DNA from: a virus
IMG/VR virus record: IMGVR_UViG_3300045968_000493
Coordinates: 1 to 28,902 of that record
DNA: 28,902 bases
Reading direction: 5' to 3' (one strand)
The notes under the pieces were generated by a model. The model made no database searches and was not told the DNA's origin. It was given only the letters and a program-made list of their open reading frames with translations. Position numbers and translations under genes: made by a program. Shown here piece by piece: positions 1-28,902 of this stretch; position 1 is the stretch's first letter; every line of letters begins with the position of its first letter.

Positions 1-101
1 GCGCAGGCTGGCTCGGGAGGTGGAGGGGGTTCCGTGACCTCCCAGGCCAGCAGCATGTCGAGATTGAATCCCTGCGTGTCGCCAAGACGGATCAGCTGCA
101 T
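1..101 (-). CDS. Hypothetical phage protein, 3' part outside window
   Basis: The ATG lies at 101-99, preceded by a strong AGGAGGTGTCCC ribosome site, 10 bp after the stop of the 158-residue gene. Only 33 codons are inside the window. They begin MQLIRLGDTQGFNLDML and include a Pro-rich stretch (EPPPPPEP), and the frame is open to the edge. It is the next gene in the leftward head operon, so a head-tail or virion role is likely from position alone. The family is not recognised. Confidence 0.6.
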   Translation of the reverse strand, partial: MQLIRLGDTQGFNLDMLLAWEVTEPPPPPEPAC

Positions 102-111
102 GGGACACCTC

Positions 112-588
112 CTAATTTGCGAGAGCATTCGGCAGGGCGGCATCGACGTAGCGCGCGGCCCCCAGGATGTAATACGCCGCAAGAACGTCCGCGAAGGCCC
201 CGGGATTGGCAATACTGAGCCGCAGACTGTCAAAGCCATTGTCCACGTCCAGGCTGGCGGCTTCCACCTCGATCAGGTGCACCTGGTTGGGGGTATTGGG
301 GAGGTTAAACGTGTTCGCGGTCACCGCGCTGGCCACGGGGCCCGTGCCGACGTTCCAGGCGTGCTGGTAGCGGGTGGTGAAGGGCAAGACTTTGGCGTTC
401 ACCCCGGCAACGCCAATCCCCTGGAGCAGCCCCACGGCGGGCGTTCCTCCGGCCCAGGCCCCCTGGATGATGACCACCTGCGCCCGCGCATACCGCCGCA
501 GCGACACCCATTGCCCGCTCTGGCCCGCGCCAGTAATGTCCTGGGGAAGCAACGCCACGACGGTGGTAATCTGGTTCAGTAGTGCCAT
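112..588 (-). CDS. Hypothetical head-module protein (158 aa)
   Basis: This is a 158-residue protein starting MALLNQITTVVALLPQDITG, with a GGGAGGAGACGACTCT ribosome site. It has no signal peptide or membrane segment. It is rich in Ala, Val, Gly and Asn, with alternating hydrophobic stretches typical of a beta-rich virion protein. It follows the Ig-like and major capsid genes in a compact leftward operon, a place where decoration, head-completion or adaptor proteins are often encoded. I see no diagnostic motif. The structural role is inferred from position and composition only. Confidence 0.7.
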   Translation of the reverse strand: MALLNQITTVVALLPQDITGAGQSGQWVSLRRYARAQVVIIQGAWAGGTPAVGLLQGIGVAGVNAKVLPFTTRYQHAWNVGTGPVASAVTANTFNLPNTPNQVHLIEVEAASLDVDNGFDSLRLSIANPGAFADVLAAYYILGAARYVDAALPNALAN

Positions 589-604
589 AGAGTCGTCTCC
601 TCCC

Positions 605-922
605 CTATTTGAGTTCCGGGGCGCCCACGGTAATCGTCAGCGATTCCGCCGTGGCACTCGTGACATGCACCGCGATCGTGTCGACCACGGGCACCACGCC
701 CGCCCCCAGGTCCGCATCGACGTGCACGCTGACCGTAGAATCGCCCGGGTCGCCCGAAACGACATAGGCGCTGGTCGCATCAATCGGCTGGGTGGTGCAG
801 GTGCCGGCCGTCACGGTCCAGGTGGCTGCCCCGTCCACGGGGGCCGGGTTGCCGGCGGCGGTCATGGGCTGCACGGTGACCCGCGTCTTTTCCTCGTTGG
901 TCATCGTCACGGTACTGGGCAT
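605..922 (-). CDS. Small Ig-like (BIG-type) virion protein
   Basis: This 105-residue protein has a TAGGAGCCCCGT ribosome site before its ATG. The pattern (AATWTVTAG near residues 32-40, DSTVSVHVDADLG around 61-73, DTIAVHVTSA around 81-90) is the alternating strand pattern of a bacterial Ig-like fold, in which 'W-x-V' and 'G-x-x-x-V-x-A' elements recur. Ig-like domains are common on phage capsid and tail surfaces, where they bind weakly to carbohydrates or cells. It lies directly downstream of the major capsid gene, so a capsid decoration protein is the favoured reading. The fold is inferred by eye. Confidence 0.6.
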   Translation of the reverse strand: MPSTVTMTNEEKTRVTVQPMTAAGNPAPVDGAATWTVTAGTCTTQPIDATSAYVVSGDPGDSTVSVHVDADLGAGVVPVVDTIAVHVTSATAESLTITVGAPELK

Positions 923-969
923 ACGGGGCTCCTACTCTCACCAGATATACACATGAATTTTCGTACCCT

Positions 970-2373
970 CTACGGTCTTGCTGCTAAAGCGATATAAGCC
1001 GATAAAGTATTGATTCCATGGTATGGAGCGAGTGGTGTTGTCAGCATCGGTTCACTATCTGCCCTAAATGTAAAGCGGAATGCCGTCTCATCGTAAAGGA
1101 AGCGAATATGGATCGAAATATCCTCCTCTAACCCTCCTTGTATCCCCAAGGCGACAAACCCGAGATTCGCCAGAATAATATCCCCGACCGTCCCCAGCGT
1201 CTGGCAATACTCGACGGTGTGCAGCGGCAGGCCCTTCAGACGCCGTTGCGGCGCCTCGGCCACATTCGGCCAGCCGGTGGGACTGGCGATGAACACCGGG
1301 AAGCCCGAGGTGCCCAGCTGGAGGTTGAGGGTTTCCAGCGCCGGTTCCACGTCTTTGTTGATGAACCAGCGCGCCCCTTGCTCGGCTCGCGGGTGCAGGC
1401 GGGCGTACATGTTGTTGATGTTTTCGAGCACCAGCGGCTCCGATTGCGCGCCTTCGGCGGGCACCGTAATTAACGCCGGGCTCAGCATCACCCCGAGGGG
1501 TTGACCAGTCCCCGTCCCGAACAGGATGGCATTGTTGACCGCCCAGAGGATGGCTTCAGAGGCCGACCGCCGGATGTACTGATCGAGCGCCGGCGCATTG
1601 CGGAGCAGCTTGTCGGTGGCATAGACCACCACGGCCAGCTCTTCAGGCTCCAATTTGATCTGGCGCAACCGCGGAAACGACGGGGTTTTGAGTTCGCCTT
1701 CTGCCACCCAGTACGCCTGGGTGCCGCCGTAGCGACTGGGGCCAATGGAATCGCCGGCCGCCGGAATGGTGAGCGATTCCCCGACAATCGTAAAATTCTG
1801 GGTGTACTGCATCAAGTTCTCGGGGGCCGCATTGACCAGATCGAGAATCTGTTGCGAAAACGACGGCGGCACCAGCGCCCCGCCCTGGGTGAGATCGCCC
1901 TGGTTCATGCCACTGGCCGCCTGCATTTTGAGCAAGCGCTCATCGAACAGACCGCGGCCCGGGATGGCGGCCTGATAGACCACCGAGAAAAACTCGCCCA
2001 TCGACGCAAAGCCGCGCTTCGGATCGTCCAGCACCCGGTCGTGGAGGTGCGTCAGCCGCGCCATGGGGCCCTGCGTGAAGGTGGTGAGCGCCGAGGGGCT
2101 GCGGTCAATCCCCTGCCGCCGTTCTTCCAGGAGCAGGCGCCGGGCGGCTTTCTGGTCCGCCTCAAACTGGTCGGTATAGTCTTTTTCGTAGGCATCGGCC
2201 TGGGCGATCAGGCCATCAAACTCCAGCTTTTCCTCGTCGGTCATGTGCCGGCCCTGGTCGTCGGCCTGCTCGATGAGGGCCTGGGCTTGCTGCTGCAGGC
2301 GGGTACTCTCGGCGCGCAACTGGTTCAGGTTCTTAATGACCTGACTTTTCGGGACTTCAAACGTGGTGCTCAT
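970..2373 (-). CDS. HK97-family major capsid protein
   Basis: This 467-residue protein is the main shell subunit. Residues 1 to about 100 are highly charged and heptad-like (LNQLRAESTRLQQQAQALIE), which is the HK97-type delta domain that acts as internal scaffold and is removed by the prohead protease. The rest shows family features: an N-arm region after about 160 (GGALVPPSFSQQILDLV), the E-loop/P-domain part near PSFPRLRQIKLEPEELAVVVYATDKLL, and AILFGTGTGQPLGVM. The start codon overlaps the protease stop (ATGA at 2373-2370), giving translational coupling. Order portal, protease, capsid is the standard HK97 arrangement. The last 100-150 bp of coding sequence are visibly more AT-rich than the rest. 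Confidence 0.93.
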   Translation of the reverse strand: MSTTFEVPKSQVIKNLNQLRAESTRLQQQAQALIEQADDQGRHMTDEEKLEFDGLIAQADAYEKDYTDQFEADQKAARRLLLEERRQGIDRSPSALTTFTQGPMARLTHLHDRVLDDPKRGFASMGEFFSVVYQAAIPGRGLFDERLLKMQAASGMNQGDLTQGGALVPPSFSQQILDLVNAAPENLMQYTQNFTIVGESLTIPAAGDSIGPSRYGGTQAYWVAEGELKTPSFPRLRQIKLEPEELAVVVYATDKLLRNAPALDQYIRRSASEAILWAVNNAILFGTGTGQPLGVMLSPALITVPAEGAQSEPLVLENINNMYARLHPRAEQGARWFINKDVEPALETLNLQLGTSGFPVFIASPTGWPNVAEAPQRRLKGLPLHTVEYCQTLGTVGDIILANLGFVALGIQGGLEEDISIHIRFLYDETAFRFTFRADSEPMLTTPLAPYHGINTLSAYIALAARP

Positions 2374-3461
2374 AGGGTCTGCTCCCTTCTGCTGTGCGTC
2401 AGGTCAGAGTGACGACGCTGTTGTGCCCGCAAAACCATCTTGGCCTGTGCCGTTGCATGGCCCCGGGGCGGGGCCGCCAGCGCCGGCGTGACCGGCACAT
2501 GCCCCCGGCGCAAGTCTTCCAGCGTTGCGTCGAGGCTCTGGACCGCATCGAGTAAGCCTAACCGTTGCGCCGGGGCGCCGTGATGCACCCGGCCATCACT
2601 GACCAGCGCCAGGGCATCCTGGGACAGGCCCCGACTGCGGCGGATACTGCCAAGAAAATGCTGATTGATGGCCTCGACCCGCGCCCGCACATACCCCAGG
2701 GCTTCTGCCGACACCGGGGCGCCGTCCACGCCGAGCCCCTTGTAGGGGCCCGTGGCCACGACATGCACGGTGATGCCGAGCCGTTCGAGACGTTTACTGC
2801 TATCTTCGAGGACGGCCATGGTCCCGATACTGCCAATTTCCGCCGTGGCGTTGGCGGTAATGCGCGACGCCTGTGAGGCCACCCAATACGCCGCACTGGC
2901 CCCCAGGTCCTCAATATGGGCCACTACAGGCTTGCTGTGGCGTATCTGCCAGACGTCATCCGCAAGGTCCTGCACGCCATCGACGTGCCCGCCGGGGGAG
3001 TAAACCTGGAGCACAATGCTGTGCACCTCGGGGTCGCGGGCCGCCTGGCGCAGGGCGTGCCGGGTGCGCACCGTGCTGGTGCCGCCGAATTTCGAATCCC
3101 CCTTGGTCAGCGGGCCAGCGAGCGGAATCAGCGCGGTGTGTTCCTGCAGCTCATAGGGACGTCGGTCACGGACGGCGGCAAGCGGTTGTGCACTCCAGAG
3201 GGTCGTGTGCCCCGCCTGGAAGAGGGCGACCGCTTGTTGGAACCACAGCGGCTCCACGGCCCAGATCCCGAGGTGGGACGACCAGCACGCCGCGGTCGTT
3301 CCATCGGCGGATGCCTCACCATGCGCCTCGCGCCACTGGCGAAAGCAGACGGCTGATCTTTGCGCCTGGTCGGGAAAATCGTCGTTGGCCGTGTCCGATT
3401 TCATACATCTCGAGATGAAATCGTCCTCTGCTTCGCCGTCACGGGGCGTCGGGAGGGGCAT
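2370..3461 (-). CDS. Prohead protease, S49 (SppA-like) family with N-terminal DFISRCM-type domain
   Basis: This 363-residue protein is the head maturation protease. The S49 domain spans about residues 105-340. The signature SPGGHVDG is at 155-162. The nucleophile Ser189 lies in GASAAYWVAS and the general base Lys241 in TGPYKGLG, matching the Ser-Lys dyad of short SppA enzymes. The first 45 residues (DDFISRCMKSDTANDDFP, then AVCFRQWR) are a small module that I know from the N-termini of other phage head proteases and related proteins. The gene starts one base into the portal stop (TAATG at 3463-3459) and overlaps the capsid start by 4 bp, so portal, protease and capsid are translationally coupled. 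It probably cuts the capsid delta domain. Confidence 0.9.
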   Translation of the reverse strand: MPLPTPRDGEAEDDFISRCMKSDTANDDFPDQAQRSAVCFRQWREAHGEASADGTTAACWSSHLGIWAVEPLWFQQAVALFQAGHTTLWSAQPLAAVRDRRPYELQEHTALIPLAGPLTKGDSKFGGTSTVRTRHALRQAARDPEVHSIVLQVYSPGGHVDGVQDLADDVWQIRHSKPVVAHIEDLGASAAYWVASQASRITANATAEIGSIGTMAVLEDSSKRLERLGITVHVVATGPYKGLGVDGAPVSAEALGYVRARVEAINQHFLGSIRRSRGLSQDALALVSDGRVHHGAPAQRLGLLDAVQSLDATLEDLRRGHVPVTPALAAPPRGHATAQAKMVLRAQQRRHSDLTHSRREQTL

Positions 3462-4813
3462 TACTCCTCCTCCTCTGGGTGGTGACCATTGGTGCCGTTG
3501 CGGCCTGGGATGGCCGGGAAGCCCGCCGGAGCGTTTGGCGCGTCCTGCTCATCGGTATTATCTTCATGAACCACTTGATTGATGGGCGTGTAGTTATTCG
3601 AGGCGATAAAAAACGTGTCGCCGGCAGGGCCAATAGAATTCAAGTTTTCGAACTCACGCACGTCATTAGGACTTATAGCCCCAACCCCAAACAGGTCCTT
3701 GTAAAACGTCGCGCGCGCCGCCTGATCGCCCCGTAGGAGCCCTTGCACGGCATGTTCGGCAAAATACTCCGGCTCATCGGCAAACAGTTTGCGCTTCAAT
3801 TCCTGTTCCCAGCGCGTGAGCCACGGCATCAGCGTATCCGGGACATATTCCAGATTCTGCTGTTCCATGTTGGAATAGGTCGAATCGGTGAGATCGTGTA
3901 CTTTCGACTTGGGCATGCGAAACCAGCGGCACACTTCTTCCACCTGAAACTGCCGCGTCTCTAAGAATTGCGCCTCTTCGGGAGGCACCCCCAGCCTGGT
4001 ATACTTCAGGCCCTCTTCGAGCACGGCCAGTTTCATGGCATTGCTCGGCCCGCCATAAATCGTCTGCCAGGATTCCCGCAGGCGTTTTTGCGCCGCCTCG
4101 GTCAAGGTGGCGGGGTGTTCGAGCACCGCGCCGACAGTCGCCCCATTGCCGAAAAACGCCGCCCCAAAGGTCTGCGCCGCCAGCCCGAGGCCGAGCGATT
4201 CGGCGGCCAGGCGGAGCACACTATAGCCTTCGTAGCCTTCGGACCCGAGGCCCTTGATGTGCAATATATTGTCCTGGCGCAGCCGCCGTACCCCGGCACG
4301 GCTGCCGCCCGGCAGGGTGAGTTCGCCCCCGTACACGTCGTACACGAGGCGGCCGTCCTCATCGCGGCGCACCTGCACGCGGCTCGGATGGATCGGCCAC
4401 AGGGCCTGCACGACGTTGCCCGGGCTAAAGACGATCTCGGCATAGCCGTTGCCCCAGGCCAGGGCGTGATGCGTCAGGGTCTCGCGGAAGGTCATGGCGG
4501 TCATATCATCGTTGGGCTGATCGTGCAGCAGGGCATAGGCGGGATGGTCGACCGCGCGCTCTTTGCCACGGGGCAGGCGGCGATAGGTGTGCAGGGGGAG
4601 CTTGCCGACGTCTTCGGAGATGTTGCGCAGACAGGCGTAGTAGATCGCCAGGGTCATGGCGGTGACGGGTCCCACGGCCATCCCGGCGCGGGTGGTCAGC
4701 CCTCCCGCCCACGACAGCAGCCAGGCGGACGGCGATTGCAGGCCGCTCATGCCGTTCGCGGCAGTCAGCGTCGGGGCAGCAGCTTTGGGACGGAGCCAGG
4801 GAAACCAGCGCAT
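3461..4813 (-). CDS. HK97-family portal protein
   Basis: The product forms the dodecameric portal ring at the capsid vertex through which DNA is packaged. From the ATG at 4813 it is 450 residues, starting MRWFPWLRPK. Typical portal features are YYACLRNISEDVGKLPLHTYRR early, then DQPNDDMTAMTFRETL, WGNGYAEIVF, LHIKGLGSEGYEGYSVL, and KVHDLTDSTYSNMEQQNLEY in the later stem and clip region. The C-terminus ends in an acidic tail. A GTG at 4843 would add 10 residues but has no Shine-Dalgarno. The ATG has GAGGA about 11 nt upstream and a family-like N-terminus, so I prefer it. Confidence 0.9.
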   Translation of the reverse strand: MRWFPWLRPKAAAPTLTAANGMSGLQSPSAWLLSWAGGLTTRAGMAVGPVTAMTLAIYYACLRNISEDVGKLPLHTYRRLPRGKERAVDHPAYALLHDQPNDDMTAMTFRETLTHHALAWGNGYAEIVFSPGNVVQALWPIHPSRVQVRRDEDGRLVYDVYGGELTLPGGSRAGVRRLRQDNILHIKGLGSEGYEGYSVLRLAAESLGLGLAAQTFGAAFFGNGATVGAVLEHPATLTEAAQKRLRESWQTIYGGPSNAMKLAVLEEGLKYTRLGVPPEEAQFLETRQFQVEEVCRWFRMPKSKVHDLTDSTYSNMEQQNLEYVPDTLMPWLTRWEQELKRKLFADEPEYFAEHAVQGLLRGDQAARATFYKDLFGVGAISPNDVREFENLNSIGPAGDTFFIASNNYTPINQVVHEDNTDEQDAPNAPAGFPAIPGRNGTNGHHPEEEE

Positions 4814-4823
4814 GGGCCAATAC

Positions 4824-4841
4824 GTCCTCAGCGTGGAGGAC
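4824..4841 (-). promoter_or_regulatory. Small hairpin occluding the portal ribosome site
   Basis: On the minus strand the sequence reads GTCCTC-CACGCT-GAGGAC, a perfect 6-bp stem with a 6-nt loop. The 3' arm is the probable Shine-Dalgarno of the portal gene. Pairing would hide it unless upstream ribosomes or unfolding open it, which could limit portal synthesis relative to capsid. The structure is visible in sequence; the regulatory role is inference. Confidence 0.35.
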
Positions 4842-4876
4842 ACACGGCCCGGTCGGATAGGTGTGCCGGGGGGACT

Positions 4877-5095
4877 CTAGGACGGCAAGTGAAGGGTAAT
4901 CTTGGCCTTCACCGAGGCATCATGGAAGTGTAATTCAAGGGTGCCAGTGGCATAATGACAGATCTCGCGTTGATGTTCAAGTACCACTTGAATCATGTGC
5001 TGAATGCGGGGCGACACGGGGGGAGGCGTTGGGCGTTGGGCGTCGGCCCACTGCTGCAACCAGGGATCCGGATTGGTCAGGCCGCTCTCGCTCAT
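4877..5095 (-). CDS. Hypothetical protein (72 aa), head module
   Basis: This is a 72-residue protein starting MSESGLTNPDPWLQQWADAQ. It has a Pro-rich stretch (RPTPPPVSP) near residues 21-29 and a helix-like central part (IQHMIQVVLEHQREICHYA). Its ATG overlaps the stop of the 92-residue gene upstream (ATGA at 5095-5092), so the two are coupled. It lies between the large terminase and the portal. No family is recognised. A packaging accessory role is possible from location only. Confidence 0.65.
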   Translation of the reverse strand: MSESGLTNPDPWLQQWADAQRPTPPPVSPRIQHMIQVVLEHQREICHYATGTLELHFHDASVKAKITLHLPS

Positions 5096-5370
5096 AGTAC
5101 GGGCCTCCAGGTGACCGTGTTCAAGGAACCATCGAACACCGCTTCATACTCCGGGAGGCGATGCCCCTGGGGGACCTCCGCCCACTCCGCACACCAGGCA
5201 TGGTAGGCAAATACCTCTTCGGCATGCAGATATTCACACCGCACCACGACGACCGACGCCAGGATCTGCTGCACCGTGCGCAAGTCTTCCAGGGTGCGGT
5301 ACAACATCCCCGCAAGGCGGAAGACGCCATAACGGCGGGGAACGGCGGACGAAGAGGCCACGCTGCTCAT
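5092..5370 (-). CDS. Hypothetical protein (92 aa), head module
   Basis: This 92-residue protein starts MSSVASSSAVPRRYGVFRL. The central part (RTLEDLRTVQQILASVVVV) looks like a helix followed by a strand, and the second half is rich in aromatic and acidic residues (YLHAEEVFAYHAWCAEWAE). The start codon overlaps the stop of the 22-codon ORF upstream, and its own stop overlaps the next start, so it belongs to a chain of coupled small genes between terminase and portal. The function is unknown. Confidence 0.65.
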   Translation of the reverse strand: MSSVASSSAVPRRYGVFRLAGMLYRTLEDLRTVQQILASVVVVRCEYLHAEEVFAYHAWCAEWAEVPQGHRLPEYEAVFDGSLNTVTWRPVL

Positions 5371-5435
5371 GTACTCACCGCGTCAGGCGCAGGAGGAGGA
5401 TGCCGCTGGGGAGCATGCTGTGGTTGCTCGCTCAT
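5367..5435 (-). CDS. Very small ORF (22 aa), possible coupling peptide
   Basis: ATG at 5435 follows AGGGGAGGATCGCG, a good ribosome site, and the 22-residue product is MSEQPQHAPQRHPPPAPDAV plus two residues. It is rich in Pro, Gln and His. Its TGA overlaps the ATG of the 92-residue gene (ATGA). This geometry suggests that ribosomes translate it, either as a leader that delivers ribosomes to the next gene or as a genuine tiny protein. Short length makes it uncertain. Confidence 0.4.
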   Translation of the reverse strand: MSEQPQHAPQRHPPPAPDAVST

Positions 5436-5447
5436 CGCGATCCTCCC

Positions 5448-5576
5448 CTACTTCTCTCTGGGGGATGCCCGCCCAATCAAGAACGCAATCCAGCCGACTA
5501 ACATCATGAACATAAACGACAGAATCCCCTTCAGGAGTTCCGTAGCCATGCCGTCGCGGTCTTGTGCTGGTTCCAT
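5448..5576 (-). CDS. Small single-pass membrane protein (42 aa)
   Basis: ATG at 5576 lies directly after GGGAGGGGGAGGT, one of the strongest ribosome sites in the window, 12 bp after the large terminase stop. The 42-residue product has a polar start (MEPAQDRDGMATELLKG), one hydrophobic segment at about residues 18-34 (ILSFMFMMLVGWIAFLI) and a basic end (GRASPREK). This is a typical single transmembrane helix. An unusual place, inside the packaging operon, leaves the role open: holin-like, membrane anchor or superinfection function are all possible. Confidence 0.6.
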   Translation of the reverse strand: MEPAQDRDGMATELLKGILSFMFMMLVGWIAFLIGRASPREK

Positions 5577-5588
5577 ACCTCCCCCTCC

Positions 5589-7325
5589 CTACACACTGAC
5601 CAGCCCACGCTCGTCATACACACTGCCCTTCGCCTCTGGCCGTACCATCACTCTCCCAAGACTCATCGCCAGCGCGACCAAAGGATCAACCTTGTCACTG
5701 CTCTTCTCTTTGTCAATCTTCATGTTGCCCGCTGGATCACGGCGCACCACACAGTTGCCAGCGCACCACCGTACCAAACGATTCCCGCCATGGTGCAGGG
5801 TGCCTCGGTTAATGAGTCGTTCGATCTCTTGGACAGGGGCAGCCATGGATAAGTACCCCTGGCCATAGGGCACAACAGCATAACCATCCTTGAGCAGGTT
5901 CTGGCAGAATTCTACGCCCTGGAACAGCCGGTCGACGGCAATCTCCTTAATCATGTACACCTCGGCCAGATCCTGGATACGGGAGCGGATCACCGCATAG
6001 TCCGTCTCATCACCCTCGGTGGTCTCCAGCTCGCCGCGTTCGAGGGCCTCCAGGTACACCGGATCGCCATGGCGCGCCCGCTTCTTCGCCGTCTCCTCCG
6101 GCACCCAGTTGTACCACAGGGCTTTGTAGGTACCATCGTCTTCACTGAAGAGCAAACACAGACTGGTCAAATCACTTGTCGCCCCGAGATCCAGTCCCGC
6201 CCAGCACTCGCGCCCGCGCAATCCCTCCGCATCGACCGCGCCGGCGCTGGCGTCCCATTTCTGCAAGTCCAGCCACATCGACACCTGCTGCGTCCGCACA
6301 TTGAGGTGTAGCCTGAGCACCGTCGGCAAGTAGCCCGTCGTCTCCTGCGCCCGCTGAAACTCGCTGCGCAGATACGCCCGCGAGACGCTCACGTCCAGGT
6401 TCGGGTTGGCGATTTCCCAGATCTGTTCGTTCTGGTACACGGCCGGGTCGGTATAGTCCAGGTCCTCGCCCTCCCAGGTCCGTGGCGCTTCATAAATGAC
6501 CGGCAAAAAGTCGGGGCGCTGGATCTGCCCATCGCGGATGCGGCAGGCCAGCTGATACTGCTCGTTACAGATACTCGGGCGATCATAGTCGGCCGTGGTC
6601 AGTTGGACAAACAGCGGCTGGCGGCGGTTCAGCGAGGCAAACGACGTGCGTACCGTATCAAAGAAGTTGCGACTCTGTTGCACGTGCAGCTCGTCGATAA
6701 TCGCCAGGTGCGTGGTATCACCGTGCGCCGTCTCGGCATCGGTGGCAATGATGCGCAGAAACGACGCTTCCTGCTCAATGACAATCGAGCGCGACTGCCC
6801 GGCGGTGGCATTGCCGCCATAGATGCGACAGCGACGAGTGAGATCGGGATCACGCTCGACCATGCCTTTGGCGTACCGGAAGAGCTTCCCGGCCTGCTCA
6901 CGGTCCCCAGCGGCGATGTAGTTCTGCTGCCCCACCTCGTCATCGCAAAACAACACCGCCAGACCAATGGCCGCGCAGAGGGGACTTTTCCCCTGTTTCC
7001 TGGGCGCATAAAAGAACAATTCCCGGTAGCGCCGCACCTGCCGCCCCCGCTCATCGAGGCGTTGCCAGCCAAACACATTGGCCACAATCGCCTGCTGCCA
7101 GGGCTCCAGGATGAAGGGCTGTCCGGCCACGGCGCCCTCGATATGCCGCAGACAGGCCGGGAAGAACTCCAGGAACTTCTCGGCGATCTCCGGGTCAAAC
7201 CAGGCATCGCCAGCAGTGGCTTCTGGGTCATACCCCGGAATCATTCCGAGACGCTGGCGCCACGCTTTGGTGAGGCGTGCCTTAGGCTTGGCGGAAGAAT
7301 TTCGCCTTCGGGTCGTGGCCTTCAT
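5589..7325 (-). CDS. terL: Terminase large subunit
   Basis: This 578-residue packaging motor and nuclease drives phage DNA into the prohead using ATP and cuts it. The ATPase domain has the terminase-type Walker A variant APRKQGKS at about 107-114, Walker B LAIIDELH at about 207-214 and a coupling motif QLTTADYD at about 241-248. The C-terminal nuclease domain shows WAGLDLGATSDLTS (Asp379) and EIAVDRLF (Asp465), likely metal-binding acidic residues of the RNase H-like fold. It pairs with a P27-type small subunit as in HK97-like phages. The first 44 bp overlap the end of terS. Confidence 0.95.
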   Translation of the reverse strand: MKATTRRRNSSAKPKARLTKAWRQRLGMIPGYDPEATAGDAWFDPEIAEKFLEFFPACLRHIEGAVAGQPFILEPWQQAIVANVFGWQRLDERGRQVRRYRELFFYAPRKQGKSPLCAAIGLAVLFCDDEVGQQNYIAAGDREQAGKLFRYAKGMVERDPDLTRRCRIYGGNATAGQSRSIVIEQEASFLRIIATDAETAHGDTTHLAIIDELHVQQSRNFFDTVRTSFASLNRRQPLFVQLTTADYDRPSICNEQYQLACRIRDGQIQRPDFLPVIYEAPRTWEGEDLDYTDPAVYQNEQIWEIANPNLDVSVSRAYLRSEFQRAQETTGYLPTVLRLHLNVRTQQVSMWLDLQKWDASAGAVDAEGLRGRECWAGLDLGATSDLTSLCLLFSEDDGTYKALWYNWVPEETAKKRARHGDPVYLEALERGELETTEGDETDYAVIRSRIQDLAEVYMIKEIAVDRLFQGVEFCQNLLKDGYAVVPYGQGYLSMAAPVQEIERLINRGTLHHGGNRLVRWCAGNCVVRRDPAGNMKIDKEKSSDKVDPLVALAMSLGRVMVRPEAKGSVYDERGLVSV

Positions 7326-7776
7326 GCGGGGCCTTTTCCACCTGCAACGCGGTCCGCGCGCTGGGCGTCAAGCCAAAATGATTTTCAATCCGTAACAGCT
7401 CCGCCGCGAGAGCCTGCGCCACGCGGACTTGCGGATAGAGCTTGAGTTGCGCCAGAAAGGTCTGCCCCTCTTTGTCCATCCCGTAGAGTTCACACGTGGT
7501 GCCATGTTCCTGAATGAACGCTTCCATCTCGCGCCAGCGGGTGGTGAGACGACAATAGCGCGCCAGGGTTCCACGGTCGATCTGCGCGACGATCCCCAGG
7601 TCAGCCAGTTGCTTGGCGAGAGTACGAAAGAGATGGGCACTCTTCGGATCGAGCCATGTGGGACAGGAGGGCAGCGCCGGCGCGGGCTGCGGTTCGGACG
7701 GGCGGGTCTTCGCCAGCCAGGAGCCACGGAGCGCAAGCACCTTCGTTGGCGTCGGTTTCGGGCCACGTTGTCCCAT
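7282..7776 (-). CDS. terS: Terminase small subunit, P27 family
   Basis: The protein is 164 residues from the ATG at 7776, which follows GGAGGTTTCC and gives the family-like start MGQRGPKPTPTKVLALRGS. An ATG 33 bp upstream would add 11 residues and has no ribosome site. P27-type features are the GPKPTPTKVLxLRG opening, the PxWLDPKSAHLFRTLAKQL helix, RYCRLTTRWREMEAFI, and the C-terminal AQALAAELLRIENHFGLTPSAR. Small subunits recognise the packaging site and hand DNA to the large subunit. It overlaps terL by 44 bp, consistent with translational coupling. Confidence 0.88.
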   Translation of the reverse strand: MGQRGPKPTPTKVLALRGSWLAKTRPSEPQPAPALPSCPTWLDPKSAHLFRTLAKQLADLGIVAQIDRGTLARYCRLTTRWREMEAFIQEHGTTCELYGMDKEGQTFLAQLKLYPQVRVAQALAAELLRIENHFGLTPSARTALQVEKAPHEGHDPKAKFFRQA

Positions 7777-7796
7777 GGAAACCTCCAAAATCCTTG

Positions 7797-7821
7797 AAAA
7801 AAGACGCACGGCTGCGCGTGC
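7797..7821 (-). terminator. Candidate intrinsic terminator between HNH and terS
   Basis: On the minus strand GCACG-CGCAGC-CGTGC is followed two bases later by six T residues. A short GC-rich stem with a U-run is the form of a Rho-independent terminator. It could separate transcription of the HNH gene from the terminase-head operon, or attenuate read-through. The stem is only 5 bp, so it may leak. Confidence 0.45.
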
Positions 7822-7875
7822 CGTTCTAGCGGCCCCGGTCGGCGGTTTTTCACCCCCCCTGGTCTCGCGCCCCCG

Positions 7876-8235
7876 TCACGGCGTTGACGGCGCCCGCGCC
7901 CGCCGCTCGGCACCGCTCTTGCGTGCATGACACGACCGACACAGCGTCTGCAGGTTGCTCGGCTCGAAAGCGAGATCGGGCATCACGCGCACGCCGATGC
8001 GGTGATCAACCTCGGTAGCCGCTACCGGGCCACCGAAGCGGGCATGGATGTCGTAGGGGTCCATACACCACGGAAAGCGCTGCAGCATGGCGCGTCGCAG
8101 CCGTTGCCAGCGCGCCGTGGAGCGCGGATCAGGGCCATGGGCAGCCCGCCGGGCCGCATGGTACTGCGCATCGGCCGGCTGCCGCACACGGGGAGACCGC
8201 GACAGGGACTGATGACTCGCCGGACGCCAGGGCAT
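7876..8235 (-). CDS. HNH endonuclease next to terminase (packaging-associated)
   Basis: From ATG 8235 (behind GGGAGTCCCCT) it is 119 residues, starting MPWRPASHQS. The open frame extends 60 codons further upstream, but that part is Cys/Leu-rich, non-family-like and lacks a ribosome site. The HNH core is EVDHR (His78), Asn94 in SNLQTLC and His103 in CHARK. Cys99 and Cys102 form one half of a zinc site, while the usual first pair is reduced to Cys57 followed by MDP. In HK97-like cos phages an HNH protein beside terS-terL supports terminase cutting and packaging, and position supports that role here. Confidence 0.85.
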   Translation of the reverse strand: MPWRPASHQSLSRSPRVRQPADAQYHAARRAAHGPDPRSTARWQRLRRAMLQRFPWCMDPYDIHARFGGPVAATEVDHRIGVRVMPDLAFEPSNLQTLCRSCHARKSGAERRARAPSTP

Positions 8236-8398
8236 AGGGGACTCCCGAATGGTCAATGGATACCAGAAGCAGCAGAGAATGCAGCTATTAAAGAATGCTG
8301 AGGGGGAAGTTGTCAAGTTTGCGAGGCATTCTGCCGAAAGAGATTGTAGACTGTATAACAGTAGGACAGTACATGGTCTCTTACGACAAGGAGGTGTC
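8236..8398. promoter_or_regulatory. Divergent intergenic region with a candidate operator
   Basis: This region separates the leftward HNH-terminase unit from the rightward accessory operon and is more AT-rich than its flanks. At 8350-8362 lies ACTGT-ATA-ACAGT, a perfect 5-bp inverted repeat whose centre overlaps a possible -10 element (TATAAC, 8354-8359). No good -35 box is seen at 17 bp. The adjacent RHH protein could bind the repeat and autoregulate. Promoters for both directions should be here. Confidence 0.4.
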
Positions 8399-8581
8399 AT
8401 GCAGAAAGCGACCATTTACCTGGATGAGACCCTGTGGCGCACCTTTCGCAAGGTGTGCATTGATGAGGGCATCACGGCCAGTCAGCAGATGACGCGGTTG
8501 ATTGAACAGTATTTAACGCACCACCATCCCACGGCACCCGCTGCCGAACAGCAAAGGAGAACCCACGATGCGCGTACTTGA
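8399..8581 (+). CDS. Ribbon-helix-helix (CopG/Arc-like) DNA-binding protein
   Basis: This 60-residue protein starts at the ATG behind ACAAGGAGGTGTC. The frame is open upstream, but that start has no ribosome site. The N-terminus MQKATIYLDETLWRTF fits the RHH beta-strand and first helix, and CIDEGITASQQMTRLIEQYL fits the turn and second helix. The C-terminal 20 residues are polar and probably disordered. RHH proteins bind DNA as dimers through the beta-ribbon. As first gene of the accessory operon it probably regulates that operon, perhaps through the repeat at 8350-8362. It overlaps the next gene by 14 bp. Confidence 0.72.
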   Translation: MQKATIYLDETLWRTFRKVCIDEGITASQQMTRLIEQYLTHHHPTAPAAEQQRRTHDART

Positions 8582-9188
8582 TTGGCTCTTTGGCACCGGG
8601 CGCACGCCCTCAGCCGTACCCCACGTGACCGTAACGTTTGCACCACTCCCGCGTTCAGGCGGCCCACCCACCCAGTTTCCGTGTCAACTCTATGACCCTG
8701 GCGAGCAGGTCCCCGTCAATACGTGGTTTCAACGCCGATCGTGGAACAATACGGCCTGGGTGAAATATCAGAGCGAGTGGCCGGGCTCCTGGGTCCAGAC
8801 TCCGGAGAGTCCGGTCAAAGTGGCCGGCACCTCCTTTGAGAGCCGAGCGCGTGATTTCCTCCTCCTCGCCCCCACCGCCGATTTCCGCCTGGCACTCGAA
8901 GCGGAGCCCGACAACCCGGTCAGTCCCCTTGCCCGGAAAGTCGTGGCCTCGGGGACCCTCGACGGACAGCATGTAACGCGCCAGATTGGGTATCTCCCGG
9001 ATAGCCTGGCCACGCGCTATGCCGACGCGGAACTTGATGTGCGCCCGCATCGCGTCTTCGTGCCACCCACTGCGGATCTGAGCCTGGGAATCGAAATCGC
9101 GGTCTTGATCCGGAAGGCGCGTCCGAGGAAACGCGCCAAGGCCACCGCACCGCCCCACACAGAAGGGACACCGCTATGCCGTCCATGA
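8568..9188 (+). CDS. HIRAN-domain-like protein
   Basis: A 206-residue protein with AAAGGAG 8 bp before its ATG. Residues about 82-152 resemble a HIRAN domain: VKVAGTSFESRARDFLLL, then a strand and LALEAEPDNPVSPLA, a segment (RKVVASGTLDGQH) and RQIGYLPDSLATRYA. The 'E-P-x-N-P' and 'IGYLP' elements are characteristic. HIRAN domains (as in eukaryotic HLTF/Rad5) bind 3' ends of single-stranded DNA, and bacterial stand-alone versions are found near phage and mobile genes. The first 80 residues are of unknown kind, with no signal peptide, and the C-terminus is basic (RKARPRKRAKA). A DNA-end binding role is inferred. Confidence 0.65.
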   Translation: MRVLDWLFGTGRTPSAVPHVTVTFAPLPRSGGPPTQFPCQLYDPGEQVPVNTWFQRRSWNNTAWVKYQSEWPGSWVQTPESPVKVAGTSFESRARDFLLLAPTADFRLALEAEPDNPVSPLARKVVASGTLDGQHVTRQIGYLPDSLATRYADAELDVRPHRVFVPPTADLSLGIEIAVLIRKARPRKRAKATAPPHTEGTPLCRP

Positions 9189-9562
9189 TCCGTCTACTCA
9201 TCACCGTGCTGGTGGCTGTCGGCCTCACCGCCTGCACCACGGTGCCGGTGAAGACCAAGGTCGAGATGCGCAGCCGGTTGGTGTCGGAGTCGCACAAGCC
9301 GGCCAACTATCTCCGCCTGGCGCGCTATTGGGACGAGCACGCCAAAAAGTATTACCTCAATTTCACCAGTGCCTCGTATCTGATGTTCTGGGAGCACGAG
9401 CGTACGGCAGATATCGCCATCGGCAATGGGCCGTACTATGGCATGATTGAGCTCTATGGCCTCGATGAGCACACCACCAGGATACGGTGTTATGCCTGGG
9501 GCGCCTTGGAATACAAGATCACCGAGTGGCGCAAGCTCATCGAAAGCGCCCCCAACGACTAA
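9176..9562 (+). CDS. Small lipoprotein
   Basis: This 128-residue product begins MPSMIRLLITVLVAVGLTAC, a short basic start, hydrophobic core and lipobox LTAC with the lipidated Cys at residue 20. The mature part (about 108 residues) contains aromatic-rich strands such as YYLNFTSASYLMFW and RCYAWGALEYKI. It overlaps the HIRAN gene by 13 bp. A phage-encoded lipoprotein expressed with regulatory and unknown early genes suggests a lysogen-expressed surface function, for example superinfection exclusion like the Cor type, but no family is recognised. It implies a host with lipoprotein export. Confidence 0.75.
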   Translation: MPSMIRLLITVLVAVGLTACTTVPVKTKVEMRSRLVSESHKPANYLRLARYWDEHAKKYYLNFTSASYLMFWEHERTADIAIGNGPYYGMIELYGLDEHTTRIRCYAWGALEYKITEWRKLIESAPND

Positions 9563-9595
9563 TGTGGGGGCCGCGTGCCCCCAGAAGGACGCGAC

Positions 9596-10045
9596 ATGGA
9601 CGAGACCTTATACGACACCGATATTGCCGCCTGGTGCGATGCCCAGGTAGACGCCTTGCGCCTACAGCAGTGGGAGGCCCTGGACATCACCAGAGTCATT
9701 GAGGAGCTTGAGGCCGTGAAGGAGCGCTATGTCAGTGAACTGGAAAACCGCCTCCGCCAGCTCCTCGAACACCTGGTGAAACTGGCGTATGCCGAGCCGC
9801 ATATCCGCCGCGAGAACCAGCGGCTGTGGATCCAGACCTGTGCGGAACAACGGCGCCGCATCGCGAGAAGGCTGCACCGGACGCCCAGCCTCCGGCCCGT
9901 CTTTCCCACCCTGCTGACCGATGCCTATGACGATGCCCGCCTGGAGGTACTGCAACGGTTGGAGATGGCCGAAGACGAACAGTTGCCCGAGACGTGTCCC
10001 TGGACGCTCGACGAGGTATGCCGCGAGGGCTATTACCCCCTGTAG
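9596..10045 (+). CDS. DUF29 family protein
   Basis: The 149-residue protein starts at the ATG behind AGAAGGACGCGAC. An in-frame ATG 7 codons upstream is less well placed. The family pattern is clear: LYDTDIAAWCDAQVDALR, LDITRVIEELEAVKERYVSE, LENRLRQLLEHLVKLAY, a conserved EQRRRIARRLHRTPSLRP and a closing PETCPWTLDEV. DUF29 proteins are all-helical, of unknown function, widespread in bacterial genomes and mobile elements, often in several copies. Their presence in a phage operon is notable. I infer a soluble cytoplasmic protein. Confidence 0.85.
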   Translation: MDETLYDTDIAAWCDAQVDALRLQQWEALDITRVIEELEAVKERYVSELENRLRQLLEHLVKLAYAEPHIRRENQRLWIQTCAEQRRRIARRLHRTPSLRPVFPTLLTDAYDDARLEVLQRLEMAEDEQLPETCPWTLDEVCREGYYPL

Positions 10046-10055
10046 GAGACGCCCC

Positions 10056-10307
10056 ATGCTCGACGTGATCCGCACCACACACAGCCGCAACCCCTGGCGC
10101 CTGGCCTGGCAGGGGCAGCCCCTCGAGGATGTCGGCTTTGCCCGCCGGCGCGACGCGCGCGCCTGTCAGCGGCAGCTCCTGGCCCTGGCCGACTGGACGG
10201 TGCACCCCGATACCTGGGAGCGCGCCACGCGGTGCGCCGTGGTGGCGGTGCTCGAGGCCGTCCCCAGTGTGCAGGAACTGGAACGGCTGCGGCAGGAACG
10301 CCGCTAG
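10056..10307 (+). CDS. Hypothetical protein (83 aa)
   Basis: ATG at 10056 follows GTAGGAGACGCCCC, 10 bp after the DUF29 stop. The product is 83 residues, basic and Ala/Arg/Leu-rich (GFARRRDARACQRQLLALAD and ATRCAVVAVLEAVPSV), mostly helical by composition. It probably is co-transcribed with DUF29. No family is recognised. Confidence 0.65.
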   Translation: MLDVIRTTHSRNPWRLAWQGQPLEDVGFARRRDARACQRQLLALADWTVHPDTWERATRCAVVAVLEAVPSVQELERLRQERR

Positions 10308-10422
10308 CCCTCCCCCCGCAGCACCCGCACCAGGGCCGCGCCCGTGTGGGCGGCTTTGGCATGGTTTCAGGAGTAATAGACGAAACGCGGGCGCGGGAGG
10401 CGTCCGCCAGAAGGAGCACACA

Positions 10423-10971
10423 ATGATGTCCTCTCCCTGGGATGATGAAAACGACGAAGACGAGACGGAAGAAATCGGCAGAGAGGAGATACTCGAACTC
10501 TTTGTCACGCATGAACGCATGCAAATCCAGATCTCTCTCACGATTCCTGATGGAATCTTTCTCCGCTATGTATTAGGGAAAGCGTTGCTTTCGCCCTTCT
10601 TGAATGACATCAATCGCACGTTTGTGAGGGGGATTCGGCGTCAACTGCGGCACAATTTGAAGATGCTTGATCCCCGTTTCCTCACCATTCGTCTTGTGAA
10701 GACACGCCAACAATTTCTCCGCTCTCCCCCGAGGGATCTCTTCGATTTGCTTCAAGAACATGAGGTCAAACCGTCGATCATCACTCTCTCAATATTCGAT
10801 ACCATTTTGTTGATTGATGCGTTGGCATTGGCCGAACAACATACAACCATCGGGGATATTGCCCGCCAGTATGCCCAGCAGATGCGTCAGCACCTCCAAA
10901 CCGAGATCGAAGAGATTGATCCCCGTTTTCTTGTGCTGTGCGAGGTAGCAGAAGAGGACGAAGGAGAATAA
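10423..10971 (+). CDS. Hypothetical acidic/helical protein (182 aa)
   Basis: ATG at 10423 lies behind AAGGAGCACACA; a second ATG follows directly. The first 25 residues are strongly acidic (DDENDEDETEE). Two similar blocks then occur: residues about 34-95 and 118-178 both contain a hydrophobic start, a long helix and an LDPRFL or IDPRFLVL phrase, suggesting an internal duplication (KMLDPRFLTIRLV against EEIDPRFLVLCEV). Codon use and base content are more AT-rich than the preceding genes, which suggests a separate origin. It is the last gene before the integrase. The function is unknown. Confidence 0.65.
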   Translation: MMSSPWDDENDEDETEEIGREEILELFVTHERMQIQISLTIPDGIFLRYVLGKALLSPFLNDINRTFVRGIRRQLRHNLKMLDPRFLTIRLVKTRQQFLRSPPRDLFDLLQEHEVKPSIITLSIFDTILLIDALALAEQHTTIGDIARQYAQQMRQHLQTEIEEIDPRFLVLCEVAEEDEGE

Positions 10972-10978
10972 ACGCACG

Positions 10979-11012
10979 AGGCATCACCCGGGTTGCAGCC
11001 CGGGTGACGCCT
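10979..11012. terminator. Strong hairpin after the accessory operon
   Basis: AGGC-A-TCACCCGGG-TTGCAG-CCCGGGTGA-C-GCCT forms a 13-bp stem with one A-C mismatch and a 6-nt loop, 7 bp after the stop of the 182-residue gene. There is no U-run on either side, so it may be a Rho-assisted terminator, an RNA-stabilising structure or a protein site near the integrase promoter. Confidence 0.5.
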
Positions 11013-11063
11013 GAAACAACGACCACCATAGGGCACCACATGGTGTAGAAGGAAGTATACCCG

Positions 11064-12758
11064 ATGCCACACGCAACGCCCCTCATGCACCCTGTTCCCG
11101 GTATGCCTGCCGCCATCTATCTCCGCGTCTCGACCCCCAAGCAGAAAGAGCAAGGCTATTCGCTCGATACCCAACTGCCCGCCTGTCTGGCCTACGCCAA
11201 GGCGTACCAATTTCCGGTCAAAGACGAGCACATTTTTATCGACGACGAGACGGGAAAGAGTCTCGACCGCCGCGGCATGCAAGACCTGCGCGACCTGGTG
11301 CACCAGCAGGCGATCAAGCTCGTCATTGTCTATAAAATCGATCGCTTCATGCGCGATTTTGCCTATCAGCTCATGATGATGAAAGAATTTGCGCAGTTTG
11401 GCGTGCAGGTCCTCGACACGGTGAATCCACCCCAGGAGCCGAACCCGCAGAATACCCTCCTCATGCACCTGCTGGGCGCCGTGGCGCAGTTTGAGCGAGA
11501 GGAAATCCTGGAGCGCACCGCACGCGGCAGGCGCGGCAGAGCCGAAGCGGGTATCCCCTGGGGACGCCCCCCCCTGGGCTACCACTTTGTCTCGACGGGC
11601 AAAAAAACCGGCTACTACGACATCGACCTGGAGGAAGCCGCCCTGGTGCTCCAAATCTACCAGTGGTGCACCCAGGAGCACCTGATCCTCCACCAGATAT
11701 GTGCCCGGTTGAACCGCGAACAGGTGCCCACGCCCCAGCAGCGGCGTGGCATCAAGAATCACCGTACCGCCTCTCCCCTGTGGCGGCCCTCCGCCGTGTA
11801 CCATATTCTCACGAACGCGGACTACCTTGGCACGCAGCACTACGGCAAAACGTTGAGCGTCCCCAACCCCACGCGCCCGAAAAAAACGCTCCACCGCCCG
11901 ACCGAGCCGGAGACCTGGACGGCTATTACCATCCCCCCACTCGTGCCCCGCGACCTGTTCGACGCGGCCGCGCAGCAACTCGCGGCGAACGCGCTTCAGA
12001 GTGTCCGCCAGCGCAAGCATGACTATCTCTTGAGCGGGCAGCGGCTGCGCTGTGACCGTTGTCGCCTGGTCATGCGTGGCCTGGTGTCGCATGGCCGCCG
12101 GACCTATCGCTGCCAGAAAAGTCCCGACGGGCTGCACACGCGCACCTGTCGCATGCTGCATGCCGACGCCATCGAGCCGCACATTTGGGCGGGGATCTGT
12201 GACCTGGCGCGCCACCCGGAGAAACTGCAGGAGGTCCTCACCAGCTACCGCACCACGGTGGGACCGGTACAGATCGCTCAGGACCGCGCCACGCTGGAAG
12301 TCGACCTGGCCAAAACGCAGCGCGCCCTGGCGCGGTTGGTGGACCTCTATATCAACCCGGAGGATGACGAGGAGCCCATGCCCAAGGCGCTCTATCGAAC
12401 CAAGAAAAAAGCGCTCGACCAGGAAGCCGCACTGTACCAGACGCAACTGCTCGCGCTGCGCGCCCAGGAAGAGGCCATGGCGGGGGCAGCGACGGACCAC
12501 GCGACGTTGCGTCAGGTGCTCGCCACGGTCAACGAACTGCTGGATGAGGCCACGACGCTGCCCCAGCAGCAACGGATTCTGGACATGATGGGGGCGACGG
12601 TGTACTACACGCCGGAGGGCGCCTACCGACTGGAACTAGCGCCCAATAAACGGCAGCCGCTGGTGGTGTCCGAGAGTGTTTTTCCTTCCAACATATCTCG
12701 ATATGTTGGAACCAGAGACACCGCGCCACTCCTCCTCGCCTGGACGCTGGGAGCTTAA
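11064..12758 (+). CDS. int: Large serine recombinase (phage integrase)
   Basis: This 564-residue protein catalyses site-specific integration between attP and attB. The N-terminal resolvase domain (about 15-160) has AAIYLRVST with the catalytic Ser23, VYKIDRFMRDF with helix-E type basic residues, and GAVAQFEREEILERTARGRR. The recombinase domain follows (GRPPLGYHF around 170, then a REQVPTPQQRRG linker and AVYHILTNADYLGTQHYGK). The zinc ribbon uses Cys330, Cys333, Cys350 and Cys362. A charged coiled-coil runs about 410-475. AAGGAAG precedes the ATG by 9 bp. It converges on the XRE repressor gene with a 4-bp stop overlap. Excision would need a directionality factor, not identified here. Confidence 0.93.
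   Translation: MPHATPLMHPVPGMPAAIYLRVSTPKQKEQGYSLDTQLPACLAYAKAYQFPVKDEHIFIDDETGKSLDRRGMQDLRDLVHQQAIKLVIVYKIDRFMRDFAYQLMMMKEFAQFGVQVLDTVNPPQEPNPQNTLLMHLLGAVAQFEREEILERTARGRRGRAEAGIPWGRPPLGYHFVSTGKKTGYYDIDLEEAALVLQIYQWCTQEHLILHQICARLNREQVPTPQQRRGIKNHRTASPLWRPSAVYHILTNADYLGTQHYGKTLSVPNPTRPKKTLHRPTEPETWTAITIPPLVPRDLFDAAAQQLAANALQSVRQRKHDYLLSGQRLRCDRCRLVMRGLVSHGRRTYRCQKSPDGLHTRTCRMLHADAIEPHIWAGICDLARHPEKLQEVLTSYRTTVGPVQIAQDRATLEVDLAKTQRALARLVDLYINPEDDEEPMPKALYRTKKKALDQEAALYQTQLLALRAQEEAMAGAATDHATLRQVLATVNELLDEATTLPQQQRILDMMGATVYYTPEGAYRLELAPNKRQPLVVSESVFPSNISRYVGTRDTAPLLLAWTLGA
12686..12711. other. Perfect inverted repeat, candidate attP core
   Basis: TTCCAACATAT-CTCG-ATATGTTGGAA is a perfect 11-bp inverted repeat inside codons of the integrase C-terminus, 47 bp before the stop. 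Weaker symmetry (GTGT outside on the left, ACAC outside on the right) extends it to about 46 bp. Large serine integrases use attP sites of about 50 bp with imperfect dyad symmetry next to int, so this is a plausible attP. Alternatives are a regulator site or a 3' RNA hairpin for the two convergent genes. Confidence 0.4.
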
Positions 12759-13180
12759 TCGCTGCGCGCCGGCCCAGAGTCAGCGAGATCCAGGGACCCA
12801 GGCCACCCGGCCCGCCAGTGCTCTTCACGTTGGGAGGTGTCCATCACGAAGTCAAGCACATAGCGCCGCAGATGGGGTGGGAGCCGCGCCCCGACTGTCA
12901 GCCACGTCTGGAGCGTTGGGTCGGGAGCAGTCAACGCCAGGATCGCATCGACCGACACGGCAAAACGCTCGGCGATGCGCTGCAGATCCACCCCACGAAT
13001 CCAATACTGCCCCAATTCCAATTTCGACAGTCGCGACTGGGACAGACCACAGCGCGCCGCGAATTCCTGTTGTTGTAAGCCCTGCTGGAGTCGAAAGGCC
13101 CGAATCGCCTGCCCTAAACGCTGATTCTCCACATCGTTGATTACAGACGCCACACTGTTCCAACCATCCAGAAAACCCAC
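12755..13180 (-). CDS. XRE-family repressor candidate (CI-like)
   Basis: This 141-residue protein has a helix-turn-helix domain at about residues 20-78: RLGQAIRAFRLQQGLQQQEF, ARCGLSQSRLSKLELGQYW and LQRIAERFAVSVDAILAL. The C-terminal 55 residues (PPHLRRYVLDFVMDTSQRE) have no peptidase motif, so self-cleavage of the LexA/CI type is not apparent. The start is a GTG at 13180 with a weak ribosome site; other GTGs occur 10 and 17 codons in. It is read away from the Cro-like gene and next to the integrase, the standard place of a lysogeny repressor. Its TAA overlaps the integrase stop. Confidence 0.8.
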   Translation of the reverse strand: MGFLDGWNSVASVINDVENQRLGQAIRAFRLQQGLQQQEFAARCGLSQSRLSKLELGQYWIRGVDLQRIAERFAVSVDAILALTAPDPTLQTWLTVGARLPPHLRRYVLDFVMDTSQREEHWRAGWPGSLDLADSGPARSD

Positions 13181-13371
13181 GAAGCTCTATAGAAAAATAC
13201 TAGAAAATCAATACGAATCTATTTGAAATTTTAGCCGTAACTCCAAGAAATATCTTGAGAAAAAGCCATAAATTTCTTCTAAAAATTTCTCTTGTTCCTC
13301 CTAAAATGCCCTGCTATATTCCAAAATCTCATACCGCTTCTGCCACGAATTACTACGGATAGGAGCATGCC
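13181..13371. promoter_or_regulatory. Immunity-switch operator/promoter region
   Basis: This is an AT-rich divergent region between the two XRE genes. Repeated elements are: TAGAAAA at 13190 and 13201 (11 bp apart), AAATTTCT at 13270 and 13283 (13 bp), CTTCTAAAA at 13276 and CTCCTAAAA at 13298 (22 bp), and GAAATTTTAG (13225-13234) facing CTAAAAATTTC (13279-13289). These are likely operator half-sites for the two HTH proteins. A clear leftward promoter was not identified. Confidence 0.6.
13292..13320 (+). promoter_or_regulatory. Rightward early promoter (PR-like)
   Basis: TTGTTC (13292-13297) and TATATT (13315-13320) are separated by exactly 17 bp, with TGC just before the -10 (extended -10 form). 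Transcription would begin near 13327, about 45 nt before the Cro-like ATG. A candidate operator half-site (CTCCTAAAA, 13298-13306) lies in the spacer, so repressor binding would block polymerase. Confidence 0.65.
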
Positions 13372-13587
13372 ATGACGTTCAAGGAAACCCGTCTCCGCCG
13401 CGGCCTCTCACAGGCGCAGATCGCGACCGTACTCAAAGTGACTGTGGAAACTGTCTCGAATTGGGAATGTGGCCGCTCAACCCCGACGATTACCCTCTGG
13501 CAGAAACTCGCGGATCTCTTGCAGATCTCCCTCGATGATCTCTACGAAATGTTTCGGCCCGCGGAGACCACCGTCTCAATTGTCTAA
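13372..13587 (+). CDS. Cro-like XRE helix-turn-helix protein
   Basis: The 71-residue protein starts behind GGATAGGAG. It is essentially one HTH domain: MTFKETRLRRGLSQAQIATV, then LKVTVETVSNWECGRSTPTI and LWQKLADLLQISLDDLYEMF. It lacks an effector domain, as expected for a Cro-type regulator. It is the first gene of the rightward early operon and faces the repressor gene across the operator region. It probably represses the leftward repressor gene and favours lytic growth. Confidence 0.82.
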   Translation: MTFKETRLRRGLSQAQIATVLKVTVETVSNWECGRSTPTITLWQKLADLLQISLDDLYEMFRPAETTVSIV

Positions 13588-13644
13588 CGCCCACGCGCTG
13601 GGTTCCCCTGTCCCTGCCGATTGTCCTTAGGTACGGAGGATTGT

Positions 13645-13854
13645 ATGGCTGTTCTTCGCCTGCACGATCGCTCAACACCGCCTGGTGAGCAGACGACACC
13701 CTCAGAAACGCTGCCGATCACCGTATGCATTGACCCCGAGCGGACCATGACGCCACAACAACAAGCGTGCTGGGAGTGGTTCGTGCAGGAGGTGCACCGA
13801 CGTTTGGCCCGTGACCAGCAGCAGGTCGCCCCATCCGAGGACCCCACTCCATGA
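13645..13854 (+). CDS. Hypothetical early protein (69 aa)
   Basis: ATG at 13645 lies behind TACGGAGGATTGT. The product is 69 residues: a polar N-terminal half followed by one likely amphipathic helix (PQQQACWEWFVQEVHRRLAR). Its TGA overlaps the next ATG (ATGA at 13851-13854). No family is recognised. Its place directly after the Cro-like gene suggests a small regulatory or host-takeover protein. Confidence 0.6.
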   Translation: MAVLRLHDRSTPPGEQTTPSETLPITVCIDPERTMTPQQQACWEWFVQEVHRRLARDQQQVAPSEDPTP

Positions 13855-14282
13855 CACCCCACTGCCCCCGCTGTGGGACGCGCATGACCCAGCGCCACAA
13901 CCGCGCCAGCGGCCGGCCCTTCTGGGGCTGTCCGGCCTACCCTCGCTGTCGCGGCACGGTGCCCGTCGACGATTCCGACCCGCCCCTGGATCACCGTCCA
14001 GGGCCGGCCGGCACCGAGCTGGCGACCTTGCAGCAGCAGCTCCGTCAGGTCACCCGCGAGCGCGACACGCTGCAGGTGGGGTACGAGCAACTCCTCGCCG
14101 AAGTGCGGCACCTGCGCCGGCAGAAGCGTCCTCTGCCCGACACGGCCTTCCTGGTGCGGGAACTGACGCGCCTGCTCACTGTTTGTCATCCCGACCGCTG
14201 GGGAGGGGACAGCCCGGTGGCGACGGCGCTGACGCAAGCACTGCTCACCGTGCGGGAGCGCCTGCAGCAGAGGAGTCCCTGA
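13851..14282 (+). CDS. Topoisomerase-type zinc finger protein with HPD (J-domain-like) C-terminus
   Basis: This 143-residue protein has an N-terminal zinc finger of the topoisomerase IA C-terminal type: CPRCGTRM (Cys5, Cys8), then GRPFWGCPAYPRCRG (Cys27, Cys33). Residues about 55-92 form a probable coiled coil (LATLQQQLRQVTRERDTLQV). Residues about 98-140 resemble helices II-III of a J domain with the HPD motif at 113-115 (LLTVCHPDRWGGD). HPD is the motif that stimulates DnaK ATPase. The combination suggests a nucleic-acid-binding factor that recruits host DnaK, perhaps to the replication complex. The zinc finger is clear; the J-domain reading is an inference. Confidence 0.7.
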   Translation: MTPHCPRCGTRMTQRHNRASGRPFWGCPAYPRCRGTVPVDDSDPPLDHRPGPAGTELATLQQQLRQVTRERDTLQVGYEQLLAEVRHLRRQKRPLPDTAFLVRELTRLLTVCHPDRWGGDSPVATALTQALLTVRERLQQRSP

Positions 14283-14683
14283 TGCGCGAGATCCTCCTCC
14301 TCGCCCAGCCGGTGCATCCGAGCGCCCGACTGCTCCATACCCTGCGCTGGATCGCCCAGCGTGACGGACTCCCCGTCGAGGTGTGGGACGAGGAGGCGGC
14401 CTTCGAGGCCGCGTATACCGCGCCTGAGACGCTTGGTGGCGTGCTGCTCCATATTCCGCATGGGCTGTTCCCCGAGGGCAGTCAGCTTCGTGAACACCTC
14501 CGTCTCGCCGGGGTGCGCTGGAACTATCTGCCGCCTGGCCCCCCCGGGGGACTCATGGCCGCCGGCGCGCTCTCCGCCTGGTTGGCCAGTGGCACGCCCG
14601 AGCCGTGGCAGCCCCATGTCCGCGATCCCCGGTGGTGTCGCATTCCCACTATGCCAGCCAGCGAGGTCCCCAAATGGCATTAA
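14282..14683 (+). CDS. Hypothetical early protein (133 aa)
   Basis: ATG at 14282 shares its A with the stop of the previous gene (TGATG), so the two are coupled. The frame is open upstream but overlaps the previous gene fully, which argues for this start. The product is 133 residues, starting MREILLLAQPVHPSARLLHT. The alternating pattern (VEVWDEEAAFEAAYTA, GGVLLHIPHGLFPEGSQLRE, GLMAAGALSAWLAS) looks like an alpha/beta fold. It precedes the DUF3631 ATPase, overlapping it by 10 bp. The function is unknown. Confidence 0.65.
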   Translation: MREILLLAQPVHPSARLLHTLRWIAQRDGLPVEVWDEEAAFEAAYTAPETLGGVLLHIPHGLFPEGSQLREHLRLAGVRWNYLPPGPPGGLMAAGALSAWLASGTPEPWQPHVRDPRWCRIPTMPASEVPKWH

Positions 14684-16284
14684 AACCGTTACGCCCGACG
14701 CCGCCACAAGAACCGTTGGCCAACGGCTGGGATCTGCTGGCCTCCGAAGCCGGGCGCTCGGACGGCGGCTTACGCGCCACCCTGTGGGTGGTGAACGGCG
14801 AGCCGCAATATCAGCAGACGGTGACCATGGGGAATCCCAAACAGCAGCAACAGTTTATTGACGAAGTGGTGGCGCTCTCGGGCCTGCCCGCCGCGCTGAT
14901 CCGTGCCGCGCTGCCGCGCCTGGCCTATGCCATCGAAGCGCTGTTGCGCAGCATGAAGACGGCCCCTGACCGTGGCCAGGCCGGGCAGGCGTTCACCCTC
15001 CCCGCCGTCGAGCCCTGGCCCGAGGCGGTCGATGGCGATGCCTTGCTGGCGCACCTCGCCCAGGTCTATACCCGCTACCTGGTGCTCCCGGACGGCGGCA
15101 GCACGGTGCTGGCGCTCTGGACGCTGCATACCTACGTCTTCGATGCCTTCGATGTGTCGCCCTATCTCACGCTCACGTCGCCGCAAAAACGCTGCGGCAA
15201 ATCGACCGTGCTGATGGTGGCGAGCGCGCTCACGCATGTCCCGGTCCTCGTCAGTAATGCCACGCCCGCCGCCATGTTTCGGCTGATCGAACTGGTCCAT
15301 CCGACGCTGCTGGTCGACGAAGCCGAAACGTTTGTGCGCGAGAATGAGGATCTCCGCGGCATCCTCAATAGTGGCCATACGAAGCGCACCGCCTACGTCT
15401 TGCGCACCGTCGGGGAAGAGCACGAGCCGCGCCTGTTTTCGACCTGGACGCCCAAGATGCTGGCGGGGATTGGCCACCTGCCCGAGACCATCCGGGATCG
15501 GTCGATTGTCCTGGCGATGGCCCGCAAGACGAAGGCCGAGCGCGTGACCAAGTGGCGCGAGCGGGATGTGACTCGGTACGCCGACCTGTGCCGGCAGTGT
15601 GTGCGCTGGGGGACCGACCATGCGGCGGCGCTGGCCCTGGCGGATCCCGTGGTGCCCGAGCTGGCGAGTGATCGCGCCGCCGATAACTGGGCGCCGCTGC
15701 TGGCCCTGGCCGACCAGGCGGGGGGCAACTGGCGGCAGAAGACGGAAGACGCGATCGCGGTGCTGGGTGGAGGCGAGGAGGACGACGCAGGGATGGGGGA
15801 ACTCCTCCTGAGCGATCTCCGGCAGTATTTCCAGGCGCTGCATACGGACAAAATCGGCTCACAGGCCCTTGCCGAGTGGCTCAAACTCCAGGAGGAGCGG
15901 CCCTGGGCGGTGTACGGGAAGCAGCAGAAACCGATCACCGTGCGCCAGATTGCCGGACTGCTGAAAGCGTTTGGGATCCATTCGAAACAAGTGCGTGCCA
16001 AAGAGGGGAACGTCAAAGGCTATGACCTGGACGAGTGTGTCGACGCTTTTTCCCGTTACCTCTCCCCTGATGCCCCCTTTCAAAGCGAAACAACGAAACA
16101 AGCAAGCAACGACGCCACTCAGAACGATGTTCAAAGCGAAACATCCCCCCCAGATGTTTCGGAGAGAAAAACTGCTTTCGGCGCATCAGATAAGGCTTGT
16201 TTCGCTGTTTCGGATAGACCTCCCTCTCCAGAGGGGGGTGACGATGATTTTACCTTCGACCCCGATGATCCCCTGCCCTTTTAA
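14674..16284 (+). CDS. DUF3631-domain ATPase (replication/primase-helicase-like)
   Basis: The protein is 536 residues from ATG 14674 (GAGGT upstream). A start 23 codons earlier lies inside the previous gene. The DUF3631-type P-loop domain spans about 120-340: WTLHTYVFDAFDVSPYLTLT, Walker A SPQKRCGKST (169-178), Walker B LLVDEAE (212-218), sensor-like LRGILNSGH and EPRLFSTWTPKMLAGIGHLP, then ETIRDRSIVL. A winged-helix-like part follows (VRQIAGLLKAFGIHSKQVRA, near 430-450), and the last 80 residues are polar and low in complexity. DUF3631 proteins are found in phages and mobile elements, frequently fused to or near primase domains. I infer a replication ATPase. The 3' end of the gene is AT-richer than its core. 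Confidence 0.82.
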   Translation: MALKPLRPTPPQEPLANGWDLLASEAGRSDGGLRATLWVVNGEPQYQQTVTMGNPKQQQQFIDEVVALSGLPAALIRAALPRLAYAIEALLRSMKTAPDRGQAGQAFTLPAVEPWPEAVDGDALLAHLAQVYTRYLVLPDGGSTVLALWTLHTYVFDAFDVSPYLTLTSPQKRCGKSTVLMVASALTHVPVLVSNATPAAMFRLIELVHPTLLVDEAETFVRENEDLRGILNSGHTKRTAYVLRTVGEEHEPRLFSTWTPKMLAGIGHLPETIRDRSIVLAMARKTKAERVTKWRERDVTRYADLCRQCVRWGTDHAAALALADPVVPELASDRAADNWAPLLALADQAGGNWRQKTEDAIAVLGGGEEDDAGMGELLLSDLRQYFQALHTDKIGSQALAEWLKLQEERPWAVYGKQQKPITVRQIAGLLKAFGIHSKQVRAKEGNVKGYDLDECVDAFSRYLSPDAPFQSETTKQASNDATQNDVQSETSPPDVSERKTAFGASDKACFAVSDRPPSPEGGDDDFTFDPDDPLPF

Positions 16285-16297
16285 GAGGAGGCTCCCC

Positions 16298-17035
16298 ATG
16301 AGTGATGCCCTGGTCCCCTACCTCCCGGAGATCGACCCGAAGGCCATTGAAACGGCCTTGACGGTCGGCGACCTGTCGAAGATGGATGCCACGACGCGCA
16401 TCCAGTATTACCTGGCGCTGTGTCACAGCAGTGGCCTGAATCCGTTGACCCGGCCCTTCATCGTGCTCAAAGCCGAGAATGGGGAGATGGTGTGGTATGC
16501 CACGCGCGAGTGTGCCGAGCAGCTCCGCAAGTTGCACCGCGTGTCGATGCGCGTCCTGAGTCGGGAACGGACGGACGATGGCCTGTATATCGTCACCGTG
16601 GAAGCCAGCACGCCGGACGGCCGGATCGAGCAAGCCCAGGGGATTGTCCCCATCACCAAAGTGAAGGGCACCTGGAAAACCACCGACAGCGGCAAGCGCT
16701 ATTTTCAGGAAGCGAAGACGGCGGACGGCGAGCCGGTGCTGCAACTGCTCAGTGGCAAGGAGCTGGCCGACGCGCTGCACCGCGCCGAGAGCAAGGCGAA
16801 GCGCCGCTGTACGCTGGCGCTGTGCGGGTTGGGGCTGCCGGAGGTCGACGAGCGGGAGCCGAAGCAGGCGGTGGCGTTCGATCCGCAGACCGGCGCGCTG
16901 GCGATGCCGGGGCCTGAGGTGCTGGCGCAGGAGGAGGCCGCAGATCCGCAGCCGGTGGGACGGGAGGCGGCGCGGGAGGCGGTGGCGTTGTTGTTTGATC
17001 GGTCGGAAGGGCGACCGGAGGAGGCGAGCGCATGA
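16298..17035 (+). CDS. Putative single-strand annealing protein (RecT-like)
   Basis: This 245-residue protein starts behind GAGGAGGCTCCCC. The pattern is that of phage recombination proteins distantly related to RecT: TTRIQYYLALCHSSGLNPLT, RPFIVLKAENGEMVWYATRE, CAEQLRKLHRVSMRVLSRER, VTVEASTPDGRIEQAQGIVP and ELADALHRAESKAKRRCTLA followed by LCGLGLPEVDE. Such proteins anneal complementary ssDNA during phage recombination and replication. The C-terminal 50 residues are Ala/Glu-rich and probably disordered. It is placed between the ATPase and a ParB-like gene (ATGA overlap, 17032-17035). The exact superfamily is inferred from memory of the pattern. Confidence 0.7.
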   Translation: MSDALVPYLPEIDPKAIETALTVGDLSKMDATTRIQYYLALCHSSGLNPLTRPFIVLKAENGEMVWYATRECAEQLRKLHRVSMRVLSRERTDDGLYIVTVEASTPDGRIEQAQGIVPITKVKGTWKTTDSGKRYFQEAKTADGEPVLQLLSGKELADALHRAESKAKRRCTLALCGLGLPEVDEREPKQAVAFDPQTGALAMPGPEVLAQEEAADPQPVGREAAREAVALLFDRSEGRPEEASA

Positions 17036-18273
17036 GCCTGATCATTGACCCGGAATTTCAGGCGCTCTGTCCGCCCTTGCTCCCAGAGGAGCGGGAGCAA
17101 TTAGCAGCGAGCTTGCTCGCCGAAGGCTGTCGCGACCCACTGGTGGTCTGGCTGCCGACGGAGCACGCCTGGTGTGAAACATGCGAGGCGGAACAGCCGA
17201 TTGAGAACTTTTTTGCCCGGCATCCCTTCCATGAGGAGGACGCGGATGCGGAGTATTTCTGGCTCTGTACGACGTGCCGCATGCCGATTAATGAGGAGGA
17301 GCTGGAACCCATCCTGCTTGATGGACACAACCGCTATACGCTCTGCCAGCAGCACCAGATCCCCTTCGCGCTGCACTATCACGGGCAGATCGAGAGCCGT
17401 GAGGAAGCCATTAACTGGATCATTGCGAACCAGTTGGGCAGGCGGAATCTCACGGAGGAGCAGAAGAGTTACCTCAGGGGGAAGCGGTATCAGAGTGAAA
17501 AACGACAGGACGGACGGCCTGAAAAACGTAGTAAAAATGACAACGTTTCTGGCCGTACAGAGGCACGCCTTGCTCAAGAATATCGCGTGTCTCCGGCCAC
17601 TATTCAGAACGATAGTAAATTCGCCACCGCCCTCGACACCCTCGAATCCCAGGTACGCCAGGACATTCGCGAGACCGTGCTGCGCCGCCAGGACCGCGAC
17701 CAGGGGCGTATCACGAAGCAGCAGGTGACCGCGACCGGCAAATTGGTGCAGGAGCATGCCGTCATCTCCCAACCCTTCATGCGCCGCGAGGGCTGGAAAC
17801 CCTATCAGGTGCTCGAAGCCATCGAGGTCCTCGGGACCGTGCCGCAAGACGAGCACGCGGCCCTCAATGCCTTGCTCGATCAACCCTTCATTCCTGCCAC
17901 GGATGGCTTGGCGATGCTCAAGAATCTGGAGGCGATGCCGCGTGAGGCACGGCAGGGGATTTATCGCTTGCAGGCCAGTAGTGATCCGCGTGACCGCTCG
18001 GACGCCAAAACGCTGGCGGCACGTATCCCGCCTGAGCCTGACCCGCAGCTGAGCTATGCCAATAAGCTCATTGCGGAGACGAAGGCGCTTCGCGACTACC
18101 AACGCAAGAACTGGCGGGAGAAGTTCAAGGAAGAGCCCTGGACCGAGGACCTCGACGCCATTGATGCGCTGTTGGAGGAGGTGCAGGCACGCTGGCGCCA
18201 GATCGCCGTCCGCGTCAAAACCCATCAGACAGAAAGGCAGGCACGCTATGCCATCACGATCACGGCAGGATGA
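17032..18273 (+). CDS. ParB-like nuclease/DNA-binding protein with inserted zinc knuckle
   Basis: This 413-residue protein has a ParB/sulfiredoxin-type N-terminal domain (about 15-145): LAASLLAEGCRDPLVVW, then ILLDGHNRYTLCQQHQIPFA, the 'DGHxR' motif at 97-101, and INWIIANQLGRRNLT. Between the two strands sits an insert with CETC (Cys48, Cys51) and CTTC (Cys79, Cys82), most likely a zinc-binding knuckle. A helix-turn-helix-like part follows (ARLAQEYRVSPATIQNDSKF, about 182-201). The rest is helical and charged. ParB-like phage proteins act as DNA-binding or nuclease factors. No ParA is present, so partition is unlikely. A role in early replication or regulation is inferred. Confidence 0.75.
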   Translation: MSLIIDPEFQALCPPLLPEEREQLAASLLAEGCRDPLVVWLPTEHAWCETCEAEQPIENFFARHPFHEEDADAEYFWLCTTCRMPINEEELEPILLDGHNRYTLCQQHQIPFALHYHGQIESREEAINWIIANQLGRRNLTEEQKSYLRGKRYQSEKRQDGRPEKRSKNDNVSGRTEARLAQEYRVSPATIQNDSKFATALDTLESQVRQDIRETVLRRQDRDQGRITKQQVTATGKLVQEHAVISQPFMRREGWKPYQVLEAIEVLGTVPQDEHAALNALLDQPFIPATDGLAMLKNLEAMPREARQGIYRLQASSDPRDRSDAKTLAARIPPEPDPQLSYANKLIAETKALRDYQRKNWREKFKEEPWTEDLDAIDALLEEVQARWRQIAVRVKTHQTERQARYAITITAG

Positions 18274-18706
18274 CATTTGGGCCATTTACCAGAAGTACGA
18301 TGGAGCGCTCAGCCTGGATCGCCTGACGCATTATTGTTGGGATGAAGGCGTCTGGAGCGAGGAAGAACGGCACAACATGGCGTTTGCGGCGGCGAAACGC
18401 CAATGCCAGCAGGTACTCAGCCGCAAAACGCCCACCGGGTTGCCTGTCGCAGGCCCCACGCAGAAGTATGACCACGGGGATCGCATCTGGCGCCAGATTT
18501 CGCTGTGGGATTATGCGGATACGAAATACAACCTGGGCATGCGGATCAAGCAAGAGACGAAAGATCATCAGGTCATCGAAGCCCTCTACCACTATATGCA
18601 AGAACGGTTCGGGGAGGCTCCCCCGATCCCGCGCTTGGTGATGGACGACCCTGATGCGCCCTTGTGGTGGGAGGACCTCGACGACGACGTGGAGGATGAG
18701 GCATGA
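18248..18706 (+). CDS. Hypothetical protein (152 aa)
   Basis: ATG at 18248 follows AAAGGCAGG and lies 26 bp inside the end of the ParB-like gene. A longer open frame upstream falls wholly within that gene. The product is 152 residues, starting MPSRSRQDDIWAIYQKYDGA. It is rich in Trp, Tyr and charged residues (QISLWDYADTKYNLGMRIKQ) and ends in an acidic tail (WWEDLDDDVEDEA). It is probably a soluble DNA- or protein-binding early protein. The family is unknown. Its TGA overlaps the next start (ATGA). Confidence 0.68.
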   Translation: MPSRSRQDDIWAIYQKYDGALSLDRLTHYCWDEGVWSEEERHNMAFAAAKRQCQQVLSRKTPTGLPVAGPTQKYDHGDRIWRQISLWDYADTKYNLGMRIKQETKDHQVIEALYHYMQERFGEAPPIPRLVMDDPDAPLWWEDLDDDVEDEA

Positions 18707-18915
18707 CCCCCGATCTCGCCGCCCAGATCGCCTGCATCGAGCGCGAGCTGCGCCTGCGCCACAACGTCTCCCCGCGCCTGGTCCAGCAGGGCAAGATGAC
18801 CCCACCGCAGGCGCAGCACGACCTGTTCACCATGGCGAGCGTGCTGCGCACCTTGCGCGCGTTGGCCCGTGAACCCCAGCAGGAGGAGTTGCCGTATGCC
18901 ACGCCGGGTGCCTGA
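18703..18915 (+). CDS. Hypothetical helical protein (70 aa)
   Basis: This 70-residue protein is coupled to the previous gene by ATGA at 18703-18706. The pattern MTPDLAAQIACIERELRLRH, VSPRLVQQGKMTPPQAQHDL and MASVLRTLRALA resembles small phage proteins built from a helix, a loop of the type 'V.G.ms...A..e...m..v..tL' and a second helix. These are common in early phage operons and have no known function. Confidence 0.65.
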   Translation: MTPDLAAQIACIERELRLRHNVSPRLVQQGKMTPPQAQHDLFTMASVLRTLRALAREPQQEELPYATPGA

Positions 18916-19105
18916 GGCGCAAACAACGCTGTGCCCGACCTGCCAGCACCGGGTTGTGTATGCGACCATCTCCGACGGCCGGCGCGTGGCCATTGACATC
19001 GCGGTGCGCACGTATCATCTGATTCTGCAGGCCGATAACGTGCACTACCGGGCCGAGACCAGCAGCGCCTATCCCGTCCACCTGTGTCCTGGAAAGGAGA
19101 CCTGA
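18896..19105 (+). CDS. Small zinc-ribbon-like protein (69 aa)
   Basis: ATG at 18896 lies behind AGGAGGAGTTGCCGT inside the end of the previous gene. An upstream GTG would add 9 residues, but the ribosome site decides for this start. CPTC is at residues 13-16, and His62 and Cys64 near the C-terminus complete a possible metal site. Between them are beta-like strands (GRRVAIDIAVRTYHLILQ). It is probably a small zinc-binding early protein of unknown role. Confidence 0.62.
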   Translation: MPRRVPEAQTTLCPTCQHRVVYATISDGRRVAIDIAVRTYHLILQADNVHYRAETSSAYPVHLCPGKET

Positions 19106-19109
19106 CGCC

Positions 19110-19397
19110 ATGCCGAGCCCCATCCACCTGCTGACACACGCCAACGACCTCCCCGCCAGCACCGTGGCCTGTGGCGCCGCCGACGCCAGCCTGGGCAGCT
19201 TCGACCGCGAACGTGTCACCTGCGCGTCGTGTTTGCGCGCGTGCCACTGTGGCCCCGACGTGCGCCTGTGCCCGGCCTGTCGCACCTATAACGCCCAGCA
19301 CCGGGGCCAGCCTACGACGCTCCCGGAACGCCCCGCCGGGCGGCCGAGTGGTCCGTACCGCAAAGGCTTTGGCCCCCGCCGGAGGGCCGTGCCATGA
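19110..19397 (+). CDS. Cys-rich zinc-binding protein (95 aa)
   Basis: This 95-residue protein follows AAAGGAG and starts 5 bp after the previous stop. It has seven Cys: Cys21, Cys38, Cys41, Cys45, Cys47, Cys54 and Cys57, in an arrangement of several CxxC or CxC pairs (CASCLRACHC and CPAC). The last third is Arg/Pro/Gly-rich and probably disordered or nucleic-acid binding. Its stop overlaps the next start (ATGA at 19394-19397). The function is unknown. Confidence 0.62.
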   Translation: MPSPIHLLTHANDLPASTVACGAADASLGSFDRERVTCASCLRACHCGPDVRLCPACRTYNAQHRGQPTTLPERPAGRPSGPYRKGFGPRRRAVP

Positions 19398-19648
19398 CCG
19401 AGAAGCCGTTGCAACGCGAGAGGGAGACGCTGCTGACCCCAGAACAACACCGCCGCATGCTGCAGCTCTGGGAAGCTGTCGCGTCCGAACGGCGCACGCC
19501 GCTGCTCGGCGCCTGGCTCGTGCTCTCCCGCGATACCTGGAGCGTCACCCTCGAAGTGGCGCAGCGCTGGATGATCGGCAGAGCCCGCAGGGGGAGCCCC
19601 CTGTCCGGCTGGTTTGCCGGCCGCCTCGAAGCGAAGGAGCCAACCTGA
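19394..19648 (+). CDS. Hypothetical protein (84 aa)
   Basis: This 84-residue product is coupled at both ends, by ATGA to the previous gene and TGATG to the nuclease gene. It reads MTEKPLQRERETLLTPEQHR at the start, then a Trp-rich part (ELLGAWLVLSRDTW-like pattern with LLGAWLVLSRDTWSV at 52-66 of the frame) and a basic stretch (GRARRGSPLSGW). No family is recognised. It is mostly helical by composition and may work with the nuclease that follows. Confidence 0.6.
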   Translation: MTEKPLQRERETLLTPEQHRRMLQLWEAVASERRTPLLGAWLVLSRDTWSVTLEVAQRWMIGRARRGSPLSGWFAGRLEAKEPT

Positions 19649-19929
19649 TGACTGAGCGCGAACTCCAGCGCGCCGTGACCGACGCCCTGACCCTGTTCGG
19701 CTGGACCTGGTTCCACCCCTGGACCAGTGTCCATAGCCCGGCTGGGTATCCGGACCTGACGGCCGTACGTGGGACGAGATTAGTGTATTGTGAGCTCAAA
19801 AGTGCCACCGGCACGGTGACCCCGGCGCAACAGGGCTGGCTGCATGCCCTGGGAGGGGTGACGCAGCGGCCGGACGTGTATCTCTGGAGACCCGAAGATC
19901 TTGACGACGCCCTGGAAGTCCTCAGGTGA
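19648..19929 (+). CDS. VRR-NUC domain nuclease
   Basis: This 93-residue protein is a compact PD-(D/E)XK nuclease of the VRR-NUC type. The catalytic set is Asp36 in GYPDLTAV, Glu49 and Lys51 in YCELKSA, and Gln61 in TPAQQGWL. The N-terminal helix (ERELQRAVTDALTLFGW) and final strand region (RPDVYLWRPEDLDDAL) match the family. Stand-alone VRR-NUC proteins in phages are thought to be structure-specific DNA nucleases such as Holliday-junction resolvases. Here it would process recombination or replication intermediates with the RecT-like protein. ATG at 19648 has a GGAG upstream at 9-12 bp. Confidence 0.85.
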   Translation: MTERELQRAVTDALTLFGWTWFHPWTSVHSPAGYPDLTAVRGTRLVYCELKSATGTVTPAQQGWLHALGGVTQRPDVYLWRPEDLDDALEVLR

Positions 19930-19939
19930 GGGTATGCAG

Positions 19940-19970
19940 TCCCCGCCGGGAAGGGAACGCCCGGCGGGGA
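19940..19970. terminator. Very stable 11-bp hairpin after the nuclease gene
   Basis: T-CCCCGCCGGG-AAGGGAACG-CCCGGCGGGG-A is a perfect 11-bp, nearly all G-C stem, 10 bp after the VRR-NUC stop. No U-run follows. It may slow polymerase, protect the early mRNA 3' end, or act as a structured element between the nuclease gene and the two last genes of the operon. It is too stable and too placed to be chance, but the function is inferred. Confidence 0.5.
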
Positions 19971-20030
19971 TCGCGGACGGACACACTGAGACGCCTGGTG
20001 GTAGTGGGCCAGGCGCGCGAGGAGGATACC

Positions 20031-20336
20031 ATGGACCATGGGAACGACTCAAGTCTCAGGGAACGATGGGAGCCCGCGCCTGCACGACGGCGGCTCTGCT
20101 TTACCCTGGGGGATCTGGGCGGGGACCACAATGCCATCGCGCTGCAAGCCGACCTGCAGATTGCGTTCCAGGCCGGACAGTGGATCGTTGCCGCAGAAGG
20201 GACGGCCGCGTATGGCGACACGCTCGTGCAGGCGGCGCTCGCCTGGCTGGCGCTTCGTCTCGGGTTCGCGCCCAGGCCAGCCGCCGCGGGGGAGCCGCCG
20301 GCCGCGGGGGAGGGGGAGAATGAGCGCGGCGCCTGA
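20031..20336 (+). CDS. Hypothetical protein (101 aa)
   Basis: ATG at 20031 follows GAGGAGGATACC. The upstream frame is open but overlaps the hairpin and lacks a better site. The product is 101 residues: a polar start (MDHGNDSSLRERWEPAPARR), a beta-rich centre (RLCFTLGDLGGDHNAIALQA, QADLQIAFQAGQWIVAAEGT), a helix (YGDTLVQAALAWLALRLGFA) and an Ala/Pro/Gly/Glu tail that coincides with a run of G-rich repeats in the DNA (20285-20320). No family is recognised. Confidence 0.62.
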   Translation: MDHGNDSSLRERWEPAPARRRLCFTLGDLGGDHNAIALQADLQIAFQAGQWIVAAEGTAAYGDTLVQAALAWLALRLGFAPRPAAAGEPPAAGEGENERGA

Positions 20337-20616
20337 GGTCCAGATCCGCACCAGTGGCGGGGAGTGGGTCGCCTCCCCGTGGCCGCGGACGCGGCAGGTC
20401 GAACCGCGCATCCGTGTCGAAGCCCTGGCGTATCGGTCCCGGCGGGTCTGCCCCCTGGGGATACTGGTATGGGAGAGCGATCTGCAGCGCTATCAGTGGG
20501 AACAAACGTACCATGTGCTCACGGCGCCGCTGTTTGACGCCGTGGTGCAGCTCGGTGCACTCCTCACCGCCCCCGAGGACGCCCCCGAGGACGCCACCGA
20601 GGCGCACGAGCCCTGA
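20320..20616 (+). CDS. Hypothetical protein (98 aa)
   Basis: ATG at 20320 has GGGGGAGA directly upstream and overlaps the previous gene by 17 bp. The product is 98 residues, starting MSAAPEVQIRTSGGEWVASP, with beta-like segments (CPLGILVWESDLQRYQWEQT and YHVLTAPLFDAVVQLGALL) and an acidic C-terminus with a short repeat (EDAPEDATEAHEP). It is the last gene of the rightward operon before the convergent late genes. The function is unknown. Confidence 0.6.
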   Translation: MSAAPEVQIRTSGGEWVASPWPRTRQVEPRIRVEALAYRSRRVCPLGILVWESDLQRYQWEQTYHVLTAPLFDAVVQLGALLTAPEDAPEDATEAHEP

Positions 20617-20625
20617 ACGCACGAC

Positions 20626-20661
20626 CGCCCTGGTATCGGTCGATGGGGCGACACCAGGGCG
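20626..20661. terminator. Convergent-end hairpin
   Basis: CGCCCTGGT (20626-20634) and ACCAGGGCG (20653-20661) form a perfect 9-bp stem with an 18-nt loop, 10 bp after the last rightward gene and before the end of the leftward unit. There is no U-run. A bidirectional barrier between convergent early and late transcription is plausible. The rest of 20617-20719 holds nothing else I can support. Confidence 0.4.
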
Positions 20662-20719
20662 ACATACCAACAGGCCTTGAGCGGGGGATGGGCTACTACC
20701 CCCATCCTTACGCCCCATC

Positions 20720-20824
20720 CTACGGAAGGATGCCCCTGCACGTCAAGCCCGCCCTGCCGCCCAGCGGCGCAGTCTCCCGCCAGGCGGACGCCCAGGCGGT
20801 GCAAGAGCCTGGGGGGCGAGCCAT
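20720..20824 (-). CDS. Possible small ORF (34 aa)
   Basis: ATG at 20824 follows the stop of the 65-residue gene with no gap (TGA-ATG). The 34-residue product is Arg/Gly/Ala-rich (MARPPGSCTAWASAWRETAP then GGRAGLTC). It has no Shine-Dalgarno of its own and would depend on coupling. It may be only chance open frame. Listed because the position fits re-initiation. Confidence 0.25.
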   Translation of the reverse strand: MARPPGSCTAWASAWRETAPLGGRAGLTCRGILP

Positions 20825-21022
20825 TCAGGAGGGGCAGAGTCCGCTCCACGGCCACACCACGGTCCCTCCGGGATCGGCGTCCGCCAGCGCATGGTCCGCA
20901 CAGCCGCAACACGCCACGCACGCGCAGCGATCCGCCCGGAGCACCGTCCAGCACAGCCGCTCGCGATCGTGCCGCAGCGTGCAGATGTCGCAGCGAAAGG
21001 TCGTGGGGATGTCGGCAAGCAC
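20825..21022 (-). CDS. Cys-rich small protein (65 aa)
   Basis: It starts with GTG at 21022, immediately after the TAA of the 75-residue gene, with GGAGGTGCTGTAA giving a good ribosome site. The 65-residue product has eight Cys in its first 41 residues: FRCDIC (Cys11, Cys14), Cys24, then CACVACCGC (Cys33, 35, 38, 39 and 41). This looks like a small zinc-binding protein. The second half is plain. It is part of the leftward late accessory group. The function is unknown. Confidence 0.5.
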   Translation of the reverse strand: MLADIPTTFRCDICTLRHDRERLCWTVLRADRCACVACCGCADHALADADPGGTVVWPWSGLCPS

Positions 21023-21250
21023 TTACAGCACCTCCGCCATGAGGATGGCCAGTTCGTCCAGATGCTCCCAGCAGAGCCGCACCATCCCACCGAGAAACCG
21101 GCGGTCGGCCTGGGCGGCGGCCCCCGTCAGTGGATGCATGTCGCGCTCCCATAGAAGCACGTACAGCGCGGCGGGCGGCTCCGTGCGGGCGAGCGGGCAC
21201 ACCATGCACTGCTGGGCACTGCCACCGTCCTCGACGCCGACGTGCAACAT
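21023..21250 (-). CDS. Small zinc-finger-like protein (75 aa)
   Basis: ATG at 21250 is behind TAGGAGTCCCGT. The 75-residue protein has CMVC at residues 15-18, and Cys60 and His63 in RLCWEHLDEL, a likely four-ligand metal site split by a beta-like part (AALYVLLWERDMHPL). The C-terminal helix is hydrophobic and acidic (LDELAILMAEVL). It follows the two-helix membrane protein by 9 bp. The function is unknown. Confidence 0.58.
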   Translation of the reverse strand: MLHVGVEDGGSAQQCMVCPLARTEPPAALYVLLWERDMHPLTGAAAQADRRFLGGMVRLCWEHLDELAILMAEVL

Positions 21251-21259
21251 ACGGGACTC

Positions 21260-21457
21260 CTAGCGCGTGCGCAGGCCCGGCCAGCCCGGCCAGAGCCCGG
21301 CCAGCCCGGCCAGAAAGATAATCGTGTACACAATCAGCACGACGATGATAATCACTTTGATGACCGTTTTGATCGTCGGGTCCATGGGAACCAGTTGCAG
21401 CAGATACAGGGCTGCCCCAACGATTACCAGCAGGATAATCAATCCTATGATATTCAA
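21260..21457 (-). CDS. Two-helix membrane protein (Thivi_2564-like), holin candidate
   Basis: The start is TTG at 21457, six bases after AAGGAG, giving 65 residues: NIIGLIILLVIVGAALYLL, a short loop with the family phrase VPMDPTIKTVIK, then VIIIVVLIVYTIIFLAGLAG. This matches small membrane proteins annotated as Thivi_2564 family in bacteria and phages. Two transmembrane helices with a short polar loop, next to other late genes, make a holin-like role possible. The tail (LAGLWPGWPGLRTR) comes from a 20-bp tandem repeat in the DNA and is unlike the family. Confidence 0.7.
   Translation of the reverse strand: MNIIGLIILLVIVGAALYLLQLVPMDPTIKTVIKVIIIVVLIVYTIIFLAGLAGLWPGWPGLRTR
21275..21314. repeat. 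Two exact 20-bp tandem repeats
   Basis: GCCCGGCCAGCCCGGCCAGA occurs twice in direct succession. Each unit is itself an imperfect doubling of a 10-bp core (GCCCGGCCAG). It lies in the 3' end of the membrane protein gene and codes for LAGLAGLWPGWPGL. It looks like slippage-prone sequence that extended the C-terminus. Confidence 0.85.
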
Positions 21458-21467
21458 AAAACACTCC

Positions 21468-22862
21468 TTACTGCACCGCTCCAGGCGCAAAGCCACACAC
21501 CTGCCACACCCGCACGGGTCCACGCGTGAGCCGCATGCAGATATCCCTGGAGCGCGAGGCCAGCTCTTCCGCGAACTGCCAGCCCCCGTCGCTTACCGAA
21601 TACTCCAGCACCAGGGGCGGCAGGTCCGGGGGCTGCGGCGGATCAGGCGGATCGGGTGGATCGGGGGCGTCAGGAATCGACGCCCCCAGGTTCCCTCCAT
21701 TGTGCCCTACACCAATTGCCGGCGAGCCCGCCTTCAAGCGGAAATCGCCCCCCGGGGCATCCACAAACACCGCCGCGGCCGTGGCCACAAACTGCGGCTG
21801 CAGGCCGCCCGCCGGCTGCACGTCAAACATCTGGCCGCTCATCTGCGGGGCCGATCCCGTCGAGTAGATGTAGCGGTTGTAACTGGTGCTGCTGACCACC
21901 TCCATCTGCATCAGGATATTGTCGCGGAGCACCGGGCCGCTACTCGACGCCGCGAGGATGCCATACGTATCGGAGAGCACCGGCTGATACTGATAGATCG
22001 TGTTATTGCGAATGATCCCGCCATTCCCGCCGCCAATCCAGATCCCCATGCCGACGCGCTCAATCACGTTATCGTGGGTCTCATTGTCATTCCCCTGCAG
22101 TTGGATGCCGTATTTCACGTCCGCAATGCGGTTCAAGCGCAGCCGTCCGCCGCTAATGCCGCCCTGCTCACAGGAGAGCTGAATGCCCCGATTGTTGGTG
22201 TGATGGATGGAGGAATATTCCACCACCTTGTTGGTCCCACAGAGGTACATGCCATGCGGTGGCGGCGTCATGGTCGAGGCCAGCCCGCAATGGTGGATGT
22301 GGAGATGCGAGAAGGTCACGGCGTCGCTGTCGGTTTGCGACGAGACGCAATGGTATTTGCTGCGGGTGATCTCGGCATGACTGTAGGTGATGTGGGACCC
22401 TTTGAGCCAGAGGGCTTGCTCATGCTGGTCCTGGCCATCGAGATGGAGGCCACGAAACGCGAGATACTGCGCCCCGGGCAGCGTCGTCACAATGCCGCCC
22501 CCGCCGGGATAGGTCACGGTGGGTTTCAGCCACACCGCGGCCCCGTCCGCGGCGCGAATGGTGGTGGGCTGACTGGCCGAGAGACCGTTGGGAATGGGGA
22601 TCACATTCGGCTGCACCGGGCGCACCACGTCCGCGCCCCCCGGTCCGGCCACGAGCAGTTCGAGATAGGTGCCAGTCGCCACCAGCAGCGTGTCCCCGCC
22701 GGCCAGGCAGGCGAGTCCCCCGTTGAGGGTCTGACGCGGCGTACTCGCACTGGTGGCCGTGGCGCAGGGGGTCGCGTCGCTGCCTGAGGGGGCGACGTGA
22801 TAGGTGGCGGCTCGCACGGGAGCACAGAGGGCAAGCAGGAGCAGGACGGAGGCCGTGCGCAT
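21468..22862 (-). CDS. Secreted right-handed parallel beta-helix protein
   Basis: A 464-residue protein with AAAGGAAA before its ATG. Residues 1-19 are a Sec signal peptide (MRTASVLLLLALCAPVRAA). The mature start YHVAPSGSDATPC and GGLACLAGGDTLLVATGTYL are the typical entry of pectate-lyase-like beta-helices (DUF1565-like). PbH1-type coils follow between about 125 and 335, with repeated 'N-x-I' or 'N-x-V' turns (EYSSIHHTNNRGIQL, NETHDNVIERVGMGIWIGGG, IIRNNTIYQYQPVLSD, VLRDNILMQMEV). The stretch PDPPDPPDPPQPPDLPP (about 402-418) is a rigid linker to a 45-residue C-terminal domain. Beta-helix proteins bind or cleave polysaccharides. A Sec signal is unusual for a tail spike, so an exported lysogen or lysis-phase product is more likely. 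Confidence 0.8.
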   Translation of the reverse strand: MRTASVLLLLALCAPVRAATYHVAPSGSDATPCATATSASTPRQTLNGGLACLAGGDTLLVATGTYLELLVAGPGGADVVRPVQPNVIPIPNGLSASQPTTIRAADGAAVWLKPTVTYPGGGGIVTTLPGAQYLAFRGLHLDGQDQHEQALWLKGSHITYSHAEITRSKYHCVSSQTDSDAVTFSHLHIHHCGLASTMTPPPHGMYLCGTNKVVEYSSIHHTNNRGIQLSCEQGGISGGRLRLNRIADVKYGIQLQGNDNETHDNVIERVGMGIWIGGGNGGIIRNNTIYQYQPVLSDTYGILAASSSGPVLRDNILMQMEVVSSTSYNRYIYSTGSAPQMSGQMFDVQPAGGLQPQFVATAAAVFVDAPGGDFRLKAGSPAIGVGHNGGNLGASIPDAPDPPDPPDPPQPPDLPPLVLEYSVSDGGWQFAEELASRSRDICMRLTRGPVRVWQVCGFAPGAVQ

Positions 22863-22874
22863 AGGGGGTTTCCT

Positions 22875-23138
22875 TTATTCCTCCCGTTTGGGCTGGCTGC
22901 GTGGCGTGTCGTAATAACAACGCCAGGCCAGGTCGGTCTGGGCTTGCTGCGCCGTCTGGAGTTGCCCCCAGAGTTGCTGGTTGATGGTGTGGACACGGGC
23001 AATCTCGGCGGTCATCCAGCGGATGGACAGGTACCACAGGACGAGCACCAGGGCGACCGTAATCGGCGAGGCCGATTGCAGCACGGTCCAGATAATGCCG
23101 ATCCATCCCCGCCCATTGGTCGCCGCCGGCAGCTCCAT
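22875..23138 (-). CDS. Single-pass membrane protein with coiled-coil tail (87 aa)
   Basis: The 87-residue product has one hydrophobic segment at about residues 24-42 (SPITVALVLVLWYLSIRW) followed by a Gln-rich helix (INQQLWGQLQTAQQAQTDLA) and a basic end. An N-in, C-out topology with a helical periplasmic part resembles an inner-membrane spanin subunit or a phage membrane accessory protein. No outer partner is seen beside it, so the spanin call is weak. The ATG is 3 bp after the upstream stop. The ribosome site is poor (GGCGG). Confidence 0.6.
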   Translation of the reverse strand: MELPAATNGRGWIGIIWTVLQSASPITVALVLVLWYLSIRWMTAEIARVHTINQQLWGQLQTAQQAQTDLAWRCYYDTPRSQPKREE

Positions 23139-23141
23139 GCG

Positions 23142-23303
23142 TCACGCCGCCTGCCGGTCCGTCGGAATGCCGTGCAGCGCGTGTGGGCAGCACTCCGTGC
23201 ACAGCGCACAGCCGACCGGCCACAGTGTCCCCGCCGGCAGCACCTCGCAGACGTCGGGGCCGGAGAGCCATTTCTTACAAAAAATGCAATATAACCTATT
23301 CAT
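23142..23303 (-). CDS. Small Cys-rich zinc-binding protein (53 aa)
   Basis: ATG at 23303 gives 53 residues: MNRLYCIFCKKWLSGPDVCE, then GCALCTECCPH. CxxC pairs are Cys6/Cys9 and Cys32/Cys35, with Cys19, Cys38, Cys39 and His41 as further ligands. This is a typical small zinc-finger arrangement. The ribosome site is weak. The start lies next to the promoter of the HNH gene on the other strand, so the HNH insertion may have replaced its own upstream sequence. The function is unknown. Confidence 0.55.
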   Translation of the reverse strand: MNRLYCIFCKKWLSGPDVCEVLPAGTLWPVGCALCTECCPHALHGIPTDRQAA

Positions 23304-23307
23304 TTAT

Positions 23308-23336
23308 ATGACCATGTAAGGTTTTTGTGGTACAAT
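23308..23336 (+). promoter_or_regulatory. Promoter of the free-standing HNH gene
   Basis: ATGACC (23308-23313), a 17-bp spacer and TACAAT (23331-23336), with TGG just before the -10 (extended -10 form). Transcription would begin near 23343, exactly at the first hairpin of the leader. The region is AT-rich against its surroundings. Confidence 0.5.
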
Positions 23337-23341
23337 TATTT

Positions 23342-23444
23342 GTGCCGTATACTTCCATGCGGCACGGATAGGGATTGCAACCCAACAAGCTCCTACCTGG
23401 GGAGTTTCCGTGCTACCACACAGGCCCAACCACAGGAGTTGGAC
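23342..23444 (+). ncRNA. Structured 5' leader of the HNH gene
   Basis: The leader has a first hairpin GTGCCG(23342-23347)...CGGCAC(23360-23365) and a second AGCTCC(23388-23393)...GGAGTT(23401-23406). The following GTGCTACCACAC and CAGGAGTTGGACATGCCGC closely match the leader of the truncated HNH gene at 26836-26908. It is an untranslated region, probably with a conserved RNA fold or recombination function. No known riboswitch class is recognised. Confidence 0.45.
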
Positions 23445-24239
23445 ATGCCGCAAGATCGTGAAAAGAAACGTCTCTATGATCAAATCTACCGCAAGAAAAA
23501 TGCTGAGAGAATACGCGCCATACAGCGGGTCTACCACGAGACACACCGGGAAGAACGCCGTGCCTATGTTGCGGCAAATCGCGAAAAACTTCGGGCGTAT
23601 TATGAGGCGTATACCAAAGAACATCGCGAAAAATTGTTAGCCTATTGGCGTGCGTATAACCAAGAACATCGCGAAAAAAGGCTTGAGCAAAACCGCCAGT
23701 ATCGTTTGGAACATCGTGAAGAACTGCGTGCCTATGAAAAAGAGTATGTCCAAAAATATGCCGAAGAATTTCAGGAATACTACAAGCACTATAATGCGGC
23801 ACGTAGAGCCGCACGCAAACAGGAATATCAGGACAATAAACCAAAGTATCGGGAGAAAAGCCGCAAGTATTATGCACAGAATCGCCACATGCTGCTTGCA
23901 AAGAGTAAAGCCTATTGGAAGGCCCATCCTGAACGCATGGCGGAGAAAAACGCTCAATATCGTGCAGCAAGGCTTTCTGCTCCAGTGAATGATTTAACAG
24001 AGTCGCAGTGGCAAGAGATCAAAGCCCATTATGGCCATCGGTGTGTCTATTGTGGCCGCAAGGTGCAGCGGCTCACAAAAGACCACATCACGCCACTGTC
24101 CAAACAAGGATCGCATACGGTGGCCAATATTGTTCCCGCCTGCCAATCCTGTAACAGTCGCAAATACAACAAGGAGCCGCTAGTTCCAGTGCAGCCGCTT
24201 TTACTCACCATCTCTCCAGGGAAGAAATCGCGCGGTTAA
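23445..24239 (+). CDS. Free-standing HNH (homing-type) endonuclease
   Basis: The 264-residue protein starts behind CAGGAGTTGGAC; the longer open frame has no ribosome site. Residues 1 to about 190 are a long, highly charged helical region built of degenerate repeats of roughly 11-13 residues (REKLRAYYEAYTKEHREK-like: 'EHREKLLAYWRAYNQ', 'EHREKRLEQNRQYRL', 'EHREELRAYEKEYV'). The C-terminal HNH domain has Cys200/Cys203, Asp213-His214 in KDHITPLSKQG, and Cys233/Cys236 followed by Asn in CQSCNSRK. It stands opposite to all neighbouring late genes, has its own promoter and is less GC-rich, all of which indicate a mobile homing endonuclease. Confidence 0.88.
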   Translation: MPQDREKKRLYDQIYRKKNAERIRAIQRVYHETHREERRAYVAANREKLRAYYEAYTKEHREKLLAYWRAYNQEHREKRLEQNRQYRLEHREELRAYEKEYVQKYAEEFQEYYKHYNAARRAARKQEYQDNKPKYREKSRKYYAQNRHMLLAKSKAYWKAHPERMAEKNAQYRAARLSAPVNDLTESQWQEIKAHYGHRCVYCGRKVQRLTKDHITPLSKQGSHTVANIVPACQSCNSRKYNKEPLVPVQPLLLTISPGKKSRG

Positions 24240-24263
24240 CACCAATACCGCATGGCGGGCTCC

Positions 24264-24521
24264 CTACTGTTTTAAGGTGTAGAGCACGGTATTATGCCCC
24301 GTGATAAACAGGGCGTTGATGGCGTCCACGCTGGTCACGCCGGCCGCAATGTCGGCGGCGTCCAGGTCGCTGTTGGCCCCGGCAAAATCCTCCTCCGTCA
24401 AGGTCGAGCCAAGGTCTAAGGCGGTGTACTGGCTTTTCAGCGCCAGCAGGTCCTCCAGGGCGGTGAGCCAGCGCGTCGTCGCCTGGCGATACGTGGTCAC
24501 AAAATCGCTTCCGGATGCCAT
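24264..24521 (-). CDS. Conserved phage virion-associated protein (85 aa)
   Basis: This 85-residue protein starts MASGSDFVTTYRQATTRWLT behind AAAGGACATTCATT. The pattern 'LLALKSQYTALDLGSTLTEEDF...AGANSDLDAADIAAGVTSVDAIN' is one I know from small proteins encoded just after tail-fibre genes in many high-GC siphophages, with no known function. It is helical and acidic. It is 38 bp downstream of the tail-fibre gene. A tail-associated role is inferred from the place. Confidence 0.7.
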   Translation of the reverse strand: MASGSDFVTTYRQATTRWLTALEDLLALKSQYTALDLGSTLTEEDFAGANSDLDAADIAAGVTSVDAINALFITGHNTVLYTLKQ

Positions 24522-24559
24522 AATGAATGTCCTTTCAAAGACGTATCTCTCGCATCGTG

Positions 24560-26677
24560 CTAGGCCCCCAGCCCGAGATTGATCAGCGCTGTGCGCAGAC
24601 TATTCGCCAGCGCCTGGGTGGTCGTGGCATCCGTCGCCGCGGCCGCAAGCGTCTGGCGGACGACGGCCGGCTGCCCAAAAAACCCCAGCATGGGGGCTGT
24701 GCCTGAGGTTTCGATGCGCACGCCTTCCCGTGCGGCGGTCGCATCGTACACCGAGAGCGTCACCCGTGCCGTGCGGGTCGCGTCCGTGGACACGACGAAC
24801 GACGAGGCGATGAGGGCTTGCGCCCGCTCTTGCACCGAGGACTGCCCTACCGTGAGCAGCGAGCCGTTGACGGTCAGCGTTCTGTATGAAGCGCCACTGC
24901 CCAGCGTGGCCGTGAGCGTCGTGCCAATGCCGCTGAGGTCGCCCAGCACATGACTGGTGCCATCTTCCGTGCGCACGTGCAGACTGCCCTTGCCGGCGGT
25001 GGCCCCGCGATCGGCCGCATAGAGCAGCACCGTATCGGCCACACTACTCGTCGGGGCGGTGGCGGGGCCGAGCCCCAGCAGGTTGGCGCCGCCCGAGGCC
25101 AGGAGGTCGCTGTTGACGCTGACGTTGCCGACGGGATCGACGGCGAGGGCGCCCGGGCCGGTGGCCGCCGGCAGCGTCCCGGCGTTTGCCGTGCGGATCA
25201 TCAGGCGGCCGCTATTGTCGGCCCCCTGGCGCTTCATCCCGACCTGGCCCAGCAAGTTTTCGACGGCCGCGGTATCTTCAATGGCAAAATTGAGTCCCAC
25301 CCCAAAATGGTCGATCATGTCGCCGCTGCTGCGCCGCAGCAGGGTCTGCGCCGTGCCCAGATTGGACGTGCTCGTGGTCATCGCCAGGAGTTTGGTCGTG
25401 GCGAGATTGACGGCGCTCTGCACCGTCAACATGACGTCCGTCGGGGCCGCCGCCGCCCCCACGCTGAGCGTGCCGCTACTGCTGGTGAGCACGCCGGGCG
25501 CCGTCTCCAGCGCCGTGCCAGAGGCGGCGTACCGCGCCAGGCTGAGGGGCGTGCCACTCAGGGGGGCGCCAGGGAGGGTGTTGATCTTGGCTTGCAGCGC
25601 CGCGGGCGTGACAAAGCGCGTGGTATCGACGCCATCAATGCTTTCCTGCGTGGTGGCCCGCTCCGAGAGCCCGACGACGCTTTCGGTGGCCAGGGGGATG
25701 GCGTTGATCTTGGCTTGCACGGTGAGCGGCGTCATGATCTTGGTATTGTCAGTGCCCGTCGCGCCCTCGGTCGTGGTGGCAAGCGGCGCGATCCCGGCCA
25801 CGCTGGTCGTGGCCTGCACGGGCAGCGGGGGCAGCGTGGCCCATTTGGCCTGCAGACTGACGGGGGTAATGGCGGTGGTGTCGTCGAGCCCGGCGATGGC
25901 GAGCGCATTGTCGGCCAGCACGGTAATCCCCGCCTGCGTCGTCGTCGCCCGGGGCAGGCTGGTCGAGAGACTGAACACCACGGTGATCGGCTGGTTGAGG
26001 GCAAAGGCCACGCCGCTGTTCGCCACCCAGACGACCGGGAACGACCACCACACGCCCTGATCGCTCCCAGCGGCGGTCAGCCGATAGCGCACGGTATTCG
26101 CACTGGTCGTCTGGTCTTGCAGGTACAGTTCGTCCTGCGAGGCCAGCGAGCGGTACAGCGTTTCCCGGTCCACGCCATCACTGCCGACGATATGCGCCCG
26201 GAGTTCGGTGGCCGCCGTGACCCCTGCAGTATTGATGGCCAGACGGCCACTGGCTGGGGCGCCCGATGTCGCCGTGTCCCAATTCCAGGTGCCGCTGGCG
26301 CTGGCCACGACCAGCCCACTGCCTCCGGCCCCGGCCCCGGCGACGACGTAGACCTCCGTGCTATCGGAGTAGTACAGCGCTCGCGTGCCCTGAGGCAGCG
26401 TCACGCCCGCCCCGCTGGAGGTTTTGAAGGTCACATCGAAGGCCCCGGTGGTCTGGTTGTCGAGAATATAGACCCGCGCCCGCGACGGCGCGGTGACGAT
26501 ACAGGGCGCCGTCAACACGCCGGTAAAGCGCAACACCGCGTAGAGGCTCAAGTCCTCGGTGTCACTGGCGAGGTCGAGCGTGCTGAGTCCGCCCAGGGGA
26601 ATGGCCAGGTAGCCCGAAATGCCCCGAGACAGGTTATTGATCGCATCGTTAAATATAGTCTCTTTTGCCGAGTGATC
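24560..26677 (-). CDS. Tail fibre protein, 5' end disrupted
   Basis: The frame is open over 705 codons, from a TAG at 26680-26678 to the stop at 24560. The first family-like sequence is AKETIFNDAINNLSRG at once after that TAG, and LRFTGVLTAPCIVTAP, GAFDVTFKTSSGAGVTLPQG then follow (the usual beta-rich fibre repeat). Later parts contain repeats of about 35-45 residues (TTTQAGITVLADNALAIAGL, TTSVAGIAPLATTTEGATGT, 'TPLTVQAKINAIPLATESVV', 'TPAALQAKINTLPGAPLSGT'), the pyocin-knob-like pattern. No ATG, GTG or TTG with a ribosome site exists before TTG 26551, which cuts into the fold. The true start seems to be at 27082, separated by HNH-type DNA. Confidence 0.72.
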   Translation of the reverse strand, partial: DHSAKETIFNDAINNLSRGISGYLAIPLGGLSTLDLASDTEDLSLYAVLRFTGVLTAPCIVTAPSRARVYILDNQTTGAFDVTFKTSSGAGVTLPQGTRALYYSDSTEVYVVAGAGAGGSGLVVASASGTWNWDTATSGAPASGRLAINTAGVTAATELRAHIVGSDGVDRETLYRSLASQDELYLQDQTTSANTVRYRLTAAGSDQGVWWSFPVVWVANSGVAFALNQPITVVFSLSTSLPRATTTQAGITVLADNALAIAGLDDTTAITPVSLQAKWATLPPLPVQATTSVAGIAPLATTTEGATGTDNTKIMTPLTVQAKINAIPLATESVVGLSERATTQESIDGVDTTRFVTPAALQAKINTLPGAPLSGTPLSLARYAASGTALETAPGVLTSSSGTLSVGAAAAPTDVMLTVQSAVNLATTKLLAMTTSTSNLGTAQTLLRRSSGDMIDHFGVGLNFAIEDTAAVENLLGQVGMKRQGADNSGRLMIRTANAGTLPAATGPGALAVDPVGNVSVNSDLLASGGANLLGLGPATAPTSSVADTVLLYAADRGATAGKGSLHVRTEDGTSHVLGDLSGIGTTLTATLGSGASYRTLTVNGSLLTVGQSSVQERAQALIASSFVVSTDATRTARVTLSVYDATAAREGVRIETSGTAPMLGFFGQPAVVRQTLAAAATDATTTQALANSLRTALINLGLGA

Positions 26678-26739
26678 CTATATCCATACTTTCTATACTT
26701 CTAAATTCTGAAACTGGCACCCGCAATCACCACCCTTCG

Positions 26740-26769
26740 ATAAAAGACTGTCTTCTGAGAGTCTTTTAT
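26740..26769. terminator. Bidirectional intrinsic terminator-like hairpin
   Basis: ATAAAAGACT (26740-26749), a 10-nt loop and AGTCTTTTAT (26760-26769) form a perfect 10-bp stem. The stem carries A-runs and T-runs on both sides, so an RNA of either strand ends with a U-rich arm. On the minus strand it would stop transcription coming from the tail-tip gene before it reaches the tail fibre frame. On the plus strand it precedes the truncated HNH gene. The rest of 26678-26735 is AT-rich with nothing else recognised. Confidence 0.5.
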
Positions 26770-26793
26770 AGTTATACTGTTATAGTTATACTG
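26766..26793. repeat. Two exact 14-bp tandem repeats (promoter-like)
   Basis: TTATAGTTATACTG occurs twice without gap, followed by TT. Each copy carries a TATACT hexamer that fits a -10 element, so the pair may form tandem start sites for the plus-strand HNH gene 110 bp downstream. No -35 box is clear. The repeats look like replication slippage in an AT-rich element. Confidence 0.6.
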
Positions 26794-26835
26794 TTCATTC
26801 GTGTAGCTAGTGATTTCCTGATCAGAAGTCATGAA

Positions 26836-26903
26836 AGCCTTGCTTCCTGACAAGGTTGCTACACACACACTCAGGAACCTTTCTCAACATCAGGAGGTTG
26901 AGC
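26836..26903 (+). ncRNA. Structured leader of the truncated HNH gene
   Basis: AGCCTTG-CTTCCTGA-CAAGGTT (26836-26857) is a 7-bp stem with one G-U pair, followed by GCTACACACACAC and a CAGGAGGTTGAG ribosome site before ATGCCGC. Stem, GCTAC element and start context correspond to the leader at 23388-23449, although the stem bases differ. Differences that keep pairing argue for selected RNA structure. Confidence 0.45.
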
Positions 26904-27086
26904 ATGCCGCGCCCACGTTTGCTTGCTGATCGCTTTTGGAGCCATGTCACACATCGCGATGATCCCCAGGCTTGTTGGCTCTGGACAGGAGCCCTCGACT
27001 CAAAGACAGGCTACGGACAATTTGTCCGCCAGATGCGACCGATCAAATTTGTCTCATTGTCCACCGTAGCACGTGGAAACATCTAG
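26904..27086 (+). pseudogene. Truncated HNH endonuclease (N-terminal part only)
   Basis: ATG at 26904 follows CAGGAGGTTGAG. The 60-residue frame begins with a typical HNH N-terminal module (RLLADRFWSHVTHRDD and ACWLWTGALDSKTGYGQF), which in full proteins is followed by 'AHRv..el' and then by the catalytic HNH residues. Here the homology ends near residue 44, and the last 16 residues are antisense to the start of the tail-fibre gene. All catalytic residues are missing, so it cannot be an active nuclease. It is the residue of a mobile HNH gene. Confidence 0.72.
27011..27082 (-). pseudogene. Detached 5' end of the tail fibre gene
   Basis: ATG at 27082 lies 5 bp after the tail-tip stop, with GAAGGGA upstream, in keeping with the tight packing of this operon. 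It codes for MFPRATVDNETNL, a phage tail-protein-like beginning, then changes to IGRIWRTNCP and a stop at 27013-27011, within sequence antisense to the truncated HNH gene. It is probably the original first exon-like piece of the fibre gene. The fibre body resumes near 26677. Confidence 0.5.
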
Positions 27087-27087
27087 A

Positions 27088-28902
27088 CTAAGTCCCTTCT
27101 CCGGCTTGAGAGACGAGGAGCAGCGGCGCACTCGTCCCATCCAGACCGACCTGCACGCAGTCCCAGTACAGCGTCGTCTGCACGCTCCCAAAATCGCTCT
27201 GCTGCTGGGCGGCGCTATACATGAACGTCGCCGGGGTCTGGTACGCCAGCCCCTGCCCCAGTGCCACCTGATGCACCACCTGCGCCCGCGTGGCGTCCTG
27301 GTAGATCGTCAGCAGGTAATGGACAAAATCCGCGTCGGGCGTGGCCTCTTCTCCGTCCACCCACTCGCCCCAGAAGCGTGCGCGCCCGCGCCAACTCAGG
27401 CGCCAGGTCCCATCACTGAGCTGCACGCCCCGCGCACTGCCCACCGTCCACGGCACCAGATTCAGGGACGGCGCGGCATACGGCGCCGGCGCCACCTGCG
27501 TCACGTCCTCCCCGATGGTGGGGCTTTTCCAGTTGCGCGTGCGGCTGCGCTCCTGCGCCAGCATGTCGCGGGTAAACACCCCCGTGCCGATCAGCAGGCA
27601 GCGCTCCCCGCTCTGATGCGTGCCGACCTGCACCTCGGTGCCGCGGCGCCCCCGGCGCAACTGGCGCAGGCGATACGTGTCACCGCCCAGATCCTCGGCA
27701 ATGCGAAAATTGAGCAGTTCCGTGCCCAGGAGCAGCGCGTTAAAGCCCATCTGCAACTCGCCCGGCGTGATACTGGTCAGGATGCCGCCGCTCACCGTCA
27801 CGTCCACCGTACTCACGAAGTCGGTGGTCTGCGCCGGCGCGGCCGGAAGCGCCGTGAGGGCCGTGCCCATACAGGGCAGCGGCGCGCCCTGCGTATCGAG
27901 GAGATAGTCCTCATCCACCGGGTCCTGCGAGCGGTAGAGCTGCGCTCCCGGCCACGGGTCGGTCGCCTCACGCTGCCCACTCACCGGCGTACTGCGATAG
28001 GAGGCGTGATAGCGCGTCGTGATGTCCTCGGCATACAGGGCCGGGAAGTCATGAAAGGCGGTCTGCGTCTGCGGCAGCACGCCGGTCCCGGCGGTGTCAT
28101 AGATGTCGGGGCGATATTCGGCCCCGGCCAGCGTCAGGGTGGTCGCCGTCTCGTCCATGGCGACGTGATCGAGCAGGACGGTCACCATGGCCGCGCCCAG
28201 GACCCCGATGCCATAGAGATCGCCCGGCTCGGGCACGGCGCCCAGTGCCGGGGCAATGGCGATGGTCACCTGCGCCCGCGTCGCGGTGGCGATAAAGGTG
28301 CGCACCAGCGGGAGATTCAGGCGCTGGATATTGACCAGGACCTCATAGGTGGTCCCCGCGACCAGGGGCACGGCCTGGTCCAAGACCAGCAGGAGCGCGG
28401 TCGATCCGGCCTGGAGGTAGCCACTATAGCCGTGCCGCCGTGCTGGCGTGTGGTAGCCCAGGCGCACCACATCAAAGGGCTCCGAGGGCAAGGCGGCCAG
28501 GGGACTCTTCCAGCTATAGCGCCGGAGGGCCAGGCGGGTCTTTTTGAGGCCATAGGCCAGGACGCGAATGGCCTGGCTCTCCCGCGTCACGGTTTTGAGC
28601 GAGGTGGTCTGCTCGTTGAGGAGTTCACTGCCGATATCGCTGGCCACGACCTCGATCAAGGCGAGCCGGTAATTCTGCGCCGCGTCAGCAAACTCCCCCC
28701 GGACCGTATTGGGTGGCGGGCCGGTGGCGCCAATGGTGCTGGTCTGCGACTCGGCCACCAGATTGCCCGGCCCGAGGTAGGCCGTGACCGGACTGCGGGG
28801 ACGGTCAATGACGTATTTGAGCAGGCCCCGGGAGGGATAGAGCGCCGCATTGCCCTCGGTGAGCAGGTCTTTCACCCAGTCCCAGGCCGGACGCCGCTGA
28901 TT
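27088..28902 (-). CDS. Tail-tip (host specificity, gpJ/GTA-like) protein, 5' part outside window
   Basis: The frame is open to the right edge for 604 residues, so the N-terminus is missing. The first visible residues NQRRPAWDWVKDLLTEG match the 'NPAW..yDlLt' part of gpJ and GTA-type tail-tip proteins. Later come VVRLGYHTPARRHGYSGYLQ, PAPAQTTDFVSTVDVTVSGG and the hallmark ELLNFRIAEDLGGDTYRLRQ then LRRGRRGTE (about 200 residues before the end), typical of these baseplate hub proteins. The product forms the tail tip and contacts the host surface or carries fibres. It is the first gene of the tail-fibre unit visible here. Confidence 0.85.
   Translation of the reverse strand, partial: NQRRPAWDWVKDLLTEGNAALYPSRGLLKYVIDRPRSPVTAYLGPGNLVAESQTSTIGATGPPPNTVRGEFADAAQNYRLALIEVVASDIGSELLNEQTTSLKTVTRESQAIRVLAYGLKKTRLALRRYSWKSPLAALPSEPFDVVRLGYHTPARRHGYSGYLQAGSTALLLVLDQAVPLVAGTTYEVLVNIQRLNLPLVRTFIATATRAQVTIAIAPALGAVPEPGDLYGIGVLGAAMVTVLLDHVAMDETATTLTLAGAEYRPDIYDTAGTGVLPQTQTAFHDFPALYAEDITTRYHASYRSTPVSGQREATDPWPGAQLYRSQDPVDEDYLLDTQGAPLPCMGTALTALPAAPAQTTDFVSTVDVTVSGGILTSITPGELQMGFNALLLGTELLNFRIAEDLGGDTYRLRQLRRGRRGTEVQVGTHQSGERCLLIGTGVFTRDMLAQERSRTRNWKSPTIGEDVTQVAPAPYAAPSLNLVPWTVGSARGVQLSDGTWRLSWRGRARFWGEWVDGEEATPDADFVHYLLTIYQDATRAQVVHQVALGQGLAYQTPATFMYSAAQQQSDFGSVQTTLYWDCVQVGLDGTSAPLLLVSQAGEGT

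Follow-up and report, generated by a model that had tools for sequence, protein, structure and literature searches.

A decayed HNH homing-endonuclease insertion as the probable cause of a missing tail-fibre gene start in an uncultured phage

Introduction

Essential phage genes are known to take up free-standing homing endonucleases nearby or inside them, and are at times split as a result (PMC2988022, PMC10448857). In the T-even type of free-standing HNH/mob insertion, such as mobE in nrdA of phage Aeh1, an HNH gene likewise interrupts the coding region of a phage gene, having inserted at or within it (PMC2988022). The split Aeh1 gene still gives a functional two-part enzyme, whereas at the locus described here the HNH gene lies in the opposite orientation and is truncated, and the start of the adjoining tail-fibre gene is missing. 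The HNH homing-endonuclease introns of the ICP1 tape-measure gene also place HNH genes in phage tail-gene territory; those introns are spliced (PMC10448857), whereas our locus has neither an intron signature nor a recognisable first exon. For the fibre gene itself, the nearest described counterparts are those of Caulobacter phages CcrSC and C1, Erythrobacter phage XM05 and Citromicrobium phage RXM, which have the same gene order and the same N-terminal fibre family from a QKE motif onward. Their fibres carry a start of 16-19 residues (TPILxLxQVAPNQN) that our fibre lacks.

Here, we analyzed a complete IMG/VR viral record of 28,902 bases (IMGVR_UViG_3300045968_000493), referred to in its entirety as the window, together with an overlapping contig and a sister phage.

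Results and Discussion

Organization of the tail-tip/fibre junction

The disrupted region lies between a tail-tip gene and a fibre frame (Table 1). The tail-tip gene matched Rcc01698_C (PF23666, E 2e-21), Phage-tail_3 (PF13550, E 2e-12) and PHROG 4271 (E 5e-45), and our ORF check agreed with the first-pass annotation in placing its stop at 27088. It leaves the window, and its 1136-codon frame is complete in the overlapping contig (G001, IMGVR_UViG_3300045977_000530). The fibre frame, which matched three tail-fibre PHROGs, is open from 26677 to 24560 (705 codons) with no ATG, GTG or TTG ahead of the TTG at 26551. The first-pass annotation had the fibre resume at about 26677 without a usable start; the open frame and the missing start stand, while the ORF from 26677 begins with DHS and AKETIF begins at 26668.

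Table 1. Features of the tail-tip/fibre junction, in window coordinates.
Feature	Position	Strand	Evidence or content
Tail-tip gene, C-terminal part (GTA ORF15-like / Rcc01698_C)	27088..28902	-	PF23666, PF13550, PHROG 4271
Spacer, tail-tip stop to HNH fragment, 40 nt	27048..27087	.	holds ATG 27082 (MFPRATVDNETN...)
HNH endonuclease gene, first 48 codons	26904..27047	+	PHROG 826 E 8.8e-9; HNH profile ends at residue 48
Leader of HNH fragment, 41% GC	26669..26903	+	holds tandem repeat, inverted repeat, HNH ribosome-binding site
Tandem repeat, 14-nt x2	26763-26790		repeat search
Inverted repeat, 13-bp	26740-26769		repeat search
Fibre gene remnant without start codon	24560..26668	-	six-frame profile search E 1.3e-19; PHROG 910, 972, 8443
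First standard start codon of fibre frame, TTG	26549..26551	-	would yield 663-aa protein without the N-terminal segment

The HNH fragment

A plus-strand HNH N-terminal fragment, its leader and a tandem repeat had all been recognized at first pass; the fragment was recovered by the PHROG search and the tandem repeat by the repeat search. The HNH ORF starts at ATG 26904, preceded by a strong Shine-Dalgarno sequence (-11.0 kcal/mol), and its N-terminal region, RFW...CWLWTGALD..GYG, is evident both from the match to PHROG 826 and from alignment with relatives; Pfam returned no match for the fragment. A profile built in this analysis from HNH relatives matched residues 6-48, that is, up to 27047. 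The relatives go on with AHR and then the H-N-H core (AHR...CHHCDN...HL), and the fragment ends before both. The catalytic core (AHR...CH.CDN...N..HL) is thus absent from the fragment, and the missing half was found nowhere in the window or the overlapping contig, either by six-frame profile search or by tblastn of HNH relatives. Because this core is absent, the fragment is, as judged from its sequence, a remnant that would not encode a working free-standing phage HNH homing endonuclease.

Past residue 48, the frame continues to a stop at 27084-27086; the 12 codons after that residue, considered as HNH-derived, gave no gain compared to shuffled or random sequence. The hairpin in the leader had been described as terminator-like, a description that did not hold, as it received no terminator score, the sole terminator-like match lay elsewhere and the count of such matches was no higher than in shuffles. 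Within viral contigs, the 26-nt hairpin sequence occurred in the same phage only.

Loss of the fibre start

Intact members of the fibre family (12 relatives) have 16-19 residues upstream of the QKE motif, with the start consensus M..TPILxLxQVAPNQNQKExTINDA. In the window, family homology starts exactly at this conserved motif (AKE here, at 26668), which is profile position 18, and the QKExxxNDA motif and the following beta domain are present in the profile match from AKE. The N-terminal start of the TPILxLxQVAPNQN type is missing, the left flank scoring no better than random, and a six-frame profile search found it nowhere in the window or the overlapping contig. Pfam did not recognize the fibre N-terminal segment. 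Named phage fibres also belong to the family, as do two prophage fibres that came from scanning 399 genomes within one phylum; one of the two entered the alignment.

Among the relatives found that include a tail region, the closest was contig G003 (IMGVR_UViG_3300045946_000253), a sister phage with an 89% identical terminase and head genes that match those of the window along their length. Its fibre start is complete (MTVATDTIKGIYLVEGQAQKE), the fibre beginning MTVATDTIKGIYLVEGQAQKEARSNEWF. In CcrSC, C1, XM05, RXM, Mwe-JY26, Bajun, MD18 and RcXuper, the fibre gene comes after a tail-region gene, annotated as a GTA host specificity protein in CcrSC and C1, and 46-79 nt separate the two genes.

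These observations are probably best explained by a decayed free-standing HNH homing-endonuclease insertion at the tail-tip/fibre junction, in the course of which the fibre start was lost. The HNH match runs to 27047 and that of the fibre begins at 26668, and the segment is AT-rich, its GC content being 41% for the leader and 56% for the HNH part versus 67-68% for the flanking genes. We infer that a free-standing HNH gene would have entered the junction in opposite orientation and then decayed, its catalytic part being lost while the leader and the first 48 codons remained. The fibre would be a 5′-truncated gene, because its start codon, its ribosome-binding site and its first ~17 codons are also gone, and it would now be either dead or weakly made from an internal start such as the TTG at 26551. 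The first-pass annotation had offered insertion and decay of a homing gene with loss of fibre N-terminal coding sequence as one of its readings, and the opposite-strand HNH fragment at the 5′ end of the fibre and the missing N-terminal coding both favour it. Low GC reaches into the first fibre codons (44% at 26621-26668), which, speculatively, would agree with a tract having been imported from a more AT-rich donor.

Neither an empty-site allele nor an HNH donor was recovered by protein scans of viral contigs, by a DNA search of phages and plasmids or by a search with the hairpin pattern; these yielded nothing beyond the same phage and matches to unrelated domains, and the event is therefore reconstructed from relatives. 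When genome contigs were scanned for the terminase, a single distant match appeared, which was not the host.

The reading frame in the spacer

Counting against truncation is the ATG at 27082, 5 nt past the tail-tip stop as first annotated, which is in the same frame as the fibre, has a moderate Shine-Dalgarno sequence (-6.4 kcal/mol, approximately the best 10% of background) and reads MFPRATVDNETNLIGRIWRTNCP before a stop. Alternatively, then, the HNH gene inserted within the fibre ORF after about codon 13, so that MFPRATVDNETNL would be the true, divergent N-terminus and the gene would have suffered an interruption of ~375 nt and not a 5′-truncation. Its 13 codons are near the 16-19 expected, the insert length would be a multiple of 3, and both flanks are AT-rich (44-45% GC, the spacer having 45%).

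To evaluate this, we joined MFPRATVDNETNL (13 residues) to AKETIF and measured the gain in family-profile score. The profile matched residues 14-122 of the joined peptide (E 6.8e-21), and the addition contributed 0.6 bits (69.9 vs 69.3), a gain equalled or beaten by 71% of shuffled 13-residue starts and 52% of random ones. The control consisted of 12 true members, each left out of the profile along with its near relatives; their own starts gained about 4-29 bits, were equalled by at most 3% of shuffles, and passed in all 12 cases, including that of the distant G003 (3.9 bits). The "tail-protein-like start" reported at first pass hence finds no support from the fibre-family profile, and the proposal that the gene was merely split is likewise not supported. 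Nor is the ATG especially well placed, given that in a 40-nt spacer an ATG in this frame, with no stop before the HNH end, arises by chance with P about 0.16. We consider a divergent N-terminus here unlikely. Alignment with related fibre genes, one of the checks that the first-pass annotation proposed, bears out the loss of N-terminal coding (16-19 residues) but not the 27082 ORF as the N-terminus.

The spacer translation was recognized by neither the HNH profile nor the fibre profile. The 40 nt are most likely leftover intergenic DNA, or possibly a divergent fibre start; on the simplest reading, they would be leftover spacer and the fibre's own start would have been lost. More generally, an upstream in-frame ATG does not amount to evidence that a gene is split, and a family profile with held-out controls can tell a true N-terminus from chance.

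Expression from an internal start

A shortened fibre, expressed from the TTG at 26551 and functional, would be compatible with the 705 open codons, with the location of this codon roughly where the N-terminal segment gives way to the next domain, and with a phage that otherwise seems intact. However, the ribosome-binding site there is very weak (anti-Shine-Dalgarno energy of just -1.8 kcal/mol), nearby alternative starts are also weak, and the lost residues are conserved among relatives, making such a product improbable. The phage seems to replicate, as its contigs overlap in two places as in a circular map and its head genes match those of the sister phage, and a dead fibre is for this reason slightly surprising. 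If the phage lives without the fibre start, an N-terminus conserved in relatives may be dispensable here.

Intron, bypass or recombination switch

The first-pass annotation also considered that the segment is removed or bypassed, whether as an intron or through a recombination switch. A self-splicing intron or translational bypass would still allow an intact fibre to be made; the flanking frames agree, phage introns frequently contain HNH genes, and in ICP1 the tape-measure gene is split by introns of this kind (PMC10448857). However, the HNH ORF is antisense to the host gene as well as truncated. Rfam gave no family match at gathering score across the whole window, and at E 10 over 26500-27200 on both strands it gave just two chance matches, to human-type RNA families. 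Both strands were folded, and the minus strand did no better than shuffles (z -0.13), so that neither analysis detected a conserved group I or group II intron core on the host-gene strand. For a bypass, the 27082 ORF ends CCG-TAG and no CCG landing codon occurs in 26700-26640, near the point of resumption; we know of no translational bypass of such length. Inverted crossover repeats flanking the segment were likewise absent; apart from the local hairpin, the search returned a single GC-rich pair of 16 nt, distant and attributable to chance. Removal or bypass is not supported, and a self-splicing intron or bypass is very improbable. Still harder to credit is that 26669-27047 forms an unrecognised intron, carrying the HNH fragment antisense, whose removal would give a fibre with a divergent N-terminus.

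Reality of the junctions

Although the contig is metagenomic and the junctions are abrupt at both ends, an assembly chimera that wrongly joined the HNH fragment to the fibre is extremely unlikely, as the overlapping contig, a separate IMG record, contains the same junctions with 100% identity across 7.8 kb. The window and this contig share two overlap blocks with one mismatch per block, both away from the HNH segment, an arrangement consistent with a circularly permuted genome or circular map of ~41 kb. The disruption at the tail-tip/fibre boundary is real.

The decayed insertion is an ordinary one with a real effect on one gene, and looks like a common scar of mobile-DNA activity, neither an intron nor a host-range switch. 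It would add a further example of homing-endonuclease scars at phage tail module boundaries.

Neighbouring genes

The sister phage has an extra 221-aa gene between tail tip and fibre (26759-27424 of its contig) and its tail tip is just ~29% identical to that of the window; because of these differences, an exchange of tail-tip and fibre modules has probably taken place between the two phages.

A second opposite-strand HNH gene was present at 23439-24239 (+), within 23139-24263, with a complete HNH domain (PF01844, E 1.8e-13). It sits between an 85-aa gene and a small minus-strand gene (22875-23138), and because the corresponding two genes adjoin in the sister phage it resembles another HNH insertion, intact and intergenic, within the same series of tail/lysis genes. 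Immediately upstream of the terminase genes, an HNH-like gene (7876-8415, -) has 58% identity to its counterpart in the sister phage and is typical of packaging-module HNH proteins. Finally, a gene in the tail/lysis region (21468-22862, -) encodes a right-handed beta-helix protein with a signal-peptide-like start, possibly a tail spike or polysaccharide lyase.
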